Of a stretch of DNA of 64,000 nt, positions 1 through 64,000 are shown one piece after another. A model generated the notes under the pieces. That model had not been told where the DNA came from, ran no database searches, and worked only from the letters and a program-made list of their open reading frames with translations. The number at the start of each line of letters is the position of its first letter. Position 1 is the first letter of the stretch. The stretch is from Sulfurovaceae bacterium (lineage in GTDB: Bacteria > Campylobacterota > Campylobacteria > Campylobacterales > Sulfurovaceae): the NCBI GenBank assembly GCA_028715055.1, contig JAQTLE010000001.1:1-64000 (forward strand). Direction: 5' to 3'. A program made the position numbers and the translations under genes.

Positions 1-61
1 TTAAGCCTCCCATCGCCGATGATACTATACCTGTCTGGTATGGGAAAGTAGGTCGCTGCCA
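1..61 (+). rRNA. rrf: 5S ribosomal RNA, 3' end (partial)
   Basis: The window opens inside a 5S rRNA. The last stretch carries the conserved 3' segment ending in GTAGGTCGCTGCCA, preceded by a helix-forming part (TATACC...GGTATG). Only the distal half is present and the 5' part lies left of the window. It would be the last gene of an rRNA operon read rightward. A T-rich run follows at about 77-90, but no strong hairpin is visible before it. The exact 3' end is uncertain by a few bases. Confidence 0.8.
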
Positions 62-340
62 CATTGAGAATAACTTCTTTTTTTTTATTATTTCCCATTT
101 TTTTATTGTTGTTAATGTAAGTTTTTTTAAGTCCTTATACTATACTTATATACCTCATTCACAATTTGTTTGCCATGGTCTTTCAATATTTTTTTATTGT
201 TATTATATATTTAATTTATTCATATTTATAAAGACTATTATATTTGCAACATAATTAAAAATTATTTTATTAATTTCATGATATTCGTACTATTGATGTG
301 TTACAATGAGATTGTATAAAACACAACAAAGGACATAACG
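62..340. other. AT-rich spacer after 5S rRNA
   Basis: About 280 bp of very AT-rich sequence with no open frame worth calling. It holds the T-tract at about 77-90 that may end rRNA transcription. The right end has the leader of the next gene, with TACAAT at about 302-307 as a possible -10 element and AAAGGA a few bases before the ATG as ribosome binding site. No repeat or RNA gene was recognised. Confidence 0.5.
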
Positions 341-661
341 ATGAAAAAACTTATTACTGTTGCAGCCGCTGCATTGCTTGGATTGACTATGGTTTCTACT
401 ACAGCTTCAGCTGATGTAGCAAAAGGTCAAAAAATATTTGCTAAAAATCTTAAAGCTCCATGCGGTATGACCGGTGCAAAATTTGCTGCTAAACATACTC
501 AAGACCAATGGGAAGCCATTAAAGATGGTGGTAAATTTGGTGCTGAATTGAAAAAAATCTGCCCTAAGGCTTCTGCTGTTTATAAAGATGCATGGACAAA
601 TGATCTTTATGATTTCTCTTATGAATATGCTTCAGATTCAGGAAACGTACCAAGCTGCTAA
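341..661 (+). CDS. Secreted cytochrome c-like protein lacking the haem motif
   Basis: 106 residues with a clear Sec signal peptide (MKKLITVAAAALLGLTMVS, probable cleavage after SADVA or ASA at about 24). The mature part starts like a class I cytochrome c (DVAKGQKIFAKNLKAPC), but where CxxCH should be it reads CGMTG, so covalent haem attachment by the usual motif is not possible. Only three Cys remain (about 41, 74 and the C-terminal residue). I recall similar short proteins annotated as cytochrome c in Campylobacterota. Function is unknown; periplasmic location is inferred. It stands alone, with a strong hairpin terminator directly downstream. Confidence 0.75.
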   Translation: MKKLITVAAAALLGLTMVSTTASADVAKGQKIFAKNLKAPCGMTGAKFAAKHTQDQWEAIKDGGKFGAELKKICPKASAVYKDAWTNDLYDFSYEYASDSGNVPSC

Positions 662-668
662 AGTCTTT

Positions 669-691
669 TTGCAGATGCAAAGCATCTGCAA
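669..691 (+). terminator. Hairpin terminator after the cytochrome c-like gene
   Basis: Perfect 10-bp stem TTGCAGATGC (669-678) and GCATCTGCAA (682-691) with an AAA loop, starting eight bases after the stop codon. A T-run precedes it (664-670) and a weaker AT-rich tract follows, so it could act in either direction. Confidence 0.7.
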
Positions 692-1249
692 TGATTCTAT
701 AAATTTTCTAATATAATCAGTTTCTACTCCCGCCTCTTATTTACTTCTTAAATTTTTTTCAATATAATCATATATTATTTTTATTAGAAGGAGTGCATAT
801 GAAAAAGGTCTCGTAACGTTTTTGACAATGTCACCTTTTCGCTGAGGAGAGTGCATGATCTTGTCTAAAAATATTCGGTGGGGCATTGAGATTAGAGGTT
901 AGCGTAATCAGACGCTGTTATTCTGAATTTATTTCAGATCTCTATTTGGTTATATCTTTTTAGATCCCAAAATAACCCCAGGATGACATTGTATTGATTA
1001 TCTATGACGACATATATCGGTATTTTTGTGTTATTAAGGCACAAATAAGTACGGAGCGCAACTAGGCATATCATTTATTTGTTTGATTGTAATTATCAGT
1101 TTTGCTTGAGTTCGTTTTTTATATAATTATTGTTAATAATCTAAAATACTAAAAAGTTAATAAATGTATATTTTTCATACTTATTTAAGATTGTTTGTCT
1201 TAATATGATAGAGTATATTTATACTAGTTTAAAAAGGGAAAGAGAAACA
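692..1249. other. Long spacer with decayed sequence and a REP-like palindrome
   Basis: About 560 bp without a convincing gene. Near 790-860 two ribosome-binding-site-plus-ATG contexts occur (AGGAGTGCATATG, then GGAGAGTGCATG), but they open only 5- and 15-codon frames, so they look like remnants. Sequences around 799-842 (GAAAAAGGT ... ACCTTTTC) could pair. A degenerate inverted repeat lies at 916-990. The right end is AT-rich and carries the leader of the porin gene. Confidence 0.5.
916..990. repeat. Degenerate REP-like inverted repeat
   Basis: The left arm at 916-941 (TGTTATTCTGAATTTATTT...) and the right arm at 962-990 (AGATCCCAAAATAACCCC...) are imperfect reverse complements sharing TGT-AT-CTG, TTATTT and GATCT blocks around a roughly 20-nt AT-rich loop. 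The pattern resembles dispersed palindromes of the kind with ATTCTGAATTTATTTCAG arms seen in many bacterial genomes. Copy number in this genome cannot be checked here. Confidence 0.45.
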
Positions 1250-2743
1250 ATGAAAAAGAGTATTGCGATGTCTCTAGCAGTAGCGACAACAATGGCATTT
1301 GGTACAACCAATAGTGATTTGGCAACAATGAAAGCAGAAATAGAGGCTCTAAAACAAGAAGTAGCATCTCTAAAAGAAGCAAAAGCTGCGGAAACCACTT
1401 CTAGTTCAACAATAGAAAAACTTACTAAAAAAGTCAATGACATAAAAGAACATGATGCCAATGATAATATCAAATGGGGTGTAGATCTAAGAACCGCTAT
1501 GGATAGCCTCAGTTATAAGATGGCAGACGGCACTAAAAGATCAAACGATTCTTTACTTACAACAAGATTGTGGTTAAATATGGCTTATGCGCCTGATGCT
1601 AACAATGTATTTAAAGGTTTGTTAGCATATAACAAAGCTTTCGGCGCTGATTTCGGAGGCAATGGAAGCGGTGCTATGCCACGAGGCTGGGGCATGGATA
1701 CATTTGATTGGATCACGAATGAAGCCTTAACAAATAACAATCTAAAAGTTAAAGAAGCTTATTGGCTATATATGGGCGACAGCATGGGCGAAGCAAATAT
1801 ACCTTGGACAGTAAGTTTTGGAAGACGCCCATCAACAGATGGAATGTTGGCCAACTTAAGGGAAGGTGATGATACATATAAATCACCGCTAGCTCACATG
1901 ATAAATGTTGAGTTTGACGGAGCAAGCGCGAGCATGAATTTGGGCAATGTTACAGGAATACCAGGTGCATCAGTGAAACTTTGTCTAGGTCAAGGAAGCA
2001 CAAATGCAACACCGATGTTCGGTGGCCCAACAAACTACAGCGATAATGAAAATAATATAAAAGATATTAAACTAGCAGGGGTTATACTTACTCCATATGA
2101 TGATGGCCAAATCACATCAAAAATACAAATTTATAGAGGATTCGATTTGCCAGGATATAGTGTGGCAGATATTAATATAATGATGGGTGGCGGGGCTGCT
2201 CCAACTACAATGTATCAATTTGGTAATATAGACGGATATGCATGGTCGACCTTGGTTAATGGAATCGGAGAAGACGGTATTCTCGCCGAAACAAAACTAT
2301 TCGCTTCTCTTGCTATGAGCAAAACACATCCAGATGCTGGCTCTCAAATGCTTGGCTCAATAGATAGCGAAACAGGAACTTCCTATTGGCTAGGCGGACA
2401 AATACCGGTACTTGGTGGTGATTTTGGAGTTGAATTCAACCATGGAAGTAAATACTGGAGACCGTTCACATACGGCGAGGATACAATGGCTGGATCCAAG
2501 TTAGCAGTACGCGGTGATGCATGGGAGGCGTACTATACATATCCTATAACAAAAGCGCTTAGTTTACAAGCAAGATATACATACATGGATTACGACTATA
2601 CTGGAAGCAATAACTTCTTCGGCGCTGATGGTATGCCAATGAGTGTGGATTTTGTTAAAACGGGAGGAGCTGGTCCAGTAGCTCAAGCTATCACGGTTGA
2701 TAAAGCATCAGACTTTAGATTTTACGCTAGATATAAATTCTAA
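1250..2743 (+). CDS. DUF3373-type outer-membrane porin with N-terminal coiled coil
   Basis: The frame opens at 1205, but the ATG at 1250 is preferred. It follows a purine-rich site (AAAAAGGGAAAGAG) and begins a signal peptide MKKSIAMSLAVATTMAFG, giving 497 residues. A short coiled coil of Lys/Glu/Ala/Leu heptads follows at about 20-65, as in S-layer-like porins that clasp peptidoglycan. The rest is Gly- and aromatic-rich, with alternating patterns of a beta barrel, and ends in Phe (RFYARYKF), the usual outer-membrane insertion signal. I recognise it as the Campylobacterota DUF3373 family. The substrate is unknown. It is a single-gene unit with a hairpin behind it. Confidence 0.85.
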   Translation: MKKSIAMSLAVATTMAFGTTNSDLATMKAEIEALKQEVASLKEAKAAETTSSSTIEKLTKKVNDIKEHDANDNIKWGVDLRTAMDSLSYKMADGTKRSNDSLLTTRLWLNMAYAPDANNVFKGLLAYNKAFGADFGGNGSGAMPRGWGMDTFDWITNEALTNNNLKVKEAYWLYMGDSMGEANIPWTVSFGRRPSTDGMLANLREGDDTYKSPLAHMINVEFDGASASMNLGNVTGIPGASVKLCLGQGSTNATPMFGGPTNYSDNENNIKDIKLAGVILTPYDDGQITSKIQIYRGFDLPGYSVADINIMMGGGAAPTTMYQFGNIDGYAWSTLVNGIGEDGILAETKLFASLAMSKTHPDAGSQMLGSIDSETGTSYWLGGQIPVLGGDFGVEFNHGSKYWRPFTYGEDTMAGSKLAVRGDAWEAYYTYPITKALSLQARYTYMDYDYTGSNNFFGADGMPMSVDFVKTGGAGPVAQAITVDKASDFRFYARYKF

Positions 2744-2750
2744 TATTTTT

Positions 2751-2770
2751 CTTTCGCCTGCGGGCGAGAG
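2751..2770 (+). terminator. Hairpin after porin gene
   Basis: CTTTCGCC and GGCGAGAG flank a short TGCG loop, with one mismatch in the lower stem, eight bases after the porin stop. The stretch before it is T-rich and a weak T/A tract follows, so it is probably a terminator of modest strength. Confidence 0.6.
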
Positions 2771-2950
2771 AGTTTATAATTTATCTGAGTATCCACTGGG
2801 ATATTGAGGTGAGTTTATTGTTTCTAATATAATTTTTATTTTCAACTTTTTTCTCACAGAGAGTGCAAGCACAAGATAAAGAAAAAACAATAAATTAGCA
2901 AATGCAGTTTGTGAAGCAAAAGTTTTTCCGAAAAGAAAAGAATATTTATT

Positions 2951-3110
2951 GATACTTTTTTATAAAAGTATCACAAAAAGCGTCACATTCACGAATCGTA
3001 ACGCATAATTTCTGCGAAGCCTCTCGAAATTATGCTACTTTTCGAGCGTTCGTGTGACATTATTTTATAGATTGCTTCTTCGCTTCGTTCACAATAACGA
3101 CTATAAAATA
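2951..3110. repeat. Cluster of three nested palindromes (BIME/REP-like)
   Basis: Three stem-loops occur in 160 bp. First, GATACTTTT/AAAAGTATC (2951-2972, loop TTAT). Second, GCATAATTTC/GAAATTATGC (3003-3035), nested inside an outer pair GTCACA..CGAA / TTCGTGTGAC (2982-3058). Third, TATTTTATAG/CTATAAAATA (3061-3110), which encloses GATTGCTTCTTCGCTTCG, similar to a very common dispersed bacterial repeat. The last arm overlaps the mrp stop codon and could end mrp transcription. The stretch 2771-2950 to its left holds nothing recognised. Confidence 0.6.
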
Positions 3111-4138
3111 CCCATTTGAACCAAAAGATTTCTTGTAATACTCAGATAATATTCCTTTTGGATAGCATCATCAGTGGCAACAGCCGGTCTACCCTCATCC
3201 GACGTCTGTCTAATGGACATCGTAAGAGGAATTTTGCCAAGCAATGGAATATTGTAGCGATTTGCTATCATCTCTCCGCCTCCGCTTCCAAAGATTTCAT
3301 ATGCGGCACCAGTATCCGGGGCTATAAAAAAGCTCATGTTTTCTACTATTCCACCAATTGGTACGCCGATGTCCTTGAACATCATAACAGCACGGCTTAC
3401 GTCATCTGTGCTGATAGCTTGCGGTGTTGTGACTATCACGCTTGCAGAGATCGGTAATTCTTGTGCCATTGTAAGCTGTATATCACCAGTACCTGGAGGC
3501 ATATCGATAACTAAAAAGTCTAATTCGCCCCATGCCACATCTTCTAAAAACTGGATGAGAGCAGAAACTGCGACAGAGCTTCTCCATACCAAAGGAGTAT
3601 CACTGCTAGGCGTAGTCAAACCTACGCTCATTAGTTTTATCCCAAAGTTTTCACTAGGCACCATTTTGTTTTCATCATTCCATTCTAATTTTTCTTCATT
3701 CACTCCTATCATTCTAGGAGTATTAGGACCGTAAACATCAGCATCAAGCAAGCCTACCTTGTAGCCAAGTTGTGCTAATGCTACAGAAAGATTTACACTA
3801 ACAGTGCTTTTTCCAACGCCGCCTTTGCCGCTTGTCACTGCAATAATATATTTGGCATAAGATGCACGATTGTTAGGTTTTGCTGTATTGCCGTAATTTA
3901 ACGATGGTTTTAATTTGGGATTAAAGCTTACGTCAATATGTTCAAAATCTTTATTTAAAACATCAATAATTTGGGATTCAATAGTTTCAAATACTGATTC
4001 ATTGGAAATAGCTAGTTCTATGCGAACCTTATTTCCGTTCGGTTCTATTTTTTTAACAGTTTTTAATGTCATTATATCCTTGTCTAGACCGGGATAAATG
4101 ACACTGTTTAGTCGTTTTTCGATAAATCTTTTATTCAT
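3101..4138 (-). CDS. mrp: Mrp/ApbC-family P-loop ATPase, cysteine-free
   Basis: 345 residues from the ATG at 4138, chosen because it overlaps the upstream stop as ATGA; a frame extension to 4192 has no support. An N-terminal MIP18-like domain (about 1-75) is followed by a deviant Walker A, GKGGVGKST (104-112), and DMPPGTGD (212-219). The family carries and inserts Fe-S clusters, usually through a CxxC near the C-terminus. Here that site reads APDTG (273-277), and the whole protein has no Cys. The family is certain, but cluster binding through its own Cys is not possible. It is last in a three-gene operon divergent from the Mo-enzyme cluster, suggesting a role in maturing it (inference). Confidence 0.88.
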   Translation of the reverse strand: MNKRFIEKRLNSVIYPGLDKDIMTLKTVKKIEPNGNKVRIELAISNESVFETIESQIIDVLNKDFEHIDVSFNPKLKPSLNYGNTAKPNNRASYAKYIIAVTSGKGGVGKSTVSVNLSVALAQLGYKVGLLDADVYGPNTPRMIGVNEEKLEWNDENKMVPSENFGIKLMSVGLTTPSSDTPLVWRSSVAVSALIQFLEDVAWGELDFLVIDMPPGTGDIQLTMAQELPISASVIVTTPQAISTDDVSRAVMMFKDIGVPIGGIVENMSFFIAPDTGAAYEIFGSGGGEMIANRYNIPLLGKIPLTMSIRQTSDEGRPAVATDDAIQKEYYLSITRNLLVQMGIL

Positions 4139-4494
4139 GCCCCCATCTCTCTTTTGATAAGCAGATCTGTAGCTTTGGCTTTTTGCAGCCAAATAGAAAT
4201 CATCGGCCTTGCATACGGATGTAAGTTGCCAAGCTCTGTATATTGCATAGCTCTGTGTTTGATAAGGTTAGATACGGCAACAAAAAGGTTTTTTATTTTA
4301 TTGTCTTTTTTGGCATCCCCCAATAATTTTGAAAATAAGATATTTCTTTCTTTTAGCGGCAATTCATAACCAATATTTTTTCCTAACTGAACAATGTCAT
4401 AAGAAGATATGTATATTCCACTATAATATAAAGACAGGATCTGTTTTTCTAGTGTTTCATATTCGTTTTGTCTGTTTTCATGTTTTGGCTTCAT
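4135..4494 (-). CDS. Conserved hypothetical protein in the mrp operon
   Basis: 119 residues with no signal peptide or membrane segment: a mostly helical, charged, cytoplasmic protein with no Cys, so no metal site of that kind. I do not recognise the family. It is sandwiched between the LRV-repeat protein and Mrp with 4-bp ATGA overlaps on both sides, so it is almost certainly translated with them. A role alongside Mrp in maturation of the divergent molybdoenzyme is a guess from position only. Confidence 0.75.
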   Translation of the reverse strand: MKPKHENRQNEYETLEKQILSLYYSGIYISSYDIVQLGKNIGYELPLKERNILFSKLLGDAKKDNKIKNLFVAVSNLIKHRAMQYTELGNLHPYARPMISIWLQKAKATDLLIKREMGA

Positions 4495-5057
4495 TTTGTT
4501 TCTCCTAGTTTTATCTTGGCAGCTTTTGATACATTCGTATCTTCATCATTTACCATGGACGATAAAACCTCCTTCGGAGTAGATATGTTTTCCGCCACTC
4601 TGAGACGTACCATTTTATCGCTATCACTTGCCAAGACTTTAAGTAGTTTTACCGGAGTATTTGGATTACCCGATAATCCATCTCTTACTATTTTTTCATC
4701 AGAAAATAATTTATTTAGAATAGATACCGGCGTATTTGGATTGGTAGCAACCAGAGCTCTTACTAAATTAATATCGTCATTGGCTAATTTTTCTAATATA
4801 TCTATAGGCGTAAAGTGGTTTTTTGCCACTGCCCATCTGCTTCCCATATCATTAACATCACTTAAGTCTCTCAAAAGAGAAATCATCTCATCGCTTTTGC
4901 CCTGCTCTTTGTCGTAAACGCTGCATTTGCGAGATATATTCATGCCGACCATACCTGCAATTTCGTTATTGTCTTTAAAGGCATCAAAAATCTTTCTTAC
5001 TTGTTCTATAGGTAGTTCGCTTTGCGATAATGCTTCGATAGCTTCTTCGTGACTCAT
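4491..5057 (-). CDS. Leucine-rich-variant (LRV) repeat protein
   Basis: 188 residues. From about residue 75 on it is built of roughly 25-residue units, each with an NPNTP- or NISTP-like corner followed by xxLLxxLxxDxxxxVR (for example NPNTPVSILNKLFSDEKIVR and NPNTPVKLLKVLASDSDKMV). This is the LRV/HEAT-like solenoid signature, a protein-binding scaffold. Known LRV proteins occur near nitrogenase genes and carry an N-terminal Fe-S site, but here there is one Cys only, so no such cluster. First gene of the operon running to mrp. The start codon follows AAGGGTAACAATT. The exact role is unknown. Confidence 0.75.
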   Translation of the reverse strand: MSHEEAIEALSQSELPIEQVRKIFDAFKDNNEIAGMVGMNISRKCSVYDKEQGKSDEMISLLRDLSDVNDMGSRWAVAKNHFTPIDILEKLANDDINLVRALVATNPNTPVSILNKLFSDEKIVRDGLSGNPNTPVKLLKVLASDSDKMVRLRVAENISTPKEVLSSMVNDEDTNVSKAAKIKLGETK

Positions 5058-5385
5058 AATTGTTACCCTTTTTTATAACGTTTTAATGTGAATATAACAT
5101 ATTCGAGTTAAAATGGGTTAAAAGATGGCAAATTATTACGTTTTATCGTTATGTATAATTACATATAACGATTTTTATCAATAAAATGACTTGATATAAT
5201 TAGCTGTCTTGATAGAAAGTTTATTAAAATTTTTAATTTTATATAAGTAAAGCATATTTTATAACTATAATTTTTTTTTAATTGTTTTTAAGTATATATT
5301 CTTATAATAATAAATACAACAATGCTATTAATAGTTTCTATAGCAGTACTATGATAGATAGTTAAAATAGTAATAAGGAGAATTT
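5058..5385. promoter_or_regulatory. Divergent control region between mrp operon and Mo-enzyme operon
   Basis: 328 bp with no gene, extremely AT-rich. It must contain promoters for both the leftward LRV-mrp operon and the rightward rhodanese/molybdoenzyme operon. It holds the ModE-like palindrome at 5145-5172, several TATAAT-like hexamers (TATAAT at about 5155 and 5195-5201), and AAGGAG just before the ATG at 5386. The stretch at 5268-5290 is a T-rich run that may bend. Confidence 0.6.
5145..5172. promoter_or_regulatory. Candidate ModE (molybdate-responsive regulator) box
   Basis: 28-bp palindrome: ATCGTTAT (5145-5152), 12 bases, ATAACGAT (5165-5172). The inner bases are also partly symmetric (GTA..TAC). 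The E. coli modA operator recognised by ModE has CGTTAT and ATAACG separated by the same 12 bases, and the published proteobacterial consensus is likewise about 28 bp with ATCGxTAT ends. It lies 88 bp before the LRV start and 213 bp before the rhodanese start, between two operons tied to a Mo-enzyme. Assignment rests on this match and context; modE itself is not in the window. Confidence 0.65.
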
Positions 5386-6423
5386 ATGAAGAGAGTTGCA
5401 AGCGTTGTTTTAATGAGCAGTGTGCTTGCTGTTAGTTCACTATATGGTGCACCTATACAGCTTATAGAACCAGCAGAAGCGATAAAGCTTATAGGTAATA
5501 AAAATGTTGTTTTTGTTTCGGGAGATGACGAGGATGCATTTACAAATGGACACATATTGGGTTCAGTAGATATGTTCGCACACCATTTGCACCATTCTGA
5601 TATAATGGGCAATATGGAATGTGCTCCATTGTATCAGTGTCCAAAAGATGCGCAAGAATTAATAAGAAGCAAAGGCATAAAGAATGATCAAATGATTATC
5701 GCGTACGATAATCATCGTGGACCAAATGCAACCGGTGTTTATAGCTTTTTTGAAAGCTTTGGCCATAAAAATTTGAAACTTTTAAATGGCGGATATGACG
5801 GCATTAAAGAAGTAGATCCAAATCAACAAAAATATGATGCACTAAAAAAAGAGAGAAAAGCCGCGAAAAAAGCACATCAAAAAGACAAAGAAGAAGCGTT
5901 GTCTGCTCAAATGGATGCACTTAAGCCAAAACTTCTTGTTCAGCCTGGAGAAGAGGGAAAGCATACTCCTAGTAATTATGTGATCGATCCAAAAAATCTT
6001 AATACAAAATATATAGCAGACAAGCAGGAAGTCAAAAAAGCAGTTGACGATATATTAAAAAACGGTGATAAAAGCAAATTCGTAGTAATTGATGCTAGAA
6101 GCATGGATGAGATTATTGGTGAGAAAAAGATGGATAATGTGGCAAGAGGCGGACATATTCCTGGAGCAAAACTTATCGAATGGAAAAACATTACGGACGA
6201 AGAAAAAGTAAGACCATTTAAATCAAATGCCGAGTTGCAAAAATTATTTGATAAAACAGGCGTTAGAAAAAATCAAACAATATATGCTTATTGTCAAGTT
6301 GGTGCAGGAAGAGGTTCTCATATTATCTCTGCACTTCGTAACCTAGGGTATCAAAATGTTAAAGTATTTACTGGCAGTTGGGATGCATGGGGTAACGATA
6401 TGAATTTACCGATCAGAAGATAA
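5386..6423 (+). CDS. Periplasmic tandem-rhodanese sulfurtransferase
   Basis: 345 residues with a Sec signal peptide (about 1-21). There are two rhodanese modules. The N-terminal one (about 25-140) has Asp in place of the catalytic Cys (AYDNHRGPNATG, D108) and is probably inactive. A charged Lys/Glu-rich linker follows (about 142-200), then the C-terminal module with Cys303 in CQVGAGRG, an active-site loop unlike the CRxGxT of thiosulfate or CGSGVT of mercaptopyruvate sulfurtransferases. It would move sulfane sulfur in the periplasm. It is 13 bp upstream of the Mo catalytic subunit and likely co-transcribed, which suggests the enzyme's substrate or product contains sulfur (inference). AAGGAG precedes the start. 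Confidence 0.85.
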   Translation: MKRVASVVLMSSVLAVSSLYGAPIQLIEPAEAIKLIGNKNVVFVSGDDEDAFTNGHILGSVDMFAHHLHHSDIMGNMECAPLYQCPKDAQELIRSKGIKNDQMIIAYDNHRGPNATGVYSFFESFGHKNLKLLNGGYDGIKEVDPNQQKYDALKKERKAAKKAHQKDKEEALSAQMDALKPKLLVQPGEEGKHTPSNYVIDPKNLNTKYIADKQEVKKAVDDILKNGDKSKFVVIDARSMDEIIGEKKMDNVARGGHIPGAKLIEWKNITDEEKVRPFKSNAELQKLFDKTGVRKNQTIYAYCQVGAGRGSHIISALRNLGYQNVKVFTGSWDAWGNDMNLPIRR

Positions 6424-6436
6424 GAGGAATAATATA

Positions 6437-9343
6437 ATGACAAAAATAATGACAAATGAAAAAAGACGAAATTTTCTAAAGTTTTCTAGTGTAACTGCTG
6501 CTATGGTTGCATCACAAGGGTCTCTTTTTGCTAAAACCGATGTTATGAAAATCGAAAATGGCAAAGAAGGATACCCAAATACTACGTATACTGAAGATAT
6601 GTATCGTAATGAGTTTGGATTCATCCGCGGAAATACAGAAGACACAGGTTTTGCATATCACTGTGTAAACTGTCAAGGAAACTGCGCTTGGGAGATATGG
6701 TCGCATAATGGTGTTGTAACGCGCGAAAACCAATCAGCAAGATACCCATCGATCAATCCTAAAATACCTGATTTTAATCCAAGAGGATGCAACAAAGGCG
6801 TACAACACTCTCAGATTATGTATGAAAAAGACAGAATCCTTTATCCAATGAGAAGAGTAGGCGAAAGAGGAGAAGGTAAATGGCAAAGAATCAGCTGGGA
6901 TGAAGCAGCTCATGAAGTGGCCCAAAAAATCTGGGATGTCATGACCGATCCTACTAAAGGGCCGGATAAGCTTATGGTTCACGCAGGAACCGGTCTATTA
7001 ACAGAAGGTAGAAGAGGCGGACCGTTAAGATTCTCAACCATGCTGGGTTCAAGCCGTATCTATCCATCTTCTTATCTAGGAGATATGTTCTCCGGAGCGG
7101 CATTGGCTTATGGTGAAGGAAATGTAGGCTGTACTTACGACTTTATGTATAATGTGGATACCGCGATCTTTTGGGGCGGGAATCCATCGGTTTCTAGAAT
7201 TCCGGATGCTCACTTTGTATGGGAAGGAAAATACAATGGAGCAAAAGTTATAGTCATAACTCCTGAGTTTAATGCATCTGCAAGAGCAGCCGATATTTGG
7301 ATACCTGTAAAAGCAGGAACGGATAATATATTGGCAGCTTCTGTAATTCATGAGATACTCAAAGAAAAACTATATAAACCTGAATTTATGAAAATCTTTA
7401 CAGATCTTCCATTTTTGGTCATCAAAGATACCAAGAAATTACTTAGACGCAGCGATGTAGAAAAAGCCAAAAACCCTGAAGACGAAGAGAAGTATCACGA
7501 AGAGTTTTATGTTATGAACAAAAACACTGACAAGATAGCGCTTATGCCAGGCACAGAAGGTAGCGAGCATAAATCACTCCGTCTAGCAGAGCTTAATATC
7601 GATCCTGAGCTTGAGGGAGAATGGGACGTAGATCTATTAAACGGCGAAGAAGTAGAAGTGACTACTGTATTTGAGATGCTTAAAGCAAATATAGAAAAAT
7701 TTTCTCCGGAAGAAACACAAAAAATTACGGGAGTGCATCCGGACACTGTCAAGATGCTGGCTCGTGATATTGCTCTTCCAAAAGTAGTAACGATTACTAC
7801 AGGATTCTCGCTCAATAAATATTTTAATGGCTTAATGAGCATATGGAATATCTCATCTATCTGCGGTCTTACAGGTCGCCTTGGGCCATATGGCGGACTT
7901 AATACGGAAAATGAATTCAAACTTTCCGGTCTTGATGTATTGGGCGGATTTGGCGGCAAATATACAGCTAGATTTGGTTCCGGTTTCGTGGGCGAGTTCG
8001 TATTTGGTGATGGACTAAAGACTTTTGATAAATATTTCGGAGACGAAGACGTAAAAAGAGCTCAAAACGGTATGGGCAAAAAAGAGTATATGCAGATCAT
8101 ATCTGCAATGCTTGCAAAAGGTAAATTGGGCAAAGCAAATGCAGAAAGCAAGACCGGCAATGTAGCCAAACCATGGTGGGAACCTGAAGTTTGTTTGGTC
8201 ATAGCAGACTCTAAATTCAGAAGAAACAAAGGTGCAGAATACCGTGAAGCATTCTTTAAAAAGATAAAATATTTTGCATATGTGGATCATCGCATGAGTG
8301 AAACAGCAGTCTATTCCGACCTTGTTTTACCAGCAAAATCACACTATGAAGTTTGGGACCTAAGAACTAGTCCGGGGTACCATAGATTTACAAATCTAGC
8401 TCAACCGATAGCAAATATTAAGCCGGTAGGCGAAGCTATGGATGAGTGGAGTATGATGGCTCTTATCGCTAAAAAGCTTGAAGAAATAGCTAATAAACCT
8501 GAAAATATAGCAAAAGCTAAAGTGCCGGATGATAAAAGATATGCAAAACCCGGTTTCCATGATCTGACAATAGTATACAAAGAGTTTACAAATACCGATG
8601 AAGACTCAGAAGCCAACATGGAACCATATTTGGGAACCGATAAAATGGCAGTTGATGCTGCATTAGAAAAATGCGAACAATATGAAGGATGGACGGCTGA
8701 AAAAATGTACAAAGCAGGCGGATATTTACAGCTGAATGAAAAAGCCGGTAAATTGTCACCTTTGTACTCAGACAGACCTTATAATACTTTTGAAAACTTG
8801 TTATATAGATTTGAAAGACTTGAGACATTATCTGGCCGACAAACTTTCTATGTAGATCATGATATGTATATCAGAATGGGTGCAAACACTAACACTGGCA
8901 TGGAGGGCATAAGACCTATAGATCCTAAGAGATATCCATTCGTACTAATGACACCGCATGCTAGATGGTCGATACATTCTAACTACAAAGCAAGTAGAAC
9001 TTTGCAAAGACTTCAAAGAGGCGGTGTGCCATATGGCCAGATCAATCGAGAAGTAGCAAAAGTAAAAGGTATCAAAGATGGTGATATGCTCAGAGTATAC
9101 AATAGTTTGGGACAGTTCTTTGTAATGGCAAAAGTTTCAAGCTCATGCCCGCCTGATGGTTTGGTAATGGAAGACGGATGGGAACCATATATGTACAGAT
9201 ACAACAGAGGTCATAATGAATGTGTACCGACTTCATTGAATCTTCTTGAAATGGCTGATGGATGGGGACATCTGAAGTTTGGTCCTCTTTGGGACGGAAA
9301 CCAATATGCGTATGACGGCGCAATCAATATAGAGAAAGCGTAA
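6437..9343 (+). CDS. Tat-exported type II molybdopterin oxidoreductase, catalytic subunit
   Basis: 968 residues. The twin-Arg signal is KRRNFLKFSS (about 9-18) followed by a hydrophobic stretch, so it folds in the cytoplasm and acts in the periplasm. FS0 cluster ligands follow the type II pattern H75-x3-C79-x3-C83...C118, as in NarG, SerA, PcrA, EbdA and DdhA, rather than the four-Cys pattern of Nap/Psr. The region YLGDMFSG (213-220) probably gives Asp216 as Mo ligand. Length and partners match the selenate/chlorate/perchlorate/ethylbenzene/DMS enzyme clade. The substrate cannot be fixed from sequence. It is followed 11 bp later by the beta subunit. A second ATG at 6449 is a possible start but keeps the same Tat motif. 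Confidence 0.9.
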   Translation: MTKIMTNEKRRNFLKFSSVTAAMVASQGSLFAKTDVMKIENGKEGYPNTTYTEDMYRNEFGFIRGNTEDTGFAYHCVNCQGNCAWEIWSHNGVVTRENQSARYPSINPKIPDFNPRGCNKGVQHSQIMYEKDRILYPMRRVGERGEGKWQRISWDEAAHEVAQKIWDVMTDPTKGPDKLMVHAGTGLLTEGRRGGPLRFSTMLGSSRIYPSSYLGDMFSGAALAYGEGNVGCTYDFMYNVDTAIFWGGNPSVSRIPDAHFVWEGKYNGAKVIVITPEFNASARAADIWIPVKAGTDNILAASVIHEILKEKLYKPEFMKIFTDLPFLVIKDTKKLLRRSDVEKAKNPEDEEKYHEEFYVMNKNTDKIALMPGTEGSEHKSLRLAELNIDPELEGEWDVDLLNGEEVEVTTVFEMLKANIEKFSPEETQKITGVHPDTVKMLARDIALPKVVTITTGFSLNKYFNGLMSIWNISSICGLTGRLGPYGGLNTENEFKLSGLDVLGGFGGKYTARFGSGFVGEFVFGDGLKTFDKYFGDEDVKRAQNGMGKKEYMQIISAMLAKGKLGKANAESKTGNVAKPWWEPEVCLVIADSKFRRNKGAEYREAFFKKIKYFAYVDHRMSETAVYSDLVLPAKSHYEVWDLRTSPGYHRFTNLAQPIANIKPVGEAMDEWSMMALIAKKLEEIANKPENIAKAKVPDDKRYAKPGFHDLTIVYKEFTNTDEDSEANMEPYLGTDKMAVDAALEKCEQYEGWTAEKMYKAGGYLQLNEKAGKLSPLYSDRPYNTFENLLYRFERLETLSGRQTFYVDHDMYIRMGANTNTGMEGIRPIDPKRYPFVLMTPHARWSIHSNYKASRTLQRLQRGGVPYGQINREVAKVKGIKDGDMLRVYNSLGQFFVMAKVSSSCPPDGLVMEDGWEPYMYRYNRGHNECVPTSLNLLEMADGWGHLKFGPLWDGNQYAYDGAINIEKA

Positions 9344-9354
9344 GGAGAAGAGTA

Positions 9355-10476
9355 ATGTCAAAAAGACAATTAGCAATGGTCATGGATTTGAATAAATGTA
9401 TAGGTTGCCAAACCTGTACAGTTGCATGTAAAACCCAGTGGACAAACAGAAATGGCCGTGAATATATGTATTGGAACAATGTAGAGACTTATCCTGGGGA
9501 AGGATATCCTAAAAAATGGATGGATCTTGGTGGCGGATTTGATGCAGCCGGCGATCTCAAAGAAGGTGTAATCCCAAATATTGAAGCCGATTACGGCGTG
9601 CCATGGGATTTTAGTTATGACGAGTTGGCTACATTTAATTTTCGTGAACATAATCCGGTAGCCGCTTTTCATGCAGATAGTACACCTACATGGGGGCCAA
9701 ACTGGGATGAAGATGAAGGAGCTGGTAATTTCCCAAGCGACAACTATTTCTTTTACCTGCCAAGAATTTGCAATCATTGCACAAACCCCGGATGTCTTAG
9801 TGCATGTCCAAGGGATGCGATATTCAAAAGAGATCAAGACGGTGTAGTGCTTGTAGATTTGGATAGATGTCAAGGATACAGATATTGTATAGCAGGGTGT
9901 CCTTACAAAAAGATATATTTTAACCCTAAAATTTCTAAGAGCGAAAAATGTATTTTGTGCTTTCCTAGAATCGAGCAAGGTTTACCACCTGCATGTGCAC
10001 AGCAATGTGTCGGTAGAATCAGATTTGTCGGTTTCCTGGATGACGAAGAAGGACAAGTGCATAAATTGGTACATAAATATAAAGTCGCACTTCCTTTGAG
10101 AAGCGATTATGGTACACAGCCAAATATATATTATATACCGCCAACTGAAGCACCTGCAAAATTTGATGCTGAGGGTAAAATCATTGAAGGAAGTCAAAGG
10201 GTACCGATGAAAGAGCTTGAGACTCTATTTGGAAAATCTGTTAATGATGCTATTAAGACTCTTAAAGCAGAAAAAGACAAAAGAACAAAAACCGGCGAAA
10301 GCGAACTAATGGATATGTTGATTGCTTATCATCACCAAGATATGTTTAGACTTGATGCTAATTATTATCAAGATATAGCAAAAGCTAAAAATAACACAAA
10401 TCCATTGGCGCCGATAGACAATCGCTATGCAAAAGGTAAGTTTACCAAAGAAATTAATTTCAAGGCAAATGCATGA
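9355..10476 (+). CDS. Fe-S (beta) subunit of the type II molybdoenzyme
   Basis: 373 residues with no signal peptide of its own, so it is expected to be carried out by the Tat signal of its partner. Four cluster sites are visible: CIGCQTCTVACKTQW (N-terminus), CNHCTNPGCLSACP, CQGYRYCIAGCPYKK and CILCFPR...CAQQCVGR. In the third, Tyr replaces the second Cys, as Trp does in NarH, which predicts one [3Fe-4S] and three [4Fe-4S] clusters. The conserved IAGCPYKKIYFNPK block is diagnostic of NarH/EbdB/SerB/PcrB. It passes electrons between the Mo subunit and the haem subunit encoded next, whose start overlaps its stop by 4 bp. Confidence 0.92.
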   Translation: MSKRQLAMVMDLNKCIGCQTCTVACKTQWTNRNGREYMYWNNVETYPGEGYPKKWMDLGGGFDAAGDLKEGVIPNIEADYGVPWDFSYDELATFNFREHNPVAAFHADSTPTWGPNWDEDEGAGNFPSDNYFFYLPRICNHCTNPGCLSACPRDAIFKRDQDGVVLVDLDRCQGYRYCIAGCPYKKIYFNPKISKSEKCILCFPRIEQGLPPACAQQCVGRIRFVGFLDDEEGQVHKLVHKYKVALPLRSDYGTQPNIYYIPPTEAPAKFDAEGKIIEGSQRVPMKELETLFGKSVNDAIKTLKAEKDKRTKTGESELMDMLIAYHHQDMFRLDANYYQDIAKAKNNTNPLAPIDNRYAKGKFTKEINFKANA

Positions 10477-11717
10477 AAACTATAATAAAATCTTTAATTA
10501 TAGCTGGCTTGGCAACTGCGACGTATGCCAAAAGTCCAGCTTCTGCACCGGCAGAAAATCTTATAAACGCACAAAGGGTATCAAATATCAATATAGCAAA
10601 TATTTCTCCAAATGACAGTATTTGGAGAAGCGCAAAAACAGCATCAGTTATATTATATCCTCAAACAACAATTAAACTAAATGATGCAAAAGCAAATGCG
10701 GCAAACAAAGATAATAAAGCCAAAGTCGCAAAAGTATCAGCTGTATATAATAATTCAGCAATTGCATTTAAAATAACATGGAAAGATGATACTCAAAGTG
10801 TACAAAACGGCTACAAGTCTGATGTTTATCCGGACGGTTTTGCTATGCAGGTGCCAGTTAGCTTTAATGATCCAAAAAAATTGCCATATATCGGCATGGG
10901 TAGCGAGGGAAGACCGGTGCTTGTACATTTGACCAAAGCGGTCAGTTTGCACTATGAGCCAAATGGAAACGGTGACATAGAGCATCAAATCAACCCGCAT
11001 AATACTAATGCATTTGGTTCTGATCTGAAGAATTATGATGACAAAGTAAATAAACTTGGCAAGCAGACATATTCTCGGGCATTTATATCAGAAGGATTTC
11101 GTTCTATGACAGAAATCAAAGACGGTAGCGATACGTTTGGCATGAAAATGGTATATGATGCCAAAAATAAAACATGGACAGGAGTTGTTGCGAAAAAACT
11201 TAGAGACGGCGAAGCAGATCTAAGCAAGTATGGCGCAATACCTGTATCATTTGCTATCTGGGATGGCGATAAACTTAACCGAGGAGGCGTTAAAAGACTA
11301 TCTTCTTGGGTAGCCGTTAAACTTCAAGGCAAAGCCGGCGGAGACGCTTTGGTAAAAGAGTTGACTTCTAAACCAAAAGGTGATGCCAAAGCAGGTCAAG
11401 CTCAAGTTGAAGCAATGTGCGCAAGTTGTCATACTTTGAGCGCTGCGAAACAAGCAACATCTGCTTATATGGCGCCAAATTTAAATAATATTGGAGGATA
11501 TTCAACAAATGCATACCTAGCTGAGTCAATCAAAGACCCAGAAGCCGTTGTTGTCCCGGGATACAATAGAAATGCTCACAAGTCTTTAGCTTGGTATAAT
11601 CTAGATGCCAAAACAGGCAAAAGAACAACTATCATGCCACCAATGATGAGCGATGATAAGAGCATCAACGATGCTGTTGCATATCTTAAAACTCTAAAAG
11701 CGGAGGTAGAGAAATGA
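10473..11717 (+). CDS. Haem (gamma) subunit: ethylbenzene-dehydrogenase-type domain fused to cytochrome c
   Basis: 414 residues with a Sec signal peptide (about 1-19). Residues about 30-290 form an EB_dh-type beta-sandwich that in EbdC/SerC binds haem b via Met and Lys. Met125 (DGFAMQVP) and Lys241 or 242 (GVVAKKL) are the candidates here. At the C-terminus is a cytochrome c domain with CASCH (316-320) and a distal Met within MPPMM (388-392). Known gamma subunits of this clade are single-haem proteins of about 200-240 residues, so the fused c-type haem is an extra electron exit. Everything is soluble and periplasmic; no quinol-oxidising membrane anchor is encoded nearby. It overlaps its neighbours by 4 bp on both sides. 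Confidence 0.85.
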   Translation: MKTIIKSLIIAGLATATYAKSPASAPAENLINAQRVSNINIANISPNDSIWRSAKTASVILYPQTTIKLNDAKANAANKDNKAKVAKVSAVYNNSAIAFKITWKDDTQSVQNGYKSDVYPDGFAMQVPVSFNDPKKLPYIGMGSEGRPVLVHLTKAVSLHYEPNGNGDIEHQINPHNTNAFGSDLKNYDDKVNKLGKQTYSRAFISEGFRSMTEIKDGSDTFGMKMVYDAKNKTWTGVVAKKLRDGEADLSKYGAIPVSFAIWDGDKLNRGGVKRLSSWVAVKLQGKAGGDALVKELTSKPKGDAKAGQAQVEAMCASCHTLSAAKQATSAYMAPNLNNIGGYSTNAYLAESIKDPEAVVVPGYNRNAHKSLAWYNLDAKTGKRTTIMPPMMSDDKSINDAVAYLKTLKAEVEK

Positions 11718-12154
11718 AAAAATTAGTTTTTGGTGCAATTATTGCAGCATTAATATTTACAGGGTGTGGCAAAAAAAGCGGAGATACAAATGCTACAGAT
11801 GCAAACGGTACATTTGAAAAGCAAGGTTTCTTGACAACCAAATGGTGTGCTGATCGCGGTATGTTCCAAGATTGCCGCATGGAAAGTATAGTATGCGGCG
11901 AAGGCGAATGCAATAAGAATTGGGAGTTTGGCGATAAAGAAAAAATGGAATTGGTGCTTTATGTCCATGACGATTTGAAATATTATAATGTCGATGCTTC
12001 TAAAATCAATTTACCGGATATTCTTGGGGAAGGCATCAACCATGATCAAGTAACCATAAAAGGTAATTTTGATGAAGGCAGCAACACAATTATGGCTACT
12101 TCATTTGTAGCTCCACCAGCTGGCGCAAAGTCTTTCTTCAAAGGCTGTTTGTAA
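11714..12154 (+). CDS. Cys-rich lipoprotein of the molybdoenzyme operon
   Basis: 146 residues. The signal peptide ends in a lipobox FTGC (Cys18), so it is anchored to a membrane facing the periplasm. Five further Cys (45, 54, 61, 66, 145) suggest disulfides or a metal site. No CxxCH is present and I do not recognise the family. The start overlaps the gamma-subunit stop (ATGA) and a strong terminator follows, so it closes the structural part of the operon. It might tether the soluble complex or help assemble it (inference from position). Confidence 0.75.
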   Translation: MKKLVFGAIIAALIFTGCGKKSGDTNATDANGTFEKQGFLTTKWCADRGMFQDCRMESIVCGEGECNKNWEFGDKEKMELVLYVHDDLKYYNVDASKINLPDILGEGINHDQVTIKGNFDEGSNTIMATSFVAPPAGAKSFFKGCL

Positions 12155-12159
12155 GTTTA

Positions 12160-12186
12160 TTTTTCTCCCTCATTGGGGAGGAAAAA
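12160..12186. terminator. Bidirectional-type terminator after the lipoprotein gene
   Basis: TTTTTCTCCC (12160-12169) pairs with GGGGAGGAAAAA (12175-12186) around a short TCATT loop, with one bulge. A-tract and T-tract flanks make it an intrinsic terminator on either strand. It separates the structural genes from the chaperone and ferredoxin genes. Confidence 0.75.
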
Positions 12187-12284
12187 ATGGTCAGCAATGT
12201 ACAATAAGTTGCATATTGTTGGCAATTTTTTGAATAGATTAAACTATTTTAGGTATGCTATGTAAATTTTAAATAGGAGTTGTC

Positions 12285-12860
12285 GTGGACAATAAAATTC
12301 GTGCTTATATATATGCTTTTTTATCACGAATATTTAGCTCTCATATAGATAAAAAACTATTAAATGAGCTACAAGACAATAAAGAGCTGCTTCATACGAT
12401 AGGAAATGAAGCAATGATATATCTTCAAAGCAAAAATGAAGAAAATCTTTTAGAAGAGCTAAATATAGCTTTTCATTCCTTGTTTGTAATGAACAATCAA
12501 CCGATAGAGTCATCGGTTATGGATGCAAAAAATGAGATTTTGGTCGGATTGCAAAATCCGGTCATGCAGTTTTATGTTAATCATGGATATGATCTCAATC
12601 TAGCAGCATCTTCATTGCATGTGCCAGATCACATTGCTATTGAATTCGGGTTTATGCAAAAGTTGATATTGCAACAAGACAAAACAGCTCAAATAAAATT
12701 TTACCGCCAGCATCTGCTTGTGTGGGTTCCTCCTTATCTGCTTGCAATTAAAGAAATAAGTGATAATCCATTTTATAAAGATCTATGTGATTTTTGCATA
12801 GATTTTATGCTGGATGATTATAGCAATCTTTGTATAGAGGCTGTTGATGAGTCTGCTTAG
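12285..12860 (+). CDS. TorD/DmsD-family molybdoenzyme chaperone
   Basis: 191 residues starting with GTG at 12285 after AGGAG. All-helical and cytoplasmic, with the TorD-family features: an N-terminal xxxRAYIYxFLSRIF helix, an MQFYVNHGYDLN segment, VPDHIAIEFGFM (matching the family PDHxxxELxFM signature) and a later RQHLLVWVPPYLLAI segment. Such proteins bind the Tat signal and apo-enzyme until cofactor is loaded. The likely client is the 6437 catalytic subunit. A terminator lies in front, so it probably has its own promoter. It overlaps the next gene by 14 bp. Confidence 0.88.
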   Translation: MDNKIRAYIYAFLSRIFSSHIDKKLLNELQDNKELLHTIGNEAMIYLQSKNEENLLEELNIAFHSLFVMNNQPIESSVMDAKNEILVGLQNPVMQFYVNHGYDLNLAASSLHVPDHIAIEFGFMQKLILQQDKTAQIKFYRQHLLVWVPPYLLAIKEISDNPFYKDLCDFCIDFMLDDYSNLCIEAVDESA

Positions 12861-13902
12861 TCCTGTAAATTCCATTAGGATCGAACCGCTTCGTTGTTTG
12901 AGGATAGAACATTTTCACAATGAATGTTCAAAATGTATTGATTTGTGCCCTTCAGATGCTATCGGATTATCAACATCTAGAAGAATATCGCTAAACAGCA
13001 CAAAATGTATAGAATGCATGGCGTGCATAGGAACATGCCCTACTGAGACATTGTTATATCCTGATTTTGACCCATCGGTTTTTGTTTTACAAACCGGCAT
13101 AAAAAAAGATTTTATGCTTTCTTGTAAAAATAATAATATATGTCTTAGTGCGCTCAATAGCGAAAATTTTATCTCTCTTGGATTGCGTCACCATAGTGTA
13201 AGCTGCGATATGTCGCTTTGCCATGAATGTAATATGAATTTAGACGGAAAGGCCGTTCTGGCAATAAATGAACATATAAATGAAGCAAATAGATTTTTGC
13301 AAGCAGTGGAAAAACAGCATATTGTTATAAACAAAGAACAAAATAAATTATCTCGCAGGGAAGCATTATTTTCTTTTGCAAAAGATGTCAATACATTGCG
13401 CAATGAAGAGTCGTTTGATCAACTTTTTGATCCTAAAGAAACTCTACCAAGATCTAGAGCGGTATTTCAAAATTCAATCAAGCTAGTCATAGAAGAGCTG
13501 CCAGAAGGCAAGATAAAAGAAAATTTTTCGTTTATGTCTCACAAGAAGATAGATTTTGCTTCGTGTGATAATTGTGGCGAGTGTATACAATTTTGCCCTA
13601 CAAACGCGCTGATTTATAGCAGCGATAAGACCAAGATCTTGTTTCAGCCATTGCGTTGCATAGCCTGCGATATATGCGATGATGTATGTAAGCAAAAATC
13701 ATTTAGCAGTGACAATGAACTTGATATAGTAACGTTGGCATTCAATCGTGCAGAAGTTCTCATAGATCATCATTTTGCAGTATGCAGTGAGTGCAGGGTC
13801 AGTTTTCCTCAAAAAGCCGGCGAGACTATTTGTAAAAGATGTGAAAGCTTCGTAAGGAATAATAATAATTTATTCACATTGGCAAGAGATGTAAAATTAT
13901 AA
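12847..13902 (+). CDS. Cytoplasmic polyferredoxin with C-terminal zinc-ribbon-like motif
   Basis: 351 residues from the ATG at 12847; the frame is also open from a TTG at 12844. Four ferredoxin-type Cys groups: CSKCIDLCP (27-35), CIECMACIGTCP (54-65), CDNCGECIQFCP (240-251) and CIACDICDDVC (271-281). They are followed by CSEC...CKRC (313-332), a zinc-ribbon-like pair. There is no signal peptide, so it is cytoplasmic. The middle carries four more Cys (C93, C99, C120, C125/C128 region). Because it is translationally coupled to the TorD chaperone, a role in redox-dependent maturation of the molybdoenzyme is likely, but electron transfer is also possible. The family has no name I can assign. Confidence 0.8.
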   Translation: MSLLSPVNSIRIEPLRCLRIEHFHNECSKCIDLCPSDAIGLSTSRRISLNSTKCIECMACIGTCPTETLLYPDFDPSVFVLQTGIKKDFMLSCKNNNICLSALNSENFISLGLRHHSVSCDMSLCHECNMNLDGKAVLAINEHINEANRFLQAVEKQHIVINKEQNKLSRREALFSFAKDVNTLRNEESFDQLFDPKETLPRSRAVFQNSIKLVIEELPEGKIKENFSFMSHKKIDFASCDNCGECIQFCPTNALIYSSDKTKILFQPLRCIACDICDDVCKQKSFSSDNELDIVTLAFNRAEVLIDHHFAVCSECRVSFPQKAGETICKRCESFVRNNNNLFTLARDVKL

Positions 13903-14686
13903 ATTTTGAGAAATTTTATATCTTTTCCATAAAATAATTCTTTTTTCCGCTTTTGTTTCAAATGTTATTTTATCATTGTTTGTATGTTCAACTAATATTT
14001 TATTTATCAAGTTTTTATGAGGAGCAATTTCTTTGCGAAGCAGATTATCATTGATGTAAGAAATTACCCTAGCATAATCATAGTCTTCTTTCCAAGAAGT
14101 AGTAAAAGTAATTGTTTCAAACGGCATTTTTTTTCTATTAAGTATTTTCATGATCTCTGTTGTTTTCATGCATCCACTGAAGTTTTTTTGTGGAATTTGT
14201 GGCATTTGCGGATGGGCTTCTATTATGGTATCTAGCAGCTCATTTGTTTTATATGCACCCCATCCGACATATATGCCTATGCCGTTTGTAGATTTTATCA
14301 TTTTTTCAAAATGTGCTTTGCTTGAAATTGCCGGCGTCATTGATGCTATGGCTATATCATGACTTTGGTTTGTGCAAAAATCTTCCCATTTGCTTTGATG
14401 GGTTGTGATTCTATTTTTTATGCCAAGCATGGCGGCATCTTGTTTTAAAATATCAAGCATTGCTACAGAGAGGTCTATTGCCGTAACGGATGCACCTTCT
14501 TTAACAAGGGGGGATAGCTACAGTGCCTGTGCCGCAGCCTATATCAAGCACGTTGGCTTCTTTAAAATCGACGCCATTTTCTTTTGCAAAATCAAGCATA
14601 GTGTTGACATCTTTACTCATAGAGTCATCATCATATCTTGGGTATCTAGTAGCCATATTATCCCAAAAGTTGTCTCTATCTTTCAT
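13897..14686 (-). pseudogene. SAM-dependent methyltransferase, frameshifted at a G6 tract
   Basis: Two minus-strand frames together make one methyltransferase. The first (from ATG 14686) has motif I VLDIGCGTGTVAI and then stops. The second (to 13897) continues with the rest of the Rossmann fold and a C-terminal domain. Removing one base from the six-G run at 14508-14513 (plus strand) joins them smoothly (GTVAIPLVKEGASVTAID...). About 260 residues would result. It may be a real pseudogene, a slippage-switched gene or a read error. Its 3' end overlaps the ferredoxin gene convergently by 6 bp. The substrate is unknown. Confidence 0.75.
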
Positions 14687-14868
14687 TTTTTACTCCATAA
14701 TTTTTTTAGTTATATATATTTATATATATCGATATGCAATAAATGTTCCATCACATCTAAGCAAGTCTATTATATGTAATATATCATATTACATTCTAGT
14801 TATTAATTAATTTGAAAGGGAGGAGTTGTATATTTATCAAATAAGAAAACAGCAGATAACTACGTGTA
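14687..14868. other. AT-rich spacer left of the scarred region
   Basis: About 180 bp with no gene. It contains the methyltransferase leader (GAGTAAAAAATG on the minus strand) and an AGGGAGGAG purine run at about 14817-14826 that looks like a ribosome binding site but opens only a short TTG frame. It may be the cut-off start of a lost gene. Confidence 0.4.
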
Positions 14869-15097
14869 TTACAGCCCAGCCGCAGTGATAGCTTCGGCTT
14901 GAGCGTGGGCAATAAGCGGATCGATTATAAGCTTTAGATTACCGTTTTCCATGACATCATCAAGGGCATATATAGTAAGTCCTATCCGATGGTCTGTGAT
15001 ACGATTTTGCGGATAGTTGTAAGTACGAATCTTCTCTGACCTGTCCCCTGAGCCAACCTGAAGTTTACGCGCTGCTGATGTTTCGTCTAGCTGGCTT
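14869..15097 (-). pseudogene. prfA: Second copy of the prfA 3' end (truncated)
   Basis: 229 bp matching 16340-16568, the last 75 codons plus stop of the intact prfA, at a constant offset of 1471 bp. I count about six mismatches; those I could place in codons are all synonymous (for example GGT/GGC, ATT/ATC and the Ala-Gly-Leu tail). Homology stops exactly beside the left REP of the transposase unit. With no start or GGQ domain it cannot work as a release factor. Synonymous-only divergence implies the copy was once part of a functional gene or came from a related strain. Confidence 0.85.
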
Positions 15098-15099
15098 AA

Positions 15100-15130
15100 C
15101 TCGTTCCATATCTCCTGATATGGAACGCAT
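15100..15130. repeat. Left REP hairpin of the RAYT unit
   Basis: Starts CTCGTTCCATATC and ends GATATGGAACGCAT around a TCCT loop, making a perfect 10-bp stem. It is the exact reverse complement of 15740-15770. Extra bases outside the stem (CTC, GCAT) give each end a polarity a Y1 transposase could read. Confidence 0.88.
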
Positions 15131-15195
15131 ACTGCAAATTATGACAATATGACATATTTATTCAATGAATAACAGTTATATAATACACTACCAAT

Positions 15196-15729
15196 ATGGG
15201 AAGAAGCAGATATAAAATACATGAACCGGCACATCCATACTTCATATCTTGTACAGTGTTGCATTGGTTGCCATTGTTTACAAGAAAAGAAAGTGTTGAT
15301 ATTGTTATTGAGACACTTAGATTTCTTCAAAAAAGAGACCATTTAAAACTATATGCCTATGTAATACTTGAAAATCATCTGCATATGGTAGCACAAAGCG
15401 ATGATATAGAAAAAAGTATGAAAGCATTTAAACAGTATACGGCAAAAGAGTTGTTGGGATTGTTGAAAAAAGAGAATGTAAAAACTATACTTGATCAACT
15501 TTCATTCTATAAAAAAGCACATCATAAAACAACAAGCTATCAAGTATGGGAAGAGGGATATCAGCCTAAACTTATACAAAGTGATGCTATGATGATAAAT
15601 AAGATAAATTATATTCATAATAATCCTGTAAAAAGAGGATATGTTGATGAGGCGATGCATTGGAGATATTCTAGCGCTAGGGATTATGAAAACATGAAGG
15701 GGCTAATAGATATTGAGAGAGTTTGGTAG
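15196..15729 (+). CDS. REP-associated tyrosine transposase (RAYT, Y1/HUH)
   Basis: 177 residues, full length for the family. The HUH metal-binding pair is in ENHLHMVAQ (His-Leu-His), and the C-terminal block YIHNNPVKRGYV contains the conserved Asn-Pro-Val-Lys-Arg-Gly signature of RAYTs with the candidate catalytic Tyr just upstream (INYIHNN). An N-terminal RxRYKIHEPAHPYFISC segment is also typical. The gene is intact and lies between inverted REPs. It makes single-strand cuts at REP hairpins; unlike an ordinary IS, it usually occurs as a single domesticated copy. Confidence 0.92.
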   Translation: MGRSRYKIHEPAHPYFISCTVLHWLPLFTRKESVDIVIETLRFLQKRDHLKLYAYVILENHLHMVAQSDDIEKSMKAFKQYTAKELLGLLKKENVKTILDQLSFYKKAHHKTTSYQVWEEGYQPKLIQSDAMMINKINYIHNNPVKRGYVDEAMHWRYSSARDYENMKGLIDIERVW

Positions 15730-15739
15730 TATAGGTTGC

Positions 15740-15770
15740 ATGCGTTCCATATCAGGAGATATGGAACGAG
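15740..15770. repeat. Right REP hairpin of the RAYT unit
   Basis: Perfect inverted copy of 15100-15130. It begins ATGCGTTCCATATC and ends GATATGGAACGAG with an AGGA loop on this strand. It starts 11 bp after the transposase stop codon, so it may also end its transcription. The reading frame of the broken gene to the right is open from its edge. Confidence 0.88.
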
Positions 15771-16283
15771 AGAACACTTCCGTCCAAGCTACCATTTGAT
15801 GCGTCAAAAGTTATAAAAAATACATTTTGTACGCAAGATGAAAAGATAGTTTTTTCTTGTAATTTAAAAAACAAAAAAACAGTTTCTATTTGTGGCAAAT
15901 CTGATTATTTAAGATACAGTTATGGAATGTTAAATAAAAAACCTGAATTGATAGTGACTCATATGAAAAATAAAAATGAGCTTTTTAAGAATGGTACTAT
16001 AATGTCTATATCTGGAAGTTCATCGACAGATTATATTAGTTTTACTTTGAATAAAAATAAATACATTATTTATACTGCCATTGGCATGTTTGGCGACTCT
16101 AATGGACTTAAAAGTAGAATAGATGGCGTAAGTGTTGAAAAAAAAGGAAAACAACCAAAAGTATACAACTTTCAGTGTAAACAAAAAACATTTTTAGAAC
16201 AATATGATGGATATAATTTGATAAAATCTTTCAAGCTCCCGAAAGATACCGATATAGAAGAATATGGGTTGCCAAATAATTAA
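15771..16283 (+). pseudogene. N-terminally truncated secreted-type hypothetical protein
   Basis: An open frame runs from the REP edge (about 15771) through LPSKLPFDASKVIKN and FSCNLKNKKTVSICG to the stop at 16283. An internal ATG at 15927 would give 118 residues, but the coding sequence clearly extends upstream of it to the element boundary without a start or signal peptide. The FSC...SIC pattern resembles small periplasmic proteins I have seen in other proteobacteria, though I cannot name the family. It was probably decapitated when the transposase unit and prfA fragment arrived. Confidence 0.65.
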
Positions 16284-16339
16284 CCCAAGCACCGCGTAGA
16301 TACGTGATGCATAGTAATTGTATTAAAATAAAAAAAGGG

Positions 16340-17407
16340 TTAAAGCCCGGCTGCAGTAATAGCTTCGGCTTGAGCGTGGGCAATAAGCGGATCGATTATA
16401 AGCTTTAGATTGCCGTTTTCCATGACATCATCAAGGGCATATATAGTAAGTCCTATCCGATGGTCTGTGATACGATTTTGCGGATAGTTGTAAGTACGGA
16501 TCTTCTCTGACCTGTCCCCTGAGCCAACCTGAAGTTTACGCGCTGCTGATGTTTCGTCTAGCTGGCTTTGCATGGCTTGCTCATAAACTCTAGCTTTGAG
16601 TACTTTCATAGCTTTATCTCTATTTTTGTGTTGAGATTTCTCATCTTGGATGGCCACCACAATACCTGTTGGAATATGTGTAAGTCTCACAGCAGAATCT
16701 GTAGTATTGACTGATTGTCCGCCGCATCCACTAGAACGATATACATCCATTTTTATCTCATTTGGCTTGATATCTACTTCTACATCATCGACTTCAGGAA
16801 TGACAGCTACGGTAATGGCAGAAGTATGCACACGTCCTTGTGTTTCAGTGTCTGGTACTCTTTGTACTCTGTGTGCGCCTGCTTCATATTTGAGCTTGGA
16901 GTAAACTCCGTTTCCTTTGATCTGGAAAATAAGTTCTTTGTAACCTCCGGCTGTGCCTTCACTGCTACTGACTATTTCGACTTTCCATTCCATCTGTTCT
17001 GCATAACGCATATACATTTTAAATACATCAGATACAAATAATGCACTTTCATCGCCGCCGGCACCGGCACGAAGCTCAACAAATATGTCTTTGTCATCAT
17101 TTTTATCTTTAGGTATCATAAGGATCTTGATCTCTTCTTGAAGAGCAGCTAGTTCTTCTTCGAGTATAGGCAATTCTTCTTTGGCTAGTTCACCAAGCTC
17201 TGTATCAAACAAAAGTTCCTTGTTTTCACTTATGCTTTTTGCTGTTTCAATGTATTTTGTAGCTTTTTCTACAATAGAAGCAAGAGATGATTGTTCTTTG
17301 CTAAGCTCAGTCATTCTTTTGATATTATCACCAATATCCGGAGCGCTAAGAAGAGTACTAATCTCGTTGTATCTATCAATAAAAGGAATAAGTTTAGTTT
17401 GGAACAT
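16340..17407 (-). CDS. prfA: Peptide chain release factor 1
   Basis: 355 residues, the normal RF1 length. The GGQ peptidyl-tRNA hydrolysis motif is in [17 protein letters not shown], and the C-terminal domain ends [15 protein letters not shown]. It reads UAA and UAG stop codons on the ribosome. It is followed upstream on the same strand by rpsT, a pairing common in Campylobacterota. Its last 229 bp are repeated at 14869-15097. Confidence 0.97.
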
Positions 17408-17453
17408 ATATTAATGCTTTGGTGTAGGAGTGAAAAAGAGTTATCAAAACTGC

Positions 17454-17723
17454 TTACGCAGCTTCGATAGCGTTTACCATTTTGTGTAGACGGCTGATTT
17501 TTCTAGAAGCTGTTGGTTTTTTGATAAAACCTTTGCTTACCATAGAATGAATTTGTTGGTTTGCTACTTTAAAAGCTTCTGCTGCTGCAGTTTTATCGGC
17601 TGCTGCTATTGCTTCAAGAACCGCTCTTGTAATATTTTTGATTCTGGTTCTATAGTATCTGTTTCTCTCAGTTTTAACCGCAGTTTGTAAAATGCGTTTT
17701 TTTGCTGACTTATGGTGTGCCAT
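17454..17723 (-). CDS. rpsT: 30S ribosomal protein S20
   Basis: 89 residues, very basic and Ala-rich with the S20 start [13 protein letters not shown] and the block [13 protein letters not shown]. It binds 16S rRNA early in 30S assembly. It sits 46 bp upstream of prfA on the same strand, likely one transcript. Start ATG at 17723 after AAGGAAAAATGAC. Confidence 0.97.
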
Positions 17724-17919
17724 GTCATTTTTCCTTAATGTTAATCTTTTGATATAGGTAACTATAGTTACATAATAAGTTCGCGAATTTTATCCAAAAC
17801 AATATTAAATATTGATTAAAGTTTATGATTTGCATTTGAAAAAACCTTTTAATCAAATTTTGGCTACAATTATTAACGAATTTATATATTATCATAACTT
17901 GTATTTTAAAGGAGTTTGT

Positions 17920-19257
17920 GTGTCGCTTTTTGGAACCGACGGTGTGCGTGGTAAAGCAGGTAAAAAAATAAATGCTTTTGATGTTATGAAACTTGCAATG
18001 GCAACAGGTATATACTTTAAACCAACTTCTAAAACAAATAGAGTATTAGTGGGCAAAGATACCAGAAGAAGCGGCTATATGGTGGAAAACGCTCTTGTTT
18101 CCGGATTGACAGCCGTGGGGTTCGATGTAGTTCAAATTGGTCCCATGCCTACTCCTGCAGTGGCATTTTTAACAGAAGATATGAGATGTGATGCCGGTAT
18201 TATGATCTCTGCAAGCCATAATCCTTTTTATGATAACGGGATCAAATTTTTTGATTGCGAAGGAAATAAGTTAGACAGAGAAAAAGAGACGGCTATTGAA
18301 AAAATATTCAATAATCCGGAATTGATAGCCTCAGCTCAGGCAATAGAAAAATATATAGGTAAATCCAAGAGGATCGATGATGTAATAGGCCGCTATATAG
18401 TGCATATTAAAAATTCCTTTCCAAAACATTTGACATTGGCAGGGAAAAGAGTAGTTATTGATTGTGCAAACGGTGCTGGATATTTGGCCGGACCTACAAT
18501 TTTAGAAGAGTTGGGTGCTGATCTGATAGTTATTGGAAATGAGCCAAACGGGTTTAATATCAATGAAAATTGCGGTGCTATGCATCCAGAAAATTTGGCT
18601 AAAGCAGTAGTGGAATACAGAGCAGATATCGGAATAGCACTTGATGGAGATGCTGACAGACTAGTAATGGTCGACGAAAAGGGAAGTGTCATTGATGGAG
18701 ATAAGCTTATGGCAGTTTTGGCTATCCATCTTAAATCAGAAGGCACACTCAAAGGCAACGGTATGGTTGCTACCGTGATGAGTAATCAAGGCTTGGAAGA
18801 ATATATAACAGAAAACGGACTCACTTTCTATAGAAGTGCGGTCGGCGATAAAAATGTTGTAGAAATGATGCAGCAAAAAGGCGTGAACTTCGGAGGCGAA
18901 CAAAGCGGACATATTATATTTAGCGATTATGCCAAAACCGGAGACGGAATCTCTAGCGCCCTTCAAGCTCTGGCTTATTTGGTACAAAGCGGACTGAAAG
19001 CAAGCGAGGCGTTCAACCCATATGAGTCATATCCGCAAAAATTAGTCAATTTGACAATATCTACCAAAAAAGAACTATCAAAGCTTAATGGGTTAGATAT
19101 ATTATGTGATAAAATAGAAAAAGCACACATGAGGCATTTATTTCGTTATTCTGGCACAGAAAATAAAATTAGATTATTGCTGGAAGGCAAGGATGAAAAA
19201 ATATTGGATGAAATGATGGAAGAGGCAAAAGCATTTTTTACCAAGGAACTTGCTTGA
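17920..19257 (+). CDS. glmM: Phosphoglucosamine mutase
   Basis: The start is taken as GTG at 17920 (V-S-L-F-G-T-D-G), 5 bp after AAAGGAG. The frame is open further upstream to 17812, but only this start gives the family's 445-residue length. The phosphoserine loop [12 protein letters not shown], the Mg site DGDADR and the sugar-binding GEQSGH are all present. It converts glucosamine-6-P to glucosamine-1-P for UDP-GlcNAc, the precursor of peptidoglycan and of the glycan locus at 35236-56139. Its stop overlaps the lspA start. Confidence 0.95.
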
Positions 19258-19700
19258 AGCGTGAGTTGATCATTTTTGTTTTGGCTGCAATTTTAGTATT
19301 TGTCATGGATCAGATTATAAAATCCATATTTGTAGACGGATTTGGCTGGGAAAGTACTTGCATCTCATTGGAGTTACATTACAACCGTGGCGTAGCATTT
19401 TCTATGCTGGACTTTCTGGGAGATTGGCTCAAATGGATACAAGTCGGACTTGTAGGATTACTTGTTTTTTTTATTTTTAAAGAAGGATATTTAAAACAAT
19501 ATGCCATTGCAGCCGGCCTAGCCACCGGTGCTGCTTGTGGAAATTTATTGGATAGATTTATACATGGCGGGGTAGTAGATTATGTGGCATGGCATTGTGG
19601 TTTTGACTTTGCTATATTTAATTTTGCAGATGTGATGATCGATATAGCTGTAGGATGGTTTTTAATTCATCAGATTTGGTTTGCCAAACCGTCACATTAG
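19254..19700 (+). CDS. lspA: Lipoprotein signal peptidase
   Basis: 148 residues with four membrane segments. The catalytic Asp regions are [16 protein letters not shown] and [13 protein letters not shown], typical of family A8, and the N-terminal VMDQIIKSI is conserved. It cleaves prolipoproteins after lipid attachment. Start TTG at 19254 overlaps the glmM stop (TTGA), the glmM-lspA order being usual in Campylobacterota. The 3' end overlaps the convergent phosphatase gene by 4 bp. Confidence 0.95.
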
Positions 19701-20473
19701 ATCGGATATAGGTATTTACATAAAGGATCATGAATACGGCAATTTGATGCAACGATACTCTTTGAACCTAGATGATATGGATTATTTGATGAGTCGCTTA
19801 TTTTGCCCCCGGCTTCTTGAAGTATTATAATACCTGCTGCTACATCCCAAGGCTTTAGATCGATTTCATAAAATCCATCTACATTGCCTTGCGCTAAGTA
19901 GCAAAGATCCAATGCCGCTGCACCAAATCGTCTGATATCTTGAACATTTGGTAGTAAATTTGTCATGCACTTTATGACCCAATCATATTCTGGGCCTTTT
20001 TGTGCCTTAGCATACGGAAACCCTGTTGCTAGCAGTGCTTGCTGTAAAGTATCTTGCGAGCTAACAGATAATTTTCTTCCATTGCAATATGCCCCCTTTC
20101 CTTTTTGAGCCCAAAACATATCGTTTAGTATCGGGTTATATACAATACCTGCTACAGGATTGGAATCTTCCCATATACCCATAGAAATACCTAGATAGGG
20201 CAATCCATGTATAAAATTTGTTGTGCCGTCGATTGGGTCTATGTATATAACTTTGCCTTTTTCTAGAACTGTTATGTCATGACTTTCCTCTCCTATAAGC
20301 ATATAATCTTCAAATTGCTTTTTGAGTTCGCAGATGAGAAACTGTTCGGTTAGGACATCGTATTGAGTTACTAGATCAACTATGCCTTTATGAGAAATGT
20401 CTTTAGGCGCCACAAATCCTTCTTTGACAATTTCTCCTGCTTTTAGAGCAATTTCTTTGAGTATTTCTATCAT
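19697..20473 (-). CDS. Inositol monophosphatase-family sugar phosphatase
   Basis: 258 residues. Metal-binding motifs of the family: GEES (about 76-79), DPIDGTTNFIHG (Asp-Pro-Ile-Asp-Gly-Thr) and WDVAAGIIILQEAGG. These enzymes remove phosphate from inositol-1-P, fructose-1,6-bisP or other small substrates; in bacteria SuhB also acts in rRNA transcription. The exact substrate here is open. It is preceded on the same strand by the DUF493 gene with 3 bp between. Confidence 0.88.
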   Translation of the reverse strand: MIEILKEIALKAGEIVKEGFVAPKDISHKGIVDLVTQYDVLTEQFLICELKKQFEDYMLIGEESHDITVLEKGKVIYIDPIDGTTNFIHGLPYLGISMGIWEDSNPVAGIVYNPILNDMFWAQKGKGAYCNGRKLSVSSQDTLQQALLATGFPYAKAQKGPEYDWVIKCMTNLLPNVQDIRRFGAAALDLCYLAQGNVDGFYEIDLKPWDVAAGIIILQEAGGKISDSSNNPYHLGSKSIVASNCRIHDPLCKYLYPI

Positions 20474-20476
20474 AGG

Positions 20477-20746
20477 TTAAATAACTATTTTTACAGAAGG
20501 ATGGTCTTGAAATGCTTTGAATATCATATCCCTCTCTTCTTTGGTTGCCACTTCACAGCTAGCATTGTAGCTATGAAACTTGCCACCGCTTGAAACATTG
20601 CCGCATGAACATAGATGTTCTTTGTCGCCCATAATTTCTTTTATGCAAGCCAAAAGCTCTTCTTTGTTTGTACCGATAATTTTAAATCCCCATTGAGTAG
20701 GATATTCGATTTGTGGTTTTTCTTTGGTATTGGCATCTAAAATCAT
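20477..20746 (-). CDS. DUF493/YbeD-like small protein
   Basis: 89 residues matching the DUF493 fold (ACT-like, beta-alpha-beta): PTQWGFKIIGTNKEELLACI near the N-terminus and YNASCEVATKEERDMIFKAF near the end. Three Cys lie close together (CxC at LCSCG plus one). The general function of the family is unknown. Cytoplasmic. Start after AAAGGAGATACAAATG. Confidence 0.85.
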   Translation of the reverse strand: MILDANTKEKPQIEYPTQWGFKIIGTNKEELLACIKEIMGDKEHLCSCGNVSSGGKFHSYNASCEVATKEERDMIFKAFQDHPSVKIVI

Positions 20747-20789
20747 TTGTATCTCCTTTATATAAAATTTTTATTTTTGATATGAAAAT

Positions 20790-21263
20790 TTATTGACGGA
20801 TAAAGTCGCCTGACTTGCCACCGCTTTTTTGTTCTAATTGTATATTTTTAATAACCATGCTTTTGTCGATGGCTTTTAACATATCATATATTGTAAGCAG
20901 TCCGATGCTAACGCCAGTAAGTGCTTCCATCTCCACGCCGGTTTGTCCTTGAAGTTTTACTGTAACACTGAGTTTGAATCCTGGCAATTGCGGCAATTCT
21001 TCTATATCTGTTTTGACAGAAGTCAGCATAAGCGGATGACACATAGGTATAAGGTCGCTCGTGCGCTTAGCCCCGCTAATTGCGGCAATGACAGCCGTTT
21101 GAAGTACCGGCCCTTTTTTTGCACTATTGTTGATAACGGCATTAAAAGCTTCTTGGCTAACTTCTATAATGCCGCTAGCAGTTGCTATTCTTGTTGTATG
21201 TTTCTTATCAGATACATCTACCATTTTTGGTTTATTGTTCTCATCTAAATGTGTAAGATTCAC
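20790..21263 (-). CDS. moaC: Cyclic pyranopterin monophosphate synthase
   Basis: The start is GTG at 21263 (V-N-L-T-H-L-D), 6 bp after AAGGAAA. This gives 157 residues, the family length, whereas the frame extends meaninglessly to 21455. Conserved [21 protein letters not shown] and the tail KSGGKSGDF are present. It catalyses the step from the MoaA product to cyclic pyranopterin in molybdopterin synthesis. moaD, moaE and moeA are at 58465-60340, and the main client in the window is the enzyme at 6437. Confidence 0.95.
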
Positions 21264-21422
21264 GCTTATTTCCTTTGAAATAGTTCTTTTAACATTGTAA
21301 CATAAAAAGCAAAAAGTATAAAATGACGTAAAAAAGATATTTTTGACGAAAATAATCAATTTTTTCTTGACTTTTATCATCAGTTGAGATAAAATATCCA
21401 CAATGTCAAAAAAGGAGAATAG

Positions 21423-22088
21423 ATGATATACGCATATCTGAGACAAGCACCGCAATCATTGCTTTTATCCCAGCAACAAAAATTTATTCTCTCATTTGCA
21501 TTAACACAATTAATACAAATAGACAAAGAGGTTATCGAGTATTCCGCAAAGCATCGTCCTGTCGAAGAGAGGGGAGAGTTTGAAAGCTTTGTGCATGGTC
21601 TCAAAGAAAATGATAGTATCGTAGTGGCTACTCTTTCGTCGCTTAGTAATTTTGCAGATGAGGCCGTCAAGATCATCACTTGTTTTTTGAGCAGAGGTGT
21701 TACGCTTTTTGTAGCATCTTCTGGCGTATGTATAAATCAATCGACTCCGATAGGGGACATCCTTCCGCTGTTAAATGATTTAAGAGAAGCGCAAAAAGCT
21801 CAATCAAAGCATATAGGCAGACCTAAAGGAAGCAAATCGTATTCTAAATTTGATGCTAGTTATGTTAAAATATTAGACTTGCTCAAAAATGGTCAAAGTG
21901 TAAGTGCGATAGCTAGGGAATTGCAGGTTAGCAGGACTTCTCTGAAGGATTATATAGATTCAAGAGGTATCAAAGAAATTCTTGATAGTTCTTTTGTGTC
22001 TATAGACAAAACACAAACTTCTGAGCATACTCATGATAAACTAATCATCTGTCCATTTAAAAACACAAATCACATTACAAAGGGGTAA
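21423..22088 (+). CDS. Resolvase-like DNA-binding protein without catalytic serine
   Basis: 221 residues. The N-terminal half looks like a serine-resolvase domain ([11 protein letters not shown]..., later VVATLSSLS and [17 protein letters not shown]). Active resolvases read Y-x-R-V-S-T with the nucleophilic Ser; here the place reads LRQAP, with Ala for Ser. An intact IGRPKGSKS linker and a helix-turn-helix ([22 protein letters not shown]) follow, as in invertases of the Hin type. It most likely binds DNA as a regulator, not a recombinase. It ends 4 bp before ccoG, so it is probably co-transcribed with it. Confidence 0.78.
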
Positions 22089-22092
22089 TGAA

Positions 22093-23583
22093 ATGTCAAC
22101 GAATACAAATGATGCCGGACAACCAAAGGTTAAAGGCAAGGAATACCTAAAAGGCTGGATACCTTATAGTGTTAAGAGATATTGGTCCTATTTGGTAGTT
22201 ACAATAATAGGAACTATAATGCCATGGATCACTATTAATGGCAACCATATATTTTTGCTGGATTTTGATCAGAAGAAATTGAATTTTGCCGGAATAGCAT
22301 TTGATATGCAAGAACTTTATCTTATGCCTTTTTTGCTTATGCTTCTTTTCTTGGGTATTTTTGCCCTGACAGCAATTGGCGGCAGGGCTTGGTGTGGATG
22401 GTTTTGTCCGCAAACTATTTTTCGTGTGATCTATAGAGATTTTATTGAGACAAAATTGCTTGGACTACACAAAAGAATCTCTAACAAACAACAAAAACCG
22501 GATATGACCAAACCGGAAAATCAACTTAAAAAATTGGTTGCGATCTTGATCTGGTCAGTATTGTCAGTTATTGCTGCTGCTGACTTTATGTGGTATTTTG
22601 TGCCGCCCGAAGATTTCTTTAGATATCTTGCAAATCCTGGTGATCATATGGTTCTTGTTGGCTTTATAGTGGGATTGTCATTATTTTTGATAGTCGATGT
22701 TATATTTATCAAAGAAGATTTTTGTGTATATATCTGTCCTTACAGCCGTGTTCAATCAGTATTGTATGACAAAGACACTATTATGGCCATATACGATCCG
22801 CATAGAGGTGGAGAGATCTATAAAGGGCATGGGAATGAAAGAGTCAAGCTTTACAACAAACAAAAAGATCTTTTGGCGGTTGAACCTAATGCAGAATGTA
22901 CCACTTGTCAAAGTTGTGTAAATGTATGTCCTACCCATATCGATATTCGTAAAGGTTTGCAATTAGAGTGTATAAATTGTCTAGAATGTGTAGATGCTTG
23001 TACAAAAGTAATGGGCGCATTGGGCAAACCAAGTCTTGTTAAATGGTCAAGTGAAAAAGAGACGATAGCGCAAGAAGGTAAAACGCATTATTTTAGAGCA
23101 AAAACTATCGGATATTTTATAGCGCTTACTTTGGTTTTGATTGCACTTTTTGCTATGGGCAGCAAAAAAGAAAATATGCTTCTCAATGTCAATAAAACTA
23201 CCAGACTTTATAAAATATTAGATGACGGCGGAGTTGAAAACGATTATATTTTCTTGTTCGCTAATACAGATAGTAAGCCACATTCATACTATTTTGAAGT
23301 CGTTAATAATGATAAAATTAAAATTGTTCGTCCAACTGAGCCATTTAGAATAGGTGCCGGTAAAAAGAAAAAAAGTGTTGTAATACTTCAAACACACGAT
23401 ATGCTTGCAAATGATTCTAGAAAAGATGTACCTATCCCAGTTACCATCAGAGCATATGCCGTTGATGATAAGAAAAATATCACTGTAGACAGAGAAAGCG
23501 TATTCGTATTCCCTAGAAGTGATTTGATCGAAAAAGACGAAAAAGACAAAGAAGATAAAGAAGACAAAAAAGAAGAAAAATAA
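22093..23583 (+). CDS. ccoG: Cytochrome c oxidase accessory protein CcoG
   Basis: 496 residues. There are membrane segments at about 30-50, 80-100, 150-170, 195-215 and 335-355. Two ferredoxin-type sites are CTTCQSCVNVCP and CINCLECVDACT, and further Cys occur in GRAWCGWFCPQTIF and FCVYICPYSRVQS. The C-terminal Ig-like periplasmic domain and the highly charged Lys/Glu/Asp tail complete the FixG/RdxA/CcoG family. It acts as a cuproreductase in assembly of cbb3 oxidase. The oxidase genes themselves are not in the window. A terminator hairpin follows. Confidence 0.93.
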   Translation: MSTNTNDAGQPKVKGKEYLKGWIPYSVKRYWSYLVVTIIGTIMPWITINGNHIFLLDFDQKKLNFAGIAFDMQELYLMPFLLMLLFLGIFALTAIGGRAWCGWFCPQTIFRVIYRDFIETKLLGLHKRISNKQQKPDMTKPENQLKKLVAILIWSVLSVIAAADFMWYFVPPEDFFRYLANPGDHMVLVGFIVGLSLFLIVDVIFIKEDFCVYICPYSRVQSVLYDKDTIMAIYDPHRGGEIYKGHGNERVKLYNKQKDLLAVEPNAECTTCQSCVNVCPTHIDIRKGLQLECINCLECVDACTKVMGALGKPSLVKWSSEKETIAQEGKTHYFRAKTIGYFIALTLVLIALFAMGSKKENMLLNVNKTTRLYKILDDGGVENDYIFLFANTDSKPHSYYFEVVNNDKIKIVRPTEPFRIGAGKKKKSVVILQTHDMLANDSRKDVPIPVTIRAYAVDDKKNITVDRESVFVFPRSDLIEKDEKDKEDKEDKKEEK

Positions 23584-23593
23584 TTTCTTTTTA

Positions 23594-23631
23594 AATTACT
23601 GCTGTGACCACATATCGGCATAGCAGTAATT
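23594..23631. terminator. Hairpin terminator after ccoG
   Basis: Perfect 10-bp arms AATTACTGCT (23594-23603) and AGCAGTAATT (23622-23631) around an 18-nt loop, 11 bp after the ccoG stop. T-rich stretches lie on both sides, so it can serve either strand. Confidence 0.65.
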
Positions 23632-23728
23632 CCTACTTATAAAATTCAATAAAATCACGCAGTCAGCAATTAATGTTATAATATATATTATAATTAAAAT
23701 AAATATAGATATCTTAGGAGAATAATAT

Positions 23729-24889
23729 ATGGCAAATTCATTGATATTAGGCGCCGGATTCGCAGGTGTTGAGGCCGCAATTTATCTGAGAAAAAACGGA
23801 CATGATGTTACAATAGTGAGTGACAGAGATTATTTTTATATTTATCCGACATCTATATGGATACCAACAGGCAAGGCAAAAAGAGAGGATATAAGTATTC
23901 CTCTTGGCCAGTTAGCTTTGAAGCATGGATTTGATTTTATAGTTGATGATGTTGTAAAAATAGATGCAAAAGAAAAAAAAGTTACGCTCAAAAGCGGAGA
24001 AGTTCTTGATGGATATGACAATATCATAATTGCCATGGGGCAAGGAAAAATGAAACTCGAGGGAATGGAGCATACTTTATCAATATGTGGCAAACCGGAA
24101 GAAGCTGATGAGATTTACTTGAGACTACAAGAGCTCATTGCAAAAGGCGGCGGAAAGCTTGCATTTGGTTTTGGCGGTAATCCGAAAGACAAATCTGCCG
24201 TTAGAGGCGGCCCTGCGTTCGAAGTGCTTTTTAATGTTCATAATTATCTAAAAAAGAAAGGCTTGAGGGATAAATTCGAACTCACATTCTTTGCCCCTAT
24301 GGCAAAACCAGGTGAAAAGATGGGAGAAAAAGCTCTTGTCATGATGGATAAAATGCTTAGCATGATGAAAATAAACAAAAAAGTCGGAAGCAAAATAGTG
24401 CGTTTTGAGACTGACGGTGTAGTTTTTGAAGACGAAACCAAATTAAGTTCTGATTTGATCATGTTTATTTCTGCCGGGATGGGTCATCCGGTTTTGATGT
24501 CTTCTGATCTGCCGCTTAGCGAAGCAGGATATGTGGTTACAAATGAATTTAATGAAGTTGAAGGCATGAGCGGAATTTATGCGATAGGCGATAGTGCATT
24601 ACTCCTGGGTGATAATGACTGGAAGGCAAAACAAGGGCATGTAGCCGAAGTGATGGCCAAAAATGTAGCACACAATATCACAAATCAAAATGACAAAAAA
24701 AGTTATATCGAGCATTTACATATCTTATGCATGATGGATGTAGGCAATGGCGCAGCGTTCGTGTATAGAAGCAATACGAGTGACAAAATGATACCGCTCC
24801 CAATAATTGGACATTGGATGAAAAAAGGATGGGGTTGGTATTGCAAAAATTCGAAATTAAATAATATACCGAGAATCCCAGGAATGTAA
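23729..24889 (+). CDS. SQR-like FAD/NAD(P)-dependent oxidoreductase
   Basis: 386 residues. N-terminal dinucleotide fold GAGFAGVEAA, second FAD motif GIYAIGDSA, C-terminal HxxxCMMDVGNGAAF. This is the sulfide:quinone oxidoreductase/flavocytochrome c flavoprotein superfamily. Of the three Cys important in true SQRs, Cys334 (ILCMMD) fits the third. The middle one, normally in a GxxCxGPAYE setting, is missing (GNPKDKSAVRGGPAFE), and Cys120 (SICGK) might match the first. It could be an SQR variant or another membrane-associated dehydrogenase. No signal peptide is seen. RBS AGGAG; translationally coupled to the next gene (TAATG). Confidence 0.8.
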   Translation: MANSLILGAGFAGVEAAIYLRKNGHDVTIVSDRDYFYIYPTSIWIPTGKAKREDISIPLGQLALKHGFDFIVDDVVKIDAKEKKVTLKSGEVLDGYDNIIIAMGQGKMKLEGMEHTLSICGKPEEADEIYLRLQELIAKGGGKLAFGFGGNPKDKSAVRGGPAFEVLFNVHNYLKKKGLRDKFELTFFAPMAKPGEKMGEKALVMMDKMLSMMKINKKVGSKIVRFETDGVVFEDETKLSSDLIMFISAGMGHPVLMSSDLPLSEAGYVVTNEFNEVEGMSGIYAIGDSALLLGDNDWKAKQGHVAEVMAKNVAHNITNQNDKKSYIEHLHILCMMDVGNGAAFVYRSNTSDKMIPLPIIGHWMKKGWGWYCKNSKLNNIPRIPGM

Positions 24890-25326
24890 TGATTGTTTTA
24901 AAAGATCTATTGTTGCGTAATATTTTTGTGAGCTGTATAGTTTGTATCGGATTTTCATTCTTTGCCGGGTGCGAAAGTAAAAATCCGGTATATAGCAGAT
25001 TTTGCGAAGATAAAAATGTGTCTTTGCCGTTATCTTGTATTAAAGTTGACATAGATAATGACATTATTCTATCTCACAATGTCAAAGAAGCATTGAATAC
25101 TAAAATCTCAAATGATTGCCCTTATCGCATAGAAGGCGAAATTCATCGTGCATCTGAGTGTAGCAGCATAGAGGCGAGAAGTACAGGTACGGATTTTGAT
25201 GGTTATGTGCGTTTAAATATATTTGATGGCAAAAAATGTATCTATAAAATTCAAAGTGATTTCAAAAACGATGAAGATAGCGCTATAAAGCGGGTTTTGG
25301 ATACGCTTAAAAAAGAGTTGTTTTAG
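24889..25326 (+). CDS. Putative lipoprotein, unknown function
   Basis: 145 residues. The N-terminal hydrophobic segment ends in FAGC (Cys28), a lipobox, followed by a small soluble domain with six Cys in total after it and no known motif. The mid part (YRIEGEIHRASECSS...) has alternating beta character. It starts inside the stop of the SQR-like gene (TAATG), so the two are translated together and may work together at the membrane; this is inferred from position only. Confidence 0.65.
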   Translation: MIVLKDLLLRNIFVSCIVCIGFSFFAGCESKNPVYSRFCEDKNVSLPLSCIKVDIDNDIILSHNVKEALNTKISNDCPYRIEGEIHRASECSSIEARSTGTDFDGYVRLNIFDGKKCIYKIQSDFKNDEDSAIKRVLDTLKKELF

Positions 25327-25448
25327 TACGATCTTTATGCAGGAAAATGCAACGCTAAAATTTTTTAAAAATAAAAATTTAAATTAAGAGTAAATTTATC
25401 CTATTTAAGTCATAATGCTTTTTATAAAATTAAAATAAAGGATAAATT

Positions 25449-25967
25449 ATGGCAACAGTAACGCTAAAAGGTAACCCTTGCGAACTTTCCGGAAATGAGA
25501 TAAAAGTAGGCGACATTGCTCCAGAAGTTGTGGTAGTAAAATCAGCAGACCTTTCAGAAGCAACAGTAGGCGGAGCAAAAGACAAAGCACAGCTTATTAT
25601 TGCAGTACCTAGTCTTGATACTCCGGTATGTGCAATGGAAGCAACAAAATTTAATCATCAAGCAGCTGCAATAGAAGGGCTTGAAGTAACTGTAGTATCT
25701 ATGGATTTGCCATTCGCTGCTAAGAGATTTTGTTCAACTGAAGGTGTAGAAAACCTAACAGTGGGAAGCGACTTTAGAAATAAAGATTTTGCTCAGGCGT
25801 ATGGCGTACTTATAGCTAGCGGACCACTTGCAGGCGTAATGGCTAGATGTATTTTTGTTGTTGACAAAAATGGAAAAGTAGCTTATAAACAATTGGTTCC
25901 AGAGATTACTGATGAGCCAAACTATGAAGAAGCTATAGCAGCAGCAAAAGCGGCAGCTTCTAATTAA
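25449..25967 (+). CDS. tpx: Thiol peroxidase
   Basis: 172 residues. Peroxidatic Cys61 in DTPVCAMEATKFN and resolving Cys95 in AKRFCSTEGV mark the Tpx branch of atypical two-Cys peroxiredoxins. It reduces hydroperoxides with thioredoxin. Start ATG at 25449 after AAAGGATAAATT. Single-gene unit with a hairpin behind. Confidence 0.95.
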   Translation: MATVTLKGNPCELSGNEIKVGDIAPEVVVVKSADLSEATVGGAKDKAQLIIAVPSLDTPVCAMEATKFNHQAAAIEGLEVTVVSMDLPFAAKRFCSTEGVENLTVGSDFRNKDFAQAYGVLIASGPLAGVMARCIFVVDKNGKVAYKQLVPEITDEPNYEEAIAAAKAAASN

Positions 25968-26002
25968 TCTAAAATTCTTTCTAAATAAATTTAACACTTT
26001 GC

Positions 26003-26050
26003 TTGCCGTCTTTATAGGGCGGCAGATCATATCACCTTCTTTTTCTTTTT
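26003..26050 (+). terminator. Terminator after tpx
   Basis: TGCCG (26004-26008) pairs with CGGCA (26020-26024), extended by a few weaker pairs, followed by a T-rich tract at 26038-26051. The distance to the tpx stop is about 35 bp. Confidence 0.55.
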
Positions 26051-26104
26051 ACCGGTTTTTATTATTTATTGATATATAATTCCTATATATGAAGCAAAGG
26101 TTAT

Positions 26105-26494
26105 ATGTTGGCTAGATTTACCCAAAAACAAATTGATAAATATAATCGTCAAAAATATATTGCAGAGTTAGAAAAAATCTCAAAAAATATATTTAAGATG
26201 CTTCGTGATCCCAAGATCGATTCAAAATCATTCTCTCTCAAACTTGGTACAATGGTTAAAAAACTTCAGGAAAAAGAGGCTATCCGTTTAGAAGGCGAAT
26301 ACAATCAAAAACTCAAAGAATATATCTTAAACCTGTACGAGAAAACCAAAAATGTTGAACAATTTAATGATATAATATTAGATGATTTGAGAGAATCTGA
26401 AATGAGTAATCTCAATCGTTTGCAAAAACTTAAAAATAAAAACAGTTACAAAAAGGAGAAGCATAAGCTTTTGGCACATCAAGATGATGATTGA
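26105..26494 (+). CDS. Small charged helical protein, unknown
   Basis: 129 residues, Lys/Glu-rich and predicted almost wholly helical, with coiled-coil tendency around 15-110 (AELEKISKNIFKMLRD, LKLGTMVKKLQEKE). No Cys, signal peptide or membrane segment. No family recognised. It lies 19 bp upstream of the L,D-transpeptidase gene on the same strand and may share its transcript. Start ATG at 26105 after AAAGGTTAT. Confidence 0.65.
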   Translation: MLARFTQKQIDKYNRQKYIAELEKISKNIFKMLRDPKIDSKSFSLKLGTMVKKLQEKEAIRLEGEYNQKLKEYILNLYEKTKNVEQFNDIILDDLRESEMSNLNRLQKLKNKNSYKKEKHKLLAHQDDD

Positions 26495-26513
26495 TCTGAT
26501 ATAAGGATGTGAA

Positions 26514-27095
26514 ATGAAATTTAAATTTGTAATTTTGATATCAATTTTAGCCATACTAATAGCAGGATGTGCTAGAAAACCAATTGCGTATGATAAAACA
26601 CCTTATGATACAAAAGAATGCTCGAAACAACTTATTAAAGGTACCGATGTCATTCCGGCATTAAGAATAGATAAGATAGTTGTGTATAAATCCAAAAAAG
26701 TCATGTATCTATACAAACAAGGCAAAGTGATACAAGAATATAAAATATCTTTAGGTAAAAATGGTTTAAAAGGCCATAAGCTTTCTCAAGGCGACTATAA
26801 AACCCCGGAGGGTGAATATTGCATACTAAGTAAAAAATGCGATCCGAGACTTTATAGATCAATGCTTATATCTTATCCAGATGCACAAGATATAGCCAGA
26901 TCAAAATCAAAAGGATTAAACCCTGGCGGTCTCGTGACAATACATGGGCAGCCAAAATGGAATAGTGATGGCAGAGGCGATGCATATACTTTACAGCATG
27001 ATTGGACAGAAGGCTGCATAGCAGTGCCAAATAAAGCGATAGATTTCTTGTGGAGTGCCGTTACTCCGGGAGTAAAAGTAGAAATTCACGCTTAA
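26514..27095 (+). CDS. L,D-transpeptidase (YkuD-domain) lipoprotein
   Basis: 193 residues. The N-terminal lipoprotein signal has ILIAGC (Cys19). The YkuD catalytic site is in HGQPKWNSDGRGD... and WTEGCIAVPN, with the Cys nucleophile of the HxxxxSxGC class; the small residue before Gly is Glu here rather than the common Ser/Thr. These enzymes cross-link or trim peptidoglycan. In Campylobacterota related proteins (Csd6/Pgp2) set cell shape, but those are larger, so this one is a generic family member. Followed directly by the 27122 gene. Confidence 0.88.
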   Translation: MKFKFVILISILAILIAGCARKPIAYDKTPYDTKECSKQLIKGTDVIPALRIDKIVVYKSKKVMYLYKQGKVIQEYKISLGKNGLKGHKLSQGDYKTPEGEYCILSKKCDPRLYRSMLISYPDAQDIARSKSKGLNPGGLVTIHGQPKWNSDGRGDAYTLQHDWTEGCIAVPNKAIDFLWSAVTPGVKVEIHA

Positions 27096-27121
27096 AATAT
27101 AAAAAGAGGAGACATAGAATC

Positions 27122-27622
27122 ATGAAATATATTAAAATTGGAATTTTTCTTAGCACCATTGGAGCTATCGCAGGTGGAGATATAGCGCCTTATTATGAGC
27201 CTTATGTCAAACCTCCGTATGTAGAAGATTGTTCATCAGGTTGTAAGCAAGATGGAGTTTATATAGACAAAGATGCCGGGTTGATGTGGCAAGATTCATA
27301 CTATGATGATGGTAGTGACGGCGCATATAAAAATGATAAGTCGGCTTGTAAATCCGGTAATCTGTCATTTGCTAAAAATTATTGTGAATCATCAGGTTTG
27401 GGTGGCTATAGTGATTGGAGACTTCCTACTTCTGATGAAATGATGGATATTTCTATGCAAAATGGCGTGTTTAAAGATAATCGTGGGGCCGATTTTTGGA
27501 CATCTACTCCTGCTGAAAACAATAAATATTATGTTGTTTATACTGCAGATGGTTATAGATATGCAAGAGATCCTAGGCAATCAAATTATATACGTTGTGT
27601 GCGTTGTTTGCCAAAAAAATAG
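27122..27622 (+). CDS. Secreted DUF1566 (Lcl C-terminal domain) protein
   Basis: 166 residues from ATG 27122, which begins a signal peptide (MKYIKIGIFLSTIGAIAGG) after AGAGGAGACA; the open frame from 27050 is not supported. The domain pattern is DKDAGLMWQD..., YCESSGLGGYSDWRLPT..., DFWTSTPA and YIRCVRCL, all typical of DUF1566, found in secreted or surface proteins of unclear function. Conserved Cys pairs suggest disulfides. Probably same operon as the transpeptidase. Confidence 0.82.
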   Translation: MKYIKIGIFLSTIGAIAGGDIAPYYEPYVKPPYVEDCSSGCKQDGVYIDKDAGLMWQDSYYDDGSDGAYKNDKSACKSGNLSFAKNYCESSGLGGYSDWRLPTSDEMMDISMQNGVFKDNRGADFWTSTPAENNKYYVVYTADGYRYARDPRQSNYIRCVRCLPKK

Positions 27623-27634
27623 ATATATAAGCAA

Positions 27635-28411
27635 TTAGAGGATTTTAACTTCCTCTTGTAAAGTTATACCGAATTGGTCTTGTACTTTTTTCTTGGCAAG
27701 ATCAATGAGCTGCATAGCTTCACTAAATGTACCTCCGCCTTTGTTGACCAAAAAGTTTGCATGCACTTCACTCCATGCCATGCCTCCTATTTGTGTACCC
27801 TTTAACCCAACAGCCTCTATCAGTCTGCCTGCATGATCTACGCTAGGATTTTTAAATAATGAACCTGCACTTGGTTCTTTGGGTTGATTGGCACGCAATA
27901 ACATAAGAGATTCCAAAAGTTTGGTATCAAATCCATGCTTAATGCGAAATCTTGCTTCGAGGGCTATCCCACCAAGTTTCGCAAAGCGATAACCATGCTC
28001 GATAGTCTCCTTTTCCTTCCAATCCCCATCTATGCAAACGCTATCTAAGATATTGAAGATCTCATATTCTTTTACTCCTGCATTCATGGCTAACATTCCG
28101 CCCAACGAACCTGGAAGCTTTGATATAAATTCAAATCCTGCAATGTCATGTTTTTTGACAAAAGAAAGGATCTTGCCAGTAGGTGTTGCCGCTCCGATGC
28201 TTAGAATATCATCTTTTAAATTTATAAAATCAAAATCCTTGCTTAGCATCATAAGTGGCAGTGGAGTAGTGGAGATAAGCAGATTGTTCCCATGACCTAT
28301 GAGATATCTATCTTTGGGTATGACATCTCCTTTTTCAATCATTAGCACATCTTCTTCTTGACCGATACGGATACTGCTGAATTTGCTGAAATCTATAGTT
28401 TTGTAAAACAC
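27635..28411 (-). CDS. murB: UDP-N-acetylenolpyruvoylglucosamine reductase (short type)
   Basis: 258 residues, the short Campylobacterota/Gram-positive-like version. FAD-binding GHGNNLLIS, SKLPGSLGGMLAMNAGVKEYEI and the catalytic Ser in PSAGSLFKNP are present, with the conserved Glu near the end (GGTFSEA). It reduces UDP-GlcNAc-enolpyruvate to UDP-MurNAc for peptidoglycan. Start GTG at 28411 overlaps the mqnD stop (TAGTG), so it is coupled to that gene. Confidence 0.92.
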   Translation of the reverse strand: MFYKTIDFSKFSSIRIGQEEDVLMIEKGDVIPKDRYLIGHGNNLLISTTPLPLMMLSKDFDFINLKDDILSIGAATPTGKILSFVKKHDIAGFEFISKLPGSLGGMLAMNAGVKEYEIFNILDSVCIDGDWKEKETIEHGYRFAKLGGIALEARFRIKHGFDTKLLESLMLLRANQPKEPSAGSLFKNPSVDHAGRLIEAVGLKGTQIGGMAWSEVHANFLVNKGGGTFSEAMQLIDLAKKKVQDQFGITLQEEVKIL

Positions 28412-29271
28412 TATTGTTGTCTAAACTCTGCATATTCTTGAGGAATTAGATAATCGGAGGTTTTGATAGCCTCTGTAAAAAATCCGCTCTTAAATCCGAT
28501 TTCATACAATTTATCAAGTGCCTTTAGTTGCAAAGGCGAAAGCGTAATAGATTCATCAGAAGCGTACATATCTAGATACCTTTCAAGCATTTTACCGTCA
28601 ATCCTGACCAGCTTCTCGTCTTCAAGTTTTTTTGAGAGTTCGGCTTTTCTCTCATTAGCTACTTTGACGCCGTCTATAAGGATATTTTCTATATCTATAG
28701 CACGATTTAGAGGCAATGATCTGCGAAGCGCCATACCTCCAAGAGGCAAAGGCAACCCCCCGCCACTAAGTTCACACCATATATCCCATATCTCTTTTTC
28801 AACTTCTAGACTTTCATCATAAGAAAGTATAGATTCATGAATTAGCACACCCGCATCTACTTCACCGTTAAGCACGGCATTTTCTATTTCTAAGAAATTT
28901 TTATATACTATTCTGGCCTCAGGGTAATATATGCGAAATAACAATGCATTAGTGGTATTTGCTCCAGATAGTGCTACGCGAAAGTTGCGTTTTAGTTTGG
29001 TCTCTTTTTTGCGGATGAGCTTGGGACCATATCCTTCTCCGAAACTCACGGCGGTTCTTAGCATGGCATATTCATCTTTGATGAGGGGATACAATGCAAA
29101 ACTAATAGCGCTTACATCATAAGTGCCTTTTAGTGCCTCGATATTTAGAGTTTCTATGTCAAGCGCTTCATTTTCAAATTGATAATCTTTTGTATCAACC
29201 CATCCAAAAGCTATAGCATAGTACATGAATATATCGTCAGCATCTGGCGAATGAGCAAGTGAGATTTTCAT
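28411..29271 (-). CDS. mqnD: 1,4-dihydroxy-6-naphthoate synthase (futalosine menaquinone pathway)
   Basis: Start ATG at 29271 (M-K-I-S-L-A-H-S-P-D-A-D-D) after GGAGTC; the upstream extension to 29361 has no support. 286 residues. The signature SPDADDIFMYYAIAFGW at the N-terminus and LPLPLGGMALRRSL match MqnD, which turns cyclic de-hypoxanthinyl futalosine into 1,4-dihydroxy-6-naphthoate. Together with mqnA at 57677 this shows the futalosine route to menaquinone, the rule in Campylobacterota. Coupled to murB. Confidence 0.93.
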   Translation of the reverse strand: MKISLAHSPDADDIFMYYAIAFGWVDTKDYQFENEALDIETLNIEALKGTYDVSAISFALYPLIKDEYAMLRTAVSFGEGYGPKLIRKKETKLKRNFRVALSGANTTNALLFRIYYPEARIVYKNFLEIENAVLNGEVDAGVLIHESILSYDESLEVEKEIWDIWCELSGGGLPLPLGGMALRRSLPLNRAIDIENILIDGVKVANERKAELSKKLEDEKLVRIDGKMLERYLDMYASDESITLSPLQLKALDKLYEIGFKSGFFTEAIKTSDYLIPQEYAEFRQQ

Positions 29272-29435
29272 AAAAAGACTCCGAATTAAAGTAATATTAT
29301 TGTATCTCAAAAGCACTTCTAAAAAAGAGTGAGGAGCTTTTATAATATAAAAATATGTCATTTTGACATCTTTTTATATTAATCATCCAGAAGTGATTAA
29401 AATGGTGTTAGAATTTCAACATAAAGGATAAAAGG

Positions 29436-30482
29436 ATGAGTATGGCAATGGATGCACAAAAAGAAAAAGCACTTGAGATGGCTATAAAACAGATAGATAA
29501 AGCCTTTGGCAAAGGTACTTTGATGCGGCTTGGCGACAAAGAGATAGAGCCGATAGCTGCCATAAGCACCGGTTCTTTGGGGCTTGATATCGCTCTTGGC
29601 ATCGGCGGAGTTCCGCAAGGCAGGATCATTGAGGTATATGGGCCGGAATCCTCTGGGAAGACCACTTTGTCATTACAAGTAATAGCCTCTGCACAAAAAA
29701 ACGGCGATGTATGTGCATTTATCGATGCCGAGCATGCCCTTGATGTGTTGTATGCTAAAAATCTAGGTGTTGATGTGGATAATCTGTTGGTATCTCAGCC
29801 GGATTTTGGAGAACAAGCACTTGATATACTTGAAACTTTGGCAAGAAGCGGTGCCGTTAGCCTCATAGTCGTAGACTCCGTAGCAGCCCTTACTCCAAAA
29901 AGTGAGATAGAAGGGGACATGGGAGATACCCATGTAGGACTTCAAGCAAGATTAATGAGCCAAGCATTGCGCAAATTAACCGCAGTTCTTCACAAGACAA
30001 ATACAACTGTAATATTTATAAATCAAATTCGTATGAAAATAGGCACTATGGGCTATGGTTCCCCAGAAACCACAACCGGTGGAAATGCTTTAAAGTTTTA
30101 TGCGTCTGTCAGAATAGATGTTAGACGTATAGCCACGCTTAAACAAGGAGAGTCACAAATAGGAAACCGCGTCAAAGCAAAAGTAGTAAAAAATAAAGTC
30201 GCACCTCCATTTAGACAAGCAGAGTTTGATATCATGTTCGGCGAAGGCATAAGCAGCGAGGGCGAACTTATAGATTATGGTGTAAAACTTGATATTGTGG
30301 ATAAGGCAGGAGCTTGGTTCAGTTATGGGGAGCATAAGCTTGGACAAGGAAAAGAAGGAGCCAAGCAAACCCTTAAAGACAATAAAGCGCTCAGAGAAGA
30401 GATAGAAAGTAAAATCAGAGATGCTTTAGGAGTAAGTGATATGCTCTCTATAGGCGATGGAGACATAGGAATTGAAGAGTAA
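29436..30482 (+). CDS. recA: Recombinase A
   Basis: 348 residues. Walker [10 protein letters not shown], ATPase and DNA-binding loops ([31 protein letters not shown]) intact. It catalyses strand exchange and the SOS co-protease function. Start ATG at 29436 after AAAGGATAAAAGG; an alternative ATG lies 6 bp later. Followed by eno with a 59-bp gap, the same order as in many Campylobacterota. Confidence 0.98.
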
Positions 30483-30496
30483 TTCTATCCTCTTAG

Positions 30497-31813
<1,317 letters not shown>

Positions 31814-31818
31814 TCTTT

Positions 31819-32079
31819 ATGTTTTTAGATAAATATTTTGATTTTAAAATATTGAGCAATACTGAGCCCAAAAAAACAATTATGGTTTTCGGATTAATTG
31901 TTTTTTTGGGTATTTATTTGGGTGTGATATTGTTCGGTGAAAATTCTATATTGGCACTTTGGCATTTAAAACAAGAAAAAAGTGAATTGACAAAAGAAAT
32001 AGCCGATACTAAAAATAAAAATCAAGAGTTGCAAAAAGAGTATTTTTTACTTAAGCAGCTAGAGCCAAAAAACAATTAA
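31819..32079 (+). CDS. FtsB/DivIC-like septum protein
   Basis: 86 residues. One membrane segment (about 22-40) is followed by a coiled coil (LKQEKSELTKEIADTKNKNQELQKEY), the layout of FtsB/DivIC. Such proteins form the FtsQLB complex in the periplasm at the division site. Position behind eno is a conserved arrangement. Assignment is by topology and context; sequence identity in this family is always low. It overlaps the convergent bioB end by 4 bp. Confidence 0.82.
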   Translation: MFLDKYFDFKILSNTEPKKTIMVFGLIVFLGIYLGVILFGENSILALWHLKQEKSELTKEIADTKNKNQELQKEYFLLKQLEPKNN

Positions 32080-32930
32080 TTGTGACCTGGACAATTGATG
32101 GCTATTTTTAGTCCTAATTTGTTAAGCATTTCTATATCGCTTTGCGGAGCATCGCCATACGTAGTAAGATAATCGCCTATGACGATGGCATTTGCACCTG
32201 CATCGAACATAACTTTTTCATTTCCGCCAAATAGCAACTCTCTTCCTCCCGCTATCATTAAGATCTTATTATCCCCCAACCCTTTATGCATTTTAGATAT
32301 AACATTAACAGCTTCGTCAAAAGTAATATCTCTTGATTTTATAGGAAGGGCAGGATTTGGGTGATAGAAGTTCAGGGGCACAGCGTCTGGCTCAAGAGAC
32401 AATATGGCGCGCATTAACTCAATTCTGTCTTCATTGCTTTCCCCCATACCAAAAATTCCGCCAGTACAAAGCGAAAGACCCACGGATTTTGCATTTAGAC
32501 AAGTTTCGTATCTTTCTTCCCAACTATGTGTTGTGCAAATTTGCTGATAATAAGACGATGATGTTTCCAGGTTATGATTATAGCTATCAATGCCACTGTC
32601 TTTTAAATAACGAAGCTGTTCTATATTTGCTATGCCGTTACATCCTATAAGGTGTATGCTGTCTATTTCTTTTTTGATGGCTTTGGCTGCCGTGGCTATG
32701 TATTCTGTTTTTTTGTCATTCAAGCCTTTGCCGGATGTTACTAGGCAATAGCCCAATGTACCTATTTCTTTGGCGAGTTTGGCTTCTTTAACGATCTGTT
32801 CAATAGGTTTATAGTTATATCTTTCTATGTCTGCATGATAACGAACGCTTTGAGTGCAAAACGAACAATCTTCTGCGCATGTGCCGCTAAGAATATTATT
32901 AATAGCACATAAAAAAATCTCTTTTGACAT
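32076..32930 (-). CDS. bioB: Biotin synthase
   Basis: 284 residues from ATG 32930, which overlaps the topA stop (TAATG); an upstream frame extension is not needed. Radical-SAM Cys triad in GTCAEDCSFCTQS, later LCTGGIFGMGES and NFYHPNPALPI. It inserts sulfur into dethiobiotin. The protein is shorter than the E. coli version at both ends, as is usual in Campylobacterota. Coupling to topA looks like simple gene packing. Confidence 0.93.
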   Translation of the reverse strand: MSKEIFLCAINNILSGTCAEDCSFCTQSVRYHADIERYNYKPIEQIVKEAKLAKEIGTLGYCLVTSGKGLNDKKTEYIATAAKAIKKEIDSIHLIGCNGIANIEQLRYLKDSGIDSYNHNLETSSSYYQQICTTHSWEERYETCLNAKSVGLSLCTGGIFGMGESNEDRIELMRAILSLEPDAVPLNFYHPNPALPIKSRDITFDEAVNVISKMHKGLGDNKILMIAGGRELLFGGNEKVMFDAGANAIVIGDYLTTYGDAPQSDIEMLNKLGLKIAINCPGHN

Positions 32931-35137
32931 TATGCATCCTCTTTGTGCTTGCACTTGAAACATTCATATACGGTTTTGTTTTTTAGGGGTTTTTTCCCCA
33001 TAAGATAACCACACTCGCTGCAATGTCGATTAACAGGCTCAAAGTTTGCAATGAATTTACATTTTGGATAATTGCTGCATCCAAAAAAGCTTCCCCTGCG
33101 TCCTTGACGTTCATGTAATTTGCCGCCGCATTCAGGACAAGGCACGTCAATTTCTTTTGGTGGCGTTAAAGATTTTGCATTTTTGCATTTGGGGTATGCC
33201 GAACAAGCCAAAAATTTTCCACGTTTGCTATCTTTGATTACCATAGGCGAGCCACATTTGTCACAAATTTCATTGGTAGTTTCCGATGGCTCGCTCGTTT
33301 CTTCTTGCGGAGTTTCGTTTAGATTCTTCGTGTATTTGCATTTTGGGAAATTGCTGCATGCTACAAATTCACCAAACCTTCCTTTTCGCAGTAATAGTTC
33401 ACCGCCGCATTCAGGACAAATTTCTCCGGTAGGTATAGCGGTTTTGAGACTTGTTATATTTTTTTTACCTTCTGCCAATTCAAGAGAAAACGTAGCGTAA
33501 AAATCTTTTAGTATTTGTTGCCAGTCTTGTTCGCCGTTTGCTACGAGGTCAAGCTTTTCTTCCATGTTGGCAGTAAAACTGCTGTCGACGATTTCTGAAA
33601 AATGTTCTTCAAGCATAGCTGTGACTAAAAAAGCAATTTCTGTAGGATATATGCGTTTCTCTTTTATCTCTATATATTTTCTCGTGTCCAATATAGTTAT
33701 AGTTGGGGCATATGTGCTAGGCCTGCCGATACCTAGAGATTCAAGCATTTTGATCAAACTCGCTTCATTGTATCTAGCCGGTGGCTCTGTGAAGTGTTGA
33801 GTCGTTTTAATGCTTGTCAGTGAAGTAGGCATATTTGGCGTAAGTGACGGCAATAGCTTATCTTTTTCGTTATAACCTGTAACTTTATAAAATCCGTCAA
33901 AAATAAGTCGTTTGCCATTGGCTTTGAAGATGGTGTCTTTTCCGATAAAGAGAATGCTTTGTGATTCTATTATAGCTTCATTCATTTGACATGCTAAGAA
34001 ACGATTATAAATAAGACTATACAATTTAAGTTCGTCTGTTGCCAAGTAAGCACTTGCTTTGGCAGGATCAAAATCTACCATGGTTGGACGGATCGCCTCA
34101 TGGGCTTCTTGGGCGCCTTTGGATTTTGTAGTGTATATTTTAGGTTTGTTAGGGAGATATTTATCACCAAAGTTTGCTTTGATATAATCCCTGGCTGATT
34201 CTACAGCTTCTACGGCAAGATTGAGACTGTCTGTTCTCATATATGTGATTACACCGGCTGTACCTTTATCTGTTTTGACGCCTTCGTATAATTTTTGGGC
34301 GATCATCATAGTCTTTTTCGGAGAAAAGCCAAGCTGGGTAGAGGCGCTTTGTTGTAAAGTAGATGTCATAAACGGCGGCGGGGTTTTACTTTTTTTTGAT
34401 TTTGTTTCTATGTCCCCGACTATAAATGTATCATTTTTTGCGCTGTTTTCTATCTCTTTTGCTTGATTCTCGTTTGATATGGTTAATTTTTCTATTTTTT
34501 CTGATCTATAAGAGATAAGCATGGCTTCTATCTCTTTTTCAAATATGCCTTCGATGCTCCAATATTCTTGACTTTCAAAAGCATTGATCTCTCTTTCTTT
34601 ATCTACCACGATCTTAAGTGCTGCACTTTGTACCCTGCCGGCACTTAGCCCTTTTTGTATTTTGCTTGATAGTAGTGGAGAGAGTTTGTATCCAACGATT
34701 CTATCCAATAGGCGTCTGGTTTGTTGTGCATCAACGCTATGCATATCCATTTTGCGTGGATTTTCAAGTGCATGATTGATGGCTTGTTTGGTGATCTCAT
34801 GGAATACGATGCGAGGCAGGCTTGATGGATTTTTGCCTATAGCCATAGCTATATGATAGCCTATAGCTTCTCCTTCTCTATCTTCATCCGTTGCGATAAA
34901 TATATTTTCAGCTTCTTTTGCAAGTGATTTTAACTCTTTAACAGTAGCTGCTGCTTCTTTCGGTATGGCATATTGCGGTATAAAATCCCCGCTTTTTTCA
35001 TCTATTGTGATACCGAAGTTGTGTTTTGGAAGGTCACGTATATGCCCCTTAGATGCGACGACTTTATAGTCTTTGCCCAAAAAGCCGCCGATAGTTCGGG
35101 CTTTAGCCGGAGATTCTACGATAATCAAATTTTTCAT
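32930..35137 (-). CDS. topA: DNA topoisomerase I
   Basis: 735 residues from ATG 35137 (M-K-N-L-I-I-V-E-S-P-A-K); the frame reaches 35224 but without a proper start. Toprim domain at the N-terminus (IVESPAKARTIGGFL, ATDEDREGEAIGYH), active-site Tyr in GVITYMRTDS, and four C-terminal Cys4 zinc fingers (about 590-735), the last one CSEC...CFKC. It relaxes negative supercoils. Bacterial type IA; complete. Confidence 0.97.
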   Translation of the reverse strand: MKNLIIVESPAKARTIGGFLGKDYKVVASKGHIRDLPKHNFGITIDEKSGDFIPQYAIPKEAAATVKELKSLAKEAENIFIATDEDREGEAIGYHIAMAIGKNPSSLPRIVFHEITKQAINHALENPRKMDMHSVDAQQTRRLLDRIVGYKLSPLLSSKIQKGLSAGRVQSAALKIVVDKEREINAFESQEYWSIEGIFEKEIEAMLISYRSEKIEKLTISNENQAKEIENSAKNDTFIVGDIETKSKKSKTPPPFMTSTLQQSASTQLGFSPKKTMMIAQKLYEGVKTDKGTAGVITYMRTDSLNLAVEAVESARDYIKANFGDKYLPNKPKIYTTKSKGAQEAHEAIRPTMVDFDPAKASAYLATDELKLYSLIYNRFLACQMNEAIIESQSILFIGKDTIFKANGKRLIFDGFYKVTGYNEKDKLLPSLTPNMPTSLTSIKTTQHFTEPPARYNEASLIKMLESLGIGRPSTYAPTITILDTRKYIEIKEKRIYPTEIAFLVTAMLEEHFSEIVDSSFTANMEEKLDLVANGEQDWQQILKDFYATFSLELAEGKKNITSLKTAIPTGEICPECGGELLLRKGRFGEFVACSNFPKCKYTKNLNETPQEETSEPSETTNEICDKCGSPMVIKDSKRGKFLACSAYPKCKNAKSLTPPKEIDVPCPECGGKLHERQGRRGSFFGCSNYPKCKFIANFEPVNRHCSECGYLMGKKPLKNKTVYECFKCKHKEDA

Positions 35138-35235
35138 AATATTGGGTACTCTGTGAATATTTTTGTGGTATTGTAACACAAAAGAAAACAAAAGAATATA
35201 ATTAATGTCAATTTGACATTTCAAGGAGTTGGTTT

Positions 35236-37014
35236 ATGTGCGCTATTTTTGGCATAATAGGTAGTTATGATAACGATAAGGCAAAAGATGATTTCATGGC
35301 CCTAGCTCATAGAGGTGAGGATGATTATGCATTTGTGACAAATGAAAAATATTTTTTTGGAATTCATCGTTTGGCAATTACGTCATATGGAAAAGATATA
35401 GATCAGCCCTTTATAGATGAAGACTATACAGTAGTGTTTAACGGGGAGATATATAATTACAAAGAGTTAGCACTTACTCTTGGTATAGATGCATGTTCAG
35501 AAGCAAAGGTCATTTTGGAATCATATAAATTTTGGGGTGATAGTTTTGTAGAACAAATAAACGGGATGTTTGCAATAGCTATCTATGATGGCAATGAGCT
35601 AAAGCTTTTTCGTGACAATGTAGGCAAAAAACCGATTTTTTATTCATTGCAAAATGGTACACTTTGGTTTGCAAGCGAGATAAAGGCGCTAAAAAATGAT
35701 CTGCCTATGGATAAAAAAGCAATTTTGCCTTATCTGAGTTTCCAGACGACACTGGCTCCAAATACATTTTATACCAATATTTTTTCATTGCCAGCCGGGT
35801 CGTTTCTGAGATTCAAGGATGGAGAAATAATAATAAAATCACATTTTTTGCCATTAAAAAACAAAATTATATATACAAATTCCAAAGATGCCACAAGCGC
35901 CATAAAAGATGCATTCAAAGAGTCTGTATCAAAAAGGATTCCTGAAAGCAATATTCCTTGGGGAGCATTGCTCTCTGGCGGTATCGACTCATCATTAGTG
36001 GCCGCCATGGCATCTGTAGATAATAAGATAGACACATTTTGTATCGGTTATGAAGATAGATTTGCCTCCTATGACGAAAGGGAATATGCGAGCAAAGTGG
36101 CTAGACATATAGGCTCTAATCATCATGAAGCCATACTGACAAAAGAAAAGTTTTTTGATACCATAAATGAAGTAGAAGATGTATTGGATCAGCCCTTGGG
36201 TGATCCGGCTAGTATCCCATTATTTTCATTGTTAAAAGATGTCAAAGAGTACGGCAAAAGAGTAGTACTCACAGGAGATGGAAGCGATGAGCTTTTTTTG
36301 GGTTACAAAACATATAAAGAGTATCATGATATAGAACAAGCTTCACAGCTCAAATACAAAAATTGGCTACAAGGGTTTTTGAGATCTCATTATTCACCAA
36401 ACAAAGAATGGGAATGGTATAAGAGAGTTTTTGGGGATTCTTTGCTTTTTCGTTCGACCGCAGAACTTTTTACTGACCTTCAGCAAAACAGGCTTTTAAA
36501 ACAAAATGTCAAAGATGATAATTCTCTGCATTATCTAGAGGCATATTGGCAAGAGTTTGTCGAGAGCAGACGAACGAATATGATCGATTGGTACAGTTTT
36601 TGCGATATGAAGGTCAAACTCGGCGATCTATTTTTGACTAAGCTTGACAGGATAAGCATGGCTTGCGGTATCGAGGCAAGAAGCCCATTTTTGGACAAAG
36701 CCATTGTAAAGCTTGCCTTTAGCGTAGATCCGAATATTCGTTTTGGCGATACTTCTAAGTTTTTAATAAAACAAATTGCGTATGATTATTTGTCATCAGA
36801 TATCGTAGAGCGCAAGAAAAGAGGTTTTAGTTATCCATATATGGAGTGGCTATTGGAAGAAAATGAACTAGAGATCATTAGGCGAGTACAAAGAGAAAGA
36901 AAAATATTTAATAATGATACTTTAGAATTCATACTCTCAAAAGCGCCAAGCGGAGGGTTTAAACACCATATATTTGCACTGTATATGTTGTGCCGTTGGC
37001 TGGAAAGGAATTAG
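35236..37014 (+). CDS. asnB: Asparagine synthase-like glutamine amidotransferase
   Basis: 592 residues. Cys2 (MCAIFGIIG) is the glutaminase nucleophile, followed by HRGEDD and FNGEIYNY; the synthetase half has the PP-loop [12 protein letters not shown] and [13 protein letters not shown]. It makes an amide on a carboxylate using glutamine and ATP. It could be ordinary AsnB. But it opens the glycan locus, and AsnB homologues such as Francisella WbtH amidate uronic acid sugars in O-antigen clusters, so a sugar amidotransferase is also possible. RBS AAGGAG. Its stop overlaps the convergent dcd by 4 bp. Confidence 0.85.
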
Positions 37015-37574
37015 TGTTTTAAAATCCTAGGCAGTGTAATGCCGGTTTGGTGTTGGTATTTGCCTTTACGATCTTTGTATGTGGTTTCGCATGGCTCATC
37101 ACCTTGTAAAAATAGTACTTGGGCTATGCCCTCATTTGCATAAATTTTGGCAGGTAATGGGGTGGTGTTTGAAATTTCAATAGTGATATGCCCCTCAAAT
37201 CCTGGCTCAAACGGTGTAACATTGACGATGATCCCGCATCTGGCGTATGTGCTTTTGCCCAGACATATTGCCAAAGTATCGCTTGGCATTTTGAAATATT
37301 CTACTGTACGTGCCAGAGCAAAAGAGTTTGGAGGGACTATACAAACATCCCCTTTAAAGTCAACGACATTTGCATCATCAAAATCTTTTGGGTCTACAAC
37401 TTGAGCGTTTATATTTGTGAAAATTTTAAACTCATCGCTTACTCTTATATCGTAGCCATAGCTGCTTAATCCATAGCTAACTACTCCGTGTCCCACCAAT
37501 GCTTCACAAAAAGGATTTATCATCTCTTCTTTTAGAGATTTTTCTCGTATCCAACTATCTGATTTAAGCCCCAT
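37011..37574 (-). CDS. dcd: dCTP deaminase
   Basis: 187 residues. The conserved block [27 protein letters not shown] (seen in parts: GKSTYARCG and [10 protein letters not shown]) and the C-terminal [13 protein letters not shown] match the trimeric dCTP deaminase family. It makes dUTP for thymidylate synthesis. It is oppositely oriented between asnB and the wbp genes, so it interrupts the glycan locus without taking part in it. Confidence 0.95.
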
Positions 37575-37715
37575 TTTTGTCCTTTTGTTGTCTAAACTAT
37601 TTAAAAATTATAGCATGAAGGCTTAAAAGTAGAATAATATTATTATATGGTAGTGTGGTAATAAACTTGATTGGATATAATTATACATATATTTTGCTGC
37701 ACAAGGATTTTTGGC

Positions 37716-38984
37716 ATGTCGATTAAAATTGGTATAATAGGTTTGGGTTATGTTGGGCTTCCGTTGGCTCATGCTTTTAGTGAAAAATATCCGGTTGTCG
37801 GTTTTGATATCAATACGGATCGTATCGATGAACTTTTGAATGGGTTTGACAGAACGCTGGAGCTCACAAGTGAACAGGTCAAGCAAAGCATTTCAAACGG
37901 TATGGTTTATACAACGAATCTCGAAGACCTCAAAGATAGCAATGTATTCATAGTCACTGTTCCAACTCCGATAGATGCAAGTAATGAACCGGACCTTACT
38001 CCTATTGTCAAATCTACCCAGAGTGTAGCAAAGGTTCTAAAAGAGGGCGATATAGTTATATACGAAAGTACCGTTTATCCTGGAGTTACAGAAGAGGTTT
38101 GTGTACCTCTTCTTGAAGAAGGAAGCGGGCTTAAGTTTAACGAAGGCTTTTTTTGCGGATATTCTCCTGAGAGGATAAATCCGGGCGACAAAGAACATAC
38201 AGTTACAAAGATACTAAAAATTACTAGCGGAAGCACACCGGAAATCGCCAAAAAAGTGGATGATCTATACAGATCTATCATCACGGCAGGTACTCATTTG
38301 GCACCTACAATCAAAGTGGCCGAAGCAGCCAAGGTCATAGAAAATACGCAAAGAGATGTCAACATAGCTCTTATCAATGAACTAGCACAGATATTCGACC
38401 TTATGGGTATAAATACGCATGATGTCATCGAAGCTGCAGCTACGAAGTGGAATTTCATTAAACTCTTTCCAGGACTTGTCGGCGGACATTGCATAGGTGT
38501 TGATCCATACTATCTCACACATAAAGCACAAAGTCTAGGTTATATGCCAAATCTTATTCTTGGTGCAAGACAGATCAATAACAGCATGAGTAAACTTATA
38601 GTCGATAAGACCATCAAACAAATGATAAAAGATGACAAAAAGCTCAAAGGCGCAAATGTACTTGTAATGGGCGTGACATTCAAAGAAAACTGTCCGGATA
38701 TGAGAAATTCAAAAGTGCTCGATATCATAAAAGAGCTTGAAGAGTATGAGTGTAAAGTCGATGTATATGATTATTGGGTTGATAGAAGCGATAGAGAGAC
38801 AAAACATCTTGGTTTTGTAGATGAGCTGCCATTAGACTCAGGTAAATATGATGCCATTATAGTAGCAGTCGGACATGATAAATTCAAACAAATCACCACA
38901 GAACAATACAAGAACATGTCAAGAGGCACTCCGATAGTAATGGATGTCAAAGGCATTGTAGAAAGCCCTACATGGAGATTGTAA
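37716..38984 (+). CDS. wbpA: UDP-N-acetylglucosamine 6-dehydrogenase (WbpA type)
   Basis: 422 residues from ATG 37716 after AAGGATT; the upstream frame to 37671 is rejected. N-terminal NAD fold IGIIGLGYVGLPLAHAF, catalytic Cys in LVGGHCIGVDPYYL. Members oxidise UDP-GlcNAc or UDP-GalNAc at C6 to the uronic acid. The next genes (3-oxidase, acetyltransferase, aminotransferase) show it starts the WbpA-B-E-D pathway to UDP-2,3-diacetamido-uronic acid. First gene of a long tight operon. Confidence 0.9.
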   Translation: MSIKIGIIGLGYVGLPLAHAFSEKYPVVGFDINTDRIDELLNGFDRTLELTSEQVKQSISNGMVYTTNLEDLKDSNVFIVTVPTPIDASNEPDLTPIVKSTQSVAKVLKEGDIVIYESTVYPGVTEEVCVPLLEEGSGLKFNEGFFCGYSPERINPGDKEHTVTKILKITSGSTPEIAKKVDDLYRSIITAGTHLAPTIKVAEAAKVIENTQRDVNIALINELAQIFDLMGINTHDVIEAAATKWNFIKLFPGLVGGHCIGVDPYYLTHKAQSLGYMPNLILGARQINNSMSKLIVDKTIKQMIKDDKKLKGANVLVMGVTFKENCPDMRNSKVLDIIKELEEYECKVDVYDYWVDRSDRETKHLGFVDELPLDSGKYDAIIVAVGHDKFKQITTEQYKNMSRGTPIVMDVKGIVESPTWRL

Positions 38985-39940
38985 TGAAGAATTTTGCACT
39001 TATCGGAGCAGCCGGATATATTGCTCCTAGGCATATGAAAGCCATCAAAGAGACGGGCAATAACTTAATTGTAGCGCTTGATAAATATGACGGTATCGGG
39101 ATAATGGATAGTCATTTTCCTCAAGCTGATTTTTTCACTGAGTTTGAAAGATTTGAGAATTTTATAGACCAGTGGCACAGAGAACAGAGCCAAAAGATAG
39201 AATATATCGCAATTACAAGCCCAAACTATCTGCATGCCAGCCATATAGGTTTTGCACTCAGAAACGGTGCTCACGCCATTTGTGAAAAACCTTTGGTATT
39301 AAATCCTAGCGATATAGATGCGCTTCAAAAAATAGAACAAGAAACAGGTAAAAAAGTTTATAATATTTTGCAGCTTAGGCTTCATGATTCGATAATTGCT
39401 CTGAAAGAAAAAATTGCAAAAGAGCTTGAAGCCGATCCACATAAAATATATGATATAGATCTTACATATCTTACAAGCAGAGGCAAATGGTATTTTGCAT
39501 CTTGGAAGGGTGATGAGTCTAAAAGCGGCGGGATCGCAAGCAACATTGGAGTACATTTTTTTGATATGCTCTCATGGATCTTTGGTCCTATAGAAGAAAA
39601 TATCGCACACATCAAGCAAAGCGATGCGAACGCAGGATATATGAAACTCAAAAATGCCCACGTTAGATGGTTTTTGAGCGTAAATTATGATTATATCCCT
39701 GAAGATATAAAAGCAAGCGGCAAGACAACATATAGAAGTATCATGGTTGACGGGCAAGAGTTTGAATTCAGCGAGGGCTTTACTGATCTTCATACAACCA
39801 GTTATAAACATATATTAGAAGGTGGCGGATTTGGGCTTGATGAGGCTAGGAATTCTATCAATATAGTTTCAAAGATTAGAAATTTGCCTGCATTGGGGTT
39901 AAGTGGAGATTATCATCCATTCTGCAAAAAGGTTCTTTAG
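38984..39940 (+). CDS. wbpB: UDP-N-acetyl-glucuronate 3-dehydrogenase (WbpB/WlbA type)
   Basis: 318 residues from ATG 38984, overlapping the wbpA stop (TAATG). Gfo/Idh/MocA family: NAD-binding FALIGAAGYIAPRHM, ITSPNYLHASH, CEKPLVLNP, and IGVHFFDMLSWIFG. It oxidises C3 of UDP-GlcNAcA to the keto sugar for transamination by the aminotransferase at 40588. Placement and length match WlbA, which recycles NADH with 2-oxoglutarate. Confidence 0.9.
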   Translation: MKNFALIGAAGYIAPRHMKAIKETGNNLIVALDKYDGIGIMDSHFPQADFFTEFERFENFIDQWHREQSQKIEYIAITSPNYLHASHIGFALRNGAHAICEKPLVLNPSDIDALQKIEQETGKKVYNILQLRLHDSIIALKEKIAKELEADPHKIYDIDLTYLTSRGKWYFASWKGDESKSGGIASNIGVHFFDMLSWIFGPIEENIAHIKQSDANAGYMKLKNAHVRWFLSVNYDYIPEDIKASGKTTYRSIMVDGQEFEFSEGFTDLHTTSYKHILEGGGFGLDEARNSINIVSKIRNLPALGLSGDYHPFCKKVL

Positions 39941-40584
39941 TGGAAGGCAAATATTTATCTCCGGACAAGTGGAAAAATAGAAAAAAAGCGCCGCAAAAAC
40001 AAGATGTGAAAGATCATTATTTTGCACATGAAACAGCCATTATCGATGAGAATGTAAAAATCGGTTCAAATACTAAAATTTGGCACTTTTCTCATATATT
40101 GAGCGGGAGCGATATAGGCTCAAATTGTTCTTTTGGACAAAATTGCGTCGTAGGGCCGAAGGTTAAAATCGGCAACGGCGTAAAAGTGCAAAACAATGTC
40201 TCCGTATACGAAGGCGTAGAGTGTGAAGATGATGTATTTTTGGGACCGTCTTGCGTATTTACCAATGTTACAAATCCAAGAGCTTTTATAGTAAGACGTG
40301 ATGAATTCAAGCCTACACTTCTCAAAAAAGGCTCAAGCGTAGGAGCAAATGCGACAATTATTTGCGGAGTTACAATAGGGGAGTATGCACTTATTGGCAG
40401 CGGAGCTGTTGTAAATCGTGATGTAAAGCCATATGCTCTTATGGCGGGCGTGCCGGCTCGTCAGATAGGATGGGTAAGCAAGGCAGGGAATACTTTGAAA
40501 TTTGATGACAATGGCGATGCAATTGATAGCTTTGATGGCAGCAGATACAGACTGGAAAATGATAATTTAATAGCGATAGGATAA
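39940..40584 (+). CDS. wbpD: Amino-sugar 3-N-acetyltransferase (WbpD/WlbB type)
   Basis: 214 residues, start GTG at 39940 overlapping the wbpB stop (TAGTG). Left-handed beta-helix hexapeptide repeats (IGSNTKIWHFSHILSG, IGNGVKVQNNVSVYEG, VGANATIICGVTIGEYALIG), the WbpD core FTNVTNPRAF. It acetylates the 3-amino group to give UDP-GlcNAc(3NAc)A. The N-terminal 25 residues are lysine-rich and extra relative to P. aeruginosa WbpD as I remember it. Confidence 0.9.
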   Translation: MEGKYLSPDKWKNRKKAPQKQDVKDHYFAHETAIIDENVKIGSNTKIWHFSHILSGSDIGSNCSFGQNCVVGPKVKIGNGVKVQNNVSVYEGVECEDDVFLGPSCVFTNVTNPRAFIVRRDEFKPTLLKKGSSVGANATIICGVTIGEYALIGSGAVVNRDVKPYALMAGVPARQIGWVSKAGNTLKFDDNGDAIDSFDGSRYRLENDNLIAIG

Positions 40585-40587
40585 ATA

Positions 40588-41682
40588 ATGAAAATCGATT
40601 TTGCAAACCTACAATACCAACATGAACTTTATAAAGATGAAATCGAACAAGCTTTGTTGTCAGTGGCAAGAAAATGCAATTTCATAATGGGTGAAGAGAT
40701 TGTGCAGCTTGAAGAATCTTTGCAAAATTTTACAGGCTCGAAACATGCTATAAGCTGCAGCAGCGGGACTGACGCACTTCTTTTGGCAATGATGGCTTTG
40801 GATATAAAGCCGGGTGATGAGATCATCACAACGCCGTTTACATTTATCGCTACAGCAGAAACCATTGCATTTTTGGGTGCAATACCTGTTTTTGTAGATA
40901 TAGATGAGATAACCTATAATATTGATCCGGCAAAGATAGAAGAAAAAATCACACCGAAAACAAAAGCTATAATTCCCGTGAGCCTATATGGCCAGCCGTG
41001 TGATATGGACGAGATCATGCTAGTTGCGGCAAAGCACGGTTTAAAAGTCATTATCGACGGAGCACAGAGTTTTGGAAGTACATACAAAGGCAAAAGCGAC
41101 AGCAACTTGGGTGATATCTCATGTACGAGCTTTTTCCCAGCTAAGCCACTTGGTTGTTATGGCGATGGGGGAGCTGTATTTACCAATGATGATGAGCTGG
41201 CAAGCAAGATTAAAAGCCTAAGAGTTCACGGACAAACCAAGAGGTATTATCATAAATATATCGGCATGGGTGGAAGACTTGATACTATCCAGGCAGCGGT
41301 ATTGAATGTTAAGCTGAAGTATTATGAAAAAGATCTAGTCTTGCGTCAAGAGGTAGCTTTAAAATACGATGAATCGCTAAAAAATAAAAATACAATATCT
41401 CTTATTTTGCCCGTTGTAAAAAATGACAGAACAAGTGCGTATGCGCAATATTCTATTAGAGTAAAAGATAGGGAAATATTGCAAGAAAAGCTCTTAAATG
41501 TTGGGATCCCTACGGCTGTGCACTATCCATTGCCTTTGCATTTACAAGAGTGTTTTGCATATCTGGGTTATAAAGCCGGTGATTTTCCTATTTCTGAAAC
41601 GGTCGCAAATGAGATCATGAGCCTGCCTATGAATCCGTACTTGAGCGACGAAGAGATAGATTATATAGCAGAGAATTTATAA
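40588..41682 (+). CDS. wbpE: PLP-dependent 3-amino transferase (WbpE/WlbC type)
   Basis: 364 residues, DegT/DnrJ/EryC1 family. PLP Lys in FFPAKPLGCYGDGGA, CSSGTDALLLAMMAL near the N-terminus, GMGGRLDTIQAAVL. It transfers an amino group to the 3-keto sugar made by the 38984 enzyme, using glutamate. In order wbpA-B-D-E the four genes are contiguous with 0-3 bp gaps, strong support for one pathway. Confidence 0.92.
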   Translation: MKIDFANLQYQHELYKDEIEQALLSVARKCNFIMGEEIVQLEESLQNFTGSKHAISCSSGTDALLLAMMALDIKPGDEIITTPFTFIATAETIAFLGAIPVFVDIDEITYNIDPAKIEEKITPKTKAIIPVSLYGQPCDMDEIMLVAAKHGLKVIIDGAQSFGSTYKGKSDSNLGDISCTSFFPAKPLGCYGDGGAVFTNDDELASKIKSLRVHGQTKRYYHKYIGMGGRLDTIQAAVLNVKLKYYEKDLVLRQEVALKYDESLKNKNTISLILPVVKNDRTSAYAQYSIRVKDREILQEKLLNVGIPTAVHYPLPLHLQECFAYLGYKAGDFPISETVANEIMSLPMNPYLSDEEIDYIAENL

Positions 41683-43650
41683 TTGAATTTTTTACCTATT
41701 GTAAACCATTCACTTGCTTATAATAGGGCTATAGACGGTCTTCGAGGCATAGCTATCTTGCTAGTGCTGCTGTTTCATTTGTTTCCGGCGCAATTTTCTT
41801 TTGGATATGTGGGAGTAGATATATTTTTTGTTCTTTCCGGATTTCTTATAACTCAAATCATATATACAAAATTAAAGTCAAACAAATTTAGTTTCGCAGA
41901 ATTTTATCGCAACAGGGTCAGGCGGATATTTCCTGCAATGCTTATCGTTTTGGCTAGTACATTTTTGATAGGCTATCTATTTTTATTTCCAAGTGAATTA
42001 GCGGCCCTTGGACGTAATATTCAATCATCCTCTTTATTTTATCAAAACTTCAGACTAATGGGCGAGGCAGGATATTGGGATGAAGCAAGCACCCTAAAAC
42101 CATTGCTTCATTTTTGGTCACTCTCTATAGAAGAACAATTTTACCTATTTTGGCCTATTTTGATTTTGATTCTGTATAAATTGAGATTAAATTTAACCCT
42201 TTCTTTGTTCATAACATTTTTAGCTCTTTTGATATTGCCCCAATTTGTCGCTATAGATCCTTTTTATCATTCACTATCTAGATTTTGGGAGCTTTGTCTT
42301 GGCGGAGTTGTTTTTGCCATTATAGATAGACACGGCATTTCTAATAAACTGTATCAATTTAGATTCGCGGTTTATCTGCTGTTTGTTGCAGCTATTGGTT
42401 TTGGGTATGGTAACAATTCTTTTAATGTTTTTAAGACATTATTTATTACCATCTCTGCCGGGTTGATGATAGCATTGCTAATATCGCATAAAAATCAAAA
42501 ATTTTTTTCAACATCATTTTTGGTATTTCTAGGGCTTATTAGTTTCCCTCTTTATCTATGGCATTATGTGCTTATAGCATATGCTCATATTTTTGGTATT
42601 AATGTGCCCGCAAATGGAATTTGGTTGGCTATAATTTCTATATTTTTGGCATATCTTACCTATATATTTGTAGAGATAAAAGCGAGAAAACAAACTAGCT
42701 ACATGTTTGCTTTTATATTGTTTATGATTGCAGTAGCATTCTGGTTTTTGGGTCAATATGCTTCTGAAGGTTTAATAAAAAGATCATTTATAAAATCTGA
42801 TACATACAGCACAGTCCGCATACAAAAAGACAAAAACGGGGAGATGCTTTTTCGCGCAGTGATGGGATATGATGCTTCGCAAGAATATATCAAAGCAACG
42901 ACATCTAAAAAAAGCGACAAATTTGTATTAATATTGGGAGATTCACATGCATATACAAGCTATGATGGGTTGAGTAAGGAACTAACCAAAAGAGGTTATG
43001 AGACAGTGCTTATGGCAAACAGTTCGTGTCTGCCTTTTTTGAATAACCCATTGGGTAGAAGCGAAACAGAAAGAATAAAGTGCCATTTAAAAAGTACAGA
43101 TATCTATAAATTTATATCCAAGCTTCATCCTCAAAAAGTCATTTTTATCTCTAGGGGCTTAAAATATATTACAAGACAAGGTTTCGGAGAGATAGATAAT
43201 GAAGAGAGCATAGCTAATCTTAGTTTTGGAACCCCATTATCTAATCAAAAATATCAAGAAAAGTTTTATGAAAATATAGATGATATATTTAGCTTTTTTG
43301 GGAAGAATAATATCGAGCTTTATTTTGTACTAGAAAATCCTGAGCTCGGGTTTTCTCCAAAAGAGTGCATGCAAAGACCGTTTGGAATATTCACTCCAAG
43401 AAAATGCAGTATATCATTAGATTCATATGAAAAACGTATGAGATCATATAATGCTACTATATATTTGATCTCAAAAAAATATCAAAATGTACATATACTT
43501 GATCCAAAAAACAGTTTTTGTGACAACAAGGAATGTCATGCGATAAAAAATGGTAAAATATTATATACAGACGATGACCACTTAAATATAGAAGGCTCTA
43601 TAGTTCAGGCCAGGGGATTGATAGGACAAATGTTTAATGATAAAAAGTAA
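41683..43650 (+). CDS. Membrane acyltransferase with SGNH domain (OafA-like)
   Basis: 655 residues, TTG start at 41683 directly after the wbpE stop. N-terminal acyltransferase-3 domain with about ten membrane helices (RAIDGLRGIAILLVLLFH at the start, RRIFPAMLI, HFWSLSIEEQFYLFWP), then a periplasmic SGNH hydrolase-like domain with ILGDSHAYTS (about 417-426, Ser421) and a closing DDDHLNIEG. Such two-domain proteins O-acetylate surface glycans in the periplasm. The likely substrate is the glycan of this locus. It overlaps the flippase gene by 14 bp. Confidence 0.88.
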   Translation: MNFLPIVNHSLAYNRAIDGLRGIAILLVLLFHLFPAQFSFGYVGVDIFFVLSGFLITQIIYTKLKSNKFSFAEFYRNRVRRIFPAMLIVLASTFLIGYLFLFPSELAALGRNIQSSSLFYQNFRLMGEAGYWDEASTLKPLLHFWSLSIEEQFYLFWPILILILYKLRLNLTLSLFITFLALLILPQFVAIDPFYHSLSRFWELCLGGVVFAIIDRHGISNKLYQFRFAVYLLFVAAIGFGYGNNSFNVFKTLFITISAGLMIALLISHKNQKFFSTSFLVFLGLISFPLYLWHYVLIAYAHIFGINVPANGIWLAIISIFLAYLTYIFVEIKARKQTSYMFAFILFMIAVAFWFLGQYASEGLIKRSFIKSDTYSTVRIQKDKNGEMLFRAVMGYDASQEYIKATTSKKSDKFVLILGDSHAYTSYDGLSKELTKRGYETVLMANSSCLPFLNNPLGRSETERIKCHLKSTDIYKFISKLHPQKVIFISRGLKYITRQGFGEIDNEESIANLSFGTPLSNQKYQEKFYENIDDIFSFFGKNNIELYFVLENPELGFSPKECMQRPFGIFTPRKCSISLDSYEKRMRSYNATIYLISKKYQNVHILDPKNSFCDNKECHAIKNGKILYTDDDHLNIEGSIVQARGLIGQMFNDKK

Positions 43651-44887
43651 GCCAAAAAACGAATTTAGTCGCAATGTCCTTGTTCTAATGACAGGCAGCA
43701 CAATCGCCCAAGCTATACCTGTTGCCATTAGCCCTATACTTACTCGTATGTACACGCCGGCAGATTTTGGCGTATTTGGATTATTTGTAGCAATTGTTGG
43801 ATTTTTTAGTGTTGTTTCAAGTGCGAGGTATGAGCAAGCTTTGCTAGTACCAAAAGATGACGAAGATGCGATAAATATACTGTCTTTGGGTCTTATAATA
43901 AATATTGCTGTATCCTTTGTAGCTTTTTTGATCATATTTATATTCCACAAATACATCTCAGATCTATTTGATAATAAAGATATCGATACATGGCTTTGGT
44001 TTGCTCCTTTGACCATATTTTTTATGGGACTATTTAATCTGCTGACATATTGGAATAACCGTAAAAAGCACTATTCAAATATAACAAATGCAACAATAAT
44101 AAAATCTGTAATACTCGCAACCTCGCAAATAATCCTAGGAACCATAAAAAGCGGGGCTTTCGGACTGATTGGCGGACAAATACTCTCGAGCGTATTTTCA
44201 AATATGAGATTAGCAAAAGCTATTTTTAATAACAAAAAACTTTTAAAATCTATTTCAAAAAGCGAAATGATACTCCAGGCTAAAAAATATATAGATTTTC
44301 CAAAATATCAAGCACCGCATGCGATGTTAAATAATTTATCTTCAAATTTTCCGACTTTTGTGTTTTCTAGTATTTTTAATATGGGCATAGTCGGCTTTTA
44401 TTCGCTTGCTACCAGGATAATATTTGCTCCACTTGGAATACTTTCAAATGCAAGTGCAAAGGTCTATAGTCAAAAGGTCAGCGAACTTTACAATGACGGC
44501 GGAGATAGTTACGGTTTTACTATTCGTTTTTTAAAATCTTTGGCAAAAAAGATAATTTTGCCGTTATCTATAATGGTTTTATTTGCGCCGACTATTTTTG
44601 CATTTGTTTTTGGGCAGAATTGGAGAGAGGCCGGAGTATATACTCAGATACTTTTCCCTTGGATATTTTTAAATCTATTGGTTTCGACCATATCTTTCAT
44701 ACCAAGTCTTGTTGGAATGCAAAAAAAAGCTTTTATTATCAGCATCGTGCAATTATTTTTAATTGTTATAGCGCTTTTTACGGGAGGATATTATCATAGT
44801 ATATATCTTGCGCTTTTTTTGTTTAGCATAGCAAATTGTTTGGTGCTTATTTACAATATGATTTGGATGGTTAGGGCTGTTAGATGA
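43637..44887 (+). CDS. Wzx-type polysaccharide flippase
   Basis: 416 residues with about 12 membrane helices (MATE/Wzx fold; RNVLVLMTGSTIAQAIPVAI at the N-terminus, AIVGFFSVVSSARYEQALL). It would turn lipid-linked oligosaccharide from cytoplasm to periplasm. Campylobacter pgl loci use the ABC flippase PglK, which is not seen here, so this protein may fill that role or serve another glycan. It overlaps neighbours on both sides. Confidence 0.87.
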   Translation: MIKSKPKNEFSRNVLVLMTGSTIAQAIPVAISPILTRMYTPADFGVFGLFVAIVGFFSVVSSARYEQALLVPKDDEDAINILSLGLIINIAVSFVAFLIIFIFHKYISDLFDNKDIDTWLWFAPLTIFFMGLFNLLTYWNNRKKHYSNITNATIIKSVILATSQIILGTIKSGAFGLIGGQILSSVFSNMRLAKAIFNNKKLLKSISKSEMILQAKKYIDFPKYQAPHAMLNNLSSNFPTFVFSSIFNMGIVGFYSLATRIIFAPLGILSNASAKVYSQKVSELYNDGGDSYGFTIRFLKSLAKKIILPLSIMVLFAPTIFAFVFGQNWREAGVYTQILFPWIFLNLLVSTISFIPSLVGMQKKAFIISIVQLFLIVIALFTGGYYHSIYLALFLFSIANCLVLIYNMIWMVRAVR

Positions 44888-45981
44888 AAGCATTGATAAT
44901 AGGTAATTATAAAAGCGTATTTGCAAAAGAGCTTCAAAGTGAGCTTGCCTTAAGAAAAATAGATGTTTATTTACTTGATTTTGAAACTCTGAAACTATAC
45001 AAAAATACAAATATATTTGATGAGAGTTATTGCCAAGCATTTGATAGATATCGTAAATTACCAAAAATTCATATGGTCTATAGAATGTACTATATAGCTA
45101 AATTTCTTCGCTCAAACTTTTTTGATGTAGTTAATATTCATACGGCCAGAGTTGTTTATGCTTCAATATTGCCATTTTTAACCAAACAAAAATTGGTAGT
45201 TACGGTCTATGGAAGCGATTTTTATCGCATGGGAATGATAGCCAGGAATATACAAAAATTATTATATAAAAAAGCAGATGTCATAACATTTACAAATCCT
45301 CTTACAAAACAAGGTTTTTTAGATTATTATGATGACTTTGAAGTTAAAAGCAGAGTTTGCAGGTTTGGATTAAAGACTTTGGATTTTATAGACAAGAATA
45401 GAAACAAAGACAGGTTGTCTATCAAAGAACATCTAGGCTATAGCTTGGACAAAATAATAGTCACCTGCGGCTATAATGCCACAAAAGGCCAGCAACACGA
45501 AAAAATTATAGAAAATATTTTAAAATTAAATACCAAGATATTGGATAAAATTCAATTTATATTTCCCATGACATATGGTGACAAGATACATAAAGATAAG
45601 ATAAAAAAAATATTGCAAGAAACAAGCTTAGACTATAAAGTACTTGAGAATTTTTTATTCGGGGATGATAATGCATATATCAAACTTGCTTCGGATGTGA
45701 TGATAAATATTTTACACACCGACAGTTTTTCCGGAAGCATGCAAGAGTTTTTGTATGCCAACAATATTGTAATAACCGGAAGTTGGCTGCCTTACAAAAT
45801 TTTTGACCAATTAGGGATTTATTATCACAAGATAGATTTTCTAGAAACGTTGGCTGATAAATTAATGGAAGTATTGAGTGATATGGACAAAGAAAAAACC
45901 GTGAAAAATGTGCAGATCATACATTTGCTCTCAAGCTGGGACAATAATATACAAAGTTGGATAGAAGCATATGAAAATTAA
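44884..45981 (+). CDS. Glycosyltransferase (GT4-like)
   Basis: 365 residues in a GT-B fold: N-terminal acceptor half with VVNIHTARVVYASILPFL and VTVYGSDFYRMGMI, then a UDP-sugar half containing TCGYNATKGQQHEKII. Resembles family-4 transferases but with weak end motifs, so donor and acceptor are open. Start overlaps the flippase stop (ATGA) and its end overlaps the next transferase by 11 bp. Confidence 0.8.
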   Translation: MKALIIGNYKSVFAKELQSELALRKIDVYLLDFETLKLYKNTNIFDESYCQAFDRYRKLPKIHMVYRMYYIAKFLRSNFFDVVNIHTARVVYASILPFLTKQKLVVTVYGSDFYRMGMIARNIQKLLYKKADVITFTNPLTKQGFLDYYDDFEVKSRVCRFGLKTLDFIDKNRNKDRLSIKEHLGYSLDKIIVTCGYNATKGQQHEKIIENILKLNTKILDKIQFIFPMTYGDKIHKDKIKKILQETSLDYKVLENFLFGDDNAYIKLASDVMINILHTDSFSGSMQEFLYANNIVITGSWLPYKIFDQLGIYYHKIDFLETLADKLMEVLSDMDKEKTVKNVQIIHLLSSWDNNIQSWIEAYEN

Positions 45982-47083
45982 TATTACACACCTCACATCT
46001 GTTCATGCCAGATATGATACCAGAATATTTGTCAAGGAGTGCAGCTCATTAGTCAAAAATGAAAACTATCAAGTTAGCCTCATTGTCGCCGATGGCAATG
46101 GCGATGAAGTCAAAAATGAAGTTCACATCTTTGATGTAGGAGCAAAAACCGGCGGACGAATATCTCGCATGACAAATACGGTGAAAAAAGTTTTTGAAAA
46201 AGCAGTAGAGTTGGATAGTGATATTTATCACATGCATGACCCGGAATTGATCCCTGTCGGGCTAAAACTGAAGAAAATAGGCAAAAAAGTGATATTTGAT
46301 GCCCATGAAGACACCCCAAAACAGCTGCGTAATGCACCTTATCTAAATACATTTTTTAGAACTACTCTTTCTGGAGCTTATGGAATATTTGAAAGATTCA
46401 CTCTTGCAAAATTTGATTATATCATTACAGCCACACCATACATAAGAGAGAAATTTTTGAGTATCAATAAGAATAGTATCGATATCAACAATTTCCCTAT
46501 CCTAGAAGAGCTCGGCAACAATACGCCTTGGAATGAAAAAAAAGACGAGATCTGTTATGTGGGCGGAATTGCCAAAATAAGAGGTATCAAAGAGTTGATT
46601 CGTGCCATGGAAAGCGTAAAAAATGTCAGATTGAATTTGGCTGGAAAATTCATAGAAAAAGATGTGGAAAACGAAGTAAAAAAATACGCCGGATGGAGCA
46701 AGGTAAATGAGTTTGGTTTTGTTGGCAGAAAAGAAATAGCAGACATTTTGAGCCGCTCAAAGGCCGGTATTGTGACGCTTCATCCTATAATTAATTATCA
46801 AGATGCACTGCCGGTTAAGATGTTTGAGTATATGGCCGCAGGCATTCCGGTGATCGCATCAAATATACCGTTATGGCAAGAGATCATAGAGGGCACAAAT
46901 TGCGGAATATGCGTAGATCCTATGAAACCCAGCCAAATAGCAGATGCTATTAATTTTATCATGACACATCAGGATGTTGCCCAAAAGATGGGTGCAAATG
47001 GTAAAAAAGCAGTATTTAAAAAGTATAATTGGGGCATTGAAGAAGCGAAATTTTTGAGAGTGTACGAGGAAATAATAAGATGA
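45971..47083 (+). CDS. Glycosyltransferase (GT4)
   Basis: 370 residues, GT-B. N-terminal HLTSVHARYDTRIFVKECSSL and YHMHDPELIPVGL; C-terminal half FEYMAAGIPVIASNIPLWQEI with the E-x7-E motif. The first motif is the one seen in transferases of WbpH type from ManNAc(3NAc)A O-antigens, which fits the sugar pathway encoded around it. Exact linkage unknown. It ends in an ATGA overlap with the epimerase gene. Confidence 0.86.
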   Translation: MKINITHLTSVHARYDTRIFVKECSSLVKNENYQVSLIVADGNGDEVKNEVHIFDVGAKTGGRISRMTNTVKKVFEKAVELDSDIYHMHDPELIPVGLKLKKIGKKVIFDAHEDTPKQLRNAPYLNTFFRTTLSGAYGIFERFTLAKFDYIITATPYIREKFLSINKNSIDINNFPILEELGNNTPWNEKKDEICYVGGIAKIRGIKELIRAMESVKNVRLNLAGKFIEKDVENEVKKYAGWSKVNEFGFVGRKEIADILSRSKAGIVTLHPIINYQDALPVKMFEYMAAGIPVIASNIPLWQEIIEGTNCGICVDPMKPSQIADAINFIMTHQDVAQKMGANGKKAVFKKYNWGIEEAKFLRVYEEIIR

Positions 47084-48159
47084 AAATTTTAACCATATTG
47101 GGAGCTAGGCCCCAGTTTATAAAAGCAGGTTCTGTGAGCCGCGAGATAGCTAAACACAAAGAGATAATAGAGGTTATAGTCCATACGGGACAGCACTATG
47201 ATGCCAATATGAGCGATATATTTTTTGCTCAGATGCAGATACCAAAACCTGATTATTTTTTGGGCATTGGCGGCAAATCACACGGTGCAATGACAGGACA
47301 GATGATAGAGAAGATAGAAGAGGTAGCAGTGAGCGAAAAACCCGATTGGATGATTGTGTATGGAGATACCAATTCTACTTTGGCTGGAGCAATTGTGGCT
47401 AGTAAACTCCATATTAAGCTTGCTCATATTGAAGCAGGCTTGAGATCTTTTAACATGAAAATGCCAGAAGAAGTCAATCGTATACTTACAGACAGGGTAA
47501 GTGATATACTTTTCTGTCCTACGGACACAGCTGTACAAAATCTGAAAAATGAAGGTTTCCCGTTTGTTGCCGCAACAAACAAAAAGCAGTTAATAATCAA
47601 TGTAGGCGATGTTATGCAAGATGGAGCTATATTTTATAAAAATCTTGCAGTAAAACCGACTTTTGAGATAAAAAAAGATTTTATACTTTGCACGATCCAC
47701 AGAGCTGAAAATACAGACGATGAGGCTAGGCTCAGAGCTATTTTTGAAGCATTGAATGAAATATCAAAAGATAAACAGATCATCTTGCCGCTGCATCCAA
47801 GAACTAAAAAAATAATTGAAAATCTGAAATTAAACACTAAAAATCTGACTATAATAGATCCGGTTGGATACCTTGAGATGGTATGGCTGATAGATAATTG
47901 CCAGCTTGTAATGACGGATAGCGGCGGACTTCAAAAAGAAGCATATTTCTTTTCAAAACCGTGCATTACGCTTAGAGATGAAACAGAGTGGGTGGAGCTT
48001 ATTGAAATAGGAGCAAATGTATTGGTCGGGGCAGATAAAGAAAAAATTATAGACGCTTATAAAAACTATTCAACATTTGACATTCAAAATTCAAGGTCAG
48101 ATCTATATGGTGGCGGCAAAGCCAGTGAAACTATTATTAAAACATTATTGGAGTATTAA
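47080..48159 (+). CDS. wbpI: UDP-sugar 2-epimerase (WbpI/WecB family)
   Basis: 359 residues. ILGARPQFIKAGSVSREI (GARPQ rather than the GTRPE of WecB) and TGQHYDANMSDIFF point to the WbpI branch, which converts UDP-GlcNAc(3NAc)A to UDP-ManNAc(3NAc)A. HIEAGLRSFNMKMPEEVNR and DSGGLQKEAYF carry conserved active-site residues. It completes a WbpA-B-E-D-I set. It could also be a plain UDP-GlcNAc 2-epimerase. Confidence 0.85.
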   Translation: MKILTILGARPQFIKAGSVSREIAKHKEIIEVIVHTGQHYDANMSDIFFAQMQIPKPDYFLGIGGKSHGAMTGQMIEKIEEVAVSEKPDWMIVYGDTNSTLAGAIVASKLHIKLAHIEAGLRSFNMKMPEEVNRILTDRVSDILFCPTDTAVQNLKNEGFPFVAATNKKQLIINVGDVMQDGAIFYKNLAVKPTFEIKKDFILCTIHRAENTDDEARLRAIFEALNEISKDKQIILPLHPRTKKIIENLKLNTKNLTIIDPVGYLEMVWLIDNCQLVMTDSGGLQKEAYFFSKPCITLRDETEWVELIEIGANVLVGADKEKIIDAYKNYSTFDIQNSRSDLYGGGKASETIIKTLLEY

Positions 48160-49365
48160 GTGACTATTTGGATACTAAATCACCATGCGCTAACACCGCA
48201 AATGAGCGGAGGAACCAGACATTATGATTTTGCCAAAGAGCTTATAAGAAGAGGCCACAAGGTAGTCATCATATCTTCGAGTTTTCATTATTCCAAATAT
48301 GCTGAAATGAAAGAGTATGAAGAGAAAGAATATATTTGCGAATATATCGACGGCATAGAATGGTTGTGGCTTCGTACCCCTCCATATAGAGGTAATGGAA
48401 TAGCTAGAGTAAAAAATATGCTTAGCTATACATGGAAAGCTTTGAGAATTATTCCAGCGCTTGATCTGCCTAAGCCTGATATCATCATAGGCTCCTCTGT
48501 GCATCTGTTTGCTGTGTATGCTGCCTATAGGCTTTCTAAAAGATACAAAACACCATTTATAATGGAAGTGAGGGATCTTTGGCCTCAAACACTTATAGAC
48601 ATGGGTATTTCCAAATGGCATCCTTTTATAATAATGCTTGGGATATTAGAGCGATTTTTATATCGAAAAGCAGACAAAATAATTTCAAACCTACCATATG
48701 CATATGAGTATATAGCCGCTTACGCATCGCCGCAGAAATTTGTATGGATCAGCAATGGAGTAGATTTAAAAAATATTAATTATAAAGAAAAGTCAGAATT
48801 AACTCCATTTGTAGTCAGTTATACAGGCGCTATCGGCGTGGCAAACAATCTGGGGATTTTGGTAGAAGCAGCAGATAAACTTAAAGAAGAAAAAAACATC
48901 ATTTTTCGCATAATCGGCGACGGGGCCCAAAAACAAAAGCTAAAAGAGATGGTAAAAACAATGAGATTAGAGAATATAACCATTGAAGATCCTGTAGCCA
49001 AAAGCCAAATACCTGATATTCTTGCATCTAGCGATATTTTGTATTTCAATCTAAAAGACAGCCCAGTATTTAGATACGGTATCAGCTCAAATAAACTTTT
49101 TGATTATATGGCCGCAGGCAGGGTAATTATATTTTCAACAAACGCGACTAATAATCCCATCAAAGAAGCAAACGGTGGATTTACAATAGCCCCGGATGAA
49201 GTAGATTCATTAGTATCTACTATCAAGCATATAGCATCTATGACTCATGAGCAAAGAGCGAAGATGGGTAAAAGAAATAGAGAGTATTGTGAGAAATTTT
49301 ATAGTACCAAAGTACTAGTAGACAAATTAGAAAAAGTTCTTCAAGAAGAGGTAGATAATGCTTAA
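48160..49365 (+). CDS. Glycosyltransferase (GT4, WbuB-like)
   Basis: 401 residues, GTG start at 48160 directly after the epimerase stop. N-terminal [20 protein letters not shown] and [16 protein letters not shown]-terminal [18 protein letters not shown]. This pattern is that of the WbuB/WbpL-neighbour GT4 transferases and of PglA-like enzymes that add the second sugar of lipid-linked glycans. Immediately upstream of pglC, overlapping by 8 bp, so it may act straight after the initiating phosphosugar transfer (inference). Confidence 0.86.
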
Positions 49366-49947
49366 AAGGCTATTTGATATCATATTTTCTATCACGCTTA
49401 TAATTTTATTTACACCCGTTTATATCATAGTGAGCCTATTAATATTGGTTACAATGGGCAGGCCTATAATATTTTTGCAAGCTAGGCCTGGGTACAAAGA
49501 AAAGATATTTGGTATATACAAATTTCGCACAATGACAAATGAAACAGATGCAAACGGAGAGCTTTTGCCTGATTCGCGAAGACTGCATGGAGTAGGCAAG
49601 TTTATACGAAGTACCAGCCTTGATGAGCTGCCGCAGCTTTTTAATGTGCTCAAGGGAGAAATGAGCTTTGTAGGCCCAAGACCACTTCTTGTGGAGTATC
49701 TGCCTTTATATAATAATGAACAAAAAAAGAGACATGATATAAAACCAGGGATCACAGGATGGGCTCAGGTAAATGGACGCAATGCTATAAGCTGGGAACA
49801 AAAATTCGCGCTTGATACTTGGTATGTTGAACATCAAAGTTTTCTTCTTGATATGAAGATATTGTGGATGACTATGATAAAATTATTCAAAAGAAGCGGA
49901 ATAAGTTCTAGCAGCAGCGCAACAATGGAAAAATTTGAAGGCAACAA

Positions 49948-49951
<4 letters not shown>
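49358..49951 (+). CDS. pglC: Initiating phospho-sugar transferase
   Basis: 197 residues, one N-terminal membrane (re-entrant) helix [20 protein letters not shown], then [39 protein letters not shown] and VGPRPLL, the hallmark of small monotopic transferases such as Campylobacter PglC. It puts phospho-diacetyl-bacillosamine on undecaprenyl phosphate. pglD and pglE follow with 4-bp overlaps. The Ser-rich stretch [12 protein letters not shown] near the end is unusual. Confidence 0.92.
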
Positions 49952-51653
<1,702 letters not shown>

Positions 51654-51790
51654 ATATATTTTTTAAAGCCTCAGCTTTGAAGGTCACAAAATTATAACAA
51701 AATGACATTTTATTATTACAAAAGCATATCTATCTGATATACTTTTATTAACTATATCAAATGATATAATCTTGTCTATGAGGGATTGTT

Positions 51791-52084
51791 ATGAAGATCG
51801 TAAAATATGTCGTAGTTATCGTTTTTGCTATAAACGCAACATTTGCTATGAGCCTTAGCGAGATAAACAAAGCATCAAAAGATGAATTGATGAAGATCAA
51901 AGGCATTGGGGAAGCAAAAGCAAAAGCTATAATGGATGCAAGACCGTTTAAAAATACAACTGAGCTTGATGATGTCAAGGGAGTGGGTCCGGCACTTTTG
52001 GAAAATATTCAAAAAGATGTTTTAAAAGGATCATCATCAACAGAATCAAAAAAGAAAAAAATAAACTTGTTTGAAGAATCATAA
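51791..52084 (+). CDS. ComEA-like helix-hairpin-helix protein
   Basis: 97 residues. Signal peptide (1-20, MKIVKYVVVIVFAINATFAM), then two HhH motifs: SLSEINKASKDELMKIKGIGEAKAKAI and FKNTTELDDVKGVGPALL. ComEA-type proteins bind incoming DNA in the periplasm during natural transformation. Lysine-rich tail. It sits between pglE and pglF on the same strand but with its own leader (AGGGATTGTT), so it is probably not part of glycan synthesis. Confidence 0.88.
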   Translation: MKIVKYVVVIVFAINATFAMSLSEINKASKDELMKIKGIGEAKAKAIMDARPFKNTTELDDVKGVGPALLENIQKDVLKGSSSTESKKKKINLFEES

Positions 52085-52195
52085 AATTTTTATTAGTATT
52101 CATTCAAGCCGCATCGACGGTTTTGAGCTGAAATGTAATATCAATTGTGATACAATTTATAAGTTATAAAGTTAAGCGAGCATGGTGGATATGGT

Positions 52196-53944
52196 ATGAG
52201 ATTTATTGATAGACGCATTTTAAATGTACTTGCGATAGCCGTATTTACTTTTATGAGTTTTGGATTGATTTTTTGGATCACTCATAAATCTTGGAATATA
52301 ATGTGGATACCTGTCTGGGTGATCATTTTTATTCGGATACTTGCATCATTTTTATTATTTAGAGATTATTCACTTTCTTGGTCCAAGGTAACCCAAAAAA
52401 CATTTTTGTTAAAAAGCATCATATATGCAACAGCATTTGCTGTATATATGCCTTTTTTTTACAAAAAAATACCTATTTCATTTCTTCTTTCAGAACTTTT
52501 TATTTTCATATTTTTTATAAGTCTGGCTATGTATAGTTATTATTCATGGAGAAATCGCAGTATAGCAAAGACAAAAGATGTAGTTATTTACGGAGCGGGA
52601 CAAGCAGGGCTGAAGATAAAAGATGAATTTCATAACAGCATATATAGAGTGCGTTATTTTGTAGATGATGATAAAATGCTTCAAAAACGTTCAATTGACG
52701 GGATAAAAATCTTATCCAAAGAAAAATTGGAAAATAAAATAGGCTCGAACAAAATGGACTTGCTTGTAATTGCTATGCCATCAGCAAAAAAAGACAGGAT
52801 CAAAGAGATATATGGAGAGCTCGGTTCGCATTTTGAATCAATAAAAATTTTGCCTTCACTTGATGAGATACTAAGAGATAAAAATTTTGCCACACAGCTT
52901 AAAGATATATCCGTAGAAGATCTATTGGCAAGACATCCAAAAGATCTAGATAAAACACTCATAGAAAAATTCATCAAAGGCAAAAAAGTCCTAATTACCG
53001 GTGCTGGAGGCAGCATAGGAAGCGAGATAGCTAGACAATGTGCCAGATTTGGAGCAGTTGAGCTTATACTGCTTGATCATAGCGAGTTCAATCTATATAC
53101 GATCGCCGAAGAGCTGCACGATTACAATACGGTGCCGGTGATGCAATCTATAGTCAATAAAGAGTTATTAGAACATACATTTGATATTCATAGACCTCAG
53201 ATAGTCATTCATGCAGCTGCCTATAAACATGTGCCGTTAGTGGAAGAGAATATAAGCGAGGCGATATTAAACAATGTTCTAGGGACTAAAAATACTATAG
53301 ATATGTCCATAAAATACGGAGTACAGAAATTTGTTCTTATTTCAACAGATAAAGCCGTAAGGCCTACAAATGTGATGGGTGCAACGAAACGGATCTGTGA
53401 GCTTTATATGCAAAATGTAGAACGAAAAAATACTGAGATAGTAGCCGTAAGATTTGGTAACGTGCTTGGCAGTAGCGGAAGCGTAATACCGAAATTCAAA
53501 GCCCAAATAGAAAGCGGAGGCCCTATCACGGTAACCCATCCGGATATCACGAGGTATTTTATGCTCATCCCAGAAGCTTGTGAGCTTGTGCTACAAGCTG
53601 CAAGCTTAGGTCACAATGGAGAGATTTTTATACTTGACATGGGAGAGCCGATCAAGATAATAGACCTAGCCAAAAAAATGATAGAGCTTAGCGGGAAAAA
53701 AGATATCAATATAGCATTTACAGGACTAAGAGCAGGAGAAAAATTGTATGAAGAGCTTCTTATAGATGATAGTGAGGCTAGTACACTTTATGATTCTATC
53801 ACTGTAGCTAAACGGACAGATTATCCTATCGGAAATCTTGAAAATGATATACAAACTTTAATTCAAAGTGAAAATAAACTAGAGATATTAAAGAAAATAG
53901 TACCGGAATTTAATCATCAGACAAATAAAAAGGAAATCAGTTGA
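52196..53944 (+). CDS. pglF: UDP-GlcNAc 4,6-dehydratase (membrane-anchored)
   Basis: 582 residues. Four N-terminal membrane helices (about 10-115), a first Rossmann-like segment with VIYGAGQAGLKIKDEF, then the catalytic short-chain dehydrogenase domain ITGAGGSIGSEIARQC with STDKAVRPTNVMGATKR. It converts UDP-GlcNAc to the 4-keto-6-deoxy sugar used by PglE. Start ATG at 52196 has a poor binding site (GGTGGATATGGT). Its stop overlaps pglB (TTGA). Confidence 0.94.
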   Translation: MRFIDRRILNVLAIAVFTFMSFGLIFWITHKSWNIMWIPVWVIIFIRILASFLLFRDYSLSWSKVTQKTFLLKSIIYATAFAVYMPFFYKKIPISFLLSELFIFIFFISLAMYSYYSWRNRSIAKTKDVVIYGAGQAGLKIKDEFHNSIYRVRYFVDDDKMLQKRSIDGIKILSKEKLENKIGSNKMDLLVIAMPSAKKDRIKEIYGELGSHFESIKILPSLDEILRDKNFATQLKDISVEDLLARHPKDLDKTLIEKFIKGKKVLITGAGGSIGSEIARQCARFGAVELILLDHSEFNLYTIAEELHDYNTVPVMQSIVNKELLEHTFDIHRPQIVIHAAAYKHVPLVEENISEAILNNVLGTKNTIDMSIKYGVQKFVLISTDKAVRPTNVMGATKRICELYMQNVERKNTEIVAVRFGNVLGSSGSVIPKFKAQIESGGPITVTHPDITRYFMLIPEACELVLQAASLGHNGEIFILDMGEPIKIIDLAKKMIELSGKKDINIAFTGLRAGEKLYEELLIDDSEASTLYDSITVAKRTDYPIGNLENDIQTLIQSENKLEILKKIVPEFNHQTNKKEIS

Positions 53945-56139
53945 ATAAAAAAAAGATAGCTAAATCAGTTCCTGAACAAGAAGTTTCGACCAAAATGATC
54001 GCCTTGCTGATGCTCTTGGCATATGCTTTTGGGGTATTGATGCGCTTTATATGGATATATCAATATTCTAATGAATCCAGTTTTATTTGGAATAATGAAT
54101 TCATGCTTACTACTAATGACGGTTACTATTTTGCTGCCGGGGTCCAAAATTTGTTAGACGGCTCACACGCCCTCAATCCAAGGCTTTGGGATATGTGGCA
54201 TCAGGGTACTATATGGGTTAGTGCATTAATCGTATGGCTTTCGCCGTTCACATTAGAAACAACACTTTTTTATATGCCTATATTTGTATCTAGTTTGATA
54301 GCTATACCGTTAGTGTTGATCGGTTCTTTGTATGGGCGGCCTATGTGGGGATTCATGTCGGCTATTTTGGGTGTGATAGCCTGGAGTTATTACAATCGTA
54401 CTATGGCGGGGTACTATGATACTGATATGTTTGCTATTTGGCTGCCTATGTTTGCATTGTATTTTTTGCTCAGAAGTATAGAAAAGTCATCATGGAATAT
54501 GGTATTTTATGCTTCTATAGTATTGGTACTCTACTCCTTTATATATACATCCAGCAAGGGTGTCATATATTCATTGGGCCTAACATATCTAATATATAAA
54601 TTTTTATTTTATAGAAAAGAGCATTTTACATACAAAGCTGCGATTTTGCTCATTGTAGCGCTTTTGCCGTTTGGTAATCTTACATCATCATACACATATC
54701 CTTACGGTTTTCTAGTTCAGCTCGGAGTCCTAAGCATCATTTATGTGATCTTTTCCTATAAAGAGTTTTCGCAAAAATCGCTCATTATGATATCTATTAT
54801 AATGTTTGCGGTATTTTTATATTTTGGTAATGTTTACGCCATAATAGCAGGAAAAATTTTAGGATATATGGCAAAAGGCACTACATCTGAAGGGTTGCAT
54901 TTTTTTGAGGTTGTTCAAACGGTACAAGAAGCATCGCCTATAGATTTTATTACCATGGCAAATCGTATAAGCGGATCGGTTTACGGTTTTATAATAGCTA
55001 TTATAGGCTTGATAATTTTAGTAAGACAACATAGATCGTTTTGGATAGCATTACCGCTTTTAGCTATAGGCATGTTCTCTCTTGTCGGAGGTCTTCGTTT
55101 TACTGTTTATGCTACCGGAGTCGCTGCACTTGGTGCCGCATATTTTCTCGTATGGCTTGCAGATTATTTGTCACATAAATGGTCTAAATATGCAGTACTG
55201 GTTCTTGGTGTGATAGTACTTTTGTTGCCCAATATGATACATATATATGAATATAATATGCCAACAGTATTTACTAATCAAGAAGTTGAAGATCTAAATA
55301 AAATAAAAAATATTTCCAAAAATGGAGATATCACACTGGCTTGGTGGGATTACGGGTATCCTATTTGGTATTATACGGGCACTTCTACTCTTATAGATGG
55401 CGGTAAACACCATGATGATAATTTTGTAATATCAAAAATCATGTTAAGTCCATCGCAGCAATTTGTTTATAATATGTCTGTTTTGGCTACAGAAGAGTAC
55501 TTTCCTTTTGCAGCAAAATTGAGAGATGTCTATTTTGGCAAAGGTACCGAAGAAGGCCGACTATATCAACAATTAGATTATATGGACGTTATTGATGTGA
55601 TATTCAAAAATAAGCAAAAAAACCAACTATCCCCCGGGGATCTGTTAATTTCGCTTGAGGATAAGGCATATCCATTACCAAAAAAAACCAGAGATATTTA
55701 TATATATATGCCTTATCGCATGATGCAGATTTTTCCTACTATAGCATCTTTTGGAGATGTCGATCTGGTAACAGGGAAAAATGCTAACGATATGCAATGG
55801 GTCCCGACAACACCTATTAAGCAAGAAGGCTCATTTGTTTATCTAAATAATGGTATTGTAATGGATACACAAAATGGAATGTTTACATTTAATGGTCAAC
55901 AATACCCTATTAAAATATTTACAGAAGTAGATAATAATAGTGTCAAAAAACAAGAATTCAGTAGCGATAGTGATTATGCAGTTGTATATACCAAGTTTTA
56001 TAATTCTTTCATAATCATGGATGCCGATACTTATGACTCGGCATATGTACAAATGTTTTTATTGGGCAAATACGATCATGATCTATTTGAACTTGTGGTA
56101 TCTTCTCCATACAGCAAAATATACCGCCTCAAGCGGTAA
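53941..56139 (+). CDS. pglB: Oligosaccharyltransferase PglB (STT3 family)
   Basis: 732 residues, TTG start overlapping the pglF stop. About 12-13 membrane helices (1-440) and a periplasmic C-terminal domain. The metal-site Asp lies in TTNDGYYFAAG (Asp60 region), and the acceptor-binding WWDYG is at 468-472. It transfers the lipid-linked glycan to Asn in D/E-x-N-x-S/T sequons of exported proteins. The pgl set here (C, D, E, F, B) is enough to start and transfer a glycan. The mature chain likely has WbpABDE/I-derived sugars. Confidence 0.95.
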   Translation: MNKKKIAKSVPEQEVSTKMIALLMLLAYAFGVLMRFIWIYQYSNESSFIWNNEFMLTTNDGYYFAAGVQNLLDGSHALNPRLWDMWHQGTIWVSALIVWLSPFTLETTLFYMPIFVSSLIAIPLVLIGSLYGRPMWGFMSAILGVIAWSYYNRTMAGYYDTDMFAIWLPMFALYFLLRSIEKSSWNMVFYASIVLVLYSFIYTSSKGVIYSLGLTYLIYKFLFYRKEHFTYKAAILLIVALLPFGNLTSSYTYPYGFLVQLGVLSIIYVIFSYKEFSQKSLIMISIIMFAVFLYFGNVYAIIAGKILGYMAKGTTSEGLHFFEVVQTVQEASPIDFITMANRISGSVYGFIIAIIGLIILVRQHRSFWIALPLLAIGMFSLVGGLRFTVYATGVAALGAAYFLVWLADYLSHKWSKYAVLVLGVIVLLLPNMIHIYEYNMPTVFTNQEVEDLNKIKNISKNGDITLAWWDYGYPIWYYTGTSTLIDGGKHHDDNFVISKIMLSPSQQFVYNMSVLATEEYFPFAAKLRDVYFGKGTEEGRLYQQLDYMDVIDVIFKNKQKNQLSPGDLLISLEDKAYPLPKKTRDIYIYMPYRMMQIFPTIASFGDVDLVTGKNANDMQWVPTTPIKQEGSFVYLNNGIVMDTQNGMFTFNGQQYPIKIFTEVDNNSVKKQEFSSDSDYAVVYTKFYNSFIIMDADTYDSAYVQMFLLGKYDHDLFELVVSSPYSKIYRLKR
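56122..56138 (+). terminator. Hairpin at the end of pglB
   Basis: TACCGC (56122-56127) and GCGGTA (56133-56138) with loop CTCAA overlap the pglB stop codon, followed by a short CTCTTTT tract at 56143-56149. A weak intrinsic terminator, closing the glycan locus. Downstream at about 56220-56260 there is another small palindrome (TTCCATATGGAA) in the gltX leader. Confidence 0.5.
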
Positions 56140-56301
56140 ACGCTCTTTTACTGACTATTTGGTACAATGTCTTATTGAATTTTCTGACAAATGTCTGCTG
56201 TGAAGTATATTGCACACATAGAATATCTCTCTTCGAGATTCCATATGGAATTCAAGTGGATATATAGTTGATTCTTATTGATTTATTTTTGAAGGTTTAT
56301 A

Positions 56302-57687
56302 ATGATAGTTACTCGTTTTGCTCCAAGTCCTACCGGATATTTACATATCGGAGGACTCCGCACTGCTCTTTTTTCATGGCTTTGGGCTAGACGCAATAAT
56401 GGAAAATTTTTGCTCCGCATAGAAGATACAGATATGGCTAGAAATTCCGAAGAAGCCACAAAAGCGATCATCAAAGCTTTTGAATGGGTAGGAATGGATT
56501 ATGACGGAGAGGTGGTCTATCAATCAAAGAGATTTGATATTTATAGACAATATATAGACCAATTGCTCGAAGAAGGTAAGGCATATTATTGTTACATGAC
56601 AAAAGAAGAGCTTGATGAACTTAGAGAAACTCAAATGGCAAGAAAAGAACGGCCCAGATATGATGGAAGGTATCGTGACTTCAAAGGCACTCCACCTAGC
56701 GGAGTAGAGCCGGTCGTTCGTATCAAGGCACCTATCTGGGGAGATATTTGTTTTAAAGACGGCGTGAAAGGCGATATTTGTATAGCTTCCAGCGAAGTAG
56801 ATGATTTTATCATTGCACGCAGTGACGGCACTCCGACTTATAATTTTGTAGTAGCTATTGATGATGCGCTTATGGGTGTCACTGATGTTATACGAGGAGA
56901 TGATCACCTCTATAACACACCTAAACAGATCGTTGTTTATAATGCATTGGGATTTGAGCTACCTAGATTTAGTCATTTGGCAATGATCAATAATGAAGAG
57001 GGTAAAAAATTATCCAAAAGAGATGGTGCTACAGATGTCATGGATTATAAAACCAACGGATTTTTGGCTGAAGCATTATTAAATTTCTTGGTTCGTCTTG
57101 GCTGGAGCCATGGAGATCAAGAGATATTCAGCATCGAAGAGATGAAAAGTCTTTTTGATCCGCAAAACATAAATAAAAGCGCATCCAGCTATAACTTGGA
57201 CAAGCTTCTTTGGCTTAATAGCCATTACATCAAAAATATCCCAAATGATCAATTAGCCTTGCTGCTAAAGGATTTTGGAGTACATATAGACGGTCACGAT
57301 AAGCTTGAACTTTTACTTGATGCCACCAAAGAGAGAGGAAAAACTTTAGTTGAACTTTCAGAGCAGATCAATCTTATTTTGAATGCTCCTGAGAGTTATA
57401 ATGAAAAAGATTATAAAAAAGCTATCAAAGAAGATACAAAAGAGATCTTGAATAATTTTGCAGCATTATTGAGATCTTCACAAGATTCACTTCATTTGCC
57501 GTGTGACTATCATGCGATATTAGAAAAACTTGTAGCTGCCAGAGAGATAGGTTTTGGCAAAATAGGTCAACCTTTGCGAGTAGCTCTTCTTGGTTCCATG
57601 ACAGGGGCAGGCCTTGATGAGATAATGTCTATTTTAGGAGCAGATGAGACTATAAAGCGTATCGATAAACTTTTATCTACGCTTTAG
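56302..57687 (+). CDS. gltX: Glutamyl-tRNA synthetase
   Basis: 461 residues. Class I signatures: FAPSPTGYLHIGGLRTALF (HIGH variant) and KKLSKRDGATDV (KLSKR). It charges tRNA-Glu. Campylobacterota generally carry two such genes, one of which may charge tRNA-Gln for later amidation; which one this is cannot be told here. Start after GAAGG. It ends overlapping the convergent mqnA by 11 bp. Confidence 0.95.
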   Translation: MIVTRFAPSPTGYLHIGGLRTALFSWLWARRNNGKFLLRIEDTDMARNSEEATKAIIKAFEWVGMDYDGEVVYQSKRFDIYRQYIDQLLEEGKAYYCYMTKEELDELRETQMARKERPRYDGRYRDFKGTPPSGVEPVVRIKAPIWGDICFKDGVKGDICIASSEVDDFIIARSDGTPTYNFVVAIDDALMGVTDVIRGDDHLYNTPKQIVVYNALGFELPRFSHLAMINNEEGKKLSKRDGATDVMDYKTNGFLAEALLNFLVRLGWSHGDQEIFSIEEMKSLFDPQNINKSASSYNLDKLLWLNSHYIKNIPNDQLALLLKDFGVHIDGHDKLELLLDATKERGKTLVELSEQINLILNAPESYNEKDYKKAIKEDTKEILNNFAALLRSSQDSLHLPCDYHAILEKLVAAREIGFGKIGQPLRVALLGSMTGAGLDEIMSILGADETIKRIDKLLSTL

Positions 57688-58357
57688 CAGATTTTAGAAA
57701 TCTTTTAAGAGCTTGCTTTGCTTTATAGTCTATCTTGTAATGAATATGCTCTAGATACCATCTGGCATCACTCGGGGATATTTCTCTTCTTTTTGCCTCT
57801 TTTTTGAGAATATATTGAGGAATGAAAACTTTTGTTTTTGTAAATTCTTTGGATAATCTCATTATTTGTGTTTGATGTTTGTGGTAACATAGTCTAGCAA
57901 AAACAAAAGGCAATTTGGTTCTTTTGAACCATTCTTCGGATAGATCGGCAGCATCCCCGCCATCCAGATAATACTTCAAAGCCCTATCGCCTATCATCAC
58001 TTCGCCTTTGAGATCCAATACTTTGGTCAAAGCGTTAGATGATTGCGAAGCATTATCGGATCTTTCATCTTTGTTAAGAAGAAGTACGCTGTATACTTTG
58101 CCCTTACCGACTATACCTGCATCTGTACATCGGCATCCTTTTGATGTTACCGAAGATATAAAAGCGGCATTTACTTTGCCTTGATGAAACGCTTTATTTA
58201 TAAGACTAGGCACATTGCGATGTCTCTTGAGATTGGATTGTACAGCATTATTATTGATGTGTTGTTTCAAAAAAACTTGGAATGGTAAGAGGTTTAGATA
58301 ATCAATGGAGCCAAATAACAATGCATAATCCTTTTTAAGCCTAATTATATCAAACAA
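57677..58357 (-). CDS. mqnA: Chorismate dehydratase (futalosine menaquinone pathway)
   Basis: 226 residues. LLFGSIDYLNLLPFQVFL, NVPSLINKAFHQGKVNAAFISSV and IGDRALKYYLD are the MqnA features (periplasmic-binding-like fold, no signal peptide). It dehydrates chorismate to 3-enolpyruvylbenzoate, first step to menaquinone. With mqnD at 28411 it confirms the futalosine route. Convergent with gltX. Confidence 0.92.
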   Translation of the reverse strand: MFDIIRLKKDYALLFGSIDYLNLLPFQVFLKQHINNNAVQSNLKRHRNVPSLINKAFHQGKVNAAFISSVTSKGCRCTDAGIVGKGKVYSVLLLNKDERSDNASQSSNALTKVLDLKGEVMIGDRALKYYLDGGDAADLSEEWFKRTKLPFVFARLCYHKHQTQIMRLSKEFTKTKVFIPQYILKKEAKRREISPSDARWYLEHIHYKIDYKAKQALKRFLKSAKA

Positions 58358-58434
58358 CTTTTATAATCCAATTATCTGGTCAACTTTCAAATTTTGGCAA
58401 AACAAAAAATAAGCATCATGGCTTTTTTATCGCA

Positions 58435-58446
58435 TAACGATCGTTA
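58435..58446. promoter_or_regulatory. Perfect palindrome upstream of moaD (possible regulator site)
   Basis: TAACGATCGTTA, 12 bp, 18 bp before the moaD start. It consists of the ModE half-site sequence in reverse order (ATAACGAT followed by ATCGTTA, overlapping), not the spaced arrangement seen at 5145-5172. It may be an unrelated palindrome or an operator; there is little else to support either reading. Confidence 0.35.
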
Positions 58447-58464
58447 AATTTTTAGGAGAAAATA

Positions 58465-58686
58465 TTGGTAAAAATCGAATTTCTAGGTCCTATTGCTAGA
58501 GCAAGCATAGATATTGAAGCAAGCAGTCTAAAAGACGTAGCTTTATATTTGCAGCAAGATAGTGAGCTGACTATATGGCTAGATAAATCGGCTATCGCAG
58601 TTAATGATATTATGGTATGTGATTTAAACCATACACTAAAAGATGGAGATAAGATCTCATTACTTCCTCCTGTGTGTGGTGGATGA
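58465..58686 (+). CDS. moaD: Molybdopterin synthase small (sulfur-carrier) subunit
   Basis: 73 residues, TTG start at 58465 after AGGAGAAAATA. Ubiquitin-like fold ending in CGG, with the terminal Gly-Gly that is thiocarboxylated to donate sulfur to precursor Z. LLPPVCGG is the expected tail. Starts the moaD-moaE-moeA operon. MoaE start overlaps its stop. Confidence 0.93.
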   Translation: MVKIEFLGPIARASIDIEASSLKDVALYLQQDSELTIWLDKSAIAVNDIMVCDLNHTLKDGDKISLLPPVCGG

Positions 58687-59132
58687 TGGTAGAGATTTAT
58701 GATGGTCCATTAGACATCAAGACCATTTTTGCCAATTGGCTAGAAGATGGCATGGAACGAAATTGGGGCGCTTTCATACCGTTCATTGGTATTGTCAGAG
58801 AAGAAGATGGCATAGAAGCGCTTAGCTTTGATATATATCAGCCAATTCTTGATAGTTGGTTTAATGATTGGCAAGCCAAAGCCAAAAAAAGAGGTGCGAT
58901 TCTCAAGATGGCACACTCTAGAGGCGATGTGCCAGTGCACACATCATCGTATATGTCAGCAATATTTTCGCCTAAACGCCGCGTGGCACTAGAGCTGATC
59001 GATGAATTTGTAGAAGACTTTAAGGCAAATGCTCCTATATGGAAATATGATATTATAAATGGCAAAAGAGTATATGCTGAAGGTAGAAGCACACCTATGA
59101 GGGGTGCTGGGCTTTTGTCTAAAAAGGATTAG
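58683..59132 (+). CDS. moaE: Molybdopterin synthase large subunit
   Basis: 149 residues from ATG 58683 (ATGA overlap with moaD); ATG 58686 is equally possible. WGAFIPFIGIVREEDGIEAL, HSRGDVPVHTSSYMSAIFSPKR and IWKYDIINGKRVYAEG are MoaE features. It forms the dithiolene with MoaD thiocarboxylate. Followed by moeA with TAGTG overlap. Confidence 0.93.
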   Translation: MMVEIYDGPLDIKTIFANWLEDGMERNWGAFIPFIGIVREEDGIEALSFDIYQPILDSWFNDWQAKAKKRGAILKMAHSRGDVPVHTSSYMSAIFSPKRRVALELIDEFVEDFKANAPIWKYDIINGKRVYAEGRSTPMRGAGLLSKKD

Positions 59133-60340
59133 TGTTGGCATTTATAGATTTTGAAACCTCATTGCAAATTATCAAAGATTTGAACCTTAAAAAAACAGCT
59201 ATAGTAGAGCTTCCTTTGATGCAAACGCTTGGATTTGTATCGGCAGAGGATATAAAAGCATTCGAAAATTCCCCATCTAAGCCAACGGCCGCAATGGATG
59301 GGTATGCTTTGCGTTATGAAGATATGGCTCTTGGAAAACTTACAATTGATGGCATCAATCCCGCTGGAAGCGATACTGCTTTAGCAGTAGAAGGTGGAAA
59401 GTGCATCAAGACTTTTACAGGTTCGCTTATGCCAAGAGACTCTGATACACTCATACCCATAGAAAATGTAGAAGTACAAGGAGACCAGATCATTATCACC
59501 TCTCCCGTAACAAGAGGCTTTAGCGTGAGGGGTGTTGGAGAAAACTACGCCGCAGATGAACTGTTGATACCAGCAGGAACACGGATCGATTTTCCGCAAA
59601 TTGGAGTCATGGCAAGTCTAAACATAGATAAACTCAAAGTATATTCCAAGCCAAAAGTAGCGATATTTGCTACAGGAAGTGAACTATTATATTTAGGAGA
59701 AGCGCAGACTTCCGATGCTCAAATAAGAAGCAGCAACAATTATACTCTAGAAGCGATAGTAGCTAAATATGGAGGAACTCCTATCCAATTAGGATGTGTG
59801 AAAGATGATAAAACTATCATTACTCATGCTATGCAAAAAGCTCTTATAGATAGTGATATTGTAGTCACAAGCGGTGGGGTCAGCGTAGGAGATTTTGATT
59901 TTGTCAAAGATGTCATAAAAGAGATCGGTTTTGAAGTACTGTTCCAAGGTGTAAATCTTAAGCCGGGTCAGCATATAATGCTCGCACGAAAAGGTGATCA
60001 ATTTATCCTAGGTTTGCCGGGATTTGCTTACTCTTCTACAGTAACGGCACTTTTATATCTATTGCCGCTTATGGCGCGATTTATGGGCGCTCATCATCAG
60101 TTGCGCATTATCAAGGCAACACTTCAAGAACCGTTTATAAAGAAATCAAATAAAACAGAACTCATAGCCTGCCGCATCAAAAATGATCATGATAAATATT
60201 TTTGTGATCTTGGAGATAAAAAGATCGGTAGCAGTGCAATCTTGACCAATATGTTGGGGTCAACCGCTCTTATGTTGCTATCGCAAGAAGATGTCTCCAA
60301 GAATATCGGCGATGAAGTGTCTGTTTTGCTTTTTGATTAG
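59132..60340 (+). CDS. moeA: Molybdopterin molybdenumtransferase
   Basis: 402 residues, GTG start overlapping the moaE stop. MAMDGYAL-like AAMDGYALRYEDM, IFATGSELLYLGE, TSGGVSVGDFDFV and GLPGFAYS (family GxPGNP position) are the MoeA landmarks. It inserts molybdate into adenylylated molybdopterin. The C-terminal domain ends in KNIGDEVSVLLFD. Third gene of the Moco operon. Confidence 0.94.
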   Translation: MLAFIDFETSLQIIKDLNLKKTAIVELPLMQTLGFVSAEDIKAFENSPSKPTAAMDGYALRYEDMALGKLTIDGINPAGSDTALAVEGGKCIKTFTGSLMPRDSDTLIPIENVEVQGDQIIITSPVTRGFSVRGVGENYAADELLIPAGTRIDFPQIGVMASLNIDKLKVYSKPKVAIFATGSELLYLGEAQTSDAQIRSSNNYTLEAIVAKYGGTPIQLGCVKDDKTIITHAMQKALIDSDIVVTSGGVSVGDFDFVKDVIKEIGFEVLFQGVNLKPGQHIMLARKGDQFILGLPGFAYSSTVTALLYLLPLMARFMGAHHQLRIIKATLQEPFIKKSNKTELIACRIKNDHDKYFCDLGDKKIGSSAILTNMLGSTALMLLSQEDVSKNIGDEVSVLLFD

Positions 60341-60456
60341 TAAAACAGACGGCAATTATTCTTCTTCTCTTTGATAAAAATTGCCAAATCTGATATGCTG
60401 GTACATCCTGCTCGCATTGCTTCTTGGAAAATAGATAGTTTTTTTGAGTAATACAT
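60337..60456 (-). CDS. Small ORF (39 residues) divergent from the S24 repressor
   Basis: ATG at 60456, 6 bp after a perfect AAAAGGAG site, to a TAA at 60337 that overlaps the moeA stop convergently. Predicted peptide MYYSKKLSIFQEAMRAGCTS then ISDLAIFIKEKK..., helical in the middle with an HTH-like spacing. It lies opposite the CI-like gene with the palindromic control region between, the arrangement of a Cro-type or antirepressor gene. Too short to be sure, but the ribosome binding site is very good. Confidence 0.5.
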   Translation of the reverse strand: MYYSKKLSIFQEAMRAGCTSISDLAIFIKEKKNNCRLFY

Positions 60457-60470
60457 TTTGACTCCTTTTA

Positions 60471-60520
60471 TTTCAAATTGTATTATTTTTGTAAAATAAT
60501 AGTAAAAAAATTTCAAATTG
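60471..60520. promoter_or_regulatory. Palindromic operator candidate with direct repeats
   Basis: Between the 39-residue ORF and the S24 repressor: a perfect palindrome TATTATTTT-TGT-AAAATAATA (60481-60501), flanked by direct repeats TTTCAAATTG at 60471-60480 and 60511-60520, 40 bp apart. Such symmetry is expected for a CI-like dimer controlling both divergent genes. TATAAT at 60545-60550 could be a -10 for the repressor. Confidence 0.6.
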
Positions 60521-60577
60521 CCATATTTTTATAAAAAAGTATGTTATAATTTACCAATTATCATCAAAGGAGGCGCT

Positions 60578-61228
60578 ATGATAGAGTTATCAGAAATGAT
60601 CGAAAAGATCAAAGACGTGATTTCAGGAAGTAAAAGCCATAAGGTTTTTGATAAAGATGTAGCAAATGTTCTAGGCATTCCTCAAACCACATTTGCTACC
60701 ATGAAGAAGCGAAATTCTGTACCATACAAAGAGCTTTTAGAATTTTGTGCATCTAAAAAGCTTAGCGCAAATTGGCTTTTTTTTGATCAAGCAGTGGATA
60801 TGCTCAAAGAAGAGACGGACAAGTTTTTTCAGATTCATTATTTTGCAGATATCAGGGCTAGCGCAGGGGGTGGAGCTGAAGTATTTGGAGAGGATTATGA
60901 AATTTTGAGTGTGGATAAAACTATAATCAAAAACATAGTCGGATTAGGCAGTACGAAGCTAGAAGCCATTCATGTGGATGGTGAGTCCATGGAACCTACA
61001 TTAAATAACGGTTCTATCGTGTTTATTGACAGGGAGCAAACAAATATAAGCAAAGACGGTATTTTTATAGCTTCTACTACTGCAGGACTTTTCATCAAAA
61101 GAATTCGCCGTAGGGCTGACGGCATGATAGAGCTTATATCAGATAACAAGGCTTATTCTCCGGAAGTTTTGACCCCTGACGAGGTAAGCATAGTTGGTAA
61201 AGTGGTTGGAAATATAGAAAGTCTTTGA
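60578..61228 (+). CDS. CI/LexA-like repressor with S24 peptidase domain
   Basis: 216 residues from ATG 60578 after AAAGGAGGCGCT; the open frame to 60518 lacks a binding site. An N-terminal phage-CI-type HTH (KDVANVLGIPQTTFATMKKR) is followed by the self-cleavage region ADIRASAGGGAEV (Ala-Gly site) and the S24 domain with catalytic Ser in DGESMEPTL and Lys in GLFIKRIRRR. It would repress its own divergent region and be inactivated after DNA damage with RecA. Campylobacterota lack a standard LexA, so it could act as a local SOS-like switch (inference). Confidence 0.88.
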   Translation: MIELSEMIEKIKDVISGSKSHKVFDKDVANVLGIPQTTFATMKKRNSVPYKELLEFCASKKLSANWLFFDQAVDMLKEETDKFFQIHYFADIRASAGGGAEVFGEDYEILSVDKTIIKNIVGLGSTKLEAIHVDGESMEPTLNNGSIVFIDREQTNISKDGIFIASTTAGLFIKRIRRRADGMIELISDNKAYSPEVLTPDEVSIVGKVVGNIESL

Positions 61229-61240
61229 TTTGTTTTACCT

Positions 61241-61270
61241 TTCATGGTTCGACAGGCTCACCATAAACGG
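61241..61270. repeat. REP-like sequence
   Basis: TTCATGGTTCGACAGGCTCA...CCATAAACGG: ATGGT and ACCAT arms around an 11-nt loop. This motif (GGTTCGACAGGCTCACC) is a very common dispersed repeat in bacterial genomes. It lies just after the repressor gene stop, in a 108-bp spacer. Copies elsewhere in this genome cannot be checked. Confidence 0.6.
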
Positions 61271-61336
61271 TATTTAAGTAGTAAAAAAATAAATATTCAT
61301 ATTCTATTGTTATTTGGATGACACTATTTTTAAAAA

Positions 61337-61735
61337 TTAAAGTTCGGCAGATACTTCGCCAAGCGCTTCTTTGGCGTTTGTTTTGTCACCGTTGTATTTT
61401 TTTATCTTTACACCAAACTCTTTCATGGAGTTTGCTGTATTTTTACATGCGGATTTAATCATCAGATAGTCACAATCTTTTACGGCTTCTGCCATAATAT
61501 CATGGGATTTGATATGTTCTACATCATTTGCATCATGGTCACAAACATGTTTGCCGCTATGTTCTTCTTCGCTCACTTCGTGATCTGCCATTTTTGGATT
61601 TGGCCTTAAGCCCTCAAGTGTTATCGTTTTAAACATTCCGCCACCTACTTTAAATACAGCGAAGTATGGAGTGTGTCCGGCGTTTTTAGCAATTTTGAGA
61701 GTTTTATCAATTACCGGTACGGCTATTTTTATCAT
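61337..61735 (-). CDS. NifX/NifB-type Fe-Mo-cluster-binding domain protein
   Basis: 132 residues. The MIKIAVPVIDK start and KDCDYLMIKSACKNTANSMKEFGV pattern match the dinitrogenase Fe-Mo cofactor domain. Residues about 50-82 are an insertion rich in His, Glu and Asp (EVSEEEHSGKHVCDHD...), possibly a metal-binding loop. Such stand-alone domains are common in anaerobes and sulfur bacteria lacking nitrogenase, with roles unknown. No nif genes are in the window. Confidence 0.85.
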   Translation of the reverse strand: MIKIAVPVIDKTLKIAKNAGHTPYFAVFKVGGGMFKTITLEGLRPNPKMADHEVSEEEHSGKHVCDHDANDVEHIKSHDIMAEAVKDCDYLMIKSACKNTANSMKEFGVKIKKYNGDKTNAKEALGEVSAEL

Positions 61736-61802
61736 TTTTTATCCTTTAATAATATGACGCAATATATCCCATAAGGTATTACAGTAACCTTTTGAATTTA
61801 AA

Positions 61803-62147
61803 TTAATTTCTTTTAGCATTTTCGCATGCTACGCACCTAATACTTTCTGGTCTGATTTTCATTCTTTCCAGCGGGATATCGTTTTCACACACTATACATA
61901 TCCCAAACTCCGGAGAGTTTATTTGGCTAAGCGCATTTTCTAGTTTTGCAAGCCTTATTCTTGATCCATTCAAGATCTTATGCATTAGTTCCACCTCTAT
62001 TAAAGTCTCGGAGCGTTCCAAGTCGCATTGAGAACAGTCAGGAAGCATTGGTTTTGCCTTCTCTTCTAACAACTTTATCTGCTTTTTTAGAGCCTCAATA
62101 TCTGATATGATCTGTTCTTTTATAATGATTTTGTCTGTCTCGTCCAT
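61803..62147 (-). CDS. DksA/TraR-family zinc-finger protein
   Basis: 114 residues from ATG 62147; the frame up to 62252 is rejected because it would read through the leader and overlap the divergent DUF309 gene. N-terminal coiled coil (IIIKEQIISDIEALKKQIKL), then the C4 zinc finger CIVCENDIPLERMKIRPESIRCVAC, plus CSQC earlier. DksA-type proteins enter the RNA polymerase secondary channel and mediate the stringent response. Confidence 0.87.
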   Translation of the reverse strand: MDETDKIIIKEQIISDIEALKKQIKLLEEKAKPMLPDCSQCDLERSETLIEVELMHKILNGSRIRLAKLENALSQINSPEFGICIVCENDIPLERMKIRPESIRCVACENAKRN

Positions 62148-62202
62148 AATTATGCCTTGAAATGTTATAAAATATTGTATCATAAAAGTAAAAAGTGAAA
62201 CT

Positions 62203-62520
62203 ATGAATATAGACGATGTTTTGCAAAAATTTATAATACTTCTTGATAACAAAGAATATTTTCAAGCTCACAGCGTGCTTGAAGAGGTTTGGCGTAAAAT
62301 GAAAAGTGAACACTATCCATGTGTCAATCTAGTTCGCGGGCTTATAAATGCGGCTGTAGCATTTGAGCATATCAAAAGAGATACGCCAAGAGCAATAATA
62401 AAAGCACATAAAACATTTGCAGGATATGTCAAATATCGTAATTTATGCCAAACGTGTGACGATAATCTCAAAAAAGCATGCCGAAAAGTGGACGAGATAG
62501 CTTCAAAAGCAGGATTATAA
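62203..62520 (+). CDS. DUF309 domain protein
   Basis: 105 residues. All-helical with FQAHSVLEEVWRKMK (the conserved His-x-x-Leu-Glu-x-x-Trp of the family) and NLVRGLINAAVAFEHIKR. Function of the family is unknown. Divergent from the DksA-like gene with 55 bp between the starts. Confidence 0.85.
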   Translation: MNIDDVLQKFIILLDNKEYFQAHSVLEEVWRKMKSEHYPCVNLVRGLINAAVAFEHIKRDTPRAIIKAHKTFAGYVKYRNLCQTCDDNLKKACRKVDEIASKAGL

Positions 62521-62568
62521 AGTTTTTGATATCCTGTTTTTGTTTTTATAGATATTTGGACGAGAATC

Positions 62569-64000
62569 TCAATGCATATGATGGTGATGATTCATCTCGT
62601 GTTTTTGCATGGGCTTTACTTTTTTTAGCAGTTGAGCATTAAGTGCAACAATGATAGTGCTTGCAGACATCATTATAGCTCCAACCGCAGGATTTATGAG
62701 TATTCCCCATTTTGCCAAAATACCCGCGGCCAGAGGAATAGCAATGATATTATAACCGCTTGCCCACCAAATATTTTCCACCATTTTTCTGTATGTTTGA
62801 CTTGAGAGTGTTATTGCATCAACGACTCCTAAAAGATCGCTTTTTGTCAAGATAATATCCGCACTTTCTATGGCAATATCAGTTCCGGCACCAATTGCAA
62901 TGCCGATATCTGCACCTATAAGCGCAGGTGCATCATTGATGCCGTCGCCTACCATGGCAACTATTTTGCCGCTTTCTTTTAGCGCTTGTATCTTGTGCAG
63001 CTTTGTATCGGGAAGCAATCCGGCTTCATAATGATCTATACCCGCTTTTTTTGCTATATCTGCTGCTACTTCGTTGTTGTCTCCTGTGAACATATATGTT
63101 TTGATCCCTCTTGATCTAATGGCTTCGATCGCTTCGGCTGAATTTGGGCGTATAGTATCAGTTAACAAAATGACACCCTCAATGGATCCATCGATAGCTA
63201 TCCATACTTTGGTCGCCTCATGGCGCTCATAAGTAAGTAGTTTTTGAGGGATCTGCAATGATTCTTTTGTCAAAAGTTGTGTGCCGCCCAATATGATAGT
63301 ATGCCCATCCACTTTGGCTTTAGCGCCTATTCCTGGCATAGCATTAAATTCATCTGCTTTGCCAGGAAGAATTCCTTTATTTTGGGCATAATGCAAGATC
63401 GTCTTGGCAATACTGTGTTCAGAATGCTGTTCTAGTGAAGCTGCGAAATAAAGCAGATCTTTTCCATCTTTAATAGCAGCTATTTCGCTGACGGCAAGTT
63501 TGCCTTCAGTTATGGTTCCGGTTTTGTCAAAACAGATGATATCGATCTTGTGTAATTTTTCAAATGCATCCCTGTTACGTATCAGGATGCCGTTCTTGGC
63601 CGCTATTGAGGTTGATATGGCAATTACAAGAGGTACTGCTAATCCTAATGCATGAGGGCATGCGATCACTAGGACGGTGACCGTTTGGAGTACTGCATTT
63701 TCAAAAGAAGAAAATATTGACCAAACCAATAAAGTAACAGCACCGGCGATAAGAGCAGCATAAAATAGCCATCCTGCCGCACGGTTGGCAAGATCTTGAG
63801 TGTGAGACCTACTTGTCTGCAATTCTTTGACAAGATTGATAATTTGTGCTAGATAGCTGTTTTCACCGCTTTTTGTGATGCGGACACGAAGCGAACCGTC
63901 AATATTTGTACTTCCCATGAATACGAATGCATGCGGACTTTTGTAAAGCGGCTTTGATTCACCGTTGAGCAAAGCTTCATCTACCATGCTTTCGCCTTTT
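62569..64000 (-). CDS. CopB-type copper-translocating P-type ATPase (partial, right edge)
   Basis: The frame runs off the right end; 476 C-terminal residues are visible. VIACPHALGLAVPLVIAI has the CPH motif typical of CopB rather than CPC (CopA). DKTGTITEGKL carries the phosphorylated Asp, GDGINDAPAL the hinge, and TGDNNEVAADIAKKAG the nucleotide domain. TM helices at the end. The last 12 residues are His-rich (HEMNHHHHMH), a metal-binding tail at the C-terminus, whereas CopB usually has it at the N-terminus. It exports Cu ions from the cytoplasm. The N-terminal part is not in the window. Confidence 0.92.
   Translation of the reverse strand, partial: KGESMVDEALLNGESKPLYKSPHAFVFMGSTNIDGSLRVRITKSGENSYLAQIINLVKELQTSRSHTQDLANRAAGWLFYAALIAGAVTLLVWSIFSSFENAVLQTVTVLVIACPHALGLAVPLVIAISTSIAAKNGILIRNRDAFEKLHKIDIICFDKTGTITEGKLAVSEIAAIKDGKDLLYFAASLEQHSEHSIAKTILHYAQNKGILPGKADEFNAMPGIGAKAKVDGHTIILGGTQLLTKESLQIPQKLLTYERHEATKVWIAIDGSIEGVILLTDTIRPNSAEAIEAIRSRGIKTYMFTGDNNEVAADIAKKAGIDHYEAGLLPDTKLHKIQALKESGKIVAMVGDGINDAPALIGADIGIAIGAGTDIAIESADIILTKSDLLGVVDAITLSSQTYRKMVENIWWASGYNIIAIPLAAGILAKWGILINPAVGAIMMSASTIIVALNAQLLKKVKPMQKHEMNHHHHMH

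Follow-up and report, generated by a model that had tools for sequence, protein, structure and literature searches.

A predicted ModE operator between divergent molybdoenzyme and LRV-u119-Mrp operons of a Sulfurovaceae bacterium seems to be a recent, lineage-specific gain

The stretch of DNA analysed here (the window, 64,000 nucleotides) belongs to a Sulfurovaceae genome (1,764,351 bases, 1.76 Mb, 23 contigs). It carries two divergent operons (Table 1). To the left, on the minus strand, lie the genes of an LRV protein, u119 and Mrp, and to the right, on the plus strand, those of a rhodanese, the alpha, beta and gamma-like subunits of a molybdoenzyme, a lipoprotein, a TorD-like chaperone and a ferredoxin-like protein. 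Read directly from the window, positions 5145-5172 of the spacer between them are ATCGTTATGTATAATTACATATAACGAT, which resolves into ATCGTTAT-GTATAATTACAT-ATAACGAT. This 28-mer displays dyad symmetry, with 24 of its 28 positions self-complementary, and its distance to the nearest start codon is 87 bp on the LRV side and 213 bp on the rhodanese side. A preliminary description had reported half-sites exactly 12 bases apart in a divergent region between a molybdoenzyme operon and an mrp operon; the sequence was found as described, with a spacer of 12 bases, and the flanking genes agree.

Table 1. Genes and sequence elements on either side of the divergent spacer
Feature	Position	Strand	Evidence
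Mrp/ApbC-type Fe-S carrier P-loop NTPase, last gene of left operon	3101..4192	-	PF10609, E=6.7e-94, 314 bits
u119, small all-helical protein, 119 aa	4135..4494	-	conserved beside LRV and Mrp
LRV protein (leucine-rich repeat variant), first gene of left operon	4491..5057	-	PF01816, E=1e-12; co-occurs with rhodanese
Putative -10 element TATATT, LRV-u119-Mrp operon	5091..5096	-	conserved in aligned spacers; inference
ModE operator-like palindrome ATCGTTAT-N12-ATAACGAT	5145..5172	.	exact match; 18/20 of published consensus; 29.3 bits
Putative -10 element TATAAT, rhodanese/molybdoenzyme operon	5303..5308	+	conserved in aligned spacers; inference
Two-domain rhodanese with signal peptide, first gene of right operon	5386..6423	+	PF00581, two stretches
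Molybdopterin catalytic subunit (alpha), type II DMSO reductase family	6437..9343	+	TIGR03479, 756 bits against a cut-off of 984.75 (below)
Fe-S beta subunit	9355..10476	+	TIGR03478, 510 bits, over cut-off
Gamma-like subunit (ethylbenzene dehydrogenase heme domain) fused to c-type cytochrome domain	10473..11717	+	PF09459 and PF00034
Lipoprotein	11714..12154	+	weak lipoprotein matches only; conserved in relatives
TorD/NarJ-like chaperone	12285..12860	+	PF02613, E=3.8e-10
Ferredoxin-like protein with 4Fe-4S motifs	12844..13902	+	sequence; position conserved in relatives
SAM-methyltransferase gene, broken frame	13897..14686	-	three-frame translation; break at G run 14508-14513 (six G)
Second, weaker ModE-like box	14706..14733	.	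24.4 bits; 22.5 without own genus; two mismatches in 12 key bases

Judged by its subunits, the enzyme encoded to the right is a predicted relative of the type II DMSO reductase family. Among the models of that family, the beta subunit scored over its cut-off, and the alpha subunit, the gamma subunit (89.6 against 169.85) and the chaperone (30.1 against 152.3) scored below theirs. The nearest solved structures to the catalytic subunit were 5e7o and 4ydd. The gamma-type heme subunit carries its cytochrome c domain at the C-terminal end, unlike the single-domain gamma subunits known from type II enzymes.

In the operon to the left, Mrp displays the NUBPL/Mrp P-loop NTPase domain and scored below the cut-off of the ApbC equivalog model (300.5 against 348 bits); its true start is probably near 4138. 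This gene is a second copy; the other one, at C1:536224, matches PF10609 slightly better. For u119, searches of Pfam and NCBIfam, a PDB profile search and a fold search returned no family or fold match, and in relatives where the stretch was available this protein always sat between LRV and Mrp. Among 175 genomes of the family, 17 carry LRV, 19 carry the rhodanese and 16 carry both (Fisher p about 1e-18, without correction for phylogeny). By their coordinates, the two genes are divergent neighbours in 15 of these 16 genomes, and lie on separate contigs in the remaining one. A real tie thus joins the molybdoenzyme to the LRV-u119-Mrp operon, and it is this conserved divergent gene order and the second-copy Mrp that point to it, not the palindrome. 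Because of the same synteny and second copy, we may reasonably infer that this Mrp/ApbC-type Fe-S carrier is dedicated to the Fe-S-rich molybdoenzyme beside it.

The E. coli-type ModE operator has the 28-bp consensus ATCGNTATATA-N6-TATATANCGAT (PMC545781). The box at 5145-5172 agrees with it at 18 of the 20 specified positions, while a published Geobacter modD site agrees at 15 of 20. Taken alone, the 12-base core CGTTAT-N12-ATAACG would not be remarkable, as about 0.2 exact sites per genome are expected from base composition. When two mismatches were allowed in this short core, the reversed control gave 184 sites genome-wide against 48 real ones; this control is uninformative because the reversed half-sites are simply commoner, and we therefore relied on the 16-base pattern ATCGTTAT-N12-ATAACGAT and on a score matrix. 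The 16-base pattern occurs exactly once in the window and in the whole genome. Across 399 genomes of the order, it was found with zero mismatches in eight genomes (eight sites, reversed control 0), and all seven sites other than that of the window lie beside modE.

The matrix was built from 31 ModE-type sites of other genomes, none of them from the genome of the window. Some of these sites come from relatives' mod/mol spacers that have orthologues in this genome. The scores of the genome's own modA and mol sites are therefore not independent of the matrix, while that of the window box is. The box scored 29.3 bits, and 27.8 bits when the matrix was trained without its genus; with the genus-excluded matrix it ranked first among the sequences scored from its genome. 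Applied to 3.5 Mb of DNA simulated under a Markov model, the 31-site matrix found zero sites of at least 20 bits.

With one mismatch allowed and no preselection of loci, the 16-base pattern returned 26 sites in 23 of the 175 family genomes, and its reversed control returned 10. Of the 22 loci inspected besides that of the window, 17 adjoin modE, modA/B/C or mol homologues, and five have no recognised molybdenum gene nearby. Among the latter, one strong box lies between RHS-like repeat genes (L096:1501-1528) and another adjoins a gene of the metallo-beta-lactamase fold (L046:1499-1526); these two are either chance occurrences or new targets. Such sites leave some room for reading the window box as a functionless palindrome that arose by chance in AT-rich intergenic DNA. 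We judge this highly unlikely because of the simulated DNA, the empty reversed control of the exact pattern and the genus-excluded matrix; the genome encodes modE and has very few molybdoenzyme spacers, and the placement of the site in one of them also speaks against it.

The modE gene lies at C3:106708-107520. Its product of 270 amino acids displays the architecture of a ModE regulator, with a LysR-type HTH domain (PF00126, E=6e-5, below the gathering score) followed by tandem molybdate-binding TOBE domains (PF03459, in two stretches). Of the ModE profiles, Mop was over its cut-off (72.2 against 55) and the HTH model was below its curated one (85.8 against 98.5 bits). The protein aligns nearly end to end with the E. 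coli ModE structure 1o7l (2.2e-29). Both the SARNQ motif and the recognition helix (SYK-AWD), elements with known roles in ModE, are retained. Two additional weak matches to the ModE HTH model occur in the same genome, and one might suppose that a different regulator with a similar palindrome reads the site. This is extremely unlikely, as the motif tracks modE and mod loci across the order and the full 28-bp ModE consensus fits.

The exact core CGTTAT-N12-ATAACG occurs twice in the 1.76 Mb of the genome, at the window box and at C3:54411. The latter site precedes a cluster encoding a globin, TonB, a binding protein, a TonB receptor, a FecCD permease and an ATPase, which continues into modA-porin-modB-modC; the modA spacer holds a one-mismatch and a two-mismatch site. 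Matrix scores were 25.0 and 21.0 bits for the mol-type sites and 24.1 and 21.5 bits for the modA sites. Scoring within the genome covered 48 sites, those deviating from the 12 key bases at no more than two positions, and used their central 24 bases. The best six sites fell at modA (two), the TonB/Mol-type uptake operon (two) and the molybdoenzyme cluster (two). These six scored from 18.9 to 27.2 bits, the second highest score being that of the window box (25.6). The seventh site (14.4) trailed the sixth by 4.5 bits. No box was found around the other molybdopterin-domain genes of the genome in the stretches examined.

The second site of the enzyme cluster (14706-14733) lies at its far end, 19 bp upstream of the start of a methyltransferase gene (ATG 14686, minus strand). 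The frame of this gene is broken, through a genuine frameshift or through an error in the assembly. The methyltransferase is weakly related to that of the mod cluster.

The whole uptake region with ModE boxes (L019:365-16335, corresponding to C3:38365-54335 of this genome) encodes a globin, TonB, two Mol-type binding proteins, two TonB-dependent receptors, a FecCD permease, an ATPase, a luciferase-like oxidoreductase and a methyltransferase, followed by modA-porin-modB-modC. The combination of box and gene set recurs in many Sulfurovaceae. This arrangement predicts TonB-dependent import of molybdate, or of a molybdate chelate, under ModE. The literature searched on ModE, both in Sulfurovum or other Epsilonproteobacteria and in connection with TonB-dependent uptake, yielded nothing directly relevant.

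Collectively, these results suggest that the palindrome at 5145-5172 is very probably a true operator of the genome's own ModE. The preliminary description had called it ModE-like, and the identification was borne out by the consensus match, by the full-length modE gene and by the concentration of the motif at molybdenum genes, rather than scattered away from them. The genome scan that it had proposed recovered the window copy as the only exact match, with the related best sites at modA, the mol-type operon and the enzyme cluster.

Named relatives that share the enzyme cluster are Sulfurovum, Sulfurovaceae and Sulfuricurvum assemblies. Nine relatives were sampled via the catalytic subunit. All nine keep the cluster, with LRV (followed by u119-Mrp on contigs that extend far enough) transcribed divergently from rhodanese-alpha, and ModE was present in all of them (nine of nine tested), the nearest three being about 80% identical. 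In seven of the nine, a perfect or near-perfect box was found at modA, LLM, molA or TonB-receptor genes. One relative (G007) displayed a one-mismatch site beside its own modE, and another (G004) displayed none. The LRV-rhodanese spacer box was absent in all nine. The comparison of homologous spacers proposed in the preliminary description went further in the same direction, as the box was missing from all 14 orthologous spacers examined, though ModE was present in every relative tested. These comprised 13 LRV-rhodanese spacers across the family, with a best matrix score of 10.0 bits, and a Sulfuricurvum locus (L028); one of the 14 (L058) is interrupted by an assembly gap of Ns. The earlier proposal that the box itself ties the Mrp operon to the molybdoenzyme is thus not supported, and it is synteny that carries this tie.

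The alignment of the spacer with those of the nearest relatives is ungapped at the box. Within it, 13 and 15 of the 28 positions differ, against about 20% of the flanks (p=0.004 and 0.0002, values that are descriptive since the box was not randomly chosen), and no other 28-bp stretch of the spacer, which is otherwise conserved, has diverged as much as 5145-5172. Conservation in no relative's spacer is what a chance palindrome would display, but the concentration of substitutions precisely at the box argues against it. Operators confined to a single lineage are common, and conservation supports an operator rather than defining it. The ModE-type box seems to be a recent, lineage-specific gain, which we favour because one gain is more economical than repeated loss.

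In E. coli, ModE-molybdate represses modABC and activates operons for molybdoenzymes or their partner proteins (PMC3149613). We postulate that, when molybdate is plentiful, ModE-molybdate would bind the box at 5145-5172 and most likely activate the LRV-u119-Mrp operon, the type II DMSO reductase-like operon, or both. Meanwhile, it would repress uptake via the boxes that modA and the TonB/Mol-type operon carry near their start codons; the distances there are 6-104 bp, an arrangement that fits repression. The window box itself would have arisen in this lineage via local base changes within the otherwise conserved spacer. As a whole, this account of operator, activation of one or both divergent units, uptake repression and lineage-specific origin is, in our view, fairly probable.

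The putative -10 elements were read off the aligned spacers; a promoter scan was uninformative (4 found against 3.8 expected). From these elements, the centre of the box lies about 75 bp upstream of the inferred start of the LRV operon and about 155 bp upstream of that of the enzyme operon, and this latter distance counts against the activation account. ModE-molybdate might instead repress one of the operons, the genes of which would then rise when molybdate is scarce. Repression is the action of ModE at mod genes (PMC3149613), the best-characterised boxes of the clade sit at uptake genes, at the short distances given above for this genome, and the window box is only 87 bp from the LRV start codon. 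This alternative is nevertheless unlikely: the box lies over neither of the conserved putative -10 elements, and turning off a molybdoenzyme or its helpers while molybdate is available would make little sense. Because the box is upstream of both elements, we favour activation; LRV-u119-Mrp would be its most direct target, and both operons may respond, as the preliminary description suggested.

A broader proposal is that, in one Sulfurovaceae lineage, a newly evolved ModE site lets molybdate jointly control a molybdoenzyme and a maturation module dedicated to it (LRV, u119 and the second Mrp), another box being placed at the far-end methyltransferase and the module being an unrecognised Fe-S/cofactor insertion system specific to this enzyme. 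We put this forward tentatively and regard it as rather doubtful.

The window box resembles the E. coli-type ModE operator in length (28 bp), dyad symmetry, half-site sequence and spacing, as well as in its location upstream of a molybdoenzyme operon in a genome that encodes ModE. It differs in that it occurs in another phylum, lies between two divergent operons, was gained in one lineage and is predicted only. Within the same phylum, Taveirne et al. reportedly described in 2009 a ModE-like regulator of the molybdate and tungstate transporters of Campylobacter jejuni; ModE-type control of uptake is shared, while the C. jejuni case, by its title, concerns transporters. Our data would add a well-supported predicted ModE target beyond uptake genes in Campylobacterota. 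Synteny is the main pointer to the Mrp-LRV-u119 module being probably dedicated to one molybdoenzyme, and through this module molybdoenzyme-specific Fe-S carriers become a testable question.

In Geobacter sulfurreducens, a ModE box was predicted upstream of modDABC, with the sequence ATCGTTATgTcaTgAAggtTATAGCGtT (PMC545781). It shares with the window box the left half ATCGTTATGT and the overall motif, and both are computational predictions; that of Geobacter is found at a transport operon, whereas that of the window is found at a molybdoenzyme locus. Meanwhile, Geobacter metallireducens has lost the ModE regulon, and its boxes decay after the loss of ModE (PMC2700814). In both cases ModE boxes vary between related genomes with shared targets, but there the regulator is lost and boxes decay, while the present lineage retains ModE and a box emerges at a single locus. 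This locus would thus represent a case of operator gain while regulator and target genes stayed constant. That the palindrome belongs to an already known type, the ModE operator, is well supported by the comparisons above; what is notable is its apparently recent gain and the conserved module that it faces.
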